Shown: piece by piece, positions 1 through 64,000 of the stretch
Numbering within the stretch: the stretch's first letter is position 1
Layout: every line of letters begins with the position of its first letter
Origin: Ornithinimicrobium murale
GTDB taxonomy: Bacteria > Actinomycetota > Actinomycetes > Actinomycetales > Dermatophilaceae
Reading direction: 5' to 3'
Assembly: GCF_003352835.1 (NCBI RefSeq)
Contig: NZ_QLVD01000026.1
Coordinates: 62,001 to 126,000 of the forward strand
DNA: 64,000 nt
The notes under the pieces: model-generated
What the model saw: the letters and a program-made list of their open reading frames with translations, nothing else
Databases searched by the model: none
What the model was told of the DNA's origin: nothing
Position numbers and translations under genes: made by a program

Positions 1-1
1 A

Positions 2-754
2 GCCTGCGACCGGGGAGCCCACCGGTTGGCCAACGCCCTGGTCGGCAACCACCCGATGCTGGCGACGATCGAGGTGACCCTCGGCGGGCTGGCGCTGCAG
101 ACCGACGAGGACGTGGTCGTGGCGACCACCGGCGCCCGCTGCCCGGGCACGCCGCACCTGGCGCCCTTCCACCTCCCAGCAGGAGAGACGCTGCGTCTCG
201 GTCTCCCGCCGGCCGGCCTGCGCACCTACCTCGCGGTCCGGGGAGGAGTCGATGTGGAGCCGGTCCTGGGAAGCCGCGCGAGCGACATACTGTCCGGTCT
301 GGGGCCCAGGCCACTCCAGGCGGGCGACGTCCTGCCGGTCGGCACCACGCCCCGACCGGAACCTGGGGTCGACGTCGCGCCGGTGCCCGAGCCGACCGGT
401 GAGCGGCTCCTGGTCCACGTGACGCCCGGCCCGCGGCGCGACTGGTTCGACGACGCCGCCTGGGGCCAGCTCACCTCCCAGGTCTATGAGGTCGACAGCC
501 AGTCCAACCGGATCGGTGTCCGACTGTCGGGTGAGCCGCTCCCCCGACTGCGCGAGGGTGAGCTGGTCAGCGAGGGCATGGTGCGGGGCGCGATCCAACT
601 CCCGCCGTCGGGCCTGCCGGTGCTCTTCCTCGCGGACCACCCGGTGACCGGCGGCTACCCGGTGATCGCCTATGTCGACGACCTCGATGTCGACCGGTGT
701 GCCCAGCTCCGGCCGGGCCAGGAGGTGCGGTTCACCACGACCGCAGTGCGGTGA
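2..754 (+). CDS. pxpC: 5-oxoprolinase subunit C / biotin-dependent carboxyltransferase family protein (5' truncated)
   Basis: The reading frame is open to the left edge, so the N-terminus lies outside the window. The first visible residues (DRGAHRLANALVGN) match the region just after the start of the KipA/PxpC/allophanate-hydrolase-subunit-2 fold. Further family signatures are visible: a GGVD..PVLGSRASD segment, TSQVYEVDSQSNRIG, and EGMVRGAIQLPPSGLP followed by DHPVTGGYP. In bacteria such proteins pair with subunits A and B to cleave 5-oxoproline with ATP; some homologues belong to urea amidolyase-type enzymes. The partners would lie upstream and cannot be seen. The TTG at 26 is not the true start, because coding similarity continues before it. 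Confidence 0.85.
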   Translation, partial: ACDRGAHRLANALVGNHPMLATIEVTLGGLALQTDEDVVVATTGARCPGTPHLAPFHLPAGETLRLGLPPAGLRTYLAVRGGVDVEPVLGSRASDILSGLGPRPLQAGDVLPVGTTPRPEPGVDVAPVPEPTGERLLVHVTPGPRRDWFDDAAWGQLTSQVYEVDSQSNRIGVRLSGEPLPRLREGELVSEGMVRGAIQLPPSGLPVLFLADHPVTGGYPVIAYVDDLDVDRCAQLRPGQEVRFTTTAVR

Positions 755-845
755 GCGGCCTCAGAGCTTTCTGGGACGTTAGGCACTCGCCTGGAGCGTC
801 CAGCCCATGTCGTCTGCGAACTGTGGACTCTGGAAGAGTGGGGCC

Positions 846-1859
846 ATGAGTGCTCTGAAGCTGGGATACAAGGCATCGGCCGAGCAGTTCGGCCCGCGTG
901 AACTGGTGGACCTCGGCGTCGCCGCAGAGTCCCACGGCATGGACTCGGCCTTCGTCAGTGACCACTTCCAGCCCTGGCGACACCAGGGCGGCCACGCACC
1001 GTTCGCGATCTCCTGGATGTCGGCGGTCGGCGCCCGCACCGAGCGGATCGTGCTGGGCACCTCGGTGATGACGCCGACGTTCCGCTACAACCCCGCCGTG
1101 GTGGCGCAGGCGTTCGCGACGATGGGCTGCCTGTTCCCCGACCGCGTCGTGCTCGGCGTCGGGTCCGGTGAGGCACTCAACGAGATCGCGACCGGCGGCC
1201 TGCAGGGTGAGTGGCCGGAGTTCAAGGAGCGCTTCGCCCGGCTGCGCGAGGCCGTGCAGCTCATGCGTGAGCTCTGGACGGGGGACCGCGTCGACTTCGA
1301 CGGCGACTACTACCAGACCCGCGGCGCCTCGATCTATGACGTCCCCGAGGGCGGCGTGCCCGTCTATGTCGCCGCGGGCGGCCCGCTCGTCGCCCGCTAC
1401 GCCGGACGCGCAGGCGACGGCTTCATCTGCACCTCGGGCAAGGGCATGGACCTCTACACCGACAAGCTGCTCCCCGCCGTGGAGGAGGGTCTGGGCAAGG
1501 CCGAGCGCCCCAGCGATTCGATCGACCGGATGATCGAGATCAAGCTCTCCTACGACCGCGACGCCGACGCCGCCCTGGAGAACACCCGGTTCTGGGCGCC
1601 GCTGTCGCTGACGCCGGAGCAGAAGCACAGCATCGACGACCCGATCGAGATGGAGCGCTTCGCCGACGAGCTGCCGATCGAGCAGGTCGCCAAGCGGTGG
1701 ATCGTCGCCTCTGACCCCGAGCAGGTCGCCGACCAGGTCCGCCCCTATGTCGAGGCCGGCTTCAACCACCTGGTCTTCCACGGCCCCGGCCACGACCAGG
1801 AGCGCTTCCTGACCCAGTTCGAGGAGGACCTGGCTCCTCGGCTGCGGGCACTGGCCTGA
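846..1859 (+). CDS. fgd: F420-dependent glucose-6-phosphate dehydrogenase
   Basis: This 337-residue luciferase-like (TIM barrel) protein closely resembles mycobacterial Fgd1. It oxidises glucose-6-phosphate to 6-phosphogluconolactone and reduces cofactor F420 in the cytosol. Counting from the ATG at 846, the catalytic residues known from Mycobacterium Fgd1 fall at the same numbers: Asp39-His40 and Trp44 in [12 protein letters not shown] and Glu109 in GSGEALNE. This supports 846 rather than an earlier in-frame ATG at 807. The phosphate-binding region TSGKG is present near residue 199. The gene stands alone, followed by two decayed genes, one of which was an F420-using nitroreductase. Its presence implies the organism makes F420. 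Confidence 0.96.
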
Positions 1860-1895
1860 CGGATGATGACCAGCCAGGGGTGAGAGGAGCGCGTC

Positions 1896-2345
1896 GTGGG
1901 CACGCTGTCGCCGCGACTGAGGGCGATCGTCGATGCGTTGCCGTTGACGCCTGCCATGCGGGTGCTCGAGATCGGTGGAGCGCCTGGTGCTAGTGCACGA
2001 GCTGTCTGTGAACGCATCGCGCCCGGCGGGCACACATCCTCGTCATCGACCGGTCCGCGACAGGCGTCGCACAGACCGAACGCACCGCGGCAGAGAGATC
2101 TCAGCTGGGCTGCTCAGCACCAGGTGTGTCGCGATCGAAGAGTTCACGCTCCTGGCTGACGAGGAACGATTCGACCTGGCCTTCGGCATCCGCGTCGGAG
2201 CGCTCGACGGACGGCATCCCGCCGCGGGACTCGTCGCACGCGCACGCCTTCGCGACGAACTGCACCCGGAGGCACGCCTGTAGATCGACGGCGGCAGTTG
2301 CGGATCAGTCCCCTCGACTGACGACCGGGCAGGCATGCGGTGTCA
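1896..2345 (+). pseudogene. SAM-dependent methyltransferase remnant with at least two frameshifts
   Basis: A GTG at 1896, preceded by GAGAGGAG, opens a frame encoding MGTLSPRLRAIVDALP then MRVLEIGGAPGASA, the glycine-rich motif I of SAM methyltransferases. After about position 2035 the sense continues in another frame (ILVIDRSATGVAQTERTAAE, from 2036). After about 2095 it moves to a third frame (ISAGLLSTRCVAIEEF then LLADEERFDLAFGIRVGAL). The third frame stops at 2281 where a family member would read IDGG. Three consecutive frames giving one coherent methyltransferase sequence show a broken gene rather than chance ORFs. Sequencing error could mimic one shift but hardly several. Confidence 0.75.
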
Positions 2346-2429
2346 GACCGCACCGACGCGCAGTGCCGGACGAACCCGACGGACCCACCTGACCGAGCGC
2401 GCGGGCCCCGGGTGACTCATGCTGGGGTG

Positions 2430-2830
2430 ATGCCCGCACCCCTGAGCATCACGCCCTATGTCAAGCGTTCGCCCATCCGATCCTGGTCAACCTGGCCGGG
2501 CACCGCTGGTTCGTGGAGCGGGAGCACATCGGGCGCAGCACCCCGCACGGCGCACCGCATTCCCCCGATGGCCTTTCGCCAGGACGACACCATCACCATC
2601 GCGCTCACCTACGTCCCGGACGTGCAGTGGCTCATGAACCTCCGGGGCCACCGGCGGCGGCCGGATGCACTGGCGCCACAAGTTGCTTCACCTCGGACCG
2701 CCCCAACGACTAGCCACCGAGGGCGGCATCGCACGCGTGCCCCAACCATCCGGACGGTCCTCAACCTGACCGGCCTGGCCACCGAGTTCGTCGAGTTACC
2801 GATCGCCTCCCAGCGGCCGTTCCGAGAGAT
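2430..2830 (+). pseudogene. deazaflavin (F420)-dependent nitroreductase family remnant, multiply frameshifted
   Basis: Starting at the ATG at 2430, the frames piece together a DUF385/Ddn-like protein. The order is MPAPLSITPYVKR, then (shifted) FAHPILVNLAGHRWFVE and EHIGRST, then (shifted) HRIPPMAFRQDDTITIAL and VQWLMNLRG, then (shifted) GRMHWRHKLLHLGPPQRLATE, and finally IRTVLNLTGLATEFVELP. The segment order matches the family's H.GR.SG..R.TPL and dd..viaLtYG....WlrNlra features. Four or more frame changes within 400 bp mean it cannot make a working protein. It lies next to fgd, which would have supplied its F420H2. No intact gene is visible between 2283 and 2429. Confidence 0.72.
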
Positions 2831-2902
2831 CATCGTTCCCCCTGAGCAACCGTCCCGTGAGGCCTCGGGACCGGCGATCCAGTTTCAGGCGACGCGCGGA
2901 GG

Positions 2903-4999
2903 TCAGGACACCCCCACCAGTGCGTCGGCGACGAGGATGGCCGAGCGGGAGACGATCAATGGGTTGACGTCGATCTCCGCGATCTCGGGGAGCTCGACCG
3001 CGAGGTCTCCCAGCCGCACCATGATGTCGGCGACAGCGTCCACCTGGTCGGCCGAGATCCCGCGGGAGTGGCTCACCAGGCGCCCGCCCGCGACCTCCGC
3101 GAGCGCGGAGCGCGCGTGTTCCAGTGTCAGGGGCGCCTTGCATAGTGCGACGTCCGCGACGACCTCAACCAGCACTCCGCCTAGGCCAACAGTGACCACA
3201 GGCCCGAAGACCGGATCCCGATGCACACCGCAGACCAGTTCCACGCCGCTGGGGGCCATTTGCTGGACGACAAGGCCCTCAATCCGCGCGTCGGGCCGCT
3301 GCTCGGCCACGTCGGCGAGGATGTCCTCACTCGCGTGACGCACACCAGCCGCGTCGGCCACGCCTAGGCGCACACCGCCGACATCAGACTTATGTGGCAG
3401 GTCCACAGAGAGCACCTTGAGGGCCACCGGGTACGCAGCCATCGCTTCCGCAGCCTCCACCGTGCCGTCCACGGTAGTCGCTACCGCCTCCTGCACGACG
3501 GGCAGGCCATATAGACCGAGCAGCTTCTTCGACGCAGCCTCGGTCAGCGTCGGGCCACCCCCGAGCAGCGCTCTCGCATCGGCCACACGCGTCTGATCCG
3601 GCGGCTTCACCGGTTCTTCGGTGACCCGGCCCGTCTGCCCCTGGAACCGGCGCAGCGCGCCCAACGCGCCGATCGCGCGGCTCGAGTCCTGGTAGGTAGG
3701 CACTCCAGCGTCGACCAGAATGCGGCGGGAGTCCTGGTTGGTGCTGTACCAGGTCAGGGCGACTGGCTTGTTCGTTTCCCCATAGGTGGCCGCGATCTTC
3801 TCCGCGACCTCCACCGCCTGCGGACCGCGCAGGCCCGACCCGACAGCTACGCAGTCGAAGCCGGTCGAGTGGACGAGAGTCTTGAGTATCCGCTGATAAT
3901 TGCCCACCCCTGAGGCGATGGCCTGCGCCGTCACGTCGATAGGGTTGACGGCCGAGCCGAAGCTCGGGATCCACTGCCCGATGAGCTCCTGGTCGGCAGC
4001 TGGGGTGGTGGCGACGTCCAGCCCGACGTCGTGCGCGACGTCCGCCATCATGACGCCGCTTCCGCCCGACCCGGTCAGCAGCCCGATCCGGTTGCCGACC
4101 AGGCGCCGCTGGGTCTGGAAGACACTGAGCCAGTCGAGGGCCTGCTCCAGGCTGTCCGCACGTAGCACGCCATACTGCCGGCAGACCGCGTCGAAGACGT
4201 CGTCCCCGCCCGAGATCGAGGCGGTGTGGGACTGGGCCGCGGCCATCCCGGCCGCGGACCGGCCAGCCTTGACGAAGACCAACGGCTTGCCGAGTTGCGC
4301 CGCTCGTGAGGCCACGTGGACAAAGGCCTCCGGGTCGCGCAGCCCCTCGCTGGTCGCAGCCAGCACGGTCACCTCCGGCCGCTCAACCAGGTAGGCCAGG
4401 CAGTCGGTGACCGTGGCCCCGGCCTCGTTGCCGGTCGTGACCAGCCATCCGGGCCTGATGCCTCGGTCCCGGGCCATCTCGTCGATGTAGGTGGCGAGGG
4501 CGCCACTCTGGGAGACGATTGCCACCGGTCCCGCCGCGGGCAGCTCGATGTCCGGCGGCAGGAAGAAGGTGGCGAGGATCCCGTCGTGCAGGTTCATGAA
4601 GCCGATCGTGTTCGGCCCGTTGATCAGCATGCCCGTCTCCGCGGAGATGCGCTGCAGTTCGGCCTGGGCAGCCACGCCCTCGGCCCCTCCTTCGGCGAAG
4701 CCGGACGTGAAGATGAGAGCCGCCCGGATGCCGAGCCGCGCGCCGTCCGCGACCACCGGCACCACGGCCGGAGCGGGCACGGCCACGACGAGCAGGTCGA
4801 CCGTCTCCGGGAGGGAGGCGAGGTCGGGCGCCGAGTCCGCCCCGGTCGCCCGCGGATGGACCAGGTAGGTCCGTCCCGGGAAGAACTGGCGGAGTTGGCT
4901 TAGGGTGCGTGACCCCACGTTGGTGGAGTTCGTCATGGATGCGCCGACGACCGCGACCGACCGCGGGCGCAGCAGCGCGTCGAGGTCGGGCACAGTCAT
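2903..4999 (-). CDS. ADP-forming acyl-CoA synthetase (acetate--CoA ligase family)
   Basis: This is a 698-residue single-chain ADP-forming CoA ligase: ATP + acid + CoA give acyl-CoA + ADP + phosphate. Visible in order are an N-terminal CoA-binding Rossmann domain (PRSVAVVGAS), a succinyl-CoA-ligase-like part (VAIVSQSGALATYIDE), the SHTAS motif near residue 255 whose His is the expected phosphorylation site in this family, GSGGSGVMMAD, and a C-terminal ATP-grasp domain (ALKVLSVDLPHKSDVGGV). The ATG at 4999 overlaps the stop of the upstream SDR by 4 bp (ATGA), so the two are translationally coupled. It is the last gene of a DUF35-thiolase-SDR-ligase operon. A paralogue lies at 19678-21900. The substrate is unknown, presumably the acid degraded by this island. 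Confidence 0.9.
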   Translation of the reverse strand: MTVPDLDALLRPRSVAVVGASMTNSTNVGSRTLSQLRQFFPGRTYLVHPRATGADSAPDLASLPETVDLLVVAVPAPAVVPVVADGARLGIRAALIFTSGFAEGGAEGVAAQAELQRISAETGMLINGPNTIGFMNLHDGILATFFLPPDIELPAAGPVAIVSQSGALATYIDEMARDRGIRPGWLVTTGNEAGATVTDCLAYLVERPEVTVLAATSEGLRDPEAFVHVASRAAQLGKPLVFVKAGRSAAGMAAAQSHTASISGGDDVFDAVCRQYGVLRADSLEQALDWLSVFQTQRRLVGNRIGLLTGSGGSGVMMADVAHDVGLDVATTPAADQELIGQWIPSFGSAVNPIDVTAQAIASGVGNYQRILKTLVHSTGFDCVAVGSGLRGPQAVEVAEKIAATYGETNKPVALTWYSTNQDSRRILVDAGVPTYQDSSRAIGALGALRRFQGQTGRVTEEPVKPPDQTRVADARALLGGGPTLTEAASKKLLGLYGLPVVQEAVATTVDGTVEAAEAMAAYPVALKVLSVDLPHKSDVGGVRLGVADAAGVRHASEDILADVAEQRPDARIEGLVVQQMAPSGVELVCGVHRDPVFGPVVTVGLGGVLVEVVADVALCKAPLTLEHARSALAEVAGGRLVSHSRGISADQVDAVADIMVRLGDLAVELPEIAEIDVNPLIVSRSAILVADALVGVS

Positions 5000-5754
5000 C
5001 GCACCATGACCCGGCCGCCGTCCACGGACAGGCACTGGCCGGTGAGGTAACCGGCTTCCTCGGTGGCCAGGAACAGGTAGGAGGCGGCCACTTCGTCGGG
5101 TTCGGCCCAGCGCTTGAGCGGGATCGACTGGAGGTAGGTGTCCTTGAAGCGCTCGTCCGTGCGGATCACTTCGGTCATCGGCGTCGACGCCGCCGGCGCG
5201 ATCGCGTTGACGGTGATCTTCGAGTCTGCCAGCTCGCGGGCGGCGGACCGGGTCATCCCCAGCAGGCCCGCCTTGGCGACGGAGTAGTTGATCTGACCGA
5301 TCGTACCGATGATGCCGGCGGCCGAGGTCGTGAAGATGATTCGTCCGTACTTCTGCTCGCGCATCCCCCCGGCCACCGCCTGCAGCCAGTAGAAGCTGCC
5401 ACCGAGGTGAGTGTCCAGGACCATGTTCCACTCGTCGTCCGACATCTTCCAGAGCATCGCGGGCCGGGTCACGCCCGCGTTGCTGACCAGGATGTCGATG
5501 GCACCGAGCTGTTGGACGACGGCCGCTGCCGCCTCGTCGACGCTAGCCCGGCTGCCCACGTCGCACACCACGGCTACGGCCTGGCCACCGTCGGCGACGA
5601 TGCCGTCTGCGACGGACCTGGCCGCCTCCTGGTTGATGTCAACGACGGCGACCTTCGCGCCCTCGGCCGCATAGAGTCGGGCCACGCCCTCACCGATGCC
5701 CTGGCCTGCGCCAGTGACGACGGCGACGCGGTCCCGCAGCTTGCCTTCACTCAT
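4996..5754 (-). CDS. SDR family oxidoreductase (FabG-like)
   Basis: A classical short-chain dehydrogenase of 252 residues. The cofactor motif GAGQGIG is near residue 16. The catalytic Ser (TTSAAG) and the Y-S-V-A-K segment (INYSVAKAG) are intact, and the C-terminus ends CLSVDGGRVMVR as in FabG-like proteins. The usual NNAG reads SNAG. An acidic residue after the second beta strand (VVDIN) suggests NAD preference. It probably oxidises a hydroxyacyl-CoA, or reduces a ketoacyl-CoA, in the catabolic island. It follows the thiolase-like gene by about 40 bp and overlaps the downstream CoA ligase by 4 bp. Confidence 0.9.
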   Translation of the reverse strand: MSEGKLRDRVAVVTGAGQGIGEGVARLYAAEGAKVAVVDINQEAARSVADGIVADGGQAVAVVCDVGSRASVDEAAAAVVQQLGAIDILVSNAGVTRPAMLWKMSDDEWNMVLDTHLGGSFYWLQAVAGGMREQKYGRIIFTTSAAGIIGTIGQINYSVAKAGLLGMTRSAARELADSKITVNAIAPAASTPMTEVIRTDERFKDTYLQSIPLKRWAEPDEVAASYLFLATEEAGYLTGQCLSVDGGRVMVR

Positions 5755-5793
5755 GGTGGTTCTGCTCCTGTGCTCTTAGATGGTGGACGTTGG

Positions 5794-6963
5794 TTAGAGG
5801 GTGCTCTCGTCACCGAGGATCGCGGTGACCTGGCTGGACAGGGTCCCCCCGTTGCCGTGAGCCAGGGCGAGGCTGTGCCGGGCAACCTGCCGATCCCCCG
5901 CCTCGCCACGCAGCTGCCGGACCGCCTCGATCACCAGGAGGATGCCGTACATCCCCGGGTGGCAGTAGGACAGGCCGCCGCCGTTGGTATTCACCGGCAG
6001 CGACCCGCCGGGGGCGATGGCACCGTCGGAGACGAACGCCCCGCCCTCACCCTTGGCGCAGAACCCGAGGTCCTCCAGGAAGAGAATCGGGTTGATGGTG
6101 AACGCGTCGTAGAGCTCCACGACATCGATGTCTTGCGGACCGAACCCGGCGATCTCGTAGGCTCGCCTGCCGGACTCCTGCGCCGCCGTGGTCGTCAGGT
6201 CGGGCATCTGGGAGATGTTCATGTGCCAGGTGGCCTCGCCCGCACCGAGGATGTAGGCGGGTGGCCTCGGCAGGTTGCGGGCCCGCTCGGCGGAGGTCAC
6301 GATTACCGCGCCACCGCCGTCGGTCACCAGGCAGCAATCGCGCACGGTGAGCGGGCTGGAGACCATCCGCGAGGACAGCACGTCATCGACTGTCATGTCG
6401 TCCTGCACGAAGGCCGCCGGGTTGAGTTTGGCCCACTGGCGGGCGGCGACCGCGACCTCGGCCAGCTGCTCGCGGGTGGTGCCGAACTCGCGCATGTGGC
6501 GTGCGGCGGCCAGTGCATAGGCGGAGGCCGGTATGCGCGGTGCGTAGGGCGTCTCCCAGGACCTGGTCAGCGCGGCCCCGGAGGCCACGAGCCCGCCGCC
6601 GTGCGAGCGTTGGGTGGAGCCGTAGACGATGAGGGCGACCTCGCACAGACCCGCCTCGATCGCGGCGGCCGCATGCCATAGGTGTCCCACGAAGGAGGAC
6701 CCACCGGTGGCCGTCCCGTCCGCGAAGCGCGGGCGGATGCCCAGGTACTCCGCGGTGGTGAGGACCGGCTGGGCGAAGAAGGCGGAGTGCGTGAACAGCC
6801 CGTCGACGTCGCTCTTGCTGAGCCCGGCGTCAGCGAGGGCGCGCACGGTGGCCTGCCCGATGAGATCCAGCGAGGAGATTCCCGGACCCACCTCTCCGAG
6901 GCTCGACTCTGCGACCCCGACGATGGCGGCCCTGCCCCGCAGCGAGCGCTCCGCGGCGCTCAT
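5794..6963 (-). CDS. thiolase-like / lipid-transfer protein lacking the nucleophilic Cys; probable Ltp2-type aldolase subunit
   Basis: This 389-residue protein has the thiolase fold of the SCP-x/Ltp group: GVAESSLG at the N-terminus, VELYDAFTINPILFLEDLGF in the middle, and NTNGGGLSYCHPGMYG with the conserved His near the C-terminus. Where true thiolases carry the acylated Cys, this sequence reads TATGGSSFVGH, and the second active-site Cys region reads AHGNGGTLSS, so both catalytic cysteines appear absent. In actinobacterial steroid degradation, proteins of this type (Ltp2) pair with a DUF35 protein and act as retro-aldolases. The gene upstream here is exactly such a DUF35 protein, overlapping by 4 bp. 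Retro-aldolase function is inference; fold and pairing are seen. Confidence 0.88.
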   Translation of the reverse strand: MSAAERSLRGRAAIVGVAESSLGEVGPGISSLDLIGQATVRALADAGLSKSDVDGLFTHSAFFAQPVLTTAEYLGIRPRFADGTATGGSSFVGHLWHAAAAIEAGLCEVALIVYGSTQRSHGGGLVASGAALTRSWETPYAPRIPASAYALAAARHMREFGTTREQLAEVAVAARQWAKLNPAAFVQDDMTVDDVLSSRMVSSPLTVRDCCLVTDGGGAVIVTSAERARNLPRPPAYILGAGEATWHMNISQMPDLTTTAAQESGRRAYEIAGFGPQDIDVVELYDAFTINPILFLEDLGFCAKGEGGAFVSDGAIAPGGSLPVNTNGGGLSYCHPGMYGILLVIEAVRQLRGEAGDRQVARHSLALAHGNGGTLSSQVTAILGDESTL

Positions 6964-7370
6964 CGGTCCGCCTCCACGGCGAAGACAGGCAGGGGCGGCT
7001 CGTCCCCCGCCAACCGGAACGAGACGGTTACCGGGTCGTCGATGGCGACCGCACCGTCGTCACCGGCAGTGACAATGCTCATCATCCGGAAGCCCTCGTC
7101 CAGGTCGATCAGGGCCACGGTGTACGGCTCCTTCCCCCGGGGCGCAATGACCGTGGCGGAGTAGACGGTTCCCCGGCCTGCCGAGGGTTCCCAGCCCAGG
7201 TCGTCGCTGCCGCAGGAAGGGCACAGGACCCGGGGCGGGAACACCGCCTGCCGGCAGTCCCCGCAGCTCTGGTAGGCGAGCACACCCTCGGCGGCGTACC
7301 GGTCGAACACGGTGCCGGGCGCCGTCTCCGGCGAGAGTGACTCCACATCGGCGCGGACGTTGTCGGTCAC
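6960..7370 (-). CDS. Zn-ribbon / OB-fold DUF35 protein, partner of the thiolase-like protein
   Basis: This 136-residue protein has a rubredoxin-like zinc ribbon (C-x2-C in SCGDC, C-x2-C in CPSCG, about residues 36-54) followed by an OB-fold half (GRGTVYSATVI, TVALIDLDEGFRM). DUF35 proteins bind thiolase-like enzymes and complete their acyl-CoA site. It starts with GTG at 7370 behind an AGGAGG ribosome site at 7375-7380. It is the first gene of the minus-strand operon and overlaps the thiolase-like gene by 4 bp. Its promoter region contains the shared GTATAC site at 7418-7432, where TATACT on the minus strand looks like a -10 element. Confidence 0.9.
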   Translation of the reverse strand: MTDNVRADVESLSPETAPGTVFDRYAAEGVLAYQSCGDCRQAVFPPRVLCPSCGSDDLGWEPSAGRGTVYSATVIAPRGKEPYTVALIDLDEGFRMMSIVTAGDDGAVAIDDPVTVSFRLAGDEPPLPVFAVEADR

Positions 7371-7417
7371 ACATCCTCCTCGGGTGCTGGACCAGCCGGA
7401 CTAGACTGATGCATTCA

Positions 7418-7432
7418 CTTTAGTATACATTT
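7418..7432 (-). promoter_or_regulatory. GTATAC-centred operator/promoter between divergent DUF35 and CaiB genes
   Basis: On the minus strand the 15 bases read AAATGTATACTAAAG, identical to the 15 bases at 21949-21963 on the plus strand. TATACT within it is a good -10 hexamer for the DUF35 operon. The AT-rich block stands out against roughly 70% GC surroundings. GntR/FadR-type regulators commonly bind palindromes built on GT-A/T-AC, so the GntR at 22041 is the obvious candidate to bind here (inference). Confidence 0.6.
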
Positions 7433-7481
7433 AGAAATACAGTAGTCGTCAACACCGTGACCGCCGTCACTAGGAGCCAGG

Positions 7482-8690
7482 ATGCCCGACCACTCTGCCG
7501 AAGTCGCAGTGCAGGCGCACCGCGTCGGACCACTGGCCGGGGTGCGGGTCCTGGACCTGACGCGCGTGGTGATGGGACCGCTGTGCACCCAGCTCCTTGC
7601 GGACCAGGGAGCCGACGTGATCCTGGTCGAGGCCAACGGTGGGGACACGAACCGCGTCATGGGCCCAGGACCGCATCCGGAGCTCTCCGGCATCGCCCTG
7701 AACCTGCTCCGGAACAAGCGATCCATCGACGTGGACCTGAAGTCGGCGGCCGGGGCAGCTGCGGTGCGGGCCCTCATCTCGACCTGTGACGTGGTCGTGA
7801 GCACCATGCGTCCCCAGGCCTTGACCAAGCTCGGCCTCGACTACGAGAGCGTGCGCGAGACCCGGCCGGATATTGTCTACTGCCAGGCGCAGGGGTTCCC
7901 GCTGGCCAGCGACCGCGCTTCCGAGCCCGCCTACGACGACATCATCCAGGCGGCCAGCGGCGTCTCGGACGTGATGGAGCGCATCTACGGCCAGCCCGGC
8001 CTAATCCCCACGATCTTCGCCGACAAGGTGTGCGGCCTGGTGATGGCCGAGGCGGTAACGGCGGCGTTGTTCCACCATGCCCGGACCGGCGAGGGCCAGC
8101 ACATCGAGGTGCCGATGGTGCAGGCCATGAGCGCGTTCATGCTCGCCGAGCACGGCAGCGGGGCGATCGCCGAGCCGCCGACCCCTGCGGAGGGTCACCA
8201 GGCCAGCGGGTACCCGCGGATCCTATCCAAGGAGCGCCGGCCGCACCGCACGAAGGATGGGTGGATCCACCTGTTCCCCTACCTCCCCAAGCACTATGTC
8301 GACCTGTTCACCGAGGCCGGCGTGGAGGGGGCGGCGGACGATCCGCGCTACACGGACCAGCGGGCGACGCTCGTCAACTCCGAGTCGCTCTACCGTGACA
8401 TCCGGGCGGTCTGCCCCTCACGCACCACGGAAGAGTGGCTGGACTACTGTCGCACCACCGGGATCCCGGCCACAAGGGTCGCGACTATCCAGGACCTCGT
8501 GGACGAACTCCCGCTCGAGCACCACCCGACCGTCGGCCGCTACCGGGTCACGCCGCACCTGGCCAACTTCAGCCTGACCCCGCCCACGGTCCGCCGGCCG
8601 GCACCGTTGATCGGCGAGCACACCGAGGAGGTGCTGGACGAGGTCTCCGCCTCGCCGCGGACCCCTCAGCCAGCGACGCGACAGGAGTGA
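7482..8690 (+). CDS. CaiB/BaiF family CoA transferase
   Basis: A 402-residue class III CoA transferase that would move CoA from a donor thioester to the substrate acid. Seen are the N-terminal GVRVLDLTRVVMGP, the second-strand QLLADQGADVILVE, RNKRSIDVDLKS, the Asp in FADKVCGLVMAEA at the place of the family's catalytic Asp, and RTGEGQHIEVPM. The ATG at 7482 follows AGGAG by 5 bases. It heads a plus-strand operon with two acyl-CoA dehydrogenases and a crotonase, suggesting an acyl-CoA activated here feeds straight into dehydrogenation. The opposite-strand DUF35 operon shares its intergenic control region. Confidence 0.92.
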   Translation: MPDHSAEVAVQAHRVGPLAGVRVLDLTRVVMGPLCTQLLADQGADVILVEANGGDTNRVMGPGPHPELSGIALNLLRNKRSIDVDLKSAAGAAAVRALISTCDVVVSTMRPQALTKLGLDYESVRETRPDIVYCQAQGFPLASDRASEPAYDDIIQAASGVSDVMERIYGQPGLIPTIFADKVCGLVMAEAVTAALFHHARTGEGQHIEVPMVQAMSAFMLAEHGSGAIAEPPTPAEGHQASGYPRILSKERRPHRTKDGWIHLFPYLPKHYVDLFTEAGVEGAADDPRYTDQRATLVNSESLYRDIRAVCPSRTTEEWLDYCRTTGIPATRVATIQDLVDELPLEHHPTVGRYRVTPHLANFSLTPPTVRRPAPLIGEHTEEVLDEVSASPRTPQPATRQE

Positions 8691-8692
8691 CC

Positions 8693-9823
8693 ATGCACCT
8701 CGACGCCACCGACCTGAGCGAGTCCGAGCTCCGGCTCCAGCAGGAGGTCAGGAGTTTCCTCGCCGAACGTCTCCCTCCCGGTTCGTATGACGTGGGGCTG
8801 GGGATGACCGGTGCCTCCGACCCCGAGTTCTCCCGGGACCTGGGGGCACGCGGATGGCTGGGGATGTCGCTCCCGCCGGAGTACGGCGGGGGTGGTCGCA
8901 GCGCCGTCGAGCGCTTGGTCGTCGTCGAGGAACTACTCGCGGTCGGGGCACCGGTGGCCTACCACTGGATCGGCGACCGACAGTCGGGGCCAAACATCGC
9001 GGCCAACGGAACGGAGGAGCAGAAGCGGGCCCTCCTCCCGAGGATCGCCAGCGGGGAGCTCTCCTTCTCCATCGGCATGTCCGAGCCCGACTCCGGCTCG
9101 GACCTAGCCAGCCTGCGCACCCGTGCCGAGCGCGTCGCCGGTGGGTGGCGCGTCAACGGGACCAAGATCTGGACGACGGGGGCCGCGCGGGCCACGCACA
9201 TCCTCGCCCTTTTCCGCACCTCCGACGACCGGCACCACGGACTCACCCAGTTCATCGTCGAGCGTGACCTGGAAGGACTGACCGTCTCCCCCATCCCGTT
9301 CATCGATGGGACGCGAGAGTTCTGCGAGCTGGCGTTCGAGGACGTCTTCATCCCAGACGAGATGGTACTGGGCGAGGTCGGCGCGGGATGGGGGCAGAAC
9401 ATGGCCGAACTAGCGCTGGAGCGTGGTGGCGTCGACCGGTGGATGTCACTGATGGCCGTGCTCGACCACTGGGTATGCGGGGGCTGGGGCCCACTCGGGG
9501 CCGCCGCCACCGCGGACACCGGCGAGATCACGGCCCGCTGCTGGGCCTTCCGGGGCGTCTCGCTCGCGATCGCCCGCATGGTCGACGCCGGCAAGTCACC
9601 CTCGATCGAGGCCGCGCTGGCTAAGGAGATGGCGACCCGCTTCGAGCAGGACTGCGTGGAGATCGTGACCCGTCACTACGGCCGCACCCCAGACCTGACC
9701 AGTGACGATCCCTACGAGTCGCTCCTGGCCCGCGCCATCCTCGTCTCCCCATCATGGTCCATCCGGGGCGGGACGGTCGAGATCCTCCGCAATATCGTCA
9801 GCAAAGGACTGGCCCGCGCATGA
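8693..9823 (+). CDS. acyl-CoA dehydrogenase, large subunit of a probable heteromeric pair
   Basis: This 376-residue acyl-CoA dehydrogenase starts at the ATG at 8693, two bases after the CaiB stop, with AGGAG just upstream. Recognisable family segments are LPPEYGGGG, SFSIGMSEPDSGSDLASLRT (FAD/substrate loop), NGTKIWTTGAA, FVEL-like FCELAFEDVFIPDE, and the C-terminal RGGTVEILRNIVSKGLARA. It would introduce a 2,3-double bond into an acyl-CoA and pass electrons to ETF. The immediately following gene is a shorter, more divergent homologue overlapping by 4 bp. This is the arrangement of the alpha-beta FadE pairs known from actinobacterial steroid side-chain degradation. Confidence 0.92.
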   Translation: MHLDATDLSESELRLQQEVRSFLAERLPPGSYDVGLGMTGASDPEFSRDLGARGWLGMSLPPEYGGGGRSAVERLVVVEELLAVGAPVAYHWIGDRQSGPNIAANGTEEQKRALLPRIASGELSFSIGMSEPDSGSDLASLRTRAERVAGGWRVNGTKIWTTGAARATHILALFRTSDDRHHGLTQFIVERDLEGLTVSPIPFIDGTREFCELAFEDVFIPDEMVLGEVGAGWGQNMAELALERGGVDRWMSLMAVLDHWVCGGWGPLGAAATADTGEITARCWAFRGVSLAIARMVDAGKSPSIEAALAKEMATRFEQDCVEIVTRHYGRTPDLTSDDPYESLLARAILVSPSWSIRGGTVEILRNIVSKGLARA

Positions 9824-10875
9824 CTTCTCAGAACGTCGACCCCAGCTTCGCACCACTGATGGCGCAGTTCTTCCGGGAGCAGTCTCCGCCCGAGCGGGTC
9901 TCTGCCGCGGAGCAGCAGGACCTCGACGAGTCGCTGTGGGCACAGGTGACGGATATGGGCCTGCCCCTGATCGGCGTCGACGAGAAGCTTGGCGGCTCGG
10001 GTGGCAGCCTCGCCGAGTTACTCATCGTCTTGGAGGCTGCGGGCCGCGCCTGCGCCCCGGTACCGCTCGCCGAGACCGCCGCGGCGTCCTGGGCGCTGGC
10101 GCGCACGGGTACCCGCGCCTCCGGTGATCTGCTCACCGTGGTGCCTGGCGACCCGCGTGACACGCTCACGGTCACTGACGGCGTCGCGACAGGTGTCGTG
10201 CACGACGTGCCGTGGGCCCGCGTGGCGACATGCGCGTTGACGGTGGTCACGACCGACCAGGGGCCGATGCTCGTCGCGATCCCCCTGGAGTCCGCATCGG
10301 TGGGCGCGGGCTACGACCTCGCGCGGCAGCCGAGGGACAAGGTCACCATCGAAGCCGTCCCCGTGGCGGTGTCGCCCTGGCCGGGAGCCCCGGACGAGCT
10401 GACGGCCCGGCTGATGCTGCTGCGCGGCGCCCTGATGGCCGGTGCGCTCGAGGAGGTCGCCGACCTCACGCGGCAATATGTCGGCGAGCGGGTCCAGTTC
10501 GGTCGTCCGGTCGGGCGCTTCCAAGCCGTCCAGGAGCACGTCGTCCGCCTCGAGCAGCAGGCGCCGCTCGCGCTGCTGGCCGTCGCCCGGGCAGCCGCCG
10601 CGACCGAGGTCCACCCGTCGGCGCTCGAGGTGAAGATGATGAAACTCACCACGAACGAGGGCGCGCGGCTGGCCGTTCGGGCGGCGCACCAGGCCCACGG
10701 TGCTATCGGGATGACCCAGGAGTACCGCCTTCAGCTGCTCACCCGGCGCCTAAACAGTTGGCTCGGAGAGGTCGGCACGAGTGCCGACCTCGCAGCGGAC
10801 ATCGGGACCGTGGCGACCGAGCGTGGGATCGCGCGGCTGATCACCTCCAGCGCCGGAACGATGGAGCAGGCATGA
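9820..10875 (+). CDS. acyl-CoA dehydrogenase, small subunit of a probable heteromeric pair
   Basis: A 351-residue acyl-CoA dehydrogenase relative. The start ATG at 9820 overlaps the previous stop (ATGA). It has DMGLPLIGVDEKLGGSGG at the N-terminal domain, a shortened middle domain, and the C-terminal helical domain with RVQFGRPVGRFQAVQEH and AHQAHGAIGMTQEY. The usual SEPdaGSD loop is not visible, as in the beta subunits of alpha2-beta2 FadE complexes. It probably forms one enzyme with the 8693-9823 product; the pairing is inferred from adjacency and complementary motifs. It overlaps the crotonase gene downstream by 4 bp. Confidence 0.88.
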   Translation: MTSQNVDPSFAPLMAQFFREQSPPERVSAAEQQDLDESLWAQVTDMGLPLIGVDEKLGGSGGSLAELLIVLEAAGRACAPVPLAETAAASWALARTGTRASGDLLTVVPGDPRDTLTVTDGVATGVVHDVPWARVATCALTVVTTDQGPMLVAIPLESASVGAGYDLARQPRDKVTIEAVPVAVSPWPGAPDELTARLMLLRGALMAGALEEVADLTRQYVGERVQFGRPVGRFQAVQEHVVRLEQQAPLALLAVARAAAATEVHPSALEVKMMKLTTNEGARLAVRAAHQAHGAIGMTQEYRLQLLTRRLNSWLGEVGTSADLAADIGTVATERGIARLITSSAGTMEQA

Positions 10876-11636
10876 GTGACGACGTCCTCGTCGAGCAGCA
10901 CGAGCACGTCGCGCTCGTCAGCATCAACCGGGCGCCGGCCAACTACTTCAACTTCCCGCTGATCGCCGAGTTGGCCACGACCTTCACCGAGCTCGCCGAC
11001 GGCGGCACCAGGGCGATCGTGCTCGCATCGGAGGGCAAGCACTTCTGTGCCGGTGCGGACTTCGCCCATGGAGAAATGACCCAGGACCGCTCCGCGACCT
11101 CGGCCAAGCTCTACCGGGAGGCAGTCAAGCTCTTCCGTGCTCCTGTCCCGGTGGTCGCTGCGGTCCAGGGGTCTGCCGTCGGCGGAGGTTTGGGTCTCGC
11201 GTGCGCGGCGGACTTCCGGGTGGCCTCCTCCGCGACGCGCTTCCATGCCAACTTCTCGATGCTCGGGTTCCACCAGGGGTTCGCCCTCAGTGAGTCACTC
11301 CCGGCGATCGTGGGGCAGCAGCACGCGCTGGACATGCTCTACACCAGTCGCCGTCTCGACGGCGTCGCCGCACACCACATCGGGCTGGCCGACCGACTGG
11401 TCGAGCCTGGGCATGAGCGGTCCGGCGCCCTCGACTACGCCCGGGAGATCGCCAGGGCCGCCCCCCTCGCCGTGCGTTCCATGAAGGCCACCCTCCGGGG
11501 CGGGCTGGCCGACCGAGTCGAGAAGGTGCTCGAGCGGGAACTGAGCGAGCAGGACTGGCTGTGGCAGACGGAGGACAGCAAGGCGGCGATCGAGGCCAAC
11601 CTCCGTCGGGAGCAGCCGACCTTCCACGGACGCTGA
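10872..11636 (+). CDS. enoyl-CoA hydratase/isomerase (crotonase) family protein lacking both classical Glu residues
   Basis: A 254-residue crotonase-fold protein. The CoA-binding GKHFCAGADF and the oxyanion-hole GSAVGGGLGLACAAD are clear. At the places of the two catalytic glutamates of rat crotonase it has Gly (GGGLGLA instead of GGGCELA) and Phe (HANFSMLG instead of GQPEILLG). Ordinary water addition by that mechanism is therefore doubtful, and another reaction of the superfamily (isomerisation, C-C hydrolysis) or a binding role is possible. It is the last gene of the CaiB-ACAD-ACAD operon, and its ATG overlaps the previous stop by 4 bp. It converges with the gene at 11667. Confidence 0.85.
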   Translation: MSDDVLVEQHEHVALVSINRAPANYFNFPLIAELATTFTELADGGTRAIVLASEGKHFCAGADFAHGEMTQDRSATSAKLYREAVKLFRAPVPVVAAVQGSAVGGGLGLACAADFRVASSATRFHANFSMLGFHQGFALSESLPAIVGQQHALDMLYTSRRLDGVAAHHIGLADRLVEPGHERSGALDYAREIARAAPLAVRSMKATLRGGLADRVEKVLERELSEQDWLWQTEDSKAAIEANLRREQPTFHGR

Positions 11637-11666
11637 CGCCGGGGCGGTGCCAGCACGCCGTCCCGG

Positions 11667-13589
<1,923 letters not shown>

Positions 13590-13593
<4 letters not shown>

Positions 13594-14393
13594 CTCAGCA
13601 CCCACTCCCCCGTGAACGACGGTGTCGTCTTCTGCGCGAATGCCTCGCGTGCGGTCCGCGCGTCGGCGGTCGCGTAGTTCACGGCCTGCGCCCGCACCTC
13701 GGCGGCGAGGGCGGCCTCGAAGGTGGACAGCGTCCCCTCGTTGAGCAGCGCCTTGTTGAGCGCCTGCGCAATGGGCGGCCCGTCGGCGAGCCGGCCCGCG
13801 AGATCCCCGACCGCGACGTCGAGCTCCTGCGGTGCACAGACCGTGGAGACCAACCCCAGTTCCCTGGCTTCCTCCGCCGAGACGAAGTCACCCAGCAGCG
13901 CCAGACACTTGGCCTGCTGCAGACCGACCAGGTGCGGCAGCAGCCACGACCCCCCGAAGTCGACCGACAACCCGCGGCGCACGAAGATCTCCGAGAACCG
14001 GGACCGGTCCGAGGCGACGACGAAGTCGCAGCACAGCGCGAGGTTCCACCCGGCGCCGACCGCCGCACCGTCGACACGGGCGATCACCGGCTTGGGGAAG
14101 CCGAACAGCGCCGCGGCCGTCCTCGCGATCCTGCTGACGCGGGTGACCGGATGACCCACGGGCGCGGACGAGATGTCGGCACCGGCGCAGAAGGCATCTC
14201 CGGCCCCGGTGATGACGACGACCCGCACCGAAGGGTCGACCTCGGCGGTGCGCAGTATGTCGAAGAGCAGGTCCCAGGACGCCGGATCCATGGCGTTCTT
14301 CCGCTCCGGCCGGTTCAGGGTGATCGTCAGGACCCGCCCCGCTTCACTGGCGAGCACGCTGCCCTCGTTCCAGGCCTGGTAGTTGGCATCCAT
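13590..14393 (-). CDS. enoyl-CoA hydratase/isomerase, PaaG-like
   Basis: A 267-residue crotonase-fold protein. GDAFCAGADISS and GAAVGAGWNLALCCDFVVA form the CoA and oxyanion sites. The segment RRGLSVDFGGSWLLPHLVG has Asp where the PaaG group (ring-1,2-epoxyphenylacetyl-CoA isomerase, and similar dienoyl-CoA isomerases) carries its catalytic Asp. A 2,3/3,4-enoyl isomerase role on a ring or branched acyl-CoA is plausible but not proven. The ATG at 14393 directly abuts the TAG of the upstream acyl-CoA dehydrogenase, and its stop overlaps the next crotonase start by 4 bp. Confidence 0.88.
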
Positions 14394-15434
14394 CTAGTCG
14401 TCCTCCTCGTTCTGCGGCGCCCGCTGGGCGCACGCCACGGCATCGAGCCCTGCTGTGCGGGCGACCCGGTGTCGCCCGCCGTGAGACTGTTCCAGCGCCT
14501 TGCCCCTCTTGAGCCACAGCTGCAGGTCGTGCTCGAAGGTGAAGCCGATGCCTCCGTGGACCTGCAACGCCACCTTGTTGGCGACGAACTCGGCCTCCAC
14601 GGCGCAGATCCTGGCCAGTCGTGCGGAGGCCAGACCTTCCGGATCCGCGGCCGCGACCCGCCAGGTCGCAGCCCGCGCGGCCGTGGTGGCGAGCTCCACC
14701 TTGGAGAACGCATCGGCCAGCAGGTGCTTGACGCTCTGGAAGGACCCGATGAGTCGACCGAACTGCTGGCGCTCCTTGGCGTAGGCGACCGTGGCGCTCA
14801 CCAAGTGGCTCGCGATGCCGTTGAGCACGGCCGCGGATCCCACCAGTTCCCGGGCGACCACCTGGTCGCGCAGGTCTCCGGAGCTGGGGAGAAGCTCTCC
14901 CTCGGTGCGGGGGCTGACCTGGAACAGCCGTCGTGACGGGTCCTCGACGTGGACCCTCTCGAGGGCGACCTCGCCAGCCTGGTGGACCCGGAGCTGACCA
15001 TCCCGGGCCAGGACGATCAGGTCGCTCACGTGCGCGTCGGGCGCCAGTCCGCCATCGGACAGCGCGATGGTGACCCGTGACTCGCCGGAGGCGATGGCCG
15101 GGAGCCAGCGGCGCCGTTGATCCTCGCTGCCACAGGCAACGATCGCGAACGGACCCACGAAGACCGACTCGAGGAGGGCGTCGGGCACGGCCTGACGGCC
15201 CGCTTCCTCCAGCACGGGCAGGAGGTCGCACTCGGTGCCTGCGATCCCGTCATACTCCTCGGAGACCAGGATCGCGGGTGCCCCGAGATCGACCACCCCG
15301 CGCCACAACGACGGGTCCCGGCCGGAGTCGTCCATCCATGACAGTCGCTGCGCACCCGGCGAGCAGTGCCTGGCGAACAGGTCCGTGGCCGACTCGCCGA
15401 AGGCCTGCTGCTCTGGGGAGAAGGCATACCTCAT
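14394..15434 (-). CDS. acyl-CoA dehydrogenase, small subunit of a second heteromeric pair
   Basis: A 346-residue acyl-CoA dehydrogenase relative. N-terminal MRYAFSPEQQAFGESATDLF, LGAPAILVSEEYDG and TECDLLPVLEEAGR are followed by a reduced middle domain and the C-terminal ERQQFGRLIGSFQSVKHLLAD and QVHGGIGFTFEHDLQLWLKR. As in the 9820-10875 protein, the standard SEPdaGSD loop is absent, fitting a beta subunit that needs a partner. The partner is the upstream gene, overlapped by 4 bp at 15431-15434. It acts in the minus-strand catabolic operon between the transporter and the crotonases. Confidence 0.9.
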   Translation of the reverse strand: MRYAFSPEQQAFGESATDLFARHCSPGAQRLSWMDDSGRDPSLWRGVVDLGAPAILVSEEYDGIAGTECDLLPVLEEAGRQAVPDALLESVFVGPFAIVACGSEDQRRRWLPAIASGESRVTIALSDGGLAPDAHVSDLIVLARDGQLRVHQAGEVALERVHVEDPSRRLFQVSPRTEGELLPSSGDLRDQVVARELVGSAAVLNGIASHLVSATVAYAKERQQFGRLIGSFQSVKHLLADAFSKVELATTAARAATWRVAAADPEGLASARLARICAVEAEFVANKVALQVHGGIGFTFEHDLQLWLKRGKALEQSHGGRHRVARTAGLDAVACAQRAPQNEEDD

Positions 15435-16591
15435 GATCGGGGCTCCCTCGGCAATCCGAGCGCGGTCTCGCTGATGATGTTCTTCTGGATCTCGGTGGTG
15501 CCCGCGTAGATCTCACCGGCCCGGGCGTGCCAGTACTCGCGCTGCGTCGGGGGGAGCGGGACCTCGGGGGGACCGGCGGGGATCTGCTCGGCCCGCTCAC
15601 CCAGGATGTTGCGTTCCTCCTCGCGGATCCCGGTCAGGATCTCCGAGAGCCGCAGTTTGAGGACGCTGGGCAGCGCACCCTCGTCGCGGCCCCGGGACAT
15701 GATGTCGGTCAGCTCGTACGTGGCCTGCTCGTAGGCGAAGGCCCAGGCACGGTGGGACCCGAGGCGCTCGAGTGATCCGGTGTCAGGGTCGGCCCCCAGG
15801 CGCCGAGCGATCTCGTCGACGGTGTGGAGCATCCTGGTGTGGGTGCCGCGCCCCATGCCCCGCTCGAGCTTCAGCGACGTCTGGGCGATCCGCCACCCCT
15901 CGTTGTGCGGGCCGACGACGTTCGCCAGCGGGACTGCCGCCTCGGTGAGGAACACCTCGGCGAACCCCGCGTGGCCGTGAAGCTGGCGCAGCGGTCTGAC
16001 CTCGACACCCTCGGTGTCCAGGTCGAGGATGACGAAGCTGATGCCGCGGTGCTTGGGCGCCTCACGGTCGGTCCGGACGAGCGCGAACATCTTGGTAGCG
16101 ATCACACCGAAGGACGTCCAGGTCTTCTGTCCGTTGAGGACGAGTTGGTCGCCCTCGATCCGGCCGGTCGTGCGGAGCCCGGCCAGATCGCTGCCGGCGT
16201 CGGGCTCGGAGAAGCCCTGGCACCAGATGTCGGAGTTGTTCAGGATGCTGGGGAGCCACGCCTCCTGCTGATCCGGCGTCCCGTGTGCCATGACCGTCGG
16301 CCCGCCGTGCAGCAGGCCCATCTTGTTGACCCGCTCCGGCAGGTTCAGCCGGGCGTACTCCTCGTCGTAGATGAGCTGGTGCCAGTGGTCCAGCCCGAGC
16401 CCACCGAACTCTTTGGGCCAACCGGGCGCGGAGTAGCCGGCGGCGAAGAGCCTGGCCTCCCACTCAAGGTGCTGCGCCAGGCCATCCTCAGTGTAGTAGG
16501 GCTGGAACCGCCCCTTGGGCCGGTTGCTCTCGAGCCAGGCACGCACCTCGGCCCGGAACGCGACGAGGTCGTCGCTGAACATGAGGTCCAT
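15431..16591 (-). CDS. acyl-CoA dehydrogenase, large subunit of a second heteromeric pair
   Basis: A 386-residue acyl-CoA dehydrogenase starting at the ATG at 16591, whose A is shared with the TAA stop of tctA. Family segments are clear: GWPKEFGGLGLD, WCQGFSEPDAGSDLAGLRT (FAD/substrate loop), NGQKTWTSFG, FVILDLDTEG, and the C-terminal EIYAGTTEIQKNIISETALGLPR. It resembles the alpha subunits of FadE pairs that dehydrogenate bulky acyl-CoAs. Coupling to the downstream small subunit through an ATGA overlap supports a heteromeric enzyme. Its position directly after a tricarboxylate-type transporter suggests the imported acid becomes its CoA-ester substrate. Confidence 0.92.
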   Translation of the reverse strand: MDLMFSDDLVAFRAEVRAWLESNRPKGRFQPYYTEDGLAQHLEWEARLFAAGYSAPGWPKEFGGLGLDHWHQLIYDEEYARLNLPERVNKMGLLHGGPTVMAHGTPDQQEAWLPSILNNSDIWCQGFSEPDAGSDLAGLRTTGRIEGDQLVLNGQKTWTSFGVIATKMFALVRTDREAPKHRGISFVILDLDTEGVEVRPLRQLHGHAGFAEVFLTEAAVPLANVVGPHNEGWRIAQTSLKLERGMGRGTHTRMLHTVDEIARRLGADPDTGSLERLGSHRAWAFAYEQATYELTDIMSRGRDEGALPSVLKLRLSEILTGIREEERNILGERAEQIPAGPPEVPLPPTQREYWHARAGEIYAGTTEIQKNIISETALGLPREPRS

Positions 16592-18117
16592 TAGTCCTCC
16601 CCCGCCAATTCCTTGGCCTGGTCGATGATCGAGGGCTTCTTGTCCTTGCGGACCGCTCCCCAGATGGAGGAGGCGATGAACACCAGGACGAACACAGACA
16701 GCACGGCGGAGATCGGCCGGGTGGCAAAGATCGCCAGGGACCCGTCGGAGAGCAGCATCGACTGGCGGAACGACTCCTCCAGGATCGCGCCCAGCACGAA
16801 GGCCAGCACGAGGGGCGCCGGCTCGAAGCCGAACTTGCGCATGAAGTAGCCGAGCACGCCCATGATCAGCATCACCCACATGTCGAAGGTGCTGTTGTTC
16901 AGCGTGTAGACGCCCACGAGCGTGATGAGCATCGCGATCCCGCCGATGATGCCGATCCGCACCCGGAGCAGTTGGACGAAGAAGCCGACCATTGGCCAGT
17001 TGAGCAGGAGCAGGATGAGGTTGCCGACGAGCATCGAGGCGATCACACCCCAGAACAGCTCCGGATGCGCCGTGATCAGCTGCGGCCCCGGCGTGATGTT
17101 CTGCGCCATCAGCGCGCCCAGGATGAGGGCCAGGACGGCATTGGACGGCAGGCCGAGGGTCAGCAGCGGGATGAAGGCCGAGATGGAGGAGGCGTTGTTG
17201 GCGGTCTCCGGCCCGGCGACGCCCTCGATCGCTCCCTTGCCGAACTCCTCGGGATGCTTGGAACGGCGCTTCTCGACGCCGTAGGACGCAATGGAGGACA
17301 GCACGCCGCCCCCGCCGGGCAGCACGCCGATCGGGAAGCCGAGGAGCGACCCTCGGGTGATCGGTCCGCGGGATGCCTTCCAGTCCTCGCGGGAGAAGGT
17401 CAAGCGGCCGACCTCGCCGATCTTGCCATGCGACTGGCCGCTCCGCTCCATGACGTAGAGGATCTCGCTCACGCCGAACAGGCCCATCGCGACGGCGACC
17501 AGGTCGATCCCCGAGAACAGCCCCGGCAGGCCGAGGGTGAAGCGCGTGGTGCCGGCGATGGGGTCGGTGCCCACCACGGCCAGGAGGAGTCCGATCGCCG
17601 CGGCGATCACGCTCTTGAGGGTCGACTTGGTGCCTAGGTAGGTCACCATGACGATGCCCAGCACTGTGAGCGTCACGTACTCGGGCGGACCGAACCGCAC
17701 GGCGAAGCCCGCGAGGCTCGGCGCGATCAGGATGAGGCCGATGATCGCGATTGTGCCGCCGATGAAGGAGCCCACGGCCGAGATCGCCAAGGCAGGCCCT
17801 GCCCGACCCGCCTTCGTCATCTCGTAGCCGTCGATCGCGGTGACCGCGCTGGCGGCTTCTCCCGGGATCCGGAGGAGCACCGAAGTGATGGTCCCGCCGT
17901 ACATCGACCCGTAGTAGACGCCGGCGAGCATGATGATCGCCGAGGTCGGCTCCATGCCGTAGGTGAACGGCAGGAGCAGGGCGATGGTGGCGGTAGGCCC
18001 GAGACCGGGCAGCACGCCGATGACGGTGCCAATCATGACGCCCAGGAGGACGTACAGCAGATTGGCCGGCGTCAGGATGACGCCGAAACCGTCGATCAGG
18101 TTTGTCAGGCTGTCCAT
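16591..18117 (-). CDS. tctA: tripartite tricarboxylate transporter large permease TctA
   Basis: A 508-residue multi-span membrane protein with the TctA signatures GVLPGLGPTATIALLLPFTYG near residue 35, GVYYGSMYGGTITSVLLRIPGE, and the repeated-half motif GVAGPETANNASSISAFIPLLTLGLPSN. About eleven to twelve hydrophobic segments span the sequence. It forms the main channel of a secondary (ion-driven) carboxylate uptake system with TctB and the binding protein TctC. The ATG at 18117 lies 2 bp after the tctB stop, so the longer upstream ORF is not used. Its stop codon shares a base with the next gene's start, so transport and degradation genes are tightly coupled. Confidence 0.95.
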   Translation of the reverse strand: MDSLTNLIDGFGVILTPANLLYVLLGVMIGTVIGVLPGLGPTATIALLLPFTYGMEPTSAIIMLAGVYYGSMYGGTITSVLLRIPGEAASAVTAIDGYEMTKAGRAGPALAISAVGSFIGGTIAIIGLILIAPSLAGFAVRFGPPEYVTLTVLGIVMVTYLGTKSTLKSVIAAAIGLLLAVVGTDPIAGTTRFTLGLPGLFSGIDLVAVAMGLFGVSEILYVMERSGQSHGKIGEVGRLTFSREDWKASRGPITRGSLLGFPIGVLPGGGGVLSSIASYGVEKRRSKHPEEFGKGAIEGVAGPETANNASSISAFIPLLTLGLPSNAVLALILGALMAQNITPGPQLITAHPELFWGVIASMLVGNLILLLLNWPMVGFFVQLLRVRIGIIGGIAMLITLVGVYTLNNSTFDMWVMLIMGVLGYFMRKFGFEPAPLVLAFVLGAILEESFRQSMLLSDGSLAIFATRPISAVLSVFVLVFIASSIWGAVRKDKKPSIIDQAKELAGED

Positions 18118-18119
18118 GG

Positions 18120-18617
18120 TCAGCGGCCTCCCCACAGCTGGGCGATCACGTCGTCGGGGAAGCGGGCAGCCAGCAGCTGCACGAACAGCAGGTAGGTGAC
18201 CACCGTGGCCCCGACCGCGAGGACCACGGACATGAACCAGGTCTCGCGTGCCAGGAACCGGAACCAGATCACGAGCACCACCAGGCCGCTCAGCACCAGC
18301 CCGAACCTGGAGAACATGAGGATGAATAGCGACAGCGTCGCCACACCGATTGCGGGACGCAGCAGGCGACCGGCGAAGTCCTCGATATCCTCTCCGTCGC
18401 CGCCGATCAGCATGCCGACGACGCAGCAACCGATCAGGACCACCGCGACGATGCTCGGCCAGAGGCCGGGCGCGGGGGCCGACAGTGTGCCGACGCCGAG
18501 GCCGATCGCCCCCAGGAGGAAGTAGAGGCCGATGAGGGCGCCGACCGCGTACGGGACTCGTTGGAAGATCTTGTCCTTGACGCTGTGGGTCGCCACGGCG
18601 GTCTGCTCAGAGTTCAT
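18120..18617 (-). CDS. tctB: tripartite tricarboxylate transporter small subunit TctB
   Basis: This 165-residue protein has four predicted membrane segments (about residues 23-45, 53-70, 90-125 as two spans, and 133-155), the pattern of the small TctB subunit. It also carries the GTLSAPAPGLWPSIV segment usual after the first span. A GAGGAGG ribosome site precedes the ATG. A strong intercistronic hairpin (18639-18663) separates it from tctC upstream, which may lower permease expression relative to the binding protein. Confidence 0.9.
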   Translation of the reverse strand: MNSEQTAVATHSVKDKIFQRVPYAVGALIGLYFLLGAIGLGVGTLSAPAPGLWPSIVAVVLIGCCVVGMLIGGDGEDIEDFAGRLLRPAIGVATLSLFILMFSRFGLVLSGLVVLVIWFRFLARETWFMSVVLAVGATVVTYLLFVQLLAARFPDDVIAQLWGGR

Positions 18618-18638
18618 CTATCCTCCTCGGGGGTGGAG

Positions 18639-18663
18639 CTGGCCGCTGAGGACCAGCGGCCAG
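18639..18663 (-). terminator. intercistronic hairpin between tctC and tctB (partial terminator)
   Basis: CTGGCCGCTG (18639-18648) and CAGCGGCCAG (18654-18663) form a perfect 10-bp stem with a 5-base loop. It lies 12 bases downstream of the tctC stop and before the tctB ribosome site. There is no U-tract. Such hairpins after binding-protein genes often stabilise the upstream mRNA or terminate part of the transcripts. Confidence 0.6.
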
Positions 18664-18675
18664 TCCGGTTGCCTG

Positions 18676-19662
18676 TCAGCCCAGCAGTTCCGTCAGGATC
18701 GGGCCCAAGGTTTCCTGCTCGTCGCCCATCATCTCCTGCAGCGCGTCGGCGCCCATGAACTCGTCGAGAATCCGGACCTCACCGATGACCTCGACGGTCG
18801 CGGGGTCCTGCAGAGCCTTCTCCAGCGATCCCTCCAAGGTGGCGAGGACGTCCTCGGGGATGTCGGCGGGGGCCACCAGGATGAAGTAGGAGTTCCCGTA
18901 GATCAGGCTCTCGAAGCCCGACTCCGCCAGCGTGGGGACGTCGGGAATCCAGCCCAGCCGGTCGGGAGCACCGGTCGCCAGGATGGTGAACTCACCGGCA
19001 TCCACCTGGGCCATAGTGGTCTGCGCGTTGGAGCAGAAACAGGCGTCGACGTTATCGCCGAGCAGCGCCGTCACCGCCGGGGCCTCGCCCTGGAACGGCA
19101 CCGCGGTCAACTCTACGTCGTACTCTTCGGCCATCCGCACTAGTTCCACGTGCTGCGGCGAGCTCGCTCCCGCGGTGCCCACCTTGATCCCGCCCGGGTT
19201 GGCCTTGGCCTCCTCGATCAGATCGTCGATGCTGCTGTAGCCGGAGTCGGCCGACACTATGATGAGGCCCGGGCCGAACGTGCCCACGCCGATGGCCTGG
19301 ACGTCCTCCAGGTCGTAGCCGACGTCCTCGATGAGGGGGACCCGGCCCGCCGCTGACGCAGTGGTCATCCCGATCGTGTAACCGTCTGGATCAGACCGGA
19401 GGACGTCCGCCGTCCCGACGGACCCGGAGGCACCTTCCTTGTTCTCCACGACGAACGTGGTGCCGAGGTCCTTCTCCATGAACGAAGCGATCGCGCGGCC
19501 GCCGACGTCGGTGGGGCCTCCCGCGGCATAGCTGATTATCATGTTGACGTCATCGGACGGGAACTCGTCGGATGACGACGCGCCGTCGGAGCCGCCGCAG
19601 GCGGTCACCACGAGGAGTGACGCACCAGCGACAAATGCAGCAAGAACCTTGCTCTTGGACAT
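18676..19662 (-). CDS. tctC: tripartite tricarboxylate transporter substrate-binding lipoprotein TctC
   Basis: A 328-residue extracytoplasmic binding protein. The N-terminus is a lipoprotein signal: positive MSKSK, a hydrophobic stretch, and lipobox LVVTAC with Cys at about residue 22. The mature part has SYAAGGPTDVGGRAIASFME and VVENKEGASGSVGT, the typical TctC carboxylate-binding segments, and VPTLAESGF in the second lobe. It captures a carboxylate and delivers it to TctAB. It starts only 15 bp after the stop of the upstream CoA ligase, so ligase and transporter are co-transcribed. The ligand cannot be named from sequence. Confidence 0.93.
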   Translation of the reverse strand: MSKSKVLAAFVAGASLLVVTACGGSDGASSSDEFPSDDVNMIISYAAGGPTDVGGRAIASFMEKDLGTTFVVENKEGASGSVGTADVLRSDPDGYTIGMTTASAAGRVPLIEDVGYDLEDVQAIGVGTFGPGLIIVSADSGYSSIDDLIEEAKANPGGIKVGTAGASSPQHVELVRMAEEYDVELTAVPFQGEAPAVTALLGDNVDACFCSNAQTTMAQVDAGEFTILATGAPDRLGWIPDVPTLAESGFESLIYGNSYFILVAPADIPEDVLATLEGSLEKALQDPATVEVIGEVRILDEFMGADALQEMMGDEQETLGPILTELLG

Positions 19663-19677
19663 GCGTATTCCAATCTC

Positions 19678-21900
19678 TCAGCTTCTTTGAGGGGAGGTGA
19701 CCACGGCGTGAGGCGGCGGCCCCGGCTCCGGAGTTGGCTCCGGACCTGGTGTGTGGGTGCTGATCAGGGCGTCAAGCGCATAGGCGCCCTGTCCACGTGG
19801 CATGACGACGAAGGGGTTCACGTCGATGCTCTCGATCGAGTCGGCATGGGCGGCGGCAAAGGCCGAGAGGTCGCTGAGCGCATGGGCGAGTGCCTCTGTG
19901 TCCGCAGGCTCGGTCCCGCGGGCCCCGTCGAGGAGCTCGAACCCGCGCACCTCGCGGATCATCTCCGCGGCGGTCGCGACGTCGAAAGGGGCGAGCCGCA
20001 GCGTGACGTCCTTGAGCACCTCGACGAAGACCCCGCCGAGGCCGAAGGCCACGGTCATCCCCAGCGACGGGTCGTTCTTGACGCCCAGGATGGTCTCGAC
20101 CCCGCCGGTGACCATCGGGGTTACCAGCACTCCGGACAGGCGTGCCTGCGGCACCGCAGCCTGCGCCGAGGCGAGGATCTGCGCGTAGGCGGCCTCGACC
20201 TGCGCTGCGTCGGTCAGGTCGAGCCGGACGCCACCCACGTCGCTCTTGTGGGCGATGTCAGGCGAAACGATCTTGAGCGCCACCGGGTAACCGAACTCCT
20301 TCGCGGCACGCACCGCATGGTCGGCCGACTGCACGACACGATCGGGCACCGTCGGGACACCGGCGTCACGAAGGATCTTCTTGGCCCGGTCCTCGGTCAG
20401 TTCCCCGGTCAACGAGGCCGACGAGGCGGACAGGGGGGGAAACTCCTTGGCCATCGGGGAGCTCAGGACCAAGCCGAGCCTGGCCAGACGCCCGGCCGTC
20501 TCCACCATGCTGCGCAGGTCTTCGTAGTGGGGCATCCCCAGAGTGTTGAGCGCGTGGGCGGTCTCGGGACTGGTGAGCGAGGAGACCATAATGTGGGCCC
20601 CCGGGTGGGCCTCACGCACCGTGCGCAACGAGTCGACGACGGTGGTGGCCCACGGCTCCATCAGGCCCAGGTAGGTCAGGAAGACGAGCACCATGTCGTA
20701 GTCCGTGCCGTCGATGACCGTGTTGAGGAAGGCGGGGAAGAGGGCGGGGTCGTTGGTGACCTGGGCCGTCGTGTCGATTGGGTTGGTGACCCCCGCGGGC
20801 GGCCAGATCCTCTTGAGCTGCTGCTGCACCCCGAGCGGCAGCGGAGGGACCTGCAGGCCCGCCTCCTCGGCGGCGTCGGCCATCAGGATGCCCGCACCGC
20901 CGGAGCCCGTGAAGATGGCGACCCGGCCGCCCCGCGGCAGCCCGCCCAGCGCGAGGGCGTGACTGAGGTCCATCAGCTCGGAGACCGAGGTGACCCGGCA
21001 CACGTCATATTGCCGGAACAGGGCGTCGTAGGCGTCGTCCGAACCGACGAGGGACGCCGTGTGCGAGCTCGCGGCAGCTGCCCCGACGTCCGAGACCCCG
21101 GCCTTGAGCATGATGACCGGCTTCCGGCGCCGACGTGCCGAGGCCAGGGCCGCCTGGAGCCGGCGACCGTCCTTGCACCCCTCCATGTAGACGGCGATCG
21201 CTGACACCTCGTCCTGCTCCGCGAAGTAGGCGATCGAGTCGGCGACATCGACGTCGCACTCGTTTCCGGTCGTGATCCACGGGGTGAACTCGAACCCCCG
21301 GTTCGCTGCCAGTGCGACACAGTGCCCGCCGAGGGCACCGCTCTGGCTCACCAGCGCGATGCGCGGCACGTCGGCGATGACGTGGTCACGAGGAATCATG
21401 ACGGCCGCGGCGAAGGTCGGGAGCGCCCCGGTGACCATGTTCGCGGCGCCGATGCAGTTCGGTCCGATGATGCGCATGCCGCTCGTCGCGGCGATCCGGG
21501 TCAGCTCCGCCTGCAGCCGCTCCCCGTCCTCGCCTGCCTCGGCAAATCCGGCGCTGAAGAGGACGACTGCCTTGACACCGGCGTCAGCGCAGCCGCGCAC
21601 CGCCTCCATCACCGCTGGCCCGGGGACCGCGACGATGGCCAAGTCGGGGACCTCCGGGAGCGCCTCGAGCGAGGGGTAGGCCTGCACGCCCTGCACCTCA
21701 GTGTAGTTCGGGTTGATCGGGTAGATCGCCCCGTCGAACCCGTGGCTCTTCATGTGGTGGATCGGCCGGCCACCGATCTTCAGCTGGTGCGACGACGCTC
21801 CGATGACCGCGACGGACCCCGGCGCGAACACAGCCTCCAAGCCGTGCAGGCGGGGCGCGCCCGCCGAGGGGGGGGCGTCCTGTGTAGCGTCATTGCTCAT
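19678..21900 (-). CDS. ADP-forming acyl-CoA synthetase (acetate--CoA ligase family)
   Basis: A 740-residue ADP-forming CoA ligase, paralogous to the 2903-4999 gene. Domains in order: CoA-binding (APGSVAVIGASSHQLKIGG), succinyl-CoA ligase-like (IALVSQSGALGGHCV; GPNCIGAANM), the SSHTASLVGSDDAYD phosphohistidine loop, FTGSGGAGILMADAA, and C-terminal ATP-grasp (ALKIVSPDIAHKSDVGGVRLD). The ATG at 21900 has GGAG eight bases upstream and is preferred over the GTG at 21906, which lies too close to it. As first gene of the tctCBA-ACAD-crotonase operon it probably activates the imported acid. Its promoter region carries the GTATAC site. Confidence 0.92.
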   Translation of the reverse strand: MSNDATQDAPPSAGAPRLHGLEAVFAPGSVAVIGASSHQLKIGGRPIHHMKSHGFDGAIYPINPNYTEVQGVQAYPSLEALPEVPDLAIVAVPGPAVMEAVRGCADAGVKAVVLFSAGFAEAGEDGERLQAELTRIAATSGMRIIGPNCIGAANMVTGALPTFAAAVMIPRDHVIADVPRIALVSQSGALGGHCVALAANRGFEFTPWITTGNECDVDVADSIAYFAEQDEVSAIAVYMEGCKDGRRLQAALASARRRRKPVIMLKAGVSDVGAAAASSHTASLVGSDDAYDALFRQYDVCRVTSVSELMDLSHALALGGLPRGGRVAIFTGSGGAGILMADAAEEAGLQVPPLPLGVQQQLKRIWPPAGVTNPIDTTAQVTNDPALFPAFLNTVIDGTDYDMVLVFLTYLGLMEPWATTVVDSLRTVREAHPGAHIMVSSLTSPETAHALNTLGMPHYEDLRSMVETAGRLARLGLVLSSPMAKEFPPLSASSASLTGELTEDRAKKILRDAGVPTVPDRVVQSADHAVRAAKEFGYPVALKIVSPDIAHKSDVGGVRLDLTDAAQVEAAYAQILASAQAAVPQARLSGVLVTPMVTGGVETILGVKNDPSLGMTVAFGLGGVFVEVLKDVTLRLAPFDVATAAEMIREVRGFELLDGARGTEPADTEALAHALSDLSAFAAAHADSIESIDVNPFVVMPRGQGAYALDALISTHTPGPEPTPEPGPPPHAVVTSPQRS

Positions 21901-21948
21901 GCTCACTGCTCCAGCTGTCGGGCGTTATGCATACCGAAGGTCATGCAC

Positions 21949-21963
21949 AAATGTATACTAAAG
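21949..21963 (+). promoter_or_regulatory. GTATAC-centred operator/promoter between the CoA ligase operon and gntR
   Basis: The bases AAATGTATACTAAAG are identical to the minus strand at 7418-7432. TATACT (21954-21959) is a plausible -10 for the GntR gene, so a bound regulator would block that promoter. An 8-bp palindrome TATGCATA lies at 21926-21933 on the side of the divergent CoA ligase and could be a weaker second site. Autoregulation by the adjacent GntR is inferred. Confidence 0.62.
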
Positions 21964-22040
21964 ATTCCGGATGTCAACAGGACCTATCCGCCAGGTCGGG
22001 TACGTTGCTGTTGCCTGACAACAGGAGACGAGGAAGTGCG

Positions 22041-22712
22041 ATGACCGTCGGCGAAGCCACAGGGCAGACTGGCACCTCCAGCGTGGAGCGGTGCTTGGTC
22101 GAGGTGCGCAACATGATCCTGACCGGCGAGCTCCTGCCGGGGGAGAAGGTGCACCAGGCGGACCTGGCGGCACAGCTCTCCGTCAGCCGCATCCCGCTGC
22201 GTGAGGCACTGTCCCGACTCCAGGCAGAGGGCGTGCTGACGCACCGACCCAACTCCGGCTACCAGGTCTCCCGCTTCAGCAGTGAGGACCTGACCGAGCT
22301 CTACCTGATGCGCCGCCTCCTCGAGACCGAGCTCCTGCGCAGCGCCCCGCTCGGGGCGCAGCAGGCCGACCGTCTGCAGGAGATCAACGAGCGTCTGCGC
22401 AAGGTGGACGCCTCGACCGACCCGGAGACCTACCAGGCCATCAACCACGAGTTCCACTTCCACCTGTTCGACGCCTCCCCCCTGCGCCTGGTCCGCGAGG
22501 AGGTTGACCGCCTCTGGTATCGCTCGGGCTTCTACCGGTCGCTCTACCTTCACGAGGCGCCGACCGCGCTGCAGGTCCTGCACGAGCACGGCCTGATCAT
22601 CGACGCAGTCCGCGACGAGGACATCGAGGAACTGATTCGGGTGACCGATGAGCATCGCAAGGGCACCGAACGGCTCGCGATAGAGCGTCTCGGCCGATCA
22701 CGCCGTCGCTGA
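22041..22712 (+). CDS. GntR family transcriptional regulator with FCD domain
   Basis: This 223-residue regulator starts at the ATG at 22041 after a GAGACGAGGAAG ribosome site. An N-terminal winged helix-turn-helix (ILTGELLPGEKV, ADLAAQLSVSRIPLREALSRL, EGVLTHRPNSGYQVS) is followed by an all-helical FCD ligand domain. Probable metal-binding histidines are visible (INHEFHFHLF, HEHGLIIDAV, TDEHRK). FCD regulators usually sense carboxylic acids or acyl-CoAs and release palindromic operators. It is divergent from the main catabolic operon and shares with it the GTATAC site. I infer it controls that operon, the 7.4-kb divergent pair and the 24.5-kb divergent pair. Its 3' end overlaps the convergent MFS gene by 15 bp. 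Confidence 0.93.
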   Translation: MTVGEATGQTGTSSVERCLVEVRNMILTGELLPGEKVHQADLAAQLSVSRIPLREALSRLQAEGVLTHRPNSGYQVSRFSSEDLTELYLMRRLLETELLRSAPLGAQQADRLQEINERLRKVDASTDPETYQAINHEFHFHLFDASPLRLVREEVDRLWYRSGFYRSLYLHEAPTALQVLHEHGLIIDAVRDEDIEELIRVTDEHRKGTERLAIERLGRSRRR

Positions 22713-23978
22713 CCCGCTCGCACCTGGTTCGATCCCGCTTGGCGGCTCGCGCAGCACCAGCGGCCGGCACGCCCAGGCTGCCCCGAGCACGAGCACGGCG
22801 GTGGCAGCCAGGGCGGCCCCGACGGACAGGACGTCCGCGAGTACGCCGTTCAGGCCTGCGGCAAGCGGCCTGGACCCCAAAAAGCCGAGGAGCCACAGCG
22901 CCATTACCCTGCCGCGGAAAGCGCCCGGCACCCGCGCGTACAGCTCGGTCCCCAGCGCCGTGAGCGAGAGCGTCATGCCGACCCCGGCCAGCCCAAAGGC
23001 CAGCACCGCCACCCACGTCGCGGTGGCGACGATCAGCACGACCGCGCCCGCCGCCATACAGAGGAGACCGAGGCTCGCCAGCCGCTCACTGCCCAGTCGG
23101 CGGGTGAGGAGCGACTGCGGGAAGAAGGCCACGAAGGCACCAAGCCCGAAGGCAGACGCAAACGTGCCCACCAGGTCGGCGCCCCCGCCGACCTGGCTCG
23201 CCAGGCTCGGCGCCAGAGTGATCGCCGGGTCGGCGCCGATGCCGATCGCCGTAACACCCAGGAGCACAGCGGCAATCGCCGGCCGGCTGGCCACGTAAGC
23301 GAGGCCTGCTCGGATCGAGACGTCATCAGCAGCGCCGCGCGGATGATCGCCGGACGGGAGGGTGGCGACCACGACCCCGAAGACGACGTGCAGCACCGTG
23401 CTGACGCCGAACGCCCAGGTGAGACCTACCGTCACGGCCATGACCCCGCCAACGGCCGGCCCGAAGGCGCGGCCGATCGCGAACGAGAAATTGTCCAGCG
23501 CGACGGCCTTCGGCGTCTCGCCAGGACGCACCAGGGAGGGGAGCATCGCCTGCATGGCCGGGCCACCGACGGTGAAACCGACGCCGACGGCGGCGACCGC
23601 CGTCATGACCGCCCAGGTCGGCGGGGACTCGCCGCCGACCCACAGTAGGAGCCAGATTGTCAGAGTGCCGGCGGTGCAGAGCAGTCGCCCGGTCAGCAGC
23701 TGGACCTTGCGGTTCGCCCGGTCAGCGACGGCGCCGCTGACCGTGACCAGGAGCACCTGCGGGGCGAACAGCATGACGCTCACCAGACCGACCAACAGCG
23801 GAGAGCCGGTGCTGTCGAAGACCAGGATCACCGTGGCGATGTTGAAGATCCAGATGCCAACGTTCGCCAGCAGTTTGCCGACGAAGAACGGACCGAAGAC
23901 CCGGTCCATGGCGATGCGCGGCAGGCTGCGCGGCGCCGGCACGCCCGCGGCGCCGAGGGGCGACCCTTCCCCGGTCAT
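22698..23978 (-). CDS. MFS transporter
   Basis: A 426-residue, 12-span major facilitator. The inter-loop signature VADRANRKVQLL after helix 2 and the AMQAMLPSLVRPGETPKAVALDN segment place it among the MFS_3 (enterobactin-exporter-like) group. It follows the MaoC gene by 58 bp and is probably in the same transcript, driven from the GTATAC-containing region at 24.5 kb. It may export intermediates or import substrate. A clear paralogue is at 30321-31607, with shared segments such as the GLVSV region after helix 1. Confidence 0.88.
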   Translation of the reverse strand: MTGEGSPLGAAGVPAPRSLPRIAMDRVFGPFFVGKLLANVGIWIFNIATVILVFDSTGSPLLVGLVSVMLFAPQVLLVTVSGAVADRANRKVQLLTGRLLCTAGTLTIWLLLWVGGESPPTWAVMTAVAAVGVGFTVGGPAMQAMLPSLVRPGETPKAVALDNFSFAIGRAFGPAVGGVMAVTVGLTWAFGVSTVLHVVFGVVVATLPSGDHPRGAADDVSIRAGLAYVASRPAIAAVLLGVTAIGIGADPAITLAPSLASQVGGGADLVGTFASAFGLGAFVAFFPQSLLTRRLGSERLASLGLLCMAAGAVVLIVATATWVAVLAFGLAGVGMTLSLTALGTELYARVPGAFRGRVMALWLLGFLGSRPLAAGLNGVLADVLSVGAALAATAVLVLGAAWACRPLVLREPPSGIEPGASGSATA

Positions 23979-24036
23979 CGGCCGGCCCGTGACGCGCCGG
24001 GATCATCCGCGATCCGACGACCTCGCCCGCCGACCA

Positions 24037-24489
24037 TCAGAAGTAGTAGCGCGACACCGGTTCTGCGACGCAGACCGGCTTGTCCACGCCCTCCGCGGTC
24101 ACCGTCGCACGCCAGGTGACCTGCACTCCGCCGGCCACCTCCCTCGCCTCGTGGACCGAGGTCGTGACGCGCAGGGGGCTGCCCACCGGGGCGGGGGCCG
24201 GGAAGCGCACCTTGTCGAGACCGTAGTTCAACGCCATGCGGTGACCACTGACCTGGAAGGTCTCCTTCATGAGGGGGACCAGGAGCGACAGGGTGAGGTA
24301 GCCGTGGACGATGGTCCCTCCGAACGGCCCGTCCTTGGCGCGCTCGACGTCGACGTGGATCCACTGGTGGTCGCCGGTCGCGTCGGCGAAGGCGTTCACC
24401 CGGTCCTGGTCGACCGTGAGCCAGGAGCTCGTGCCGAGCTCCTCCCCCACGGCGTCGAGCAGGGACTGTGCACTGTCGAAGGTTTTCAT
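24037..24489 (-). CDS. MaoC family dehydratase (R-specific enoyl-CoA hydratase-like)
   Basis: A 150-residue single hot-dog protein. The hydratase-2 motif is intact: FADATGDHQWIHVD with the catalytic Asp and His pair, followed by FGGTIVHGYLTLSLL. Such enzymes hydrate trans-2-enoyl-CoAs to R-3-hydroxyacyl-CoAs. In this island it could supply the hydration step that the crotonases with altered active sites may not perform. It is the first gene of a minus-strand unit with the MFS gene and is divergent from the TesB thioesterase across the third GTATAC site. Confidence 0.9.
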   Translation of the reverse strand: MKTFDSAQSLLDAVGEELGTSSWLTVDQDRVNAFADATGDHQWIHVDVERAKDGPFGGTIVHGYLTLSLLVPLMKETFQVSGHRMALNYGLDKVRFPAPAPVGSPLRVTTSVHEAREVAGGVQVTWRATVTAEGVDKPVCVAEPVSRYYF

Positions 24490-24525
24490 GGTGTCATCCG
24501 CTCTTGTAGGCTGTAGCTCCGCTAT

Positions 24526-24535
24526 ATGTATACAT
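24526..24535. promoter_or_regulatory. GTATAC palindrome between divergent maoC and tesB genes
   Basis: ATGTATACAT is a perfect 10-bp palindrome in an AT-rich island, with the same ATGTATAC core as the sites at 7418 and 21949. It lies about 45 bp upstream of each divergent start codon. TATGCT at 24541-24546 could be the -10 for the thioesterase gene. It is a candidate binding site for the GntR at 22041. Confidence 0.58.
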
Positions 24536-24580
24536 TATCGTATGCTTGCACGTTAAGGATGGCGAGCGGAAGGAGCGGCG

Positions 24581-25444
24581 ATGGACGTCTCGACGGTGGT
24601 CCAAGACCTCCGGATCGAGCAGGTCGGGCCGGATACCTTCCGTGGCCATGCGCCCCAGCCCCACCCGGTGAGCACTCGGGTCTTCGGCGGTCACGCCCTG
24701 GCTCAGGCGCTACTAGCAGGCGGCCAGACCCTCCCGCACGGGCGGCTGCCGCAGAGTCTGCACGCCTACTTCATCCGGCCCGGCGACTTCACCCGGCCAC
24801 TCGACTTCTCGGTCGTCCGGCACCGGGACGGCGGCGCCCTGTCCGCGCGTCGCGTCGTGGTGTCCCAGCAGGGTGACGCGATCCTCGAGCTCATGATGGC
24901 CGGCGGGCCCCGCTGGCTGGAGACCACCAGCCATGACCCGATGCCGCAGGTCTCTGGCCCGGAGGGGCTCTCCCCCGTCCAGGAGCAGCTCACCCCGTAC
25001 GCCGACGAGTGGGAGGGATGGTTCGTGCGCCCCCGCCCCTTTGACCTGCACTACCCCGACGTCCCCCCGCGGCTGGCCGCCGATGGCGAGCAGGATCCCG
25101 GCCCCCGGAGCCAGGTCTGGGTGCGCGCCCGCGGGGACGTCCCTGACGACCCGCTGATGCAGCGCTGCTTGCTGGCCTACGCCAGTGACCAGACGATCCT
25201 CGACCCGGTCCTCACTGCCCGGTGGGGCACCGTCATGCCGGGTGCCCAGAACGTGGCCTCGCTGGACCACTCCATGTGGTTCCACGCCGAGCCCGACGTG
25301 TCGGAGTGGCTGCTCTTCGACCAGTTCTCCTCGGCCGGGACGGCACGGACCGGGCTGGCCCGCGGGCACGTCTACCGACAGGACGGCCGGCTGGTCTGCA
25401 CGGTGACCCAGGAGGGCCTCATCAGGAGCAGCGCCTTGCGCTAG
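24581..25444 (+). CDS. acyl-CoA thioesterase II (TesB-like)
   Basis: This 287-residue double hot-dog protein matches TesB: RVFGGHALAQALLAG in the first half, SLHAYFIRPGDFTRPL, then YASDQTILDPVL carrying the Asp, SLDHSMWFH and the C-terminal TQEGLIR with the Gln of the Asp-Thr/Ser-Gln triad. It hydrolyses acyl-CoAs to acid and CoA, perhaps rescuing CoA from dead-end intermediates. The ATG at 24581 follows GGAAGGAG. It begins a plus-strand unit continuing with two SDR genes. Confidence 0.93.
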   Translation: MDVSTVVQDLRIEQVGPDTFRGHAPQPHPVSTRVFGGHALAQALLAGGQTLPHGRLPQSLHAYFIRPGDFTRPLDFSVVRHRDGGALSARRVVVSQQGDAILELMMAGGPRWLETTSHDPMPQVSGPEGLSPVQEQLTPYADEWEGWFVRPRPFDLHYPDVPPRLAADGEQDPGPRSQVWVRARGDVPDDPLMQRCLLAYASDQTILDPVLTARWGTVMPGAQNVASLDHSMWFHAEPDVSEWLLFDQFSSAGTARTGLARGHVYRQDGRLVCTVTQEGLIRSSALR

Positions 25445-25484
25445 GCGCACACGACTCATGGACCCGTGGAAGGAAGAGGTGGAG

Positions 25485-26264
25485 ATGATCAGCGAGGATG
25501 CCGACACACCGAGGGTTGCTCTGGTCACCGGATCGAGCACCGGCATCGGAGCCGCGATCGCGAAACGGTTGTCCCGAGAGGGCTTCAGAATCGCGGTCAT
25601 AGCCCGGGCCGAGGAGCACACCCACGCGACGGTGGGGTGGATCCGGGGCAACGGCGGCACGGCCCACGGCTTCGCTGCCGACCTGTCCAGGCCGGAAGAG
25701 ATCGAGGACCTGTTCACGCGGTTCGACGCTCGGTTCGAGCGCCTCGACGCCCTGGTCAACAACGCCGGGATGGCCTCCATCGCCGACTCCACGTCGATGC
25801 CGTTGCGGCACTGGAACCGCGTGCTGACCCTGAACCTGACCGCGCCGTTCGTGACCGCCCAGTGCGCCCATCCACGGATGACCCAGGGCGGAGGCGGGGG
25901 CGGCGTCATAGTCAACATCGGCTCCGTCTACTCACGCATGTCCGTGGGCCGACGCGCGGCCTATGTCAGCAGCAAGCACGGCCTGATCGGTCTCACCAAG
26001 GCCCTCGCCACGGAGTGGGCCCCCGACGGGGTGCGCGTTGTCGCCGTGGCCCCCGGCTACACCGAGACCGACCACGTCCGGGTCGCCATGGAGGACGGCG
26101 GCTTCGACTCGGCCGCGGTGGTCAGCCGCACACCGATGGGGCGCCTGGCCCACGTCGACGAGGTCGCCGACGCCGTCTCGTTCGTCTGCTCCGAGCGCGC
26201 GACCTTCGTCACCGGCAGCACGATCTACGTCGACGGTGGCTGGACGGGCTACGGCGGCGTCTGA
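25485..26264 (+). CDS. SDR family oxidoreductase
   Basis: A 259-residue short-chain dehydrogenase: GSSTGIG cofactor motif, NNAGMAS, catalytic Ser (NIGSVYSRMS) and Y-x3-K (AAYVSSKHGLIGLTK), ending STIYVDGGWTGYGGV. The start at 25485 is favoured because AGGAAGAGG sits just upstream; an ATG 27 bp earlier is in frame but lacks such a site. It probably oxidises a hydroxyacyl intermediate in the island. It lies 40 bp after the thioesterase gene and is followed by another SDR after a 105-bp gap in which I see nothing notable. Confidence 0.9.
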   Translation: MISEDADTPRVALVTGSSTGIGAAIAKRLSREGFRIAVIARAEEHTHATVGWIRGNGGTAHGFAADLSRPEEIEDLFTRFDARFERLDALVNNAGMASIADSTSMPLRHWNRVLTLNLTAPFVTAQCAHPRMTQGGGGGGVIVNIGSVYSRMSVGRRAAYVSSKHGLIGLTKALATEWAPDGVRVVAVAPGYTETDHVRVAMEDGGFDSAAVVSRTPMGRLAHVDEVADAVSFVCSERATFVTGSTIYVDGGWTGYGGV

Positions 26265-26369
26265 CCAGGGCGCCCCGTAGCCGCCCAACCCGCCGACACC
26301 CGGGGCCTGAGCGAGTCCCGACACGCAGCGGCAGAGAACCGAGCAGAAGCACACCCGAAGGAGAGGCAC

Positions 26370-27128
26370 ATGGAACAGACTGAACGGGTCGCGATCGTGA
26401 CCGGAGGAGCACGCGGAATCGGCGCGGCCGTGGCCAGGCGCCTGGCCCGAAACGGCGTCGCGGTGGCCGCGCTGGACCGTGACGGCGACGGTGCAGCCGC
26501 CGTGGCCGCGGACATCACGTCTACAGGCGGTGCGGCCCTGGCCGTCCACGCCGACGTCGCGGACGAGACCTCGGTGCAGAGCGCGGTCTCCCGGGTCGTC
26601 GACAAGCTGGGCGCCCCGACGATCCTAGTCAACAACGCCGGCGTCCTGCGGGACAACCTCCTGTTCAAGATGAGCCTGGACGACTGGGAGACCGTCATGT
26701 CGGTTCACCTCCGCGGGAGCTTCCTGATGACCCGTGCGGTGCAGAAACACATGGTGGCGGCCCGGTGGGGACGCGTCATCTCGCTGTCGTCGACATCCGC
26801 CCTGGGCAACCGGGGCCAGTCGAACTACGCGACCGCCAAGGCGGGGCTCCAGGGGCTGACCAAGACCCTTGCGCTAGAGCTGGGCAAGTTCGGTGTCACC
26901 GCGAACGCCATCGCCCCGGGCTTCATCCAGACCGACATGACGCGCGCCACGGCCGAGCGGCTTGGCATAGAGTTCGAGGAGTTCATCGCCGCCTCCCAGG
27001 CCCAGATCCCGGTCGGCCGGATCGGCCTGCCGGATGACGTGGCCGCACTGGCCGCCTTCCTGGCCAGCGACGAGGCCGGGTTCATCTCCGGCCAGGTCAT
27101 CTACGTCGCCGGTGGCCCCACAGACTGA
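26370..27128 (+). CDS. SDR family oxidoreductase, FabG-like 3-ketoacyl reductase/3-hydroxyacyl-CoA dehydrogenase
   Basis: A 252-residue FabG-type protein with GGARGIG, NNAGVLRDNLLFKMS, catalytic Ser and Tyr-x3-Lys (SLSSTSALGN, SNYATAKAGLQGLTK), AIAPGFIQTDMT and the terminal YVAGGPTD. An AAGGAGAGG ribosome site precedes the ATG at 26370. The LLFKMSLDDWE segment resembles the LWKMSDDEWN segment of the SDR at 4996, suggesting related substrates. It converges exactly, with no intervening base, on the alcohol dehydrogenase gene. Confidence 0.9.
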   Translation: MEQTERVAIVTGGARGIGAAVARRLARNGVAVAALDRDGDGAAAVAADITSTGGAALAVHADVADETSVQSAVSRVVDKLGAPTILVNNAGVLRDNLLFKMSLDDWETVMSVHLRGSFLMTRAVQKHMVAARWGRVISLSSTSALGNRGQSNYATAKAGLQGLTKTLALELGKFGVTANAIAPGFIQTDMTRATAERLGIEFEEFIAASQAQIPVGRIGLPDDVAALAAFLASDEAGFISGQVIYVAGGPTD

Positions 27129-28244
27129 CTACTCGTCCGCGGGGAACAGCATCACCTGACGCATGGCCTTCCCGTCGGCCAGCGCGTCCATCGCGCCGTT
27201 CAGGTCATCGAGCTCGATAACCGAGGAGATCAGCTCCTCCACCGGAAGACGGCCCTCGCGCCACATCTGGACGAAGGCGGGGATGTCGCGCTCCGGGACG
27301 GCCGACCCCAGATAGCTCCCAATGATCGTACGCCCCTCGGCGACGAGCCCCAGCGGGGAGATCGAGGAACGCGCATCGGGCGGCGGCAGGCCCACCGTCA
27401 CCGTGACACCGCCGGGCGCCGTTGCCGCCACGGCCGCCTCGAACGCCCTGGCGCTGCCGGCCGCCTCGATCACGACGTCCGCGCGCGTGCCCGCCTCGGC
27501 GAACTCGGCGGGGGTTAACACCTGGTCGGCCCCCAACCGGGTCGCCGTGGCGAGCTTGTCGTCCAGTCCGTCCACGCCGATGACCGTGCACCCCTCTAGC
27601 CCGACGGCCGTAATCAGCGCCGCCATCCCGACACCGCCCAGCCCGACCACGGCCACCGTCTGGCCGGGTTCCGGACGGGCCGCGTTGATCAGTGCGCCGC
27701 CGCCGGTGAGGACCGCGCAGCCGAGCACCGCAGCCACCTCGGGCGGCACGTCGTCGTCCACCACGACGACGGACCGGCGGTCGACAACGCAGTGCGTCGC
27801 GAAGCCGGAGACTCCCAGGTGGTGCTTGACCTCCTCACCCTCCCGCGAGAGACGGCCGCCGCCCGCGAGGAGGTCACCGGCGTTGTTCGCGGCGCTCCCC
27901 GCCACGCACGGGACACGTCCACCGCTCTGACACGGAGCACACTCGCCACACCGGGGCAGGAACGTCATGATGACCCGTTGGCCGGGCCGTATGTCCGAGA
28001 CGTCGGCGCCGACGTCCTCCACGACTCCCGAGGCCTCGTGGCCGAGCAGCATCGGGACCGGTCGCACCCGGTTCCCGTCGACGACCGACAGGTCGGAGTG
28101 GCAGACCCCCGCGGCCTGGACCCGCACGAGGAGTTCAGAGTCACGGGGGGCGGCGAGATCCAGATCCGACACCGTGATGGGCCGCGACTCTGCATATGGC
28201 CGCGGGCGCCCTATCTCCTCGAGCACTGCGCCCGTGATCTTCAT
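27129..28244 (-). CDS. Zn-dependent alcohol dehydrogenase (class III-like MDR)
   Basis: A 371-residue medium-chain dehydrogenase. Catalytic zinc ligands are GVCHSD and GHEASG; the structural zinc lobe CGECAPCQSGGRVPC has four Cys; GLGGVG binds NAD. Long-chain and glutathione-type ADHs share this layout. It could oxidise an alcohol or aldehyde generated from the island's substrate. The ATG at 28244 overlaps the stop of the upstream thioesterase (ATGA), preferred over a GTG 6 bp earlier. Confidence 0.92.
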   Translation of the reverse strand: MKITGAVLEEIGRPRPYAESRPITVSDLDLAAPRDSELLVRVQAAGVCHSDLSVVDGNRVRPVPMLLGHEASGVVEDVGADVSDIRPGQRVIMTFLPRCGECAPCQSGGRVPCVAGSAANNAGDLLAGGGRLSREGEEVKHHLGVSGFATHCVVDRRSVVVVDDDVPPEVAAVLGCAVLTGGGALINAARPEPGQTVAVVGLGGVGMAALITAVGLEGCTVIGVDGLDDKLATATRLGADQVLTPAEFAEAGTRADVVIEAAGSARAFEAAVAATAPGGVTVTVGLPPPDARSSISPLGLVAEGRTIIGSYLGSAVPERDIPAFVQMWREGRLPVEELISSVIELDDLNGAMDALADGKAMRQVMLFPADE

Positions 28245-28714
28245 GTCCACTCCTGGTTCGGGGTCTCGGCGTCCGGGGAGAGCGGCGTCAGCGCCTCACG
28301 GATCCGTGCCGGGATGGAGACGCTGTGCTTGGCCCTCTTGTCGACGTAGACGTGCACCCAGCGGCCCAGCGCCGCCAGCACCGGCTCGGCCCCGCCCCGG
28401 AACAGCCCCAGGACGTAGGTGACGCTGCTGGTCCCCAGCCGCTCCACGCGCATCCCCACGAGCACCGGGTCCGGGAAAGTCACCTCGGCCAGGAAGCGGC
28501 ACGACGACTCCGCCACGACTCCCTGGACAGGCGAGTCGGCCGGGGACCCTTCCACGTGCTCGGCGAGCCACCCGTTGATCACCGTGTCGAAGATCTGGTA
28601 GTAGACCGAGTTGTTGAGGTGCCCGTACATGTCGTTGTCCGCCCACCTGGTCGGCACCTCTATGCGCACCGGGAAACAGTCGAGCCGAATGTCACAAGCG
28701 CTCTCAACTGCCAC
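28241..28714 (-). CDS. acyl-CoA thioesterase, 4HBT hot-dog family
   Basis: A 157-residue single hot-dog protein with the 4-hydroxybenzoyl-CoA thioesterase motif RWADNDMYGHLNNSVYY; the Asp of ADND is the family's usual catalytic position. VHVYVDKRAKHSVSIP near the end is typical of the YbgC/FadM branch. The start is a GTG at 28714. It is translationally coupled to the ADH downstream. It is the outermost gene that I include in the catabolic island. Confidence 0.9.
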   Translation of the reverse strand: MAVESACDIRLDCFPVRIEVPTRWADNDMYGHLNNSVYYQIFDTVINGWLAEHVEGSPADSPVQGVVAESSCRFLAEVTFPDPVLVGMRVERLGTSSVTYVLGLFRGGAEPVLAALGRWVHVYVDKRAKHSVSIPARIREALTPLSPDAETPNQEWT

Positions 28715-28742
28715 GACGCGACCCTATCGTGGCAGCCTTGAG

Positions 28743-29774
28743 CTACGGGTGGCGACCACCCACCTCCTGCACGATCGACCGCTCGTTATCGGTCACGGTC
28801 AGCCGCGCGAGCGCACCGTTGACCAGCGGCAGGTGCGGTGGCACATGGCCACACTCGACGTCGAAGACGATCGGCACGTCCAGGTCACCGAGCGCATCGA
28901 GCACCGCGTCGCGCTGGGTGACCTCCCCCGACGAGGGCGCCTCCGTCCGACCGATCAGGATCGCCTGCGCGTGCTCGAACCAGCCGGCCAGCCGCAGCCC
29001 GTGCAACCGGCGGCACGCCTCCAGAGCCGACGCCTCGGCCACCTCCAGATACAGGATCAGCCCCTCCTCGGCATACCTCTGCCCGAAGCCGGGGACATCA
29101 CCGAAGGGGGTGCCCGCCAGGTTGCCGATGGTCTCCAGGCACCCCCCGATCAGCCGGCCACTGACCTCCACCTCGTCGTCGTCGGCGACCTCCCAGGTGC
29201 CCCGCCCCGCCAGCCGGTATGCCGTGGGGCTGGGGTCTGCCGCCCAGTCGTCAAACCCTTCGGTCCGGTAGCAACCGCTCTGCTCCTGGCGCACCGGACC
29301 GGTGGCCGTCGCCAGTTCGGTCCAGTGCACCAGACCCGGCACCGCGGCATACGGCGTGTCCATCAGGTTCACCCCGTGCAGGCTGGCCCACCCGGCGCGC
29401 ACAGTGAGCGGGAGCAGGAGAGTGGAGAGGTCGCTGTAGCCCACCAACCACGTCGGCTCGGCCGCACCGATCGTGTCCCAGTCCAGCAGGTCGACCAGGT
29501 CGATGCCGGTCTCCCCGCCCCACGGCGGCACCACCGCCCGGATCGTCGGGTCGGTCAGCATGCGCTGCAGCTCGTCGGCCCGCTCCACCGCCGGAGCGCT
29601 CACGTGCGAGCCGTCCCCGCCCAGGCAGTCCCCGAGCACGACCTCGAACCCACGGTCCCGCAGCCAACCGACAGCACACTCCAGCCGCGGCATCAGGGAC
29701 GCGGGCACTCCGGATGATGGCGCCGTGACGCCGATGCGGTCACCGGGCTGCAGCGGCTGCGGAAAGCGGATCAT
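28743..29774 (-). CDS. S66 family LD-carboxypeptidase / MccF-like peptidase
   Basis: A 343-residue S66 peptidase. The N-terminus has PLQPGDRIGVTAPSSGV; the Ser nucleophile lies in LVGYSDLSTLL; GGCLETIGNLAGT and the C-terminal VECGHVPPHLPL supply the Glu and His of the Ser-Glu-His triad. Members cleave L,D-peptide bonds in murein or inactivate microcin C-like peptide-nucleotides. No SD is obvious, and ATGs at 29783 and 29774 are both possible. It is divergent from the MarR gene, and the 25-bp palindrome at 29832 could regulate both. Confidence 0.9.
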   Translation of the reverse strand: MIRFPQPLQPGDRIGVTAPSSGVPASLMPRLECAVGWLRDRGFEVVLGDCLGGDGSHVSAPAVERADELQRMLTDPTIRAVVPPWGGETGIDLVDLLDWDTIGAAEPTWLVGYSDLSTLLLPLTVRAGWASLHGVNLMDTPYAAVPGLVHWTELATATGPVRQEQSGCYRTEGFDDWAADPSPTAYRLAGRGTWEVADDDEVEVSGRLIGGCLETIGNLAGTPFGDVPGFGQRYAEEGLILYLEVAEASALEACRRLHGLRLAGWFEHAQAILIGRTEAPSSGEVTQRDAVLDALGDLDVPIVFDVECGHVPPHLPLVNGALARLTVTDNERSIVQEVGGRHP

Positions 29775-29831
29775 GACCGCCATCCAAGCCGACGTGACGG
29801 TGGCAGCGCCACCACGTCCGACTTTCCAGGG

Positions 29832-29856
29832 TTCTATGTATGCGCTATACATAGAA
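29832..29856. promoter_or_regulatory. perfect inverted repeat overlapping the marR start region
   Basis: TTCTATGTAT (29832-29841) and ATACATAGAA (29847-29856) are exact reverse complements with a 5-base spacer. The last base is 3 bp before the probable MarR ATG. An AT-rich palindrome of this size next to a MarR gene is the usual form of its own operator. The half-site also resembles the ATGTAT/ATACAT half of the GTATAC sites, but the spacing differs. Confidence 0.7.
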
Positions 29857-29859
29857 ATT

Positions 29860-30324
29860 ATGGGATCCCCGATCGAGGAGCTGGACGAGACCATCGTCGG
29901 CTTCCGCGCCGCCACCCAGCGCCCCGCCTATCGTCAGCGCCTCCTGCAGGACCTGGACTACGCCGGCGGCATCTCCTCGCTCCGGCTGATGCGGACCGTG
30001 GAGCGGCTGTCCGGGGACGGCCCCGGCCCCTCCATCCGCCAGGTGGCGACCGAGCTCGGGGTGGAGCACTCCACGGCGAGCCGCTCGGTCGACACCCTGG
30101 TCCGGGCGTACCTGTTGTCGAGGTCGCGCTGCGCGGACGACCAACGCCAGGTCCGGTTGCAGCTCACCGAGCAGGGGCGGTCCTCTCTGCGTGCGACGAC
30201 GCGACGCCGGCAGGAGGTCCTCGCTGCTCTCGTCGAGGCGTGGGACCCCGACGATGTGCACACCCTCACCCGACTGCTGGACCGGTTGCGGGGCGAGTTC
30301 GACGCCGAGTTCGGTCACCGATGA
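29860..30324 (+). CDS. MarR family transcriptional regulator
   Basis: A 154-residue winged-helix protein. The recognition region reads IRQVATELGVEHSTASRSVDTLV and the wing SRCADDQRQVRLQLTEQG, the DxR-type MarR wing. No ribosome site precedes the ATG at 29860, so the mRNA may be leaderless. An in-frame ATG at 29836 lies inside the palindrome and is less likely. It overlaps the MFS gene by 4 bp, so the pair is a typical sensor-plus-efflux unit. Confidence 0.88.
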   Translation: MGSPIEELDETIVGFRAATQRPAYRQRLLQDLDYAGGISSLRLMRTVERLSGDGPGPSIRQVATELGVEHSTASRSVDTLVRAYLLSRSRCADDQRQVRLQLTEQGRSSLRATTRRRQEVLAALVEAWDPDDVHTLTRLLDRLRGEFDAEFGHR

Positions 30325-31607
30325 CCCGGCAACCCACCGGCAGCCAGACACCCGCCCCGACGCTGCCACCGCGCGGCTCCTTCCGGCTCATCATGGACCC
30401 GCAGTTCGGGGCGATCTTCTGGGGCAAGCTGCTCAGTGGCACCGGCGTGTGGATCCACGCGATCGTGGCCGCGATCGTCGTGTTCGCCGCCACCGGATCG
30501 GCGCTGTGGGTCGGGTTGGTCAGCGTCGCGCAGTTCATCCCGCAGCTCTTCCTGTCCCCGTTGAGCGGCAAGTGGGCAGACCGCGGCAACCTGGCCTTCC
30601 AGCTCCTCCTGGGCCGGGTGCTGTGCATCATCGGCTCCGGTCTCATCGCCATCTGGTGCTGGGTGCAGGGCGACCCGCAGGGGTATGCCGGGGCCTCCGC
30701 CGTCCTGGCAGGCTCCTTCATCGTGGGGCTGGGTTTCGTGGTGGGTGGCCCCGCGCAGCAGTCGATCATCCCCCTGCTGATCCGGCCCGGTGAGCTGGGT
30801 GCCGCGATGGGCCTGAACTCCCTGCCCATGACCCTGGCCCGTGTGGTCGGTCCGGCCATCGGCGCCGCGATCGCGGCACAGTTCGCCGCCGCCCCCGCCT
30901 TTGCGGTCGCAGCGCTCACCCACCTGGTCTTCGCGGTCATGCTCCTGGCCGCGTCGCTGCCCCAGGGGGTCGAGCGTGATGCGGCGGACGACACGGACTT
31001 CTCAGTCCGGTCCGCGCTCCGGCACGTCCGAGGGGACCGCACGCTCCTCCTGCTGCTCCTGGTGGTGACCGCAGCCGGCTTTGCCTCCGAGCCATCGATG
31101 ACGCTGGCCCCCACCTTCGCCGAGGAGCTGGGCGGTGACTCGCACCTGGTCGGTCAGCTGACCGGTGCCTTCGGTCTGGGCGCGGCACTGGGCTATGTCG
31201 CCTACTCCCGTGCCAGCCGGCGCCGCCCTCAGGAGTGGGTGACCCAGGTCGGGCTGATCCTGATGACCCTGGGGACGGCCGGTCTGGCGTTCGCCGGTCA
31301 CGCGGTGGTCGCGCTCGTGCTCTTCGGTGTGGTCGGCAGCGGGTTCATGATCGCCCTGACCGGCGCCACCACCCTGATCCAGCAGCGGGTGCCCCCGCTG
31401 TTGCGCGGGCGGGTGATGGCGCTGTGGTTCATGGGCTTCATCGGCTCCCGCCCACTGGCCGCCTCCCTGGACGGCTGGCTCGCCGACTCCCTGTCCCTGG
31501 CCGCCCCGCTGCTGGTCACCGCCGGACTGCTGGTGGTGGTCCTGGTCTGCTTCCGACCCGGCCGGCTCGACTTCTCCGATGCCGCACGGCAGGGTGTCCA
31601 GGTCTGA
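30321..31607 (+). CDS. MFS transporter coupled to the MarR regulator
   Basis: A 428-residue, 12-span transporter of the MFS_3 type. Visible are FWGKLLSGTGVWIHA in helix 1, LSGKWADRGNLAFQLLLGR after helix 2, and VGGPAQQSIIPLLIRPGELG. The ATG at 30321 overlaps the MarR stop (ATGA). It is probably a drug or metabolite exporter induced when MarR is released. It is homologous throughout to the MFS protein at 22698-23978. Confidence 0.9.
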   Translation: MTRQPTGSQTPAPTLPPRGSFRLIMDPQFGAIFWGKLLSGTGVWIHAIVAAIVVFAATGSALWVGLVSVAQFIPQLFLSPLSGKWADRGNLAFQLLLGRVLCIIGSGLIAIWCWVQGDPQGYAGASAVLAGSFIVGLGFVVGGPAQQSIIPLLIRPGELGAAMGLNSLPMTLARVVGPAIGAAIAAQFAAAPAFAVAALTHLVFAVMLLAASLPQGVERDAADDTDFSVRSALRHVRGDRTLLLLLLVVTAAGFASEPSMTLAPTFAEELGGDSHLVGQLTGAFGLGAALGYVAYSRASRRRPQEWVTQVGLILMTLGTAGLAFAGHAVVALVLFGVVGSGFMIALTGATTLIQQRVPPLLRGRVMALWFMGFIGSRPLAASLDGWLADSLSLAAPLLVTAGLLVVVLVCFRPGRLDFSDAARQGVQV

Positions 31608-31627
31608 TCACTCACGGGAGGACCACC

Positions 31628-32323
31628 ATGGCGTTGCTGCTGGCCGAGGAGCTCGTGCTCCTGTGCATGGACGACGAGACCGGGCAGTGTGAGCTGGCCC
31701 CGCGCGAGGCGTCGCGCGGGGTGGCGCTCGCGCTGGTCTTCGAACTGTCCCTCCGGGGGGCGTTGACCCTGCAGAACGACCGGCTCACGCAGCAGCAGGC
31801 CGGCACGGACGACCCACTGCTGGACCTCGCGGCCGAGAGCGCCCGCAACCTGACGCCGACGGCCGCTGTCGACGCGCTCGCTGCCGAGGACCTGCTGCAG
31901 GCGACACTGGTGCGTCTCGTCAGTCGTGGCGCGCTCCACGACGCCGACGTCTTCTCACCGGGTGTGCACCTGCCCAAGGACCCGCACCCCGAGACCGCGG
32001 TGCGGCAGCGGCTGCGCGAGGTGCTCGCCCAGGGGCGCGGAGCCGACGAGCAGGAGGCCGCGCTGGTGGCGCTGCTGCACCACCTGGAGATGGCGACAGC
32101 CGTGCTGCCCGACGAGGATGCCGAGGTCGTCCGGGCGCGGGCCGCCGAGGTATCCTCACGCTCTGGCCCGATGCGCGACTACCAGGGTGAGGACGGTCGG
32201 CCCCGGGTCGCTCCAGTGCACAGATCGAAGAACTCGGACCTGCGGATGACGCGCTCGTCCTGGTGGGATGGCCTGGACGTCCTCGACCTCGTGGCCAACG
32301 GAGTCCGCATCTTCCTGCCGTGA
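31628..32323 (+). CDS. GPP34 (GOLPH3/Vps74-like) family protein, copy 1
   Basis: A 231-residue protein beginning MALLLAEELVLLCMDDETG, the start typical of bacterial GPP34 proteins, with a following all-helical body (ALALVFELSLRGAL, LLQATLVRLVSRGAL, EAALVALLHHLEM). Eukaryotic relatives bind phosphatidylinositol-4-phosphate and Golgi membranes; the bacterial role is unknown. GGGAGG precedes the ATG. A related gene follows in the same orientation 42 bp downstream. The charged C-terminus (PVHRSKNSDLRMTRSS) is not shared with copy 2. Confidence 0.82.
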   Translation: MALLLAEELVLLCMDDETGQCELAPREASRGVALALVFELSLRGALTLQNDRLTQQQAGTDDPLLDLAAESARNLTPTAAVDALAAEDLLQATLVRLVSRGALHDADVFSPGVHLPKDPHPETAVRQRLREVLAQGRGADEQEAALVALLHHLEMATAVLPDEDAEVVRARAAEVSSRSGPMRDYQGEDGRPRVAPVHRSKNSDLRMTRSSWWDGLDVLDLVANGVRIFLP

Positions 32324-32365
32324 CTGGCCCAGTCCGGGACGGCACCGACCCTGGAGGGGAACCAC

Positions 32366-33001
32366 ATGTCACTGTTGCTGGCCGAGGAGCTGCTGCTCCT
32401 GTCCCTGGACGAGGAGACCGGGCGATGTGTGCTGCCACGGGACGCCGTCGCCGACGCCGTGGCCTCGGCCCTGATCTTCGAGCTGACGCTGCGGAGCACG
32501 CTCAAGCAGTCCGGCACGAAGCTCAGACGCGACTCGATGGTGACCAGCCGCGACGAGCTGCTCGCCGCGACGGCCGAGCGGTCCGACGGCCTCGAGGTGG
32601 CAGAGGCCAACCGTGCCCTGGTCGGGGCCGGGACCCTCGACGTGCTCGTCGACCGGCTGGTGGCCACCGGGGCGCTCGCCAGCCCCGACGTGTGGGCACC
32701 GGGACCCCACTGGCCCACCGGACCCCGTGCCGACGGCCCGGCCCGAGCGCGGCTGGAGGAGGTCCTGGTCCGCGGCGCGGAGCCGACCGAGCGCGAGGCC
32801 GTCCTGGTGAGCCTGCTCGTGCAGCTGGACCTGACACCGCGGGTGCTGCCCCACGCGGATCACGCAGCGGTGCATGCTCGGGCAACCGAGGTGGCTGGCT
32901 CCGCTCGGCCACTGCGCAACAGGCGCGCCACGACCACGCCGGGGTCGCTCGGGTGGCAGTTCCTCGACATGGTGACCACGCCATTCCGCTGGCTGCGCTG
33001 A
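32366..33001 (+). CDS. GPP34 (GOLPH3/Vps74-like) family protein, copy 2
   Basis: A 211-residue paralogue of the preceding gene. It has the same opening (MSLLLAEELLLLSLDEETG), the same VASALIFELTLRSTL helix, LVDRLVATGAL, and EREAVLVSLLVQLDLTPRVLP aligned with the copy-1 segment EQEAALVALLHHLEMATAVLP. Tandem duplication followed by divergence explains the pair. A GGAGGGG ribosome site precedes the ATG at 32366. Function is unknown; a peripheral membrane or lipid-binding role is only inferred from the family. Confidence 0.8.
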   Translation: MSLLLAEELLLLSLDEETGRCVLPRDAVADAVASALIFELTLRSTLKQSGTKLRRDSMVTSRDELLAATAERSDGLEVAEANRALVGAGTLDVLVDRLVATGALASPDVWAPGPHWPTGPRADGPARARLEEVLVRGAEPTEREAVLVSLLVQLDLTPRVLPHADHAAVHARATEVAGSARPLRNRRATTTPGSLGWQFLDMVTTPFRWLR

Positions 33002-33010
33002 GCTCCGTCG

Positions 33011-33787
33011 TCAGCTGAACGGCGGGGTGAACCGACCGTCGATCGCGGTCCACCCACCGTCGACCAGCAGCTGGCTGCCGGTGACAAAGCTCGCGGCGTC
33101 GCTGGCCAGGTAGGCCACCGCGCCCACCAGCTCCTCAGGCCGCGCCCACCGACCCAGAGCCGACTTCTCGGCATACGCACGTCCCCACGCCTCATCCGCA
33201 CGGATCTGCTCGGTGAGCGGCGTCTCCACCACTCCCGGAGCGACCGCATTCACCCGCACCCCCTGCGGTCCCAGCTCGGCAGCGAGGGTGCGGAGCAGCT
33301 GCACCATGCCAGCCTTCGTCGCGGCATACACCCCCTGCCCCGGCTCGACCGCCAGCGCACGGATCGAGCTCATCGCGATGATCGAGCCGCTCCCCCGCGC
33401 CGCCATGCCGGGTGCGAAGGCCCGCACGGCGTTGAAGGTACCGCGCAGGTTCAGGGACACCACCCGGTCGAACTCCTCGGCCGAGTAGTCCAACACGGGC
33501 TTGCGCACATTGGTCGCTGCCGTGAGCACCAGGATGTCGACGTCCCCCAGTCCACCCGTGACGGAGGCCAGCTGTGCGGCGTCGAGGACGTCAGCCTGCC
33601 GCGCCGCCGCTTCCGAGTGCTCGGCCGCGCGGGTCGCTGCCGCGGCGGCGACCTCCTCCTGGGCGTCCAGGCAGGTCAGTCGCGCTCCCTGGGCGGCCAG
33701 GCCCTCCACGAGCTCGGCGCCGATGCCTCCGCAGCCGATCACCACCGCGTGCTTGCCGTCGAGCCGGAACATCGTGCTGTAGTCCAC
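33011..33787 (-). CDS. SDR family oxidoreductase with atypical cofactor and NNAG motifs
   Basis: A 258-residue SDR. The active site is standard (catalytic Ser in AMSSIRALAV, then VYAATKAGMVQLL), and LLVDGGWTAIDG closes the protein. The glycine motif reads GCGGIGAEL instead of TGxxxGIG, and the usual NNAG reads LTAATN, so cofactor binding may differ. The start is a GTG at 33787; a later ATG (MFRLDGKHAVVIG) is possible. It converges on the GPP34 copy 2 gene and is divergent from the Zn-ADH. Substrate unknown. Confidence 0.87.
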   Translation of the reverse strand: MDYSTMFRLDGKHAVVIGCGGIGAELVEGLAAQGARLTCLDAQEEVAAAAATRAAEHSEAAARQADVLDAAQLASVTGGLGDVDILVLTAATNVRKPVLDYSAEEFDRVVSLNLRGTFNAVRAFAPGMAARGSGSIIAMSSIRALAVEPGQGVYAATKAGMVQLLRTLAAELGPQGVRVNAVAPGVVETPLTEQIRADEAWGRAYAEKSALGRWARPEELVGAVAYLASDAASFVTGSQLLVDGGWTAIDGRFTPPFS

Positions 33788-33854
33788 CCTGCGAGCCTAG
33801 TGCCAGGAGGCCGCGGCCATACTGCAGGGGCACGACCCGATGGACGGAGACACG

Positions 33855-34898
33855 ATGCGAGCGGTCAGGTTCGACAGCTTCGGCGAGATGCCCTATGTCA
33901 CAGACGTTCCCGAGCCCGAGGCGCCCGAGGACGGCGTCGTGGTCCGGGTCGAGGCGACCGGGCTGTGCCGTTCGGACTGGCACGGGTGGGCGGGCCACGA
34001 CACTGACATCACGACAATGCCGCACACCCCCGGGCACGAGTTCGCGGGTGTGGTCCACGCCGTGGGGTCCCGGGTCGAGCAGGTGCGGGTCGGGCAGCGG
34101 GTCACCGTCCCGTTCGCCCTGGGGTGCGGTGCGTGCCCCGTGTGCCGTGCGGGCGCCTCTCATGTCTGCCCGCGGCAGTGGCAGCCCGGGGTCAACGGTC
34201 CCGGGTCGTTCGCCGAGTTCGTCGCCCTACCCCGGGCGGACGCCAATGTGATCCGGCTCCCGGACCAGGTGAGCTTCGCGGTCGCGGCAGGGCTGGGCTG
34301 CCGGTTCGCCACGGCATACCGCGCGGTGGTGGATGTCGGGCGGGTGCGTGCCGGAGAGACCGTCGCGGTCTTCGGGTGCGGCGGCGTGGGCCTGGCCGTG
34401 GTGATGGTCGCCGCGTCACTCGGCGCACAGGTGATCGCCACCGACATCAACTCGGCGTCCCTCGACCTGGCCACCACCCTCGGCGCCGACCTCACCGTGG
34501 ATGCGGCCCGGCCGGACCTCGGCGCGCGCATCGAGGAGGCCACGGGCGGTGGCGCGGACGTGGCGATCGACGCCCTCGGCAGCATCGAGACCTCACGGGA
34601 GGCGACCGGGTCGCTGACGGTGGGTGGTCGTCACGTGCAGGTCGGTCTGCTGCCCCCAGCCGTCGTCGACGGCCGAGCCACGGTGCCCATGCACACGGTC
34701 ATCGCGCGCGAGCTCCAGGTCCTGGGCAGCCACGGGATGCCTGCTCGGGACTACCCGCGCATGCTCGCCGACATCGCGGACGGCAGGCTCGCACCGGAGC
34801 GGCTGCTCGGCCGCACGATCAGCCTGGAGGAGGCGCCCGCGGCCCTGGCCGCCATGGGCGTCCGGACCGAGCCGGGAGTCACGATCATCGCGCCCTGA
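33855..34898 (+). CDS. Zn-dependent alcohol dehydrogenase (MDR)
   Basis: A 347-residue medium-chain dehydrogenase starting MRAVRFDSFGEMPYV at 33855, with GGACGGAGA just upstream; the in-frame ATG at 33840 is less likely. Catalytic zinc ligands are in GLCRSDWHGW and GHEFAG. The structural lobe (CGACPVCRAGASHVC) holds four Cys. FGCGGVGLAVV binds the dinucleotide and ATDINSASL suggests NAD. The divergent SDR gene is about 67 bp away. The substrate is not evident. Confidence 0.92.
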   Translation: MRAVRFDSFGEMPYVTDVPEPEAPEDGVVVRVEATGLCRSDWHGWAGHDTDITTMPHTPGHEFAGVVHAVGSRVEQVRVGQRVTVPFALGCGACPVCRAGASHVCPRQWQPGVNGPGSFAEFVALPRADANVIRLPDQVSFAVAAGLGCRFATAYRAVVDVGRVRAGETVAVFGCGGVGLAVVMVAASLGAQVIATDINSASLDLATTLGADLTVDAARPDLGARIEEATGGGADVAIDALGSIETSREATGSLTVGGRHVQVGLLPPAVVDGRATVPMHTVIARELQVLGSHGMPARDYPRMLADIADGRLAPERLLGRTISLEEAPAALAAMGVRTEPGVTIIAP

Positions 34899-34910
34899 CG
34901 GCGCCGACCC

Positions 34911-35819
34911 TCAGTCGAAGACGACCGTCCGCCGCCCCCGGAGGACCACCCGCTGCTCGGCGTGCCAGCGCACCGCTCGGGACAGCGCCATCGCCTCAAG
35001 CTCCTGCCCGACCGCCGCCAGCTCGCCGGGGCTCATCCGGTGGTCGACGCGACGGAAGTCCTGCTCGATGATCGGGCCCTCGTCCAGGTCCGCGGTGACG
35101 TAGTGCGCGGTCGCACCGATCACCTTCACGCCGCGGTCATGGGCCTGGGTGTAGGGCTTGGCGCCCTTGAAGCTCGGCAGCAGGGAGTGGTGGATGTTGA
35201 TGATCCGTCCCGGCAACTCGGCGCACAGCTCGGACGAGAGCACCTGCATGTAGCGGGCGAGCACGATCGTGTCGACCTGATGCTCCTCGACGAGCTCCTG
35301 CAGCCGCGCCTCCGCCTCCGGCTTGCTCTGGGGCGTGACCGGCACGTGGTGGAACGGGATGCCGTGCCACTCGGCAAGCGCCCGGAAGTCCTCGTGGTTG
35401 GACACGATCACCGGGATCTCCACGTCCATCAGCCCGGTCCTGGTGCGGTGCAGCAGGTCGTTGAGAACGTGCCCCTGCCGGCTGACCATGACCAGGATCC
35501 GGTGCCGCCGTGACCGGTCCAGGAAGCGCCACTGCATGCCGAACTCGAGCGCGACGGGCCCGAAGGCCTCCTCCAGTGCCACCACGGGGATCGGCTCGCC
35601 CTCGCGGCGCAGGTGCATCCGCAGGTGGAACTCACCGGTGCTGGCATCGCCGAACTGCTGACTGTCCAGGATGGTGAGCTGCTCCTCCAGCATCACGCCG
35701 GCGACGGCGTGCACGATGCCCCGTCGGTCCTCGCAGGAGACGGTGAGAACGAACTCGCGGCCAGCCTCGTGGGCCGGGCGGGATGCTTCTGTCACGGGGC
35801 CGGAGTCTACGTCGCGCAC
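34911..35819 (-). CDS. purU: formyltetrahydrofolate deformylase
   Basis: A 302-residue PurU. The N-terminal ACT domain (FVLTVSCEDRRGIVHAVAG, residues about 23-100) is followed by a formyl-transferase-fold hydrolase. That domain carries NIHHSLLPSFKGAKPY with the catalytic Asn and His, and GATAHYVTADLDEGPII with the Asp. It hydrolyses 10-formyl-THF to formate and THF, balancing one-carbon pools. The start at GTG 35819 lies 5 bp after the P1-peptidase stop; a GTG at 35795 would also fit. Neither has a clear ribosome site, suggesting coupling to the upstream gene. Confidence 0.95.
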   Translation of the reverse strand: MRDVDSGPVTEASRPAHEAGREFVLTVSCEDRRGIVHAVAGVMLEEQLTILDSQQFGDASTGEFHLRMHLRREGEPIPVVALEEAFGPVALEFGMQWRFLDRSRRHRILVMVSRQGHVLNDLLHRTRTGLMDVEIPVIVSNHEDFRALAEWHGIPFHHVPVTPQSKPEAEARLQELVEEHQVDTIVLARYMQVLSSELCAELPGRIINIHHSLLPSFKGAKPYTQAHDRGVKVIGATAHYVTADLDEGPIIEQDFRRVDHRMSPGELAAVGQELEAMALSRAVRWHAEQRVVLRGRRTVVFD

Positions 35820-35824
35820 GGCGG

Positions 35825-36940
35825 TCAGCTGCGCCTCAGGGCGCTGGGGAAGGCCTCCAGATAACAGCGGGTCGTCCCGCTCCGTGTGGTCACCGACTCG
35901 GCCGCGAGCACGGCCCGCACGATCGCGCGGGTGACGGTCCGGGCCGCGACGGTGAGCAGCCCGTGGAAGGCCATCGGATCCGGGGCGGGCCGGTCACCGG
36001 TGGCGAGGGTGAACAGGGTGTCCCCGTCGAACATCGTGTGCACCGGGTCGATCGCGCGCGCCATGCCGTCGTGCCCGATCCCGGCGACCTTCGCAGCCTG
36101 CGCCTTGGTCAGGGTCGCGTCGGTGGCGATCACCCCGATCGTGGTCGCCAGCACCTTCGGGGTCAGCCCGCCCCGCTCGGTGGTTGCCCGCTCCCGGGCG
36201 CTCGCCAGGTCCTCGGGGGTGGGACGACGCAGGCCGTATGCCGCGTGCTCACCCAGGACATCCAGGTCACCCTCGAGCAGGGCCCGGGTGCCGACCAGCT
36301 CGCCGGTCCGTAGGTCCAGCACGTGGCCGCCGGGGTTGGCGACGACCAGCGCGGCCACGGTAGTGCCGTCCGGCAGCACCGCGCTCGCCGAGCCGACACC
36401 GCCCTTGAGGCCGCCGCACTCAGCGCCCGTCCCGGCGCCCACGCACCCCAGCGCCGGCGCCTCGTGCGAGGCAGCGTCGCAGGCGGCGACTCCGAAGGAG
36501 GCATCCGGCGTCGCCGTGAACTCCCCACCACGGTTGAGGTCGAAGATCACCGCCGCCGGCACGATCGGGACCACCTGCTCAGGTTCCGGTCCGCACGGGA
36601 AGCCGCGCCCCTCCGCATACAGCTGGCGCATGACGCCGTCCGCGGCGGCCAGGCCGAAGGCGCTGCCGCCACTGAGGGTAACGGCGTGCACGCGGTCGAC
36701 CTGGTTGCGTGGGTCGAGCAGGTCGGTCTCGCGGGTGCCCGGTCCCCCGCCGCGCACGTCCACGCCGCCGACGGCCCCCTCCGGCGGAGCCAGGACCACG
36801 GTGGTGCCGGTCAGCCAGCCGTCCCCGCGCCGCTCGTGCTGGCCCACCCGGATGCCAGGCACGTCGACGATCGAGTTGGTCGGGCCCGGCTGCACCTGCG
36901 GGTCCAGGGCCCAGGACGAGTCCGGCATCTGCTCACTCAT
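35825..36940 (-). CDS. P1 family (DmpA/NylC-like) peptidase
   Basis: A 371-residue N-terminal-nucleophile hydrolase precursor. Family blocks are GGGPGTRETDLLDP, VTLSGGSAFGLAAADGV, GVGSASAVLPDGTTVAALVVANPGG and, after the expected cleavage region, TTIGVIATDATLTKAQAAKVAG, HDGMARAIDPVHTMFDGDTLF. Relatives self-cleave before a Thr or Ser that becomes the nucleophile. Here the residue before TTIGV is Ala rather than the Asn seen in NylC-type members. Substrates in the family range from D-amino-acid amides to nylon oligomers. It is upstream of and probably co-transcribed with purU. Confidence 0.9.
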   Translation of the reverse strand: MSEQMPDSSWALDPQVQPGPTNSIVDVPGIRVGQHERRGDGWLTGTTVVLAPPEGAVGGVDVRGGGPGTRETDLLDPRNQVDRVHAVTLSGGSAFGLAAADGVMRQLYAEGRGFPCGPEPEQVVPIVPAAVIFDLNRGGEFTATPDASFGVAACDAASHEAPALGCVGAGTGAECGGLKGGVGSASAVLPDGTTVAALVVANPGGHVLDLRTGELVGTRALLEGDLDVLGEHAAYGLRRPTPEDLASARERATTERGGLTPKVLATTIGVIATDATLTKAQAAKVAGIGHDGMARAIDPVHTMFDGDTLFTLATGDRPAPDPMAFHGLLTVAARTVTRAIVRAVLAAESVTTRSGTTRCYLEAFPSALRRS

Positions 36941-37015
36941 GGCACGAGGGTATGCCGTGGGCGCCGCTCCGCCTCAGCAGCACCTGCTCCCCGCCGGACG
37001 CATTCCTGTGAAAAC

Positions 37016-37049
37016 GTGCAGAGAAACCCGTGCATAGAAACCTCTGCAC
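37016..37049. repeat. 14-bp direct repeat with flanking inverted arms upstream of the DUF885 gene
   Basis: GTGCAGAGAAACC (37016) and GTGCATAGAAACC (37030) are direct repeats, 14 bp apart, with one mismatch. In addition GTGCAGA at 37016-37022 is the exact reverse complement of TCTGCAC at 37043-37049. The block lies directly before the DUF885 start and between divergent genes, so it may be a regulator-binding site. Confidence 0.5.
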
Positions 37050-37065
37050 AAGTAGGGTCCCGGGT

Positions 37066-38806
37066 ATGACTCACCCAGAGACCGCCGCACCCACCACCAC
37101 GACCCCCGACGTTCCCGACGTCCGGGCTCTTGCCGACGAGGGCCTGGCCCTGGCTCTGCAGAGCAACCCGGTCGATGCCACGCTGCTGGGGCTGCCCGGC
37201 TACGACACCGCCCTCCCGGACCACACCGCAACCGCCGAGCAGGAGCGGCTGGGGGCCATGCGCGACCTGCTGGACCGGGTCGATGGTGCGATGGAGCAGG
37301 TCACCGACGGCCAGGAGCAGATCACCCTGGAGGTGCTCCGGACCGCCATCGCGGGCGCGGTGGACACGGTCGGGACCCATGCCGTGGAGTTCACCATCAC
37401 CGACTCCTTCTTCGCCCCGGCCTCGATGCTCTTCTTCTCCCTCCGGATGGTCCCGATCGGCTCGCCGGATCAGGCGCAGGCCTTCCTGACCCGTCTCGCG
37501 GGCATCCCGCAGGTGCTCCAGGCCATCGCCCAGCGGCACCGCGAGGGCATCGCTGCAGGTCGCACCCCGGTGCAGCCGCTGGTCGAGTCGGCGATCGGGC
37601 ACTGGGAGCGTCTGCTGACCGCCGGCCCGGGCCATCCGCTACGCACGCCGACGCAGGTCGAGGGCACCGGCGTCGACGCCGACGGGTTCGCCGCCGCGGT
37701 GGACACCCTGATCGCCGAGGTCGTGGACCCCGCCGTCCGCGCCTACCGCCAGGTGCTGGCCGAGGAGGTCCTGCCGCACGCCCGCGGGGAGGACCAGCCC
37801 GGGCTCTGCTGGCTGCCCGGGGGCGCCGAGCACTACGCCGGCCTGGTCCGCGCACACACCACCACGACCCGCGCTCCCCAGGAGCTGCACGACACCGGCC
37901 TGGCCGTCCTGGCGGGGCTGCGCGAGCAGTTCGCCGAGATCGGCGCCCGGCAGTTCGGCACCACCGACCCGCAGCAGATCTTCACCCGGCTGCGGGACGA
38001 CCCGCGGCTGCGCTGGCGGGACGCGCAGGAGCAGCTGGACCACGTGCGCGCCACAATCCGGAGGGCCGAGGAGGTCGCCCCGCAGTGGTTCGGCCGGCTG
38101 CCGGGGCAGGAGTGCACGGTGCGCCCCGTCCCCGAGAGCGAGGCCCCGGGGGCGCCCGCCGCCTACTACACCCCGCCGGCCGTCGACGGGTCCCGACCCG
38201 GCATCTACTGGAGCAACGCCCACGAGGCCGAGAAGAACGGCCGCTACACGTGCGAGGCCGTCACCTTCCACGAGGCGGTCCCGGGACACCACTTCCAGAA
38301 TGTCCTCGCCCAGGAGATGACCGGCGTGCCGTTGCTGCGCCGGCTCAACCTGTTCACCGCCTACACCGAGGGGTGGGGGCTGTATGCCGAGCAGCTCGCC
38401 GGGGAGATGGGGCTCTACTCCGATGATGTGGCGGTGCTCGGTCAGCTCAGCGAGGACGCCACCCGGGCCGCCCGGCTGGTGGTCGACACCGGGCTGCACG
38501 CACTGGGGTGGAGCCGCCAGCAGGTGGTCGACTTCCTGCGCTCTCACACGGCGATGCCTGAGCAGGAGGTGCAGAGCGAGACCGACCGCTACATCGCCCA
38601 GCCCGGTCAGGCGCTGGCCTACATGACCGGGCGGCTGGAGATCGAGCGGATCCGTGCCCGGGCCGAGGACGAGCTCGGGGACGCCTTCGACATCCGGGCC
38701 TTCCACGACGTGGTGCTGGGCTCGGGCACCCTCCCCGCTGGACGTGCTGGACCGGCTCGTCCAGACGCACGTCGCGGCGGTGCGGTCGCAATCAGCTGCG
38801 AGCTAA
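37066..38806 (+). CDS. DUF885 family metallopeptidase-like protein with a frameshift near the C-terminus
   Basis: The gene starts at ATG 37066 and encodes a DUF885 protein of about 580 residues. The zinc-peptidase motif appears as TFHEAVPGHHFQN (HEAVPGHH) and the later Glu in AYTEGWGLYAEQLAGEMG. Near 38732-38736 a CCCC run breaks the frame. Read straight through, the protein ends in a low-complexity Pro/Arg tail to 38913, overlapping the convergent gene. Dropping one C restores the family-like end (LPLDVLDRLVQTHVAAVR) and a TAA at 38804-38806. Either a recent frameshift or a sequencing error is likely. The first about 555 residues are unaffected. Confidence 0.85.
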
Positions 38807-38830
38807 ACCACCCCCCGTGCCCGGGCAGGC

Positions 38831-39772
38831 CTACTGCACCGCGGCGAGCTCCTGCTCGATCGCCTGGCGGAAGACCTGCTCGGGCTGCGCGCCGACGATG
38901 GCGACGGTGTTGACCAGGAAGGTGGGCGTCGACCGGACCCCGAGCGACTCGCCCTCGGCGTTGTCGGCCTGCATGGCTTCCCGCAGCTCGGGTGAGTCCA
39001 GGTCCGCCTCGAACTTCTCCAGATCGGGGATGGCAATCTCCTCGGCCAGGCCGAGCAGCTTCTCCCGCGGCATGTCCGGGTGACCGCTGTCCGGCGCGGC
39101 GGCGTAGACGGCGTCGTGGAACTCCCAGTACATCCCCTGCTCACCGGCCGCCCGGGCCGCGAGCGCGGTGGCCTCGGAGTCCGCACCGAACAGCACGCGG
39201 TCCCGGAACTCGATGCGCAGCGTGCCGTCGTCGACCAGGTCCTGCAGCTGCGGCTGCACGTCACGCCCCCAGGAGGCGCAGAACGGGCAGCGGTAGTCGG
39301 CGTACTCGATGATCACGACCGGGGCGTCGACGTCGCCCATGGCCAGCGGGTCGTCCGCCTCGCGCCGCGGCAGGTCGAGCAGGAACTGCTTCTGCTCCTC
39401 GCTCATGGTGGGCTCGGCGGTGGTGTCCGTGCCGTCTGAACCCTCCGTCGCCGGTTCGGTCCGAGTCTCGGCCGCAGGTGCCTCGGCCACCTCATCGGTG
39501 GGCTCAGCCGGATCCGCCCCCTCGGTCTCCTCCGACCCGGTCGCGGCGCCGCCTTCCTGTGCCGTCCCGGGTCCGGCGTCGGCAGGCTCGTCGCCCTGGG
39601 TCATCGCGGTGTAGATCAAGAACCCGCCGACCAGGGCGACGACGATGGTCGCGACCGCCCACATGATGCTGGCGGTGTTGCTCCTGGTCTGGCCGGACGG
39701 CTGCGGGATGGGGGCGATGGGTGCGCTGGGTTGCTCGTTCCCCGGAGGCACCTGCCCCGACGGTGTGCTCAC
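38831..39772 (-). CDS. membrane-anchored DsbA-like thioredoxin-domain protein
   Basis: A 313-residue protein starting with GTG at 39772. A proline-rich cytoplasmic head is followed by one membrane segment (about residues 36-58, IMWAVATIVVALVGGFLIY), a long acidic linker of Glu, Ala, Pro and Thr (about 60-125), then a DsbA-like thioredoxin domain. The domain has VVIIEYADYRCPFCASW (active-site CPFC) and the cis-Pro loop GVRSTPTFLVN. It should act outside the membrane in thiol-disulfide exchange of secreted proteins. It converges on the DUF885 gene. Confidence 0.92.
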   Translation of the reverse strand: MSTPSGQVPPGNEQPSAPIAPIPQPSGQTRSNTASIMWAVATIVVALVGGFLIYTAMTQGDEPADAGPGTAQEGGAATGSEETEGADPAEPTDEVAEAPAAETRTEPATEGSDGTDTTAEPTMSEEQKQFLLDLPRREADDPLAMGDVDAPVVIIEYADYRCPFCASWGRDVQPQLQDLVDDGTLRIEFRDRVLFGADSEATALAARAAGEQGMYWEFHDAVYAAAPDSGHPDMPREKLLGLAEEIAIPDLEKFEADLDSPELREAMQADNAEGESLGVRSTPTFLVNTVAIVGAQPEQVFRQAIEQELAAVQ

Positions 39773-39811
39773 CCAGCCAGCCTAGCCATCGCCGGGCCAC
39801 CGGTCAGCGGC

Positions 39812-39842
39812 GCCCCGGCCCGGGACGGTCCCGGGCCGGGGC
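39812..39842 (-). terminator. GC-rich hairpin terminator downstream of the fasciclin gene
   Basis: A perfect 14-bp stem (GCCCCGGCCCGGGA at 39812-39825 with its complement at 39829-39842) and a 3-base loop lie 13 bases after the fasciclin stop codon and before the GTG of the thioredoxin-domain gene downstream. There is no U-tract, as is common for actinobacterial terminators. Confidence 0.75.
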
Positions 39843-39855
39843 GAGCGTCCGCGAC

Positions 39856-40578
39856 TCACATCTGCGGCATGAGGACCGCGTCGATGAGGTAGACGGTGGC
39901 ATTGTCGGTCTGCACGCCACCGCAGATCACGTTGGCGTCGTTGACCATCAGCTCATCGCCCTCACCGCTCACCTCGACGGTGCCACCCTGGACGGTCGTC
40001 AGCGACCCGACGACCTCCTCCGGTGACAGCTGACCCGGCACGACGTGATAGGTCAGCACCGTGGAGAGCAGGTCGGCGTCCTCGCCGAGGGTGGCCAGGG
40101 TCTCCTCGTCCACGGCGGCGAAGGCGTCGTCGACGGGAGCGAAGACGGTGAACTCATCACCGTTCAGGGTGTCCACCAGGTCGACGTCCGGGTTGAGCTC
40201 TCCGGACACGGCGGCGGTGAGCGTGGTCAGCAGCGGGTTGTTGCTCGCCGCCACGGCGACCGGGTCCTGGGCCATGCCCTCGACCGATCCGGCACCGTCG
40301 GGGACCTGCTCGGCGTAGTCCGCGCAGCCGGGACCGACCAGGCCGCCGGCCGGTGCAGCCATGTCCTCCGAGGTCATCATCGCGTCGTCCTCGCTGGCGC
40401 TCTCGTCCTCGGCCGGCATGTCCTGCTCGGCGGTCTCCTCCTCGTCCGGCATGTCCTCGGCGGGCGTGTCCTGGTTCATGCCGTCCTCGGAGGCCGGCTC
40501 CTCGCTGTCACCGCCACACGCCGACAGGGTCAGCGTGGCCGCCGCAGCCAGCGCGATCAGGGTCTTGTTAGTGCGCAT
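39856..40578 (-). CDS. fasciclin (FAS1) domain lipoprotein
   Basis: A 240-residue secreted protein. The lipoprotein signal ends LTLSAC (Cys about residue 21). A very acidic Asp/Glu/Met-rich linker (about 23-78) follows, and then one FAS1 domain with [32 protein letters not shown] and the closing [15 protein letters not shown]. It resembles mycobacterial MPT70/MPT83. It probably acts at the cell surface in adhesion or interaction. AAGGAAAGGA precedes the ATG. It lies 32 bp downstream of the molybdoenzyme gene in the same orientation, a pairing suggesting one operon. Confidence 0.93.
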
Positions 40579-40610
40579 GGTGTGTTCCTTTCCTTAGGGG
40601 TTGGTCCGGC

Positions 40611-42242
40611 TCAGCTGACGGTGACCGTCACGCTGTGCCATCCGGTCGACCCGTCGGGCGCCACCGGCGCCCGCTGGGACGTTTGTGTCTCGCCGGTGCG
40701 GTCGCTCGCGCGGACCTCCAGTCGATGGGTGCCGGGCTCGGCCGGCCAGTCCCAGCGCCACGGGCGCCAGGTGACCTCCGAGTCCTCCTCGGCGAGCTCA
40801 GCCTGCTGCCAGTCCCCGCCGTCGACCCGGACCTCCACCGCGTCGATGCCGTGGGGCTGGGCCCAGGCCACGCCGGCGACCGTCTGCTGGCCGGCGCCCA
40901 GCTGCTCGAAGGAGCCGGGCACGTCGATCCGGGAGGACAGCTTGATGGGCGCCTGCTCGGCATACCCGCGGCTGGTCCAGTAGGCGGAGAAGTCCGCGAA
41001 GCGGGTGACCTCCAGGTCCACGAGCCACTTGGTCGCGGACACATAGCCGTAGAGACCGGGCGTCACCATGCGCACCGGGAACCCGTGCTCCAGCGGCAGC
41101 GGCTCCCCGTTCATGCCGATGGCGACCAGCGCCTCCCGGTCATCGGTCAGTGCCTCCAAGGGAGTGCCTGCGGTGAAGCCGTCAGCGCTCGTGGACCGCA
41201 CGGCGTCGGCACCCTCGCGGACCCCGGCCTCGGCCAACAGCTCGCGCATCGGCACACCGAGCCAGCTGGCGTTGTCCACCAGGTCTCCACCGACGGGGTT
41301 GGACACACAGGTCAGCGTGATCCGCCGCTCCACCAGGCGCCGGTCGAGCAGGTCCTGGAAGGTCAGCTCCAACGGGTTGTCGACCAGTCCGTGGATGCGC
41401 AGCCGATAGCCGTCGAGGGGAACATCAGGGACGGTCAGGGCGGTGTCCACCCGATAGAAGTCGGCGTTGGGGGTCAGGTGTGGAGTCAGTCCGGGGATGT
41501 CGAAGGAGACGCCGCCGGGGACGGCTCGCGCGGGGACAGCCGGGGCGGGCAGCCGGAGCGCGTCGCGGGAGGCGACCGCCGCCCCGCCACCCATCCGGGC
41601 AGCCGCTCCGCCGGCCGCCCCCACGGCCGCCAGCGCTCCTGCGGCCTGCAGGAAGCGCCGTCGGTCGACGTCGGAGGTGATCTCGCGACCGGCCAGGTCC
41701 TCGCCCACCAGCACCCGGGTGCGCGGAGTCCGGCGGCGCGGTGTCAGGGCATGGTCGCGGGCTCGGCCCCCGGGCTGCCGAGCTGGCGCATCGGCACCCA
41801 GGGCACGGAGCAGCCACCAGAGGCCACCGATCCCCACCACAGCCAGCACCGCTGCTGTTCCCGCCTGGGCGGCAGGTCCCGCGGTGGAGGTGCGGTCGGT
41901 GAGCATCGCGGCGGAGGCCAGCGCCACGAGCCCGGTCATCAGGGCCAGGGCCGGCCCCCGGCGCCGCACACCGCCCGCGCCGGCGGCACCGGTCAACAGT
42001 GCCACCGTGACCAGCACGCCCCCGACCAGCACGGTCTTGTCCGCGGCGCCGAAGGTCTCGATGGCCCACTCCTTGACCGGCTGGGGCGTCCAGTCGATGG
42101 CCCGGTTGCCGACGGCCGTCACCGGTGGAGTCACCCCGGTCAGCAGGGCTGCGACGCCGTGGGCCGCCAGAACCCCGGCGGTCGCGGCGACCAGCCCGGA
42201 GACCGCGCCGAGGGCGCGGAGGCTGGCGGTTGAGGTGCTCAC
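40611..42242 (-). CDS. membrane-bound sulfite-oxidase-family molybdopterin oxidoreductase
   Basis: A 543-residue protein with about four N-terminal membrane segments (residues about 8-36, 70-90, 98-115, 128-147), then RRRFLQAAGALAAVGAAGG, which resembles a Tat-type signal anchor. The sulfite oxidase molybdopterin domain carries ITLTCVSNPVGGDLVDNA, in which the Cys is the Mo ligand, plus HGFPVRMVTPGLYGY. A C-terminal Mo-co dimerisation domain follows (IDVPGSFEQLGAG to the end). It probably oxidises sulfite or a related compound outside the membrane. The start is a GTG at 42242. The electron acceptor is not evident. Confidence 0.92.
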   Translation of the reverse strand: MSTSTASLRALGAVSGLVAATAGVLAAHGVAALLTGVTPPVTAVGNRAIDWTPQPVKEWAIETFGAADKTVLVGGVLVTVALLTGAAGAGGVRRRGPALALMTGLVALASAAMLTDRTSTAGPAAQAGTAAVLAVVGIGGLWWLLRALGADAPARQPGGRARDHALTPRRRTPRTRVLVGEDLAGREITSDVDRRRFLQAAGALAAVGAAGGAAARMGGGAAVASRDALRLPAPAVPARAVPGGVSFDIPGLTPHLTPNADFYRVDTALTVPDVPLDGYRLRIHGLVDNPLELTFQDLLDRRLVERRITLTCVSNPVGGDLVDNASWLGVPMRELLAEAGVREGADAVRSTSADGFTAGTPLEALTDDREALVAIGMNGEPLPLEHGFPVRMVTPGLYGYVSATKWLVDLEVTRFADFSAYWTSRGYAEQAPIKLSSRIDVPGSFEQLGAGQQTVAGVAWAQPHGIDAVEVRVDGGDWQQAELAEEDSEVTWRPWRWDWPAEPGTHRLEVRASDRTGETQTSQRAPVAPDGSTGWHSVTVTVS

Positions 42243-42277
42243 ACCTGGTCTTCGGCGCGGCGGCCGCGCCGGATTGG

Positions 42278-42339
42278 TCCAGGTCCGGATCCTTGCGTCA
42301 GCGCCCGGCTCCAGGTCCGGATCCGGGCGTCAGCGCCCG
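42278..42339. repeat. two 30-bp direct repeats upstream of the molybdoenzyme gene
   Basis: The 30 bases at 42278-42307 recur at 42310-42339 with two mismatches (TT versus GG in the middle). Each begins TCCAGGTCCGGATCC and ends GCGTCAGCGCCCG. They lie in the 183-bp gap between the molybdoenzyme start and the M20 peptidase stop. The period of 32 bp equals that of the tandem repeats at 44.7 and 53.4 kb, but the sequence differs. Confidence 0.7.
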
Positions 42340-42425
42340 TGACCTGACGGGCCCTCAACGGCGGTAGGCCGAGTGCTCACCCCGCCTGCGCAGTCCCCTG
42401 GGGGAGATGGCGCCGCTCTAGCTGA

Positions 42426-43628
42426 TCAGTCAGGCGAACCCGCGGTCAGGAAGCGGCGGGCAGTCTCGGCATACACCGTGGTCGCCTCGATGATCTCGGA
42501 CACGGCGACGAACTCGTCGGCCTGGTGGGCGATCCACTTGCCACCTGGCCCGTAGACCACGGTCGGGATGCCGGCATCGCGGGTCAGGATCGTGCCGTCG
42601 GTGGCACCTGGGACCCCGCCGTAGACGGCCGGAGCACCGGTCACGGCCTCGTGGGCCTGGGCAAGCGCCACGATCATCGGGTGCGTGACCGGGGTGTCGA
42701 CGGCCGGTCGGTCGTCGACGACCTCCACGGTCGCGCTGACACCTGCCGGCTCACCGCAGGCACCGGCCAGCTCGGTGATCCGGCCGTTGAGCTCCACGTG
42801 GTCGACGCCGGGCGTGGTCCGGATGTCCAGGCAGACGATCGCGCGCGCCGGGATGACGTTGATCTGGTCGGTGTCGCCACCGGTGATGACCGTCGGCGTC
42901 ACGTAGTTGGGACCCAGGTGCTCGTGCACCCCGTGCACGTGCAGCAGCTCGGCCTGCACCTCACTGACGCGCCGGACGAACTCGGCCGCAACGGGCAGCG
43001 GGTTGCGGGCGTGCTGCGGCATCGCACCGTGGGCCATCGCCCCTTCGAAGTGCACCATCAACCGGACCGCGCCCTTGGAGACGGCGCAGATCTCACCGGC
43101 CTCCGGCTCGCAGCAGATCGCCCCGTCGATCTCGGCGGCCAGGGGCGTGCGGGCAAAGGCCTTGGCCCCGAGCATGAGGCCCTCCTCGTCGACCAGCGCA
43201 CCGAGCACCAGCCGGCCGGGGAAGGGACCCGCCTCGACCAGCGCCTTGGCGGCATAGATCATCGCCGCGACGCCGGCCTTCATGTCTGCGCTTCCGCGGC
43301 CGCGCAGCTGACCGTCCACGATGTCCCCGGCATACGGGTCGAAGCTCCAGGCGGCACGGTCACCCTCGGTGACCACGTCGGTGTGCCCCTCGAACATGAG
43401 CGTCGGCCCCGGTCCGCCGCCGCCTTCGATGACGGCCACGACGTTGGGCCGGCCGGGCTCCACCTCGCTCACCTGCGGGTCCCACCCGAATTCCCGCATC
43501 CGCTCCTCGACCAGCCGGGCGGCCGGCAGCTCGGCGGTGCCGGCGGACGGGTCGTTGACCGACCTGATCCGCACCAGCTCCTGGGTGAACGCCACGACGG
43601 CGTCCTCATCGATCCGCATGTCAGTCAC
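42426..43628 (-). CDS. M20 family metallopeptidase (ArgE/DapE-like)
   Basis: A 400-residue di-zinc amidohydrolase. Metal ligands are visible in order: the His of MFEGHTDVV, the Asp of GRGSADMKAG, the catalytic Glu pair in ALVDEEGLM, the carboxylate in CEPEAG, and a late His in WIAHQADEF. The lid domain (MVHFEGAMAHGAMPQHARNP) is intact. GTG at 43628, 6 bases after GGGAG, is the best start. It lies at the end of the peptide-ABC-transporter cluster and probably hydrolyses an N-acyl amino acid or imported dipeptide. Confidence 0.9.
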   Translation of the reverse strand: MTDMRIDEDAVVAFTQELVRIRSVNDPSAGTAELPAARLVEERMREFGWDPQVSEVEPGRPNVVAVIEGGGGPGPTLMFEGHTDVVTEGDRAAWSFDPYAGDIVDGQLRGRGSADMKAGVAAMIYAAKALVEAGPFPGRLVLGALVDEEGLMLGAKAFARTPLAAEIDGAICCEPEAGEICAVSKGAVRLMVHFEGAMAHGAMPQHARNPLPVAAEFVRRVSEVQAELLHVHGVHEHLGPNYVTPTVITGGDTDQINVIPARAIVCLDIRTTPGVDHVELNGRITELAGACGEPAGVSATVEVVDDRPAVDTPVTHPMIVALAQAHEAVTGAPAVYGGVPGATDGTILTRDAGIPTVVYGPGGKWIAHQADEFVAVSEIIEATTVYAETARRFLTAGSPD

Positions 43629-43681
43629 AACCCGCTCCCTCGTCCACAGTGGCCACCACGTCACGGCACTGAACCGACATC

Positions 43682-44674
43682 TCAGCCAATGGTGCCGCCC
43701 TCGTCCTCGTGCCGATCGTGCCGTATGTCCTCGGCGGGCACACCGCCACCCCCTGCCGCTCCGGCATCGGCCCGCGCACCCTCCTCGGCGAGAGCGGCCA
43801 CGTCGGCCTCATCCTGGGCGCCCGACCCGGCCAGCGCGGCCCGCGTGCGCGCCGCCAGCTGCGCTGCGGAGGCCCCGGCCAGCGCCTCGGACAGGCGCGG
43901 CACGGAGGCCAGGAGCTGCTGGGTGTAGGCGTGCTGCGGGTCCTCATAGAGCTGCTCGGTCGTGCCCACCTCGACGATCTCGCCGGCGCGCATCACCGCG
44001 ACCCGGTCACACACGTGCCGCACCACCGACAGGTCGTGCGAGACGAACACCAGGGTGAGGTCGAATCCGTCGACCACCTCATCGATCAGGTTGAGCACCT
44101 GCGCCCGCACCGAGACGTCCAGCGCGCTGACCGGCTCGTCCGCGACCAGGATGTGCGGGTCGGGAGCCAGGGCACGGGCCACCGAGATCCGTTGCCGCTG
44201 CCCGCCGCTGAACTGGTGGGGGAAGCGTCGCGCCGCGTCGGTGGACATCCCGACCCGCTCGAGCAGTTCGTTGATCTTGTCCCCGCGTGGGATGCCCTGC
44301 GCAGCAAGGGGTTCGGCGATGATCTCCCGGATCCTCATGCGGGGGTCCAGGGAGCCCATCGGGTCCTGGAAGACCAGCTGCAGCCGGCGCCGCAGCCACC
44401 GGAGCTTGCGCACCGAGCGGTCATGGATGGGTTGGCCCTCGATGTGAATCTCACCGGAGGTCGGACGGTCCAGCCCGCTGATCATCTTCAGCAGCGTGCT
44501 CTTGCCGGAGCCGGACTCCCCGACCAGCCCGAACCGCTCACCAGGCTGGATGTCGAGGCTCACGTCCCGCACCGCGTGCACCACCGCAGGGGTGCCGGTG
44601 AGGGAGGTGCGGGGCCGCCGGAACTCCCGGTTGACACCCCGCAGGCTGATCGCCGGGGTCTGCGTCTCACTCAT
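43682..44674 (-). CDS. peptide ABC transporter ATP-binding protein (OppF/DppF-like)
   Basis: A 330-residue ABC ATPase. Walker A is GESGSGKST, the Q-loop is in VFQDPMGSLDPR, the signature is FSGGQRQR, Walker B is HILVADEP, and the switch His is in FVSHDLSVVRH. It carries an Ala/Gly/Glu-rich C-terminal tail after about residue 270 that is not typical and may be disordered. The start at ATG 44674 follows the 32-bp repeat array, which separates it from the upstream oppD-like gene by about 180 bp; all other genes of the operon are close-packed. It powers uptake of peptides or similar solutes. Confidence 0.93.
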   Translation of the reverse strand: MSETQTPAISLRGVNREFRRPRTSLTGTPAVVHAVRDVSLDIQPGERFGLVGESGSGKSTLLKMISGLDRPTSGEIHIEGQPIHDRSVRKLRWLRRRLQLVFQDPMGSLDPRMRIREIIAEPLAAQGIPRGDKINELLERVGMSTDAARRFPHQFSGGQRQRISVARALAPDPHILVADEPVSALDVSVRAQVLNLIDEVVDGFDLTLVFVSHDLSVVRHVCDRVAVMRAGEIVEVGTTEQLYEDPQHAYTQQLLASVPRLSEALAGASAAQLAARTRAALAGSGAQDEADVAALAEEGARADAGAAGGGGVPAEDIRHDRHEDEGGTIG

Positions 44675-44699
44675 CCGCGCCACCACCCTTCCCCCCTCG

Positions 44700-44853
44700 A
44701 CCGAGCGCGTCGTGGCGCGACAATCCACCCGACCGAGCGCGTCGTGGCGCGACAATCCACCCGACCGAGCGCACCGTGAGGGCGACAATCCACCCCACCG
44801 AGCGCACCGTGAGGGCGACATTCCACCCCACCGAGCGCACCGGCCTGTGCCTG
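44700..44853. repeat. tandem 32/33-bp repeat array between oppD-like and oppF-like genes
   Basis: Five units begin ACCGAGCGC at 44700, 44732, 44765, 44797 and 44830, giving steps of 32, 33, 32 and 33 bp. Units 3 and 4 continue ACCGTGAGGGCGACA and units 1 and 2 GTCGTGGCGCGACA, all ending near CCACCC; the fifth is partial. The array has no unique spacers. The core ACCGAGCGCACCGTGA is shared with the array at 53432. Confidence 0.88.
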
Positions 44854-44857
44854 GATA

Positions 44858-45967
44858 TCACTCATCACGGTCACTTCCCACCGGGTGGAAGCAGGCGTAA
44901 CCCGAGGCATGCTCACCAGCCGGGTGCTCTCCGCGAGGCGTCCACGGCGGGAGCTGCTCGCAGGCCTTCGTCGCGAACGCGCAGCGGTTGCGGAACACGC
45001 ATCCATCGGGGAACTTCCCGGCCGGGGGCACGTTGCCCGGGATGGTGTCCAGGGGGCTGCGTCCCGGGTCGGTGCGCGAGCGCTCCAGGTCGGAGGCCGC
45101 GACCAACCCCTGGGTGTAGCGGTGCTGCGGGTTGCCCAGCACGTCAGCCACGGGGCCGGCCTCGACGATCCGGCCGCCATACATCACCAGCACCCGTTCG
45201 CACACGGTCGCCACCACGGCCAGGTCGTGGGTGATGAACAGCATGGCGGCGTCCCGTTCCTGGACGCCGCTCACGATCAGGTCGAGCACCAGCGCCTGCA
45301 CCGTGACGTCGAGGGCGGTTGTCGGCTCATCGCAGACGAGCAGCAGCGGGTCGTTGGCCAGCGCGATGGCGGCGACGACGCGCTGCCGCTGCCCACCGGA
45401 GAGTTGGTGCGGGTAGGACCGGGCGACGGCGGCCGGGTCGGGCAGCCCGACGCGGTCCAGCAGCTGGACGGCCTTGCGTTGCGCCGACCGCCGGTCGGCC
45501 TGACTGTGCTGGGTCATCACCTCGGCGACCTGGCGCCCGACCTTCATCGTCGGGTTCAGTGCCGTCATCGGCTCCTGGAAGATCATCGCCATATCGCGAC
45601 CGCGGATGCGGCTCATGCGGGACTCCGAGGCACCGAGGAGGCTGGCGTCCCGACCCGCCAGGCGCACCTCTCCGTGGGCGGCCAGACCTTCGGTCAACAG
45701 CCCCATGACCGCGAGGGCCGTCAACGACTTGCCTGAGCCGGACTCCCCGATCAGCCCGACCCGCTCGCCGCGCTGGATCGAGAAGGTCACGTCGTGCAGG
45801 AGCTGGGTGGTGCCCGCGCCGACATCGAGGCCCTCGACCGTCAGCACGGTCTCGGGGTCCTCGCCACGCGGCGCGTCCGGTGGGGCCGATTCTCGCGAGC
45901 CGGCGCGCTCCGTGGGGTTGTTTCCCGCCTGACCGCGCGCCCGGTCGGAGGGGGTGGTGGTGGTCAT
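44858..45967 (-). CDS. peptide ABC transporter ATP-binding protein (OppD/DppD-like) with repeat-derived N-terminus
   Basis: A 369-residue ABC ATPase: Walker A GESGSGKSL, Q-loop IFQEPMTALNP, signature LSGGQRQR, Walker B LLLVCDEP, His in FITHDLAVV. A C-terminal oligopeptide/HPY-type segment (CVFRNRCAFATKACEQ, four Cys) follows, as in OppD proteins that bind an Fe-S cluster or stabilise this loop. The ATG at 45967 overlaps the permease stop (ATGA). About 40 residues after the start (GNNPTERAGSRESAPPD region) precede the normal ABC fold and are encoded by degenerate 32-bp repeats, so this extension looks inserted. Confidence 0.93.
   Translation of the reverse strand: MTTTTPSDRARGQAGNNPTERAGSRESAPPDAPRGEDPETVLTVEGLDVGAGTTQLLHDVTFSIQRGERVGLIGESGSGKSLTALAVMGLLTEGLAAHGEVRLAGRDASLLGASESRMSRIRGRDMAMIFQEPMTALNPTMKVGRQVAEVMTQHSQADRRSAQRKAVQLLDRVGLPDPAAVARSYPHQLSGGQRQRVVAAIALANDPLLLVCDEPTTALDVTVQALVLDLIVSGVQERDAAMLFITHDLAVVATVCERVLVMYGGRIVEAGPVADVLGNPQHRYTQGLVAASDLERSRTDPGRSPLDTIPGNVPPAGKFPDGCVFRNRCAFATKACEQLPPWTPRGEHPAGEHASGYACFHPVGSDRDE
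45873..45955 (-). repeat. degenerate 32-bp repeats inside the oppD-like coding sequence
   Basis: On the plus strand, variants of the reverse-complemented core occur at 45873 (GCGTCCGGT), 45905 (GCGCTCCGT) and 45937 (GCGCCCGGT), exactly 32 bp apart. They follow the GCGCTCGGT pattern of the intergenic arrays. They code for the N-terminal extension of the OppD-like protein. The match is imperfect, so the call rests on the periodicity plus the core. Confidence 0.6.
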
Positions 45968-46782
45968 CGGCCCTCCAGTTTGGGGTCGAGGTAGTCGCGC
46001 AGCCCGTCGCCGAACAGGTTGAACCCGAGGACGGCCACGGCGATCGCAGCGCCGGGGATGATCGCCAGGTGCGGGGAGCGGTGCAGGACGTTCTGGCTCT
46101 CCAGCAGCATCCTGCCCCACGATGGCTCACCGGTGGGCGTGCCCAGGCCCAGGTAGGACAGCGCTGCCTCGGCGAGGATGGCGATCGCGAAGGAGACCGA
46201 GGCCTGCACGATCACCAGCCCGGTCACGTTGGGCAGCACGTGCTTCCAGGCGATCGCGAGCGGACCGTGGCCCGCGACGCGGGAGGCCGCGACATATTCG
46301 GTGTTGATCACCTGCAGGGCTCCCGATCGGGTGATTCGGGCGAACGCGGGGATGGTCGCGATCCCGATCGCGATCATCGCGATCGTCGTGCCGCCGCCAT
46401 AGAGCGTCGAGAACATGATCGCCAACAGCAGGGCGGGGAAGGCCAGCAGGATGTCGTTGCCGCGCATGATCAGCTGCCCGAACCGGCCCGGCGACATGGC
46501 GGCCAGGATGCCGACGGGCACGCCGATCAGCGCCGCGACCCCGACGGCGACGACGCCGACGAACAAGGTCGTGCGGGCACCGAGCAGGATCTGGGTGAGG
46601 ACGTCACGGGCAGACCGGTCGGTCCCCAGCCAGTGCTCGGCGTTGGGGGGCTGCTCCTTGGGGACAGGGAGGAACTTGAACTCATAGGGCGTCCAGACAT
46701 AGGAGACCAACGCCATGATCACCACGAGCAGCACCAGCAGCCCGCCGACGACGAGTGGCGCGTTGATCCGTCGACCGCTCAC
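45964..46782 (-). CDS. peptide ABC transporter permease (DppC/OppC-like)
   Basis: A 272-residue inner-membrane permease with the BPD-type signature EYVAASRVAGHGPLAIAWKHVLPN (EAA loop) and six hydrophobic segments. The EHWLGTDRSARDVLTQILLGART block before helix 2 is typical of DppC. I choose GTG 46782 because GAGGAGGGCGG lies just upstream. A GTG at 46824 would give 14 more residues and overlap the upstream gene. It forms the channel with the DppB-like protein and is coupled to the ATPase gene by a 4-bp overlap. Confidence 0.92.
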   Translation of the reverse strand: MSGRRINAPLVVGGLLVLLVVIMALVSYVWTPYEFKFLPVPKEQPPNAEHWLGTDRSARDVLTQILLGARTTLFVGVVAVGVAALIGVPVGILAAMSPGRFGQLIMRGNDILLAFPALLLAIMFSTLYGGGTTIAMIAIGIATIPAFARITRSGALQVINTEYVAASRVAGHGPLAIAWKHVLPNVTGLVIVQASVSFAIAILAEAALSYLGLGTPTGEPSWGRMLLESQNVLHRSPHLAIIPGAAIAVAVLGFNLFGDGLRDYLDPKLEGR

Positions 46783-46813
46783 CGATCCGCCCTCCTCACG
46801 GTGTGTGCCCTGC

Positions 46814-47764
46814 TCATCGGCCACCGGTCCGCAGTCGCGGGTCGATCGCCAGATACAGCGCGTCGACCAGGAAGTTGATGATCAGGACCGCCGCGACCAG
46901 CACCATCACGATGGTCTGCACAGTGATCAGCTCGCGGGAGGCCACCGAGTCGAGCAGGAAGCTGCCCAGGCCGGGGATCACGAAGACCCGCTCCACGACA
47001 ACGGCGCCGATGAGCAGGGTCGCCAACTGCAGCCCCAGGACCGTCACGATCGGGATGGCGGCGTTGCGCAGGCCGTGCCGGGTCAGGGCCTGCATCGGCC
47101 GCAGGCCCTTGGCGCGGGCGGTGCGCAGATAGTCCTCCCGGAGCACCTCGAGCACCGCGCTGCGCACGTAGCGCGCCAGGATCGAGGCCTGGACCAGGGC
47201 GAGCGCGACCGCCGGCAGCGCCAGCCGGCTCAGGAACCCCAGGGGGTCCTCGGCCGGTGGCACCCAGCCACCGGAGGGGAACCACTGCCAGCGCTTGGCG
47301 AAGTAGGTGATCAGGATGATGCCGGCCAGGAACGCCGGGACCGCGACACCGATCTGCGAGATCGCGGACAGCACCACCCCGTCGAGGTGGCGGTGCCGCA
47401 CCGCCATCCACGTGCCCACCGGCACTGCGACCACCAGGGCCAGCGCCATCGCGGTGATCACCAGCCATCCGGTCACCGCCAGCCGGTCGATGAGCTGCGG
47501 GGCGATCTCCGCCTTGCTCACCCACTCCACGCCCAGGTCGAGCGTGACCATCCCACGGAGCCAGTCCGCATACTGCACGATCAGGGACCGGTCCAGGCCG
47601 AACTGCTCCCGCAACTGGTCCACCGACTCCTCCGAGGAGTTCATGCCCAGCGCGACGCGCGCCGGGTCACCCGGCAGCACCTGCATGAACGCGAAGACCA
47701 GCGCCGAGGCCGCCAAGAGGCTGGCCAGCAGCACCAGGAAGCGTTGTGCCAGACGGAGCAGCAC
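46814..47764 (-). CDS. peptide ABC transporter permease (DppB/OppB-like)
   Basis: A 316-residue permease: N-terminal membrane anchor (FLVLLASLLAASALVFAFMQ), the long periplasmic segment GDPARVALGMNSSEESVDQLREQFG, and the EAA-type loop DYLRTARAKGLRPMQALTRHGLRNA. There are six predicted spans. The start is GTG at 47764. It follows the binding-protein gene by 16 bp and precedes the DppC-like gene. Together the five genes 43682-49340 encode a complete importer. Confidence 0.93.
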   Translation of the reverse strand: MLLRLAQRFLVLLASLLAASALVFAFMQVLPGDPARVALGMNSSEESVDQLREQFGLDRSLIVQYADWLRGMVTLDLGVEWVSKAEIAPQLIDRLAVTGWLVITAMALALVVAVPVGTWMAVRHRHLDGVVLSAISQIGVAVPAFLAGIILITYFAKRWQWFPSGGWVPPAEDPLGFLSRLALPAVALALVQASILARYVRSAVLEVLREDYLRTARAKGLRPMQALTRHGLRNAAIPIVTVLGLQLATLLIGAVVVERVFVIPGLGSFLLDSVASRELITVQTIVMVLVAAVLIINFLVDALYLAIDPRLRTGGR

Positions 47765-47780
47765 CGGGGTCAGGCTCGGA

Positions 47781-49340
47781 TCACTCGCCGGCGAGCTGGC
47801 TGAGGTCGAAGGACTCGGTAATCGCGTTCTCCGGCAGCCCGGTGATGCCCGGGTCTGCCACGATCAGGTTGGGCAGCAGGAAGAGGAAGTCGGACGCAGC
47901 GTCCTCGGAGACCAGCGTGGCGGCCTCCTTCATCTTCTCGATCTGCACCTCCTCGGTGCCGGCGTCGGCCTCGTCCAGCAGCGCGCGCAGCTCGGGGGTC
48001 CCGTAGCGCACGTAGTAGTCCGGGTTGCCGAAGACCGCGCCCAGGTCACGCGGCTCAACGTGCGAGACGATCGACATCTCATAGTCGGCATTGGTGAAGA
48101 CGTCCTCCAGCCAGGCGGCCGGGAACTCCAGGTCGTCGATGGTGACCTCGAAACCGACCTCCTCAAGCATGCTCTCCACGATCGGCGCGCAGGCGGTGGC
48201 GTAGGGCAGCGTCGGGATCCGCAGCCGGACCTCGGCACCCTCGGCTCCGGCCTCAGACAGCAGCGCCCGGGCGGCCTCGGTGTCGTAGGGGAAGTCACCG
48301 GTGCGGTCCTCATACCAGGGGTCGGTCGGGGGGACCATGCTGCCGATGAGGGTGCCGCGGCCGTCCCAGCAGGTGTCCAGCAGGGTCTGGTGATCGATCG
48401 CGTGGCGCACCGCCTGGCGGACCCGCGCGTCGTTGAACGGTGCGGTCTCGTTGTTGAGGCCGAGCACGACCTCGCCGTTGGTGGTGCCCTCGATGATCTG
48501 GTAGTCGCCGTCCTCGAACTCGCTCAGCGCCTCGGGTGCCTGGACGGTGCCGACCACGTCGATGCTGTCGGTCAGCATCGCGTTGTTCAGGGCGTTGGCG
48601 TCGTCGAAGTAGGACATCACCACCTGGTCGTAGTAGGGCTCCTCGCCCCAGTAGTCAGCGTTGCGCTGCAGCGTGATCGAGGTGCCGCGGTTCCACTCGC
48701 CGAAGGTGTAGGGGCCGGTCCCGATCGGGCGGGTGGCCAGCTCGTCGACACTGTTGGAGTCGAAGATCGCCCCGACGCGGGTGGTGAGGCTGTAGAGGAA
48801 GCTGTTGCTCGGGCTGCTCAGTGTGACGACGACCTCGCCGTCGGCGGTGGCCTCGACCGAGTCGATGATGTCGAACTGGCTCTTCAGGCTGACCGTCCAG
48901 TCGTTCTGCACGGCCTCGAACGAGCTGACCACGTCCTCGGCGGTGAACTCCTCGCCGTTGCTGAAGGTGACGCCGCTCTCGAGGGTGAAGGTGTAGGTCG
49001 TGCCGTCCTCGCTGACCTCCCACTCCGAGGCCAGAGCGGGCACGATCTCACCGCTCTGGTCGACCTTGACCAGGGACTCATAGACGTTGTAGAGCAGCAC
49101 CTGCGGGATCGCGGCACCGTCGGTCGTGGTGAAGTCCATGCTGGCGGGCTCGGCGACCAGGCCGATGCGGACCATGTCATCACCGGCCGGCGCGGCGGTG
49201 CCACCGCCGTTGTCACCGGTCTCGCCGCCGGTCTGCGTGTCGCCATCGGTGGGGTCGTCGCTGGTGGAGCCCGCGTTGCAGGCGGTCAGCAGGAAGGTGG
49301 CCGACAGGGCGGCGGCCAGCACCCGGGAGCGTGACGTCAT
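47781..49340 (-). CDS. peptide ABC transporter substrate-binding lipoprotein (family 5)
   Basis: A 519-residue solute-binding protein. The lipoprotein signal MTSRSRVLAAALSATF ends LLTAC at about residue 20. A Ser/Thr/Gly/Asp linker leads into the SBP_bac_5 fold with ALASEWEVSEDGTTYTFTL, FSNGEEFTAEDVVSSFE, and IGTGPYTFGEWNRGTSITLQRN. It captures oligopeptides or similar ligands outside the membrane. The ATG at 49340 follows AGGAAGG by 9 bases. As first gene of the importer operon it is normally the most highly expressed. Confidence 0.94.
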   Translation of the reverse strand: MTSRSRVLAAALSATFLLTACNAGSTSDDPTDGDTQTGGETGDNGGGTAAPAGDDMVRIGLVAEPASMDFTTTDGAAIPQVLLYNVYESLVKVDQSGEIVPALASEWEVSEDGTTYTFTLESGVTFSNGEEFTAEDVVSSFEAVQNDWTVSLKSQFDIIDSVEATADGEVVVTLSSPSNSFLYSLTTRVGAIFDSNSVDELATRPIGTGPYTFGEWNRGTSITLQRNADYWGEEPYYDQVVMSYFDDANALNNAMLTDSIDVVGTVQAPEALSEFEDGDYQIIEGTTNGEVVLGLNNETAPFNDARVRQAVRHAIDHQTLLDTCWDGRGTLIGSMVPPTDPWYEDRTGDFPYDTEAARALLSEAGAEGAEVRLRIPTLPYATACAPIVESMLEEVGFEVTIDDLEFPAAWLEDVFTNADYEMSIVSHVEPRDLGAVFGNPDYYVRYGTPELRALLDEADAGTEEVQIEKMKEAATLVSEDAASDFLFLLPNLIVADPGITGLPENAITESFDLSQLAGE

Positions 49341-49495
49341 CGTTGAATGCCTTCCTGGAGTGCCTGCGCCTCGGGGGTCGGACACAGGTCAAGCAGTGGT
49401 TCTCGCCAACTCTGCCGTATCCGCCCCGCGCGTGCCCACCCGGGGGGGGCAACCGATACGGAGTCGTTATCCTGCGCCCGCGTGCCGGACATGAC

Positions 49496-49539
49496 AGAGA
49501 CGCCGGTGGAACCTGCCCCCAGGTTCCACCGGCGTCTCT
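49496..49539 (-). terminator. strong hairpin terminator downstream of the ABC-2 exporter genes
   Basis: A perfect 20-bp stem (49496-49515 with 49520-49539) closes a CCCC loop. It lies 60 bases beyond the stop of the 49599-50432 permease gene and upstream of the peptide importer. A short CT-rich run follows on the plus strand. The perfect symmetry would allow termination in either direction. Confidence 0.85.
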
Positions 49540-49598
49540 TCCCCGGATGGGTGTGCCGGCCGTCGGGTCACCGTGACCCCTCGGCGGTTACGCGAAGG

Positions 49599-50432
49599 TC
49601 ACTTGACCTCGCGGCGCGTCACGCGCCACACCCCGATGGCCAGCGGGACTCCAACCCACAGCACCACCGATACGGCGAGCTGTGCCCACTGCTCGCCAGT
49701 CATTGCCGCCCCCATGGGAAGGGGCGAAGTCGTCATGGACAGGTCGATCCACTCGTAGGGAGTCTGCAGCCAGCTGACCAGCATCATCAGCGGCAGCAAG
49801 GTCGGCAGGGCGAAGTAGGCCACGATCGCTGCGGGCGTGTTCAGGAAGGCCAGTCCAAAGGCCAGACCGTTGAGCACGTACAGCACCATCATCAGCGTCA
49901 CGCCAGCGATGGCCCAGCCGTCGAAGGCCCACGCCGACTCGGCGCCACGCAGGTCGGCGACCAGCCGTCCGACCGCGCCGAGGGCGAGCGTCGTGACGAC
50001 CGCCCCCAGGCCGAGCAGCACCGTGCTGACGACCTTGGCCCAGACCACCCGGATGCGACGGGGCTCGAGGGTGAAGGTGGTCATCGCGGTGCGCTGGCTC
50101 CACTCCTGGGTGGCCGACATGATGCCCAGCACCGGCAGACCGATGCCGAGCGGCACCCCGGCGGCCGCCAGGTAGTTGCCGTAGCTGTGGTCGCCCCCGC
50201 TGAAGAACTGCATGATCACCATCGTCGCGACGATGATCAGGCCCAGGATGATCAGGAACCAGCGGCCGGCGAGGGTGTCGACCTGCTTGCGGGTCTCGAC
50301 CCGGACCAGCCGACCGAAGGAGACCGGCGCGATCGGGCTGTCAACGGTCGGCAGGCGGAAGCCGCCTCGGGGAGCGCCGTGGGGCGCGACGTGCGGCGTC
50401 CCGGACTCGGTGTTCACGGTCGTCGTGCTCAT
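49599..50432 (-). CDS. ABC-2 type transporter permease
   Basis: A 277-residue membrane protein with about six hydrophobic segments after a 50-residue cytoplasmic start (VSFGRLVRVETRKQVDTLAGRW, the usual opening before helix 1). ATQEWSQRTAMTTFTLEPRRIRVVWAK is the coupling region found in ABC-2 exporters. It pairs with the ATPase whose stop overlaps its start by 4 bp. Substrate unknown. The pair is divergent from a DesK/NarL-type two-component system, a layout seen for stress or antibiotic-responsive exporters. Confidence 0.9.
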   Translation of the reverse strand: MSTTTVNTESGTPHVAPHGAPRGGFRLPTVDSPIAPVSFGRLVRVETRKQVDTLAGRWFLIILGLIIVATMVIMQFFSGGDHSYGNYLAAAGVPLGIGLPVLGIMSATQEWSQRTAMTTFTLEPRRIRVVWAKVVSTVLLGLGAVVTTLALGAVGRLVADLRGAESAWAFDGWAIAGVTLMMVLYVLNGLAFGLAFLNTPAAIVAYFALPTLLPLMMLVSWLQTPYEWIDLSMTTSPLPMGAAMTGEQWAQLAVSVVLWVGVPLAIGVWRVTRREVK

Positions 50433-51328
50433 GCTGCCGTCTCCTGTCGTGCGTCGTCGGAGGTGAGGGTCAGGAACATCTCCTCCAGGCCCTGGCTGTC
50501 AGCGCCGCGGAGCTCCACCAGCGGGATGCCGGCGCCCGCAGCGACCTGCCCGACCACTGTCGTGTCGGCGTCGACCTGCAGACCGCCGTTGGGCAGGACG
50601 AGCACGTCCAGCCCCTTGCTCGCGAGCGCCCGGTGGAGTGCGGCATCGTCCGCGCTGCGCACCAGGCAGCCGGACGGCCGCAGCAGCTCCTCCTTGGTGC
50701 CGGAGGCCACGATGCGGCCACGCCCGATCACCACGATGTCGTCGGCGATCCGCTCGATCTCGTGCAGCAGGTGGGAGGAGAGCAGCACCGTGCCACCCTC
50801 GGAGGCGAAGGTGCCGAGCAGGTCACGCATCCAGCGGATGCCTGCGGGGTCGAGGCCGTTGGCCGGCTCGTCCAGGATCAGCACCTTCGGGTCGCCGAGC
50901 AGCGCGGCCGCCAGGCCGAGACGCTGCCGCATGCCCAGGGAGTAGTTGCGGATCCGCCGCTTGGCCTCCTTGGAGGTCAGGCCGACGACCTCCAGCATCT
51001 GGTCGACGCGCTTCTCGCCCACACCGAGCGTCAGTGCGCCCAGGCTCAGCACCTCCCGGCCGGTCCGGCCAGCATGCTGGGCGGAGGCGTCGAGCAGGAC
51101 GCCCACGTGCCGTCCGGGGTTCTGCAAGTGGTCAAAGGGTGTTCCGAGCACCGTCGCGGTGCCGCGGGTCGCCGGGGTCAACCCGGTCATCACACGCATG
51201 GTGGTGGACTTGCCCGCCCCGTTGGGACCGAGGAACCCGGTCACCCGTCCTGCCTCGGCAGTGAACGTCACATCGTCCACGGCGGTGAAGTCCCCGTATG
51301 TCTTCACGAGGTTCTCAACCTGAATCAT
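50429..51328 (-). CDS. ABC transporter ATP-binding protein (ABC-2 exporter)
   Basis: A 299-residue ATPase: VENLVKTYGDFTAVDDVTF, Walker A GPNGAGKST, signature variant YSLGMRQR, Walker B VLILDEPANGLDPAG and the H-loop LLSSHLLHE. A C-terminal segment (about residues 215-299) of the drug-exporter type follows. The ATG at 51328 is right for the family; the longer ORF upstream is not. It supplies energy to the permease encoded immediately downstream. The promoter region shared with the histidine kinase holds a palindrome at 51388-51401. Confidence 0.93.
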   Translation of the reverse strand: MIQVENLVKTYGDFTAVDDVTFTAEAGRVTGFLGPNGAGKSTTMRVMTGLTPATRGTATVLGTPFDHLQNPGRHVGVLLDASAQHAGRTGREVLSLGALTLGVGEKRVDQMLEVVGLTSKEAKRRIRNYSLGMRQRLGLAAALLGDPKVLILDEPANGLDPAGIRWMRDLLGTFASEGGTVLLSSHLLHEIERIADDIVVIGRGRIVASGTKEELLRPSGCLVRSADDAALHRALASKGLDVLVLPNGGLQVDADTTVVGQVAAGAGIPLVELRGADSQGLEEMFLTLTSDDARQETAA

Positions 51329-51387
51329 GTGTCCATCCTGCGGGACCACCCGCCCCCGGCACATCAGTCCACAGAATGGACCTTCGT

Positions 51388-51401
51388 CATACCTTGGTAT
51401 G
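51388..51401. promoter_or_regulatory. inverted repeat between ABC exporter and two-component genes
   Basis: CATACC (51388-51393) and GGTATG (51396-51401) are exact reverse complements around TT. The site lies between divergent start codons at 51328 and 51470. NarL/DesR-type response regulators bind such short palindromes, so the regulator at 52713 probably acts here (inference). Confidence 0.5.
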
Positions 51402-51469
51402 CCGCGTCTCACCCGGTCGCAGACCTTTGACTGCTCCGATGGTCCCCCTGCACGACCTATGGTCGGGGT

Positions 51470-52663
51470 GTGCGACCTGGCCAACCTCCGATGACCCGCT
51501 GGGGAGAGACCTGGCGCATTCTGGTGGCCGCGATAGCCGGGGTGCTGCTGTGGCTGTCCGCCTGGGCGGTCATTGACTTCGAGGGGCGCACCGGGCCCGA
51601 CTGGTGGCTGTTCGCCGTCGACCCGCTACTCGGCCTGATCTCGCTGGTGCTGCTGCACTATCGGCGGCGGTGGCCGCTCGCGGTGACCATCATCCTGATC
51701 GTGATCTCGACCGTGGCCACGACCGCCGGCGGCGCGGTCGTGATCGCCGTCATCTCCCTGGCCACCCGCCGGCACTGGCGGGAGCTCGCGGTGATCACCC
51801 CGCCCTACCTGGCCACCTCGTTCGTGTGGGACGCGCTGTTCACCGCACCCGGAGGGCAGTCGTGGGTCAACACTCTAACGAACGTCGTCATGCAGGTGCT
51901 GGTCATGGTGGCTGCGATCGCGATCGGCTACGGCATCGGCGTGCGCCGCGACAACATCGCCGCGCTGCGGGAGCGGGCCGAGGTCGCCGAGCGCGAGCAG
52001 GGCCGGAGGGTTGAGCAGGCGCGCGCGACCGAGCGCGCCCGCATCGCCCGCGAGATGCACGACGTGCTCGCCCACCGGATCAGCTTGATCGCGATGAACG
52101 CCGGCGTCCTGAGTTATCGCCAGGACCTGCCGCCGGAGCAGGTGCGGGAGATCGCCGGAACGGTCCGAGACAACGCGGACCAGGCGGTGCAGGAGTTGCG
52201 GGCCGTGCTCGGCGTGCTTCGCGGCAGTGACGAGCCGGACCAACCGCGCGGCCCACAGCCCGACCTGGCCCAGCTGACGACCCTCTTCGAGGAGGTCCGA
52301 GCCGGCGGCACACCGGTGGTCACGACCTTGCGGGTCGACCCGGCCGCGGTGCCCGAGGGCATCAGCCGGCATGCCTACCGGATCATCCAGGAGGGTCTGA
52401 CCAACGCGCGCAAGCACGCCAAGGGTCAGCCGGTCACCGTGTCCCTGTCGGGCGGGAACGGTATCGGCCTGGACCTCACCATCGTCAACCAACCCTCGGC
52501 CTACGGCGTGGAGCCGACGGATGACGGCGTCCGGGAGAGCGGCTCGGGCATGGGGCTGCTCGGGCTGGCCGAACGCGCCGTGCTCAGTGGCGGCCAGCTG
52601 AGCTATGGCACTGACCGGTCGGGCCGTTTCGTGGTGCGCGCGTGGTTGCCGTGGACCGTCTGA
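51470..52663 (+). CDS. sensor histidine kinase (HisKA_3, DesK/NarX type)
   Basis: A 397-residue kinase. About five or six membrane segments (residues about 15-155) without a large extracellular domain are followed by a coiled linker (ALRERAEVAEREQGRRVEQ). The dimerisation/phosphotransfer helix carries ERARIAREMHDVLAHRIS, where the His of MHDV is the phosphorylation site. The ATPase domain has QEGLTNARKHAKG and GSGMGLLGLAERA. The GTG at 51470 or an ATG at 51491 may be the start; neither has a clear ribosome site. It partners the response regulator 49 bp downstream. Confidence 0.92.
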   Translation: MRPGQPPMTRWGETWRILVAAIAGVLLWLSAWAVIDFEGRTGPDWWLFAVDPLLGLISLVLLHYRRRWPLAVTIILIVISTVATTAGGAVVIAVISLATRRHWRELAVITPPYLATSFVWDALFTAPGGQSWVNTLTNVVMQVLVMVAAIAIGYGIGVRRDNIAALRERAEVAEREQGRRVEQARATERARIAREMHDVLAHRISLIAMNAGVLSYRQDLPPEQVREIAGTVRDNADQAVQELRAVLGVLRGSDEPDQPRGPQPDLAQLTTLFEEVRAGGTPVVTTLRVDPAAVPEGISRHAYRIIQEGLTNARKHAKGQPVTVSLSGGNGIGLDLTIVNQPSAYGVEPTDDGVRESGSGMGLLGLAERAVLSGGQLSYGTDRSGRFVVRAWLPWTV

Positions 52664-52712
52664 GCCGCGAAACCGGGTGCCGGGCACCGCGCCGGCTGGA
52701 TACCGTGGGCCG

Positions 52713-53432
52713 GTGAGCACCGCATCCCCCAGCCCGGACCCGGCCGGCACCATCTCGGTCGTCCTGGTCGACGACGACGCCCTCGTCCGCACCGGCCTGG
52801 GTCTCATCCTGGGCGGCGCACCCGACCTCGAGGTGGTCGGGGAGGCCGACGACGGACGCGCCGGTGTTGACCTCGTCGCGCAGGCGCGGCCCGACGTCGT
52901 CCTGATGGACATCCGGATGCCGGTGCTGGACGGTCTCGCCGCAACGGCCGAGCTGCTGGCGCAGGAGGACCCGCCGAAGGTCATCGTGCTGACCACCTTC
53001 GACACCGACGACATGGTCCTGGAGGCGTTGCGCATCGGGGCTCACGGCTTCCTGCTGAAGACGACCCGCCCGGAACGCCTCGTCGAGGCGGTGCGCCGCG
53101 CCGTGCGTGACGGGGAGCCGAGCCTGTCGCCGTCGGTGACACAACAGCTGATCGCCCAGGTCGCCGGCGGGGTGCGCCAGGCGGCAGATGCCGCGGGTCA
53201 GGAGCGCCGCACCCGGGCCGAGCAGTTGCTCGAAGCGCTGACCGAGCGGGAGCGCGAGGTGGCCGTCGCGATCGGTCAGGGCTGGTCCAACGCCCAGATC
53301 GCCAACACCCTCTACATGGGGCTGCCGACCGTCAAGGCCCACGTCTCCCGGGTGCTCGTCAAGCTCGGTGCTGGCAACCGCACGCAGATCGCCCTGATCG
53401 TGCACGACGCCGGCCTCACCGAACCCACTTGA
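52713..53432 (+). CDS. LuxR/NarL family response regulator
   Basis: A 239-residue regulator starting at GTG 52713. The receiver domain (SVVLVDDDALVRTGL at the start, phospho-acceptor Asp in VVLMDIRMPVLDG, Thr/Lys switch in VLTTFD and LLKTTRP) spans about residues 12-130. A LuxR helix-turn-helix closes the protein (LTEREREVAVAIGQGWSNAQIA, GLPTVKAHVSRVLVKLG). It likely activates the divergent ABC exporter in response to the kinase. The 32-bp repeat array begins at its stop codon. Confidence 0.94.
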   Translation: MSTASPSPDPAGTISVVLVDDDALVRTGLGLILGGAPDLEVVGEADDGRAGVDLVAQARPDVVLMDIRMPVLDGLAATAELLAQEDPPKVIVLTTFDTDDMVLEALRIGAHGFLLKTTRPERLVEAVRRAVRDGEPSLSPSVTQQLIAQVAGGVRQAADAAGQERRTRAEQLLEALTEREREVAVAIGQGWSNAQIANTLYMGLPTVKAHVSRVLVKLGAGNRTQIALIVHDAGLTEPT

Positions 53433-53560
53433 CCGAGCGCACGGTGACCCGACTCCCAGCCCCACCGAGCGCACCGTGACCCGACTCCCAGCCCCACCGA
53501 GCGCACCGTGACCCGACTCCCAGCCCCACCGAGCGCACGGTGACATGCCCACCAGGCCCA
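53432..53560. repeat. tandem 32-bp repeat array between response regulator and marR genes
   Basis: Four units begin ACCGAGCGC at 53432, 53464, 53496 and 53528, exactly 32 bp apart. Units 2 and 3 continue ACCGTGACCCGACTCCCAGCC without a difference; the last is partial and followed by a degraded ATCCAGCGCGCGG. The array fills most of the 145-bp gap between two convergent genes. The core equals that of the array at 44700. Confidence 0.9.
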
Positions 53561-53577
53561 TCCAGCGCGCGGCCCCG

Positions 53578-54078
53578 TTACTGACGTGCGACGTCGCCCG
53601 AGCCCGCCAACAGCTTCTCCAGAAGCGCGGCCAGACGGTCTTGTTCGGCGCGGGTGAGGGGCGCCAACAGTCGCCGCTCGTTGTCCAGGTGCCCCTCAAC
53701 GATCCGGTCCACCAGGGCCAACCCCTCCTCGGTCAGCGACACCAGCACGCTGCGCCGGTTTGTCGGGTCGGTCCGGCGCTCTAGCAGCCCTTTGACCTCG
53801 AGCCCGGCGAGACGGTTGGTCATGGCGGCCTGGGACCGCATCGTGGAGTCGGCAAGCTGCCCGGGAGTCAGGGTGAACGGTGGGCCGGAGCGACGCAGGG
53901 TCGCCAGGACGTCGAACTGGCCGTGCAGGAGATCCTGCTCGTCGAAGTAGTCCTGCAGGCCTCGTGACATCAGCTCCGAGGCACGGCCGAGCCGCCCGAT
54001 GACCGCCATGGGCGCGACATCGAGGTCCGGTCGTTCGCGCGCCCACTGCGCCAGGAAGTCACTCACTCGATCAGCCAT
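53578..54078 (-). CDS. MarR family transcriptional regulator
   Basis: A 166-residue MarR protein: LTPGQLADSTMRSQAAMTNRLAGLEVKGLLERRTDP is the helix-turn-helix and wing (DPTNRRSVLVSLTEEG). The ATG at 54078 has GAAGGG six bases upstream; an ATG at 54084 is in frame but would touch that site. It is divergent from the EamA exporter, and a perfect palindrome overlaps the exporter's -35 box, so simple repression of the exporter and of itself is likely. Confidence 0.9.
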   Translation of the reverse strand: MADRVSDFLAQWARERPDLDVAPMAVIGRLGRASELMSRGLQDYFDEQDLLHGQFDVLATLRRSGPPFTLTPGQLADSTMRSQAAMTNRLAGLEVKGLLERRTDPTNRRSVLVSLTEEGLALVDRIVEGHLDNERRLLAPLTRAEQDRLAALLEKLLAGSGDVARQ

Positions 54079-54093
54079 CGCCATCCCTTCTAC

Positions 54094-54132
54094 GTCAAAC
54101 TATTTGACACGAGTGTAACCGGGTCCTAGATT
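54094..54132 (+). promoter_or_regulatory. sigma70-type promoter of eamA with embedded MarR palindrome
   Basis: TTGACA (54104-54109) and TAGATT (54127-54132) are separated by 17 bases, a near-consensus promoter reading toward the EamA gene. GTCAAA (54094-54099) and TTTGAC (54103-54108) form a perfect 15-bp inverted repeat around CTA, covering the -35 box. A bound MarR would block polymerase. Confidence 0.75.
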
Positions 54133-54171
54133 GTCCGACGTGGAACTCTTCGAGATAAAAGCATTACTCCC

Positions 54172-55092
54172 GTGACAGTCACCCAGGCCGTCACGCGGCC
54201 CGCCACCCAGACGCCGCCGGGAGCTTCCGTGACCCTGGCCACCGCCGTGGCACCAGTCGTATGGGGCACGACCTACGTGGTCACCACCCTCTTCCTCCCG
54301 GAGGACCACCCGCTCTGGTCGGGCGCGCTCCGGGCACTCCCCGCGGGCCTGATCGCCCTGGCCATCAGCCGTCGGCTCCCCCAGGGCCTGTGGTGGGGCA
54401 GGGCGCTCCTGCTCGGCACCCTCAACATCGGGGCCTTCTTCCCCCTGCTGTTCCTCGCGGCCTACCTGCTGCCGGGCGGCGTCGCCGCCATCTTCGGCGC
54501 CGCCGGGCCGCTCTTCGTGGCCGTCCTGGCGTTCCCGCTGCTCGGTGAGCGAGCCACCCGCTGGCGCCTGGGCTGGGGCGTGGTCGCGGTGGCCGGCGTG
54601 GCGCTGATGGTCCTCCTTCCCGAGACGGCCCTGAGTGCCACGGGCCTGCTCGCTGGGCTGGCGAGCGCCCTGGCGATGGCCCTGGGCACGGTCCTGTCCA
54701 AGCGTTGGGGCCGGCCGGTCGGGCCGATGTCGTATGCCGGATGGCAGCTCACCGCCGGAGGTCTGGTGATCGTTCCGCTGGCTGTGCTGGTGGAGGGTCC
54801 CCCACCGCAGCTGGACGCCGCAGCCATCGGTGGTTATGCCTGGTTGAGCCTGATCGGCGCGCTGCTCGCCTACGTCCTGTGGTTCCGCGGGGTCGGGCAC
54901 CTCCCTGCGGGTGCCGTCGCCTTCCTGCCGGTGATCTCGCCGCTAGTCGCGGCACTGCTCGGCTGGCTCGTGCTCGGCGAGTCGCTCACTCCGGTCCAGC
55001 TTGGCGGGTTCACCCTCGCGCTGATCGCCGTGTCCAGCGCCCAACGGCCGGGCCCCATGGGCCTTCGCAAACCACGAGAGGTCACCTCATGA
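54172..55092 (+). CDS. EamA/DMT family transporter
   Basis: A 306-residue membrane protein with ten predicted spans in two EamA halves. The first half holds VVWGTTYVVTTLFLPEDHPL and LFVAVLAFPLLGERATRW; the second holds WLSLIGALLAYVLWFRGVGHLPAG and PLVAALLGWLVLGESLTPVQ. Such carriers export amino acids or metabolites. The start is GTG 54172, about 33 bases after the predicted transcription start. It overlaps the next gene by 4 bp. Confidence 0.9.
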   Translation: MTVTQAVTRPATQTPPGASVTLATAVAPVVWGTTYVVTTLFLPEDHPLWSGALRALPAGLIALAISRRLPQGLWWGRALLLGTLNIGAFFPLLFLAAYLLPGGVAAIFGAAGPLFVAVLAFPLLGERATRWRLGWGVVAVAGVALMVLLPETALSATGLLAGLASALAMALGTVLSKRWGRPVGPMSYAGWQLTAGGLVIVPLAVLVEGPPPQLDAAAIGGYAWLSLIGALLAYVLWFRGVGHLPAGAVAFLPVISPLVAALLGWLVLGESLTPVQLGGFTLALIAVSSAQRPGPMGLRKPREVTS

Positions 55093-55715
55093 GGATCCTG
55101 ATCATCGGTGCAAACGGAGCGGCCGGGTGCCGCATCGCGACCGAGGCGGAGGCGCGAGGTCACACGGTGACGCGCGCAGGTCGCACCCGGCCCGACCGTG
55201 GGGCATCCGGCTGGGTGCAGCTCGACGCGGCAGACGCACGGGCGGTCGCGGGGGCAGCGGCGGGTCATGACGTGCTGATCGGCGCGACGAGGCCACGGCC
55301 GGACCAGGAGCAGGAGATCGAGCCGGTCACCCAGGGACTGGCGGAGGGCGTCGGCACGGCCGGGGTGCGCCTCATTGTGGTGGGTGGCGCCGGGCCACTA
55401 CGGGTGCCGGGCAGCGGCCAGCTCGCCATCGATGAGCCACAGTGGGTGCCACCGGTCTATCGGGAGGCCGCCGCCGCCAGCGTCAGACAGCTGGTCCTCC
55501 TGGAGGCCACGTCCGGCGTGGACTGGGCCTACCTCGCCCCGGCGGCACTCTTCCAGCCCGGCGATCGAACGGGCCGCTATCGGACCGGCGGCGACAGCCT
55601 GGTCATCGCACCGGACGGCACGTCAGCGATCAGCATGGAGGACTTCGCCATCGCGAGCCTGGACGAGGTGGAGGCCCCCACGACCCGGTGCGGCATCCTC
55701 TCGGTCGGCACCTGA
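55089..55715 (+). CDS. NAD(P)H-binding (atypical SDR) protein
   Basis: A 208-residue Rossmann-fold protein: MRILIIGANGAAGCRIATEAEARGH is the dinucleotide-binding start, VRLIVVGGAGPLRV the central strand, and VDWAYLAPAALFQPG the region typical of the NmrA/YwnB-like atypical SDR group. No classical catalytic Tyr-x3-Lys is evident. It may sense or reduce a small metabolite. It is co-transcribed with the EamA exporter (ATGA overlap), suggesting a stress or detoxification pair. Confidence 0.85.
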   Translation: MRILIIGANGAAGCRIATEAEARGHTVTRAGRTRPDRGASGWVQLDAADARAVAGAAAGHDVLIGATRPRPDQEQEIEPVTQGLAEGVGTAGVRLIVVGGAGPLRVPGSGQLAIDEPQWVPPVYREAAAASVRQLVLLEATSGVDWAYLAPAALFQPGDRTGRYRTGGDSLVIAPDGTSAISMEDFAIASLDEVEAPTTRCGILSVGT

Positions 55716-55768
55716 CCCCGGGCTCCTGGGGCACTCCAGCAGGTGGCACTGGTGAGTCGCTTTCGCCC

Positions 55769-55826
55769 TTGACCTTCTCGCGCGCGAGAGGCACACTGTT
55801 ACTGACAAGTAGGTACGCGTCGTACC
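55769..55826 (+). promoter_or_regulatory. palindrome cluster upstream of fadE5
   Basis: After a TTGACC -35-like hexamer (55769-55774) three symmetrical elements follow: the 14-bp palindrome TCTCGCGCGCGAGA (55776-55789), TACT-GACA-AGTA (55800-55811), and GGTACG-CGT-CGTACC (55812-55826). The gene starts at 55879. TetR-type regulators of fatty-acid genes bind such sites. The specific regulator is unknown. Confidence 0.5.
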
Positions 55827-55878
55827 GGGTACTTTTGGCCCGGCTGGACGACGGCGTCGGCACGAGGGACTGAGGACG

Positions 55879-57729
55879 ATGAGCCACTACAAGAGCAACC
55901 TGCGCGACCTGGAGTTCAACCTGTTCGAGGTCCTGCGCCGGCAGGACGTGCTCGGCCGGGGCGCGTTCGGCGACTTCGACGAGGAGACCGCGCGCGACAT
56001 CCTGAAGCAGGTCTCGACACTCGCCGAGAACGAGCTCGGCACGAGCCTGCTGGAGTCCGACCGCACGCCGCCCAACTTCGACCCGGAGAGCGGCGAGGTC
56101 ACCCTGCCGGAGTCGTTCGTCAGGTCCTTCCTGGCCTGGCGCGACGCCGAGTGGTGGCGCCTGGAGGTCAGCGAAGAGCTCGGCGGCACCCGTGCCCCGG
56201 CGTCCCTGACCTGGGCCGTCTCCGAGATGGCCCTGGGCGCCAACCCGGCGGTGAAGATGTTCTCGGCCGGCTACACCTTCGCGGAGGTGCTACGCACTCT
56301 CGGCACACCCGAGCAGCAGCACCTGGCCCAGCAGATGATCGACCACCACTGGGGCGCCACGATGGTGCTGACCGAGCCGGACGCCGGATCCGACGTCGGC
56401 GCCGGACGGGCCAAGGCGGTCCAGGCCGAGGACGGCACCTGGCACATCACCGGTGTGAAGCGCTTCATCACCTCTGGCGAGGCACCGTTCTATGACAACG
56501 TGATCCACTTCGTCCTCGCCCGTCCCGAGGGAGCTGGCCCGGGCACCAAGGGGCTTTCGCTGTTCATCGTGCCCAAGTTCCACATCGGTGAGGACGGCGA
56601 GCTCGGCGAGCGCAACGGCGTCCAGGTCGCCAACATCGAGCACAAGATGGGGCTGAAGGTCTCCACCACCTGCGAGCTGCGCTTCGGCGAGGACCCGGAC
56701 AACCCGGCCGTCGGCACCCTCCTCGGCGAGGCACACGACGGCATCCGCCAGATGTTCCACATCATCGAGTACGCCCGGATGCTGGTTGGCACCAAGGCCA
56801 TCGCCACGCTGTCGACCGGCTACCTGAACGCCCTCGAGTACGCCAAGGAGCGCGTGCAGGGCGCCGACATGACGCAGATGGCCGACAAGGCCGCGCCGCG
56901 GGTGACGATCACCCACCACCCGGACGTGCGCCGCAGCCTGATGCTGCAGAAGTCGTATGCGGAGGGGTTGCGGGCGCTGCTGCTGTTCACGGCGGCGCAG
57001 CAGGACTCGGTCATGATCGCCGGAGACACTCCGACGGCGGAGTCACAGCTGGCGGCGAAGGTCAACGACCTCCTGCTGCCGCTGGTCAAGGGCTGTGGGT
57101 CGGAGCGGGCGTGGGTGCTGCTGGGCACCGAGTCACTGCAGACGTTCGGCGGGTCCGGGTTCCTGCAGGACTACCCGGTCGAGCAGTACATCCGGGATGC
57201 CAAGATCGACTCCCTCTATGAGGGCACGACCGCGATCCAGGGTCAGGACTTCTTCTTCCGCAAGATCGTCCGCGACCAGGGTGAGGCGCTGGGGCACCTC
57301 GCGGCGCAGATGATGGAGCTGGTCAAGGGCGGCGGGTCCGAGGACTTCCTGTCCACCGAGCGGGGCCTGCTGGGCCGCGCCGTGGAGGACATCCAGGGCA
57401 TGGTCGAGTTCCTGGTCGGTCGCGTCATGGCCTCCGACCCCCGCAACGGCGGCTCGGCCGAGGCCATCTACTCCGTCGGCCTGTCGACCACGCGTTTCCT
57501 GCTCGCTGCCGGTGATGTCGTCATCGCGTGGCTGCTGCTGCGTCAGGCCGAAGTCGCCCAGGCCGCCCTTGACGCCGGCGCGACCGGTGCCGACCAGGAC
57601 TTCTACCTCGGCAAGGTCGCCGCGGCGCGGTTCTTCGCGCGCGACGTCCTGCCGCGAGTGCACGCCGACCGTGGGATCATCACCCACGTCGACGACTCCA
57701 TCATGGAGCTGCCCGAGTCGGCCTTCTGA
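55879..57729 (+). CDS. fadE5: acyl-CoA dehydrogenase, FadE5-like (with acyl-CoA dehydrogenase C-terminal domain)
   Basis: A 616-residue acyl-CoA dehydrogenase that begins [19 protein letters not shown] like mycobacterial FadE5. Segments in order are [59 protein letters not shown], and YVR-type catalytic region [20 protein letters not shown] near residue 450, whose Glu in YEGTT is the likely catalytic base. An extra C-terminal helical domain follows. FadE5 relatives oxidise saturated acyl-CoAs of many chain lengths. It is monocistronic, with its own palindrome-rich promoter and a strong terminator. Confidence 0.95.
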
Positions 57730-57739
57730 GCAGCGCATG

Positions 57740-57784
57740 AAGCCGGCCCCGGCCCCCGTTCGTTCGGGGGGCCGGGGCCGGCTT
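57740..57784. terminator. bidirectional terminator between fadE5 and dctM
   Basis: An 18-bp perfect stem (AAGCCGGCCCCGGCCCCC at 57740-57757 with its complement at 57767-57784) and a 9-base loop lie between convergent stop codons at 57729 and 57797. The stem starts with AA and ends with TT, so a short T-run exists in both directions. Confidence 0.88.
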
Positions 57785-57796
57785 CGGGTGGCCGCG

Positions 57797-59143
57797 CTAA
57801 TACAACATGCGGGGCAGGAACAGGATGATGTCGGGGAAGACCGAGAACAGCACGATGGCCAGACCCAGCACCCCCACATACGGCGCGGATCCGATCAGGA
57901 TCTCCTTGAGGGGAACGTGCGGCACGATCCCCTTCAGGACATAGAGGTTCAGGCCCACCGGGGGTGTGATGAGCCCCATCTCCATGTTGATCGTCATCAC
58001 GATGCCGAACCAGATCGGGTCGAATCCCAGGCTCAGGATCAGGGGAAGCAGGATCGGCGTGGTCATCACGATGATGGACACCGGGGGCAGGAAGAAGCCC
58101 ATCACCAGCAGGATCAGGTTGATCAGCAGCAGGACGACCCATTTGTTCAGGTTGGCCTCGCCCACCATCGTCGCGAGATCCTGCGGCACCCGCAGATAGC
58201 TCAGCACCGTGGCGATCACGGCCGAGAACGCGGTGATCAGCAGGATCATCGTGCTCTGGTTGGTCGACTCCAGGAGCACGCTCACCAGCTGCTTGCCGGT
58301 GAGCCCTCGATAGATGACACCGACCAGGAGAAGCACCAGGAGCACCCCGATGGCGGCCGCCTCGCTCGGTGTCGCGATGCCGCGGTACAACACCACGAGC
58401 ACCATGACGATGAGCAGGGCGAAGGGAAGGACCTTGGCAAGACTCTTGAACCGGTCTGCCCAGGTGTAACGTCGCCGTGCGACCGTCGCGGCCACTCCCG
58501 CCCCCGTCTCCAGGGCTGACTTCTTGCGACCGGCCCGGTCCTCGAGGGTCTGCGCGATGTAGACCCAGACACAGAACAGGATCGCGATGATGATCCCCGG
58601 GACCACGCCTGCTGCGAACAACTGACCGATCGACTGCTCCGCCGCGATGCCGTAGAGGATCAGGGTGACGCTCGGCGGGACCAGGATGCCCAGCGTGCCG
58701 CCTGCCGCGACGGCACCGGTTGCGATGCGTGCCGAGTAGCCGCGCTTCTCCATCTCGGGGACGGCGACCCGCCCGATGGCGGCAGACGTGGCGGGGCTGG
58801 AGCCGGTGAGTGCCGCGAAGACCGTCGACGCGGCGACAGAACTCATCGCCAGTCCCCCTCGAATCCGGGAGAGCCAGGCCTCACCCGCCTCGAACAGCTG
58901 CTGACTGGCCTTCGACCCTCCGAAGAGGTTGCCCATCAGCACGAACAGCGGGATGGCCAGGAGGCCGAAGTCGTGCAACGAGTCGAAGACCATCTTCCCG
59001 AACAGGTCGAACTGGTCCGGCCCGAGGAAGAACACGATCGAGAGGATCGCCGTGATCGCCAGGGCGAAGGCGATCGGCATACCGGTCATGAACAGCGCCA
59101 TGGCGATCAGACCGATGATGGCGCCCTGGGTCAGCGAGCTCAT
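57797..59143 (-). CDS. dctM: TRAP transporter large permease DctM
   Basis: A 448-residue protein with about twelve hydrophobic segments. DctM hallmarks are IPLFVLMGNLFGGSKASQQLF, MSSVAASTVFAALTGSSPATSAAIG and GTLGILVPPSVTLILYGI, where the SGSSPATSAA-type loop lines the substrate site. A highly charged insertion (EDRAGRKKSALETG) follows the mid-protein spans. With DctQ and DctP it forms a sodium-driven importer of organic acids. It is the last gene of the operon, overlapping dctQ by 4 bp. Confidence 0.93.
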   Translation of the reverse strand: MSSLTQGAIIGLIAMALFMTGMPIAFALAITAILSIVFFLGPDQFDLFGKMVFDSLHDFGLLAIPLFVLMGNLFGGSKASQQLFEAGEAWLSRIRGGLAMSSVAASTVFAALTGSSPATSAAIGRVAVPEMEKRGYSARIATGAVAAGGTLGILVPPSVTLILYGIAAEQSIGQLFAAGVVPGIIIAILFCVWVYIAQTLEDRAGRKKSALETGAGVAATVARRRYTWADRFKSLAKVLPFALLIVMVLVVLYRGIATPSEAAAIGVLLVLLLVGVIYRGLTGKQLVSVLLESTNQSTMILLITAFSAVIATVLSYLRVPQDLATMVGEANLNKWVVLLLINLILLVMGFFLPPVSIIVMTTPILLPLILSLGFDPIWFGIVMTINMEMGLITPPVGLNLYVLKGIVPHVPLKEILIGSAPYVGVLGLAIVLFSVFPDIILFLPRMLY

Positions 59144-59802
59144 TGCGGGCCCCTCTCATCCGGTGCTCCGGCCGGCGGCGTAGCAGTCTCCGCATCGGCC
59201 TCGGTCGCGAGCTCTGCCTGTGCCCGTGCCAACTCGCTCGTGCCAGACATGAGCGAGACCTGGGAGATCGGCAGCCGACCCGCCAGAGCCATGACGCCCT
59301 CAACGATCATGCCGAGGTACTGCAGCGCCACCAGGAGCATGCCGAGCGGCAGGATGGCATAGGCGATCCACAGCGGGAACCGGAAGGCGGTCGCCGACCG
59401 GTGGTCGTACAGGTAGGCCTCGTACCACCCCTGGTAGGCCGTCCACATCACGATGAGCACGACCGCCAGGGCCGCCAGCGCCGTGATGATCCGGGTGACC
59501 AGCTGCGGACGCTGGGGCACCGTGTCGATGAGGAGGTCGACCCCGACGTGCGCGTGGTGCTTGAGCCCGTAGGCCGCACCGACAAAGGCCACGATCATCA
59601 ACAGATAGATGGTGGTCTCGGTCTGCCAGACCGTGGGGGCCTTGAGGAAGTAGCGCACGAAGACGCCGTGGGCGGTGACGAACGTAGCGACCACCAGGGC
59701 CACTGCCGAGAGGTACCCGGCTGCCTCCGACAGGTAGCCCACCCACCGCGTGATCGCCGGTGGGCGACGGGCCTGCTCAGGCAGCGTGGCGGAGGTGCTC
59801 AT
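59140..59802 (-). CDS. dctQ: TRAP transporter small permease DctQ
   Basis: A 220-residue protein with four membrane spans (about residues 27-48, 63-82, 100-120, 143-165). The segments VFVRYFLKAPTVWQTETTIYLLM and GLKHHAHVGVDLLIDTVP are typical of DctQ. It has an Ala/Glu/Thr-rich C-terminal tail. Both ends overlap neighbours by 4 bp, so P, Q and M are translated as a coupled set. Confidence 0.9.
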   Translation of the reverse strand: MSTSATLPEQARRPPAITRWVGYLSEAAGYLSAVALVVATFVTAHGVFVRYFLKAPTVWQTETTIYLLMIVAFVGAAYGLKHHAHVGVDLLIDTVPQRPQLVTRIITALAALAVVLIVMWTAYQGWYEAYLYDHRSATAFRFPLWIAYAILPLGMLLVALQYLGMIVEGVMALAGRLPISQVSLMSGTSELARAQAELATEADAETATPPAGAPDERGPQ

Positions 59803-60893
59803 CGACCGTCAGGCAGCTTCAGTGCGAGGTCGAGCAGTTCCTGGCCACCGTCGACCTCGGAGGCATAGGCCTCCCACTGCTCCTCTGCCAGGGGCATCCA
59901 GGAGGCGTAGTCCTCATCGCTCATCTGGACCACCTCGAGCCCGGCGTCCTGGAAGATCTTCTCCACCCGGCCGTCATCCGCCCGGGAGGCCTCGTAGGAG
60001 AACTCCTGCAGCCCCTCGCCCACCTCGAGGATGGCTTCCTGCTGCTCGGCGCACAGCCCCTCGAAGGCGGACTCGGTGACGACCAGCGGCTCGTACATGA
60101 ACCAGAAGGTGTGCGTCGTGGGCGAGGTGTAGGAGGTGACCTGCTCCTGCAGGTTGTACGAGGCGAAGGAGCCCGTGGAGGTGACCGCAGCGTCGAGGAC
60201 ACCGGTCTGCATCGCGGTATAGATCTCCGAGCTGGGCAGCGACGTGATGCCGGCACCGGCCGCCTCCAGCATGTGCTCCACGTAGGTCCCGGCCGCGCGC
60301 ATGGTGGTGCCACCCTCCATGTCCTCCGGCCGCAGGATCGGGTCACCCTTGACGCCGATGCCACCGGCGTTCCAGACGTTGGTCAGCAGCACCAACCCGT
60401 TGTCCCGCATGCTCTCCTCGACCGCGTCACCGATCTCGGCCTCGTCCCAGGCCTGCACCTCGTCGTGGCTCTTGACGAGCCCGGGCATCAGGGTGATGGA
60501 CCACTCGGGGACCCGCCCGGAGGCGTAGTCCAACGGGAAGACGGAGGCGTCGATGGAGCCGTTGATCATGGCGTCGTACTGCTCGGTCGCCTTGGACAGG
60601 GTGCTGTTCGGGTAGACCACGAACGAGACCTCCCCGTTCGTGGCCTCGTCGACCTCGTCAGCGAAGCGCTGGGCGATGACCGAGCGGAAGTCACCGTCGT
60701 CGCCGGTGGGCTCGGGCCACTGGTGCGACAACCGCAGGGAGACGGACTCACACTCGGTGGCCGCCTCCTGCCCGCCGCTTTCTGCTGCGTCATCTCCTTC
60801 TGCGTTGCCTGAGCCAGGTGCGCCACAGGCACTCACGCTCAGGGCGAGTGCCAGAGACAACCCGGTGAGGGTCCGGAATCGCAATGCGGACAT
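59799..60893 (-). CDS. dctP: TRAP transporter substrate-binding lipoprotein DctP
   Basis: A 364-residue binding protein with a lipoprotein signal ending LSVSAC (about residue 23), then SLRLSHQWPEPTGDDGDF, FADEVDEATNGEVSFVVYPNSTLS and a MRAAGTYVEHMLEAAGAG segment where TRAP proteins place the ligand-carboxylate Arg. An AAGGAG ribosome site precedes the ATG. It is fed by the upstream carboxyltransferase and CoA-transferase genes (67-bp gap), which suggests the ligand is a mono- or dicarboxylic acid that becomes a CoA ester. Confidence 0.92.
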   Translation of the reverse strand: MSALRFRTLTGLSLALALSVSACGAPGSGNAEGDDAAESGGQEAATECESVSLRLSHQWPEPTGDDGDFRSVIAQRFADEVDEATNGEVSFVVYPNSTLSKATEQYDAMINGSIDASVFPLDYASGRVPEWSITLMPGLVKSHDEVQAWDEAEIGDAVEESMRDNGLVLLTNVWNAGGIGVKGDPILRPEDMEGGTTMRAAGTYVEHMLEAAGAGITSLPSSEIYTAMQTGVLDAAVTSTGSFASYNLQEQVTSYTSPTTHTFWFMYEPLVVTESAFEGLCAEQQEAILEVGEGLQEFSYEASRADDGRVEKIFQDAGLEVVQMSDEDYASWMPLAEEQWEAYASEVDGGQELLDLALKLPDGR

Positions 60894-60960
60894 CGTGTTC
60901 TCCTTGCTGTGCGGATCTTCAGTGAACCGACTGTGGGGGCACGTCGGGATAGGTCAGGGA

Positions 60961-62451
60961 TCAGGGGCGGGTCAGGTTTCGATAGCGTCGGCGCCGGGCG
61001 TCAAGCCGTTCATCAGGGGCCACTCCGAGAAGGTCGATGATGTGGTTGCCGGTCGCCCGGACGATGCGGTGACAGAACGCTTCCGGCTCGTCAGCGGCAT
61101 CCGGACACTCCGGAACCACCTGATCCACCGCACCCATCGCGAGCAGGTCGACGGCCCGGATGTGATGGCCCTCTGCCATGTCCGCCGCATAGTCGTCGGT
61201 GCGGTGGACGATGGCGCTGGCACCCTCCGGCGGCAGTGGGGCGATCCAGGCATGCTCGGCGCACACCGTGCGGTCGGCCGGCATCAGGGCGAGCGCCCCT
61301 CCGCCAGTGCCCTCGCCGAGGATGACGGACACGACCGGGACATCGGCTGTCGCCAGGGCACCCAGGGTCCGGGCGATCTCCCCCGCCATGCCGCCGTTCT
61401 CCCCCTCGGCGGACAGATCGGCACCAGGGGTGTCGATGACGGTCACGATCGGCAGCCCGAGCTCCTCGGCCAGCTGGAACCCGCGCTGGGCCACCCGCAG
61501 GGCCGCCGGCCCCAGGTAGTCATCCTGCTGCGCCAGACGGTCCTGGCCGATCAACACGCAGGAGAAGCCCAAGAAGCGGGCGAGCCCGAAGATCACCGTG
61601 AGATCAGACTCTCCGGATCCGGTGCCGCGCAACGGAATGAAGCCCTGGGCGGTCAGCCGGAGCAGGTCCCGGAGCCCAGGCCGATCCCGCCGCCGTGTCG
61701 CGGTGACCGAGTCCCACGCGCCACGGTCCGGCCTCGCCTCCACGACGGCTCGCCCGATGTCGAGGTGCTCGGTGCGAGACGGCGTCAGCAGCACGTCGAG
61801 GACGAGGGTCGCGACGTCACGAAGCTCGTCCAGGGGCACGACCCCGTCGATCACACCACGCCGAGCCAGGTTCTCGGCGACCTGCACGCCCTCCGCGAAG
61901 GGCTCACCCAGAATGACCTCCCGCACGCGCGGACCGAGGAACCCGATGAGAGCACCTGGCTGGGCGACCGTGACGTGGCCCAGGGATCCCCACGACGCGA
62001 GGACTCCCCCGGTCGTGGGGTCCCGCAGGTAGACCAGGTAGGGCAGGCCGGCTCGGCGGTGCGCCATGACGGACTGGCCGATCGACACCATCTGGAGGAA
62101 CGCCGGCGTGCCCTCCTGCATGCGGGTGCCGCCGGAGGACGGGGAGGCCAGGAAGGGCAGGCCCTCGGCCGTCGCCCGCTCGACCGCCGCGATGAGACGC
62201 TCACTCGCCGCCGCACCGAACGAACCGGCCAGGAAGGCGAACTCGCCGGCAGCGACGGCGACGCGTCGACCAGCGATGAGCCCCTCCCCGGTCATAACTG
62301 CCTCGTCCACTCCGCTGCGCTGCCGCGCCCGGGCCAGCTGAGCGGCATACTCAGGGCCGAGTTGCGGATCGATCGGCGGGGTGTCCCACGAGCGGAACGT
62401 GCCCGGGTCAAGGACGGCATCCAGCACCTGCTGTGCAGGGATGCGAGACAC
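60961..62451 (-). CDS. fused acyl-CoA carboxyltransferase (AccD-AccA-like)
   Basis: A 496-residue protein with both halves of a carboxyltransferase. The N-terminal half has the beta-type core (FLAGSFGAAASERLIAAVERA, FLASPSSGGTRMQEG, LRDPTTGGVLASWGSLG) without a zinc ribbon. The C-terminal half has the alpha type (GLPIVTVIDTPGADLS, VSVILGEGTGGGALALMPADR). Such enzymes move carboxyl groups between biotin and acyl-CoA, or decarboxylate malonyl-type CoAs. No biotin carboxylase or carrier is in the window. Its context suggests (de)carboxylation of the CoA ester formed by the adjoining CaiB protein. The start is GTG 62451, directly abutting the upstream stop. Confidence 0.88.
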   Translation of the reverse strand: MSRIPAQQVLDAVLDPGTFRSWDTPPIDPQLGPEYAAQLARARQRSGVDEAVMTGEGLIAGRRVAVAAGEFAFLAGSFGAAASERLIAAVERATAEGLPFLASPSSGGTRMQEGTPAFLQMVSIGQSVMAHRRAGLPYLVYLRDPTTGGVLASWGSLGHVTVAQPGALIGFLGPRVREVILGEPFAEGVQVAENLARRGVIDGVVPLDELRDVATLVLDVLLTPSRTEHLDIGRAVVEARPDRGAWDSVTATRRRDRPGLRDLLRLTAQGFIPLRGTGSGESDLTVIFGLARFLGFSCVLIGQDRLAQQDDYLGPAALRVAQRGFQLAEELGLPIVTVIDTPGADLSAEGENGGMAGEIARTLGALATADVPVVSVILGEGTGGGALALMPADRTVCAEHAWIAPLPPEGASAIVHRTDDYAADMAEGHHIRAVDLLAMGAVDQVVPECPDAADEPEAFCHRIVRATGNHIIDLLGVAPDERLDARRRRYRNLTRP

Positions 62452-63666
62452 TCAGCCCTCCTCCTTGAGCCAGGCACGTAGGGAGGTGCCGTGCTCGTCG
62501 AGCAACGGGGGGCTGGCATGCCGGGTCGGGGTCACTTCCTCGCCGTCAGCGGCAAAGAAGCGCAGCGGTGGCCCGGGGAGCTGGGTCGTGCCCAGCGTCG
62601 GGTGCTCCACGTCGACCACCAGGCCCTGCGACCGGGTCTGCTCCCAGTCGTAGACCTCCTGGAGGTTGCGCACCTTGCCGGCCGGCACCCCGGCCTCTTG
62701 GAAGCGGTCCAGCAGCTCCGCCCCGGTGAACGGTGCCAGTGCCTGCTCGAGGAGTTCGATGAGCTCGCCGCGGTGGGCGACGCGCTCGCCGTTGGTCGCC
62801 ATGCCCGGGGCCTCCGGATCGAGTCCGAGCTGGGTGCAGAGCCGGCGCCACATCGTGTCGTTGCCGCACGCGATCTGGATGGCGCCGTCAGCACAGCGGA
62901 AGAGACCGTAGGGGGCGATCGAGGGGTGGTGGTTCCCCTGCGCCTGAGGGACCTCACCGGCGACCGTCCACCGGGTGCCCTGGAAGGCGTGGACCCCCAC
63001 CAGCGAGGCCAGCAGCGAAGTGCGGACCACCTGCCCGCGCCCCGTCCGCTCGCGCTCCAACAGGGCGGCGAGCACGCCGTAGGCGCCGTACATGCCAGAG
63101 AGCAGGTCGCCGATGGGCACGCCGACGCGCTGGGGGTCGTCCGGCCCGGACCCGGTGACCGACATGAGACCGGCCTCGCCCTGGGCGATCTGATCATACC
63201 CGGGCCGCCCTCCCTCGGGACCGTCATGGCCGAAGCCGGAGATGGAGAGGATGACGAGGCGCGGGTTCAGCTCGTGCAACCGGTCGGTCGGGAAGCCGAG
63301 ACGGTCCAGGACGCCGGGGCGGAAGTTCTCCATGAGGACATCGCTGCGCCGGATGAGCTCGGTCAGGATCTGCTGGCCGTCCTCGGACTTCAGGTCCAGG
63401 GCGAGCGACTCCTTGTTGCGGTTGCACGAGAGGAAATAGGTCGCGACATCCACCCCGTCCGAGCCTTCGACGAAGGGCGGACCCCAGCCGCGCGTCTCGT
63501 CACCTCCCGGCGCCTCCACCTTGATCACCCGGGCACCCAGATCGCCGAACATCATGGCGGCGTGCGGGCCCGCCAGCGCGCGGGTCAGGTCCAGGACCGT
63601 GGTCCCGGTCAGCGGCCCACTCGCCCGGGTCACGGTCTCTTCTGCGTCATCACTGCGTTGTGGCAT
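62452..63666 (-). CDS. CaiB/BaiF family CoA transferase
   Basis: A 404-residue class III CoA transferase: GTTVLDLTRALAGPHAAMMFGDLGARVIKVE, NRNKESLALDLKS, Asp in VPIGDLLSGMYGAYGV at the catalytic place, and RTGRGQVVRTSL. It is the first gene of the operon with the carboxyltransferase and TRAP transporter and lies divergent from a GntR regulator across 71 bp. It probably activates the TRAP-imported acid to its CoA thioester. It is a distant paralogue of 7482-8690. Confidence 0.92.
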   Translation of the reverse strand: MPQRSDDAEETVTRASGPLTGTTVLDLTRALAGPHAAMMFGDLGARVIKVEAPGGDETRGWGPPFVEGSDGVDVATYFLSCNRNKESLALDLKSEDGQQILTELIRRSDVLMENFRPGVLDRLGFPTDRLHELNPRLVILSISGFGHDGPEGGRPGYDQIAQGEAGLMSVTGSGPDDPQRVGVPIGDLLSGMYGAYGVLAALLERERTGRGQVVRTSLLASLVGVHAFQGTRWTVAGEVPQAQGNHHPSIAPYGLFRCADGAIQIACGNDTMWRRLCTQLGLDPEAPGMATNGERVAHRGELIELLEQALAPFTGAELLDRFQEAGVPAGKVRNLQEVYDWEQTRSQGLVVDVEHPTLGTTQLPGPPLRFFAADGEEVTPTRHASPPLLDEHGTSLRAWLKEEG

Positions 63667-63689
63667 CGGTCACTCTCGTCGTGGCTTAG

Positions 63690-63700
63690 TGGCCTAGCCA
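63690..63700. promoter_or_regulatory. FadR-like operator between caiB and gntR genes
   Basis: TGGCCTAGCCA fits the TGG-N5-CCA form of FadR-type GntR operators and is symmetrical (TGGC/GCCA). It lies 24 bp before the CaiB start and 37 bp before the regulator start. A longer inverted pair AGTGGC (63688) and GCCACT (63705) overlaps it. Confidence 0.55.
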
Positions 63701-63737
63701 ACATGCCACTGGGCCTCTTGTCAACTACGGTAAGTGC

Positions 63738-64000
63738 ATGACTTCTGATCCCACGGGACGCGGACCCGGCCGCGTCACCAGACCGCGGCTGTACGAGCGG
63801 ATCGTGGAGCAACTGCAGGAGCACATCCGCGAGCAGGGCCTCCAACCCGGCGCGCAGCTGCCCCCGGAGCGCGAGCTCGCGCAGTCGTTGGGCGTCAGTC
63901 GCGCGTCCCTGGCCCAGGCGCTCGTGGCCCTCGAGGTGGTCGGCCTGGTGCAGGTGCGCCACGGCGACGGCGTGACGGTGCTCCGGGCCCCCTCTCCTGA
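63738..64000 (+). CDS. GntR/FadR family transcriptional regulator (3' truncated)
   Basis: The ATG at 63738 opens a frame that runs off the window; 87 codons are visible. The encoded region is a GntR winged helix: RPRLYERIVEQLQEHIREQG, LQPGAQLPPERELAQSLGV, SRASLAQALVALEVVGLVQV, RHGDGVTVLRA. The ligand domain lies outside the window, so FCD versus other classes cannot be decided. It presumably controls the divergent CaiB-carboxyltransferase-TRAP operon through the TGG-N5-CCA site. Confidence 0.88.
   Translation, partial: MTSDPTGRGPGRVTRPRLYERIVEQLQEHIREQGLQPGAQLPPERELAQSLGVSRASLAQALVALEVVGLVQVRHGDGVTVLRAPSP

Follow-up and report, generated by a model that had tools for sequence, protein, structure and literature searches.

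Whether the repeats that gather at the ends of bacterial genes are selfish, or act on transcription, supercoiling or DNA exchange, is an old puzzle. A preference for gene 3' ends is a feature of REP/REPIN sequences and BIMEs; mycobacterial interspersed repetitive units (MIRU) are arranged in tandem and have longer units than the 32-bp repeats considered here, and the unit of the LTRR of Nostoc (Anabaena) PCC 7120 is 37 bp. To our knowledge, neither stop-codon anchoring nor dialects are known for LTRR. MIRU are described as short, dispersed actinobacterial repeats at gene boundaries that are apparently mobile; they integrate at start codons, bringing with them an ORF that is coupled to the adjacent gene (PMC12548453). 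The account of REP/REPIN sequences is of many short extragenic repeats per genome, REPINs being inverted pairs able to form hairpins (PMC8049555). The DNA uptake sequences (DUS) of Neisseriaceae are presented as short words that occur in thousands per genome, often as inverted pairs (PMC3630211), and the LTRR as long tandem repeats in an intergenic region (PMC2408588). A title search of the open-access literature, which cannot prove absence, returned no description of the repeats reported below.

Three repeat arrays in the opp and LuxR regions

The window (the whole stretch of DNA analysed, 64,000 nucleotides) is part of a 3.29 Mb draft genome, G000, that is 75% complete. Genes were called with a home-made codon-usage script, and their starts are therefore approximate and their stops firmer. 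We found three arrays of a 32-bp repeat, termed family A (Table 1). They agree with the initial annotation, which had reported five units with 32- or 33-bp steps in one array, four units at exactly 32 bp in another and a degenerate third array in the opposite orientation, and which had placed one array between oppD and oppF and a repeat inside a coding region. Array 1 is antisense to the opp genes and occupies the gap between the oppD-like and oppF-like gene calls, and its fifth core is a core-only end copy. Array 3 lies inside the oppD-like gene, in the part that encodes the N-terminus, 18 nt beyond the stop of an oppC-like gene. In array 2, the A of the first core doubles as the final base of the TGA that ends the upstream gene. 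The units had also been called contiguous and free of spacers; they are contiguous, but each consists of a linker and a core, and the array ends on a core.

Table 1. Positions of the repeat arrays and adjoining genes in the window.
Feature	Position	Strand	Details
oppF-like ABC ATPase	43682..44674	-	ABC_tran, oligo_HPY
C-rich leader of array 1	44684..44699	+	
Family A array 1	44700..44849	+	five cores at 44700, 44732, 44764, 44797, 44830; steps 32, 32, 33, 33
oppD-like ABC ATPase	44858..45967	-	N-terminus partly encoded by array 3
Family A array 3, degenerate	45862..45945	-	cores at 45945, 45913, 45881; steps 32, 32
LuxR-type response regulator	52605..53432	+	ends at array 2
Family A array 2	53432..53547	+	four cores; every step exactly 32
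Decayed fifth core of array 2	53560..53579	+	
MarR-type regulator	53578..54084	-	convergent with the LuxR-type gene across array 2

The repeat is not confined to these places. The word ACCGAGCGCACCGTGA, with up to three mismatches, matched 17 times in the window against 2.25 expected (100 shuffles, largest 5), and a tandem-pair pattern matched 86 times in the source genome against 0 for the reversed pattern; the outcome that the initial annotation had named as refuting, a consensus confined to these loci, is thus contradicted. A position-weight scan over 430 kb of G000, comprising the window and stretches around matches, identified 46 arrays with 191 units, and none in reversed sequence. This count leaves out L089, a degenerate array of two units that follows an ABC-2 gene. 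In the relative G007, arrays are spread across the entire chromosome on both strands. Array 2 is common to G000 and G007; the site of array 1, the orthologous oppF start, holds arrays in G007, G002 and G005 and a single weak core in G025, and the site orthologous to array 3 holds five units with 33-bp steps in G007.

A fixed core, a fixed pitch and a variable remainder

The family A unit is built from a 12-nt C-rich linker and a 20-nt core, ACCGRGCGCRYSGnSnnSYG, positions 1-9 of which are nearly invariant; 111 units gave the consensus ACCGRGCGCRYSGNSRCSYGA, after which comes a loose linker with CCCC at its end. As a blind test of core constraint, we examined middle units picked blindly between two good ones, and found that ACCGRGCGC was matched in full by 274 of 292 and at 8 of 9 positions by 18. 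The mismatch of a unit to the one preceding it was 0.027 at positions 1-9, 0.142 at positions 10-20 and 0.209 at positions 21-32. The pitch is equally constrained: among gaps between consecutive strong cores (18-70 bp, n=533), 470 measured 32 bp and 40 measured 33 bp, and the 32-bp step was kept in 73 of 83 adjacent non-genic pairs whose positions 10-20 had fallen below 50% identity. Tandem duplication alone yields equal spacing, yet not between diverged neighbours.

The stretch before the first core is C-rich and G-poor in any gene orientation (C 0.55-0.57, G 0.10-0.11 at -12 to -5), the C fraction being 0.55 where a sense stop adjoins (68 arrays), 0.57 elsewhere (60 arrays) and 0.34 in the intergenic background. 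Past the last core the composition returns close to background, and family A units overall are hardly C-rich (C 0.38, G 0.33).

Arrays favour the 3' ends of genes

The initial annotation had suggested a check for conserved position at gene 3' ends, and the preference is evident: a sense stop lies no more than 30 nt from the start of 27 of the 46 G000 arrays and 27 of the 60 G007 arrays, and from 8.4% and 7.4%, respectively, of random intergenic points. The placement is weaker in other relatives (9/24 in G002, 2/6 in G005, 4/11 in G025 and 1/2 in G008). When both edges were considered, 60 of the 95 non-coding arrays of G000 and G007 had one within 30 nt of a stop, the nearest edge being the 5' edge in 46 and the 3' edge in 14. 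Gaps between co-directional genes held 35 sense and 23 antisense arrays in the two genomes, a modest excess. The strongest hairpin after 28 post-stop arrays had a median of -22.1 kcal/mol, against -19.3 after 159 control stops (p 0.04), and because these hairpins are slightly stronger, some arrays are probably transcribed as part of 3' ends.

Copies within genes depart from the usual pitch. Steps of 33 bp accounted for 24 of 39 inside called genes and 21 of 286 outside (Fisher test on 32- and 33-bp steps, p 3e-14), although the steps are not independent, since 12 of the 24 genic 33-bp steps come from a single nuoB-like gene in G007, whose array has 13 units. Similarly, arrays that were coding or in a possible N-terminal extension made up 7 of the 8 whose steps were all 33 bp, 10 of the 83 whose steps were all 32 bp and 5 of the 15 that had both. 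A 32-bp unit shifts the reading frame at every step and a 33-bp step preserves it; the coding copies use several frames and either strand of the repeat. At oppF, the frame from the upstream start is open through the array region in G007, G002, G005 and G025; in G000, where the array has two 32-bp steps, it stops after 64 codons, and we took the gene to start at 44674. Further genic copies lie in a double ABC ATPase gene and a maltokinase-GlgB-type gene.

Family A is limited to a small group and seems to turn over quickly

A model of family A, R1, matched 7 of the 186 genomes of the bacterial family at E 1e-5, all within one genus of 53. Large sets are present in 6 of 31 genomes of this genus, that of Ornithinimicrobium cavernae (G000, G002, G005, G007, G023 and G025). 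At E 0.01, R1 gave 25 to 164 matches in these six, 11 in G008, 1-4 weak matches in 16 further genomes and none in 8; both R1 and R2, the model of the second family described below, were built on sequences of these genomes, so that matches there are partly by construction. G006 has a single weak family A match, although the second family is present. The near-absence of family A there, and the lack of both families in most of the genus, indicate that the arrays are dispensable on that scale. In a 29-genome OppF tree, from which G023 and G008 are absent, the five array-rich rows do not form one clade, because G006 falls among them.

We compared array positions between G000 and G007. For 21 of the 46 G000 arrays, the corresponding site was located among the fetched G007 loci; 18 of these sites share an array and 3 are empty. 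In the reverse direction, the 60 G007 arrays gave 19 shared, 3 empty and 38 unplaced. For the 25 unplaced G000 arrays, G007 probably has no array at the site, the alternatives being missing regions or arrays below threshold. With so many arrays unplaced in each direction, turnover looks high. All 18 shared sites had the same array orientation and flanks that were 73-90% identical. Within the arrays, identity at positions 21-32 was 0.505, with 0.429 in random pairs (permutation p 0.013), and at positions 1-20 it was 0.736, with 0.692 in random pairs (p 0.011); identity at positions 1-9 is partly by construction, as these served to find the arrays. These data indicate that position and orientation are old and that most of the unit has been replaced.

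After the ABC-2 gene, a good core and a degenerate second one are present in G000, and a five-unit array, with a facing pair, in the more distant G008; we found no array at the same stop in seven nearer relatives. Downstream of one LuxR-type gene, arrays occur in both orientations.

A second family shares the pitch and the kind of slot

A search for period 31-33 that made no use of the core returned 219 rows, 26 of them away from family A arrays. This revealed family B, which is unrelated to A but similar in layout, with the core AGnGGTTTYG and a leader like CCCnCAAWWWT. A first, loose finder gave 39 arrays, A arrays among them, against 9 in the reversed control; a strict one gave 50 arrays in G006, G005 and G007 against 0, and in these all 71 of 71 steps were 32 bp. 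B arrays started within 35 nt of a sense stop in 12 of 17 cases in G006, 3 of 7 in G005 and 10 of 26 in G007, as raw counts. In seven of these 25 the distance was exactly 11 nt, which puts the element directly against the stop codon; some other near-stop arrays have the stop codon within the element itself. Family B leaders had A-runs in 20 cases, T-rich runs in 60 and mixed runs in 8 (not de-duplicated). Model R2 gave 30 to 127 matches in G000, G002, G005, G006, G007, G023 and G025, and 0 or 1 in each of the other 24 of the 31 genomes.

The B core occurs in dialects: GGAGGTTYGGACCG in G000, RRAGGTYTCGYACG types in G007, and AGRGGTTTCGTMGG in both G005 and G006. Identity over the 14-nt core within a species was 0.88 in G000, 0.83 in G005, 0.85 in G006 and 0.83 in G007, and lower in G025 (0.77), G023 (0.73) and G002 (0.61, 4 arrays). 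Between species it ranged from 0.55 to 0.84, the highest value being that of G005 with G006, and averaged 0.66 over 19 orthologous cross-species pairs.

In three cases, A and B occupied the same slot in different species. Many of the compared loci had been chosen because they hold A arrays, and about one swap would be expected by an estimate that is rough rather than computed; the three cases are thus suggestive of replacement of one family by the other. Of 13 rows in this comparison that were called empty, 5 (G000 L066, G002 L330) show a local B dialect missed by the finder, 3 hold A arrays, and 5 stay empty, 1 of them with a relic.

Candidate functions of the arrays

Our results describe a small actinobacterial group with dozens of arrays per genome, and the fixed core within an otherwise rewritten unit suggests DNA-binding sites or a mobile repeat. 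The two may hold together. Among the functions suggested in the initial annotation were a mobile minisatellite, an RNA element and binding by a nucleoid factor or Rho. We favour, with evenly balanced confidence, the reading that the arrays are helically phased sites for a putative DNA-binding factor and have spread like a mobile repeat. They would then constitute a clade-specific, dispersed family of direct-repeat DNA sites with a 32-bp pitch, about three helical turns, that favours gene 3' ends. Most likely, a putative sequence-specific DNA-binding factor would recognise the core, and the units would sit on one face of the helix. Arrays could grow and shrink through slippage or recombination, new ones might be seeded at permissive post-stop slots, and the second family would offer another core at the same pitch in the same kind of slot. 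In this scheme the ligand would be a protein, helical phasing would account for the figure of 32, and the effect might be exerted at transcript ends or on local supercoiling. As judged from sequence, the degenerate R, Y and S positions of family A and the exchange of A-runs for T-rich runs in family B would fit recognition as DNA.

The main rival is a purely selfish mobile minisatellite, in which a transposase or recombination copies arrays into post-stop slots without gain to the host and the core is the recognition site of the mobilising enzyme. We consider this possible, if doubtful. The limitation to one clade, the high turnover between G000 and G007, the distribution at the ABC-2 stop, the two orientations after the same LuxR-type gene and the tolerated copies in the nuoB-like, double ABC ATPase and maltokinase-GlgB-type genes all fit such an element. 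Against it, the core is kept while linkers turn over, no target duplication was seen by eye in six empty rows, and single cores outside arrays are few (at a score of at least 17, 5 and 6 against 1 and 1 in reversed controls). A broader version of the favoured binding-site reading, which we put forward with considerable reserve, is that in these Ornithinimicrobium-type bacteria A and B mark gene ends chromosome-wide, filling and swapping post-stop slots, and that all the dispersed sites of one genome change in concert into a dialect as they co-evolve with one or more trans-acting DNA-binding factors.

An origin in phage was rejected: viral contigs gave four exact pattern matches, none of them an array by the array caller, and 0 matches to the family B pattern. 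Matches in AS06rmzACSIP_319 and in a Ktedonobacterales record proved to be 16-bp repeats and not family members. The arrays do not have the identical repeats and unrelated spacers of a CRISPR array, positions 21-32 being 75-85% identical within arrays.

A 3' UTR RNA element or a Rho loading site acting past the stop codon, both raised by the initial annotation, is unlikely. Arrays often begin just past stop codons, the leader is rich in C and poor in G, and the hairpins that follow 28 arrays are slightly stronger than those after control stops; however, the leader is just as C-rich in arrays without an adjoining sense stop, and in family B a T-rich run can take the place of an A-run. An apparent folding signal relative to dinucleotide shuffles (mean z -1.47 sense, -0.95 antisense) was gone with a tandem-preserving control (z 0.18 sense, 0.22 antisense, for the 80 of 106 family A arrays with at least two 32-bp units), and 50 family B arrays likewise gave no folding signal against such controls (antisense z -0.61). 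None of 4 predicted pairs had changed on both sides, the 18 strongest covarying pairs were all at most 4 positions apart, and Rfam 15 at gathering score yielded 0 matches in six array loci outside the window. Composition is not sufficient for a Rho site, because a high C content marks leaders of all orientations but not the family A unit as a whole, and Rho alone would leave the invariant 9-bp core unexplained. Thus, of the earlier interpretation, the genome-wide family and the preference for 3' ends are borne out and the RNA element is disfavoured.

It is quite improbable that the arrays are DNA uptake or identity sequences, spread by biased uptake, with a changing receptor driving the dialects. 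The greater B core identity within G000, G005, G006 and G007 than over orthologous cross-species pairs would suit this explanation, as would the conserved core and permissive sites shared by the DUS dialects of Neisseriaceae, as described in PMC3630211. Yet the copies are tandem and seldom single, family A units number hundreds and not thousands, G005 and G006 have one dialect, and G025, G023 and G002 are less uniform. Neutral tandem duplication or an assembly artefact is hardly credible, for although slippage can produce tandem repeats and one G000 contig and at least 4 G023 contigs end about 31 bases or less from an array, the core constraint and the retained pitch argue against it, as do the arrays in the single-contig genomes G007, G005 and G006.

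Families A and B are unrelated, but they share a pitch and a kind of slot, and in both a fixed core is surrounded by rapidly rewritten sequence; together they amount to a natural experiment. Because the genus includes genomes with and without each family, O. cavernae among them, a putative trans-acting factor could be looked for through gene content and pull-down.

Comparison with known systems

The arrays resemble each of the described systems in part. Like MIRU, they adjoin gene ends, but a unit of 32 bp is not divisible by three, and translation runs through the core in several frames. As with REP/REPIN sequences, which go with RAYT transposases, there are many short repeats per genome; the arrays, however, are direct repeats without a folding signal, and we did not encounter a hairpin-forming inverted pair. 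The family B dialects recall those of DUS, although they fall into few groups rather than one per species, and the arrays are tandem at a 32-bp pitch, the high-copy single words of DUS not being seen in family A. The LTRR, compared here by description, share with these arrays their nature as intergenic tandem repeats.

Arrays encode parts of proteins

Family A arrays (32-bp-step tandem repeats) also lie within coding genes. We found that 13 array units encode the C-terminal tail of a nuoB-like gene in G007, a single-contig genome of the same genus, where their product is an 11-residue repeat; the O. murale (G000) orthologue contains 4 units. Two other genes, one of the maltokinase-GlgB type and one for a double ABC ATPase, also carry internal arrays, which apparently sit between domains.

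Contig ends fall at or near arrays, both at L092 and in contigs L103, L117, L133 and L177 of the related MAG AS06rmzACSIP_198, and short-read assemblies therefore probably undercount arrays.

Repeats of similar or shorter period

Three repeats of similar period contain neither the family A core nor that of the unrelated 32-bp family B. One, with 1.9 copies of the unit TCCAGGTCCGGATCCGGGCGTCAGCGCCCGGC, is flanked by two minus-strand genes in the window. Separately, 16-bp tandem repeats in AS06rmzACSIP_319 and a Ktedonobacterales MAG open similarly to the family A core.

Positions of array-bearing genes, repeats and a contig end (L, fetched loci)
Feature	Locus	Coordinates	Genome
nuoB-like gene with array units	L261	3201-4223	G007
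nuoB-like gene with array units	L082	3414-4145	G000
maltokinase-GlgB-type gene with internal array	L286	2553-6530	
double ABC ATPase gene with internal array	L306	3095-4858	
Contig end at/near array	L092	6077-6210	
32-bp repeat	window	42278-42339	G000
33-bp repeat	L277	4535-4673	G007
31-bp repeat	L089	6699-6775	G000
16-bp repeat	L144	3027-3110	AS06rmzACSIP_319
16-bp repeat	L171	7631-7714	Ktedonobacterales MAG
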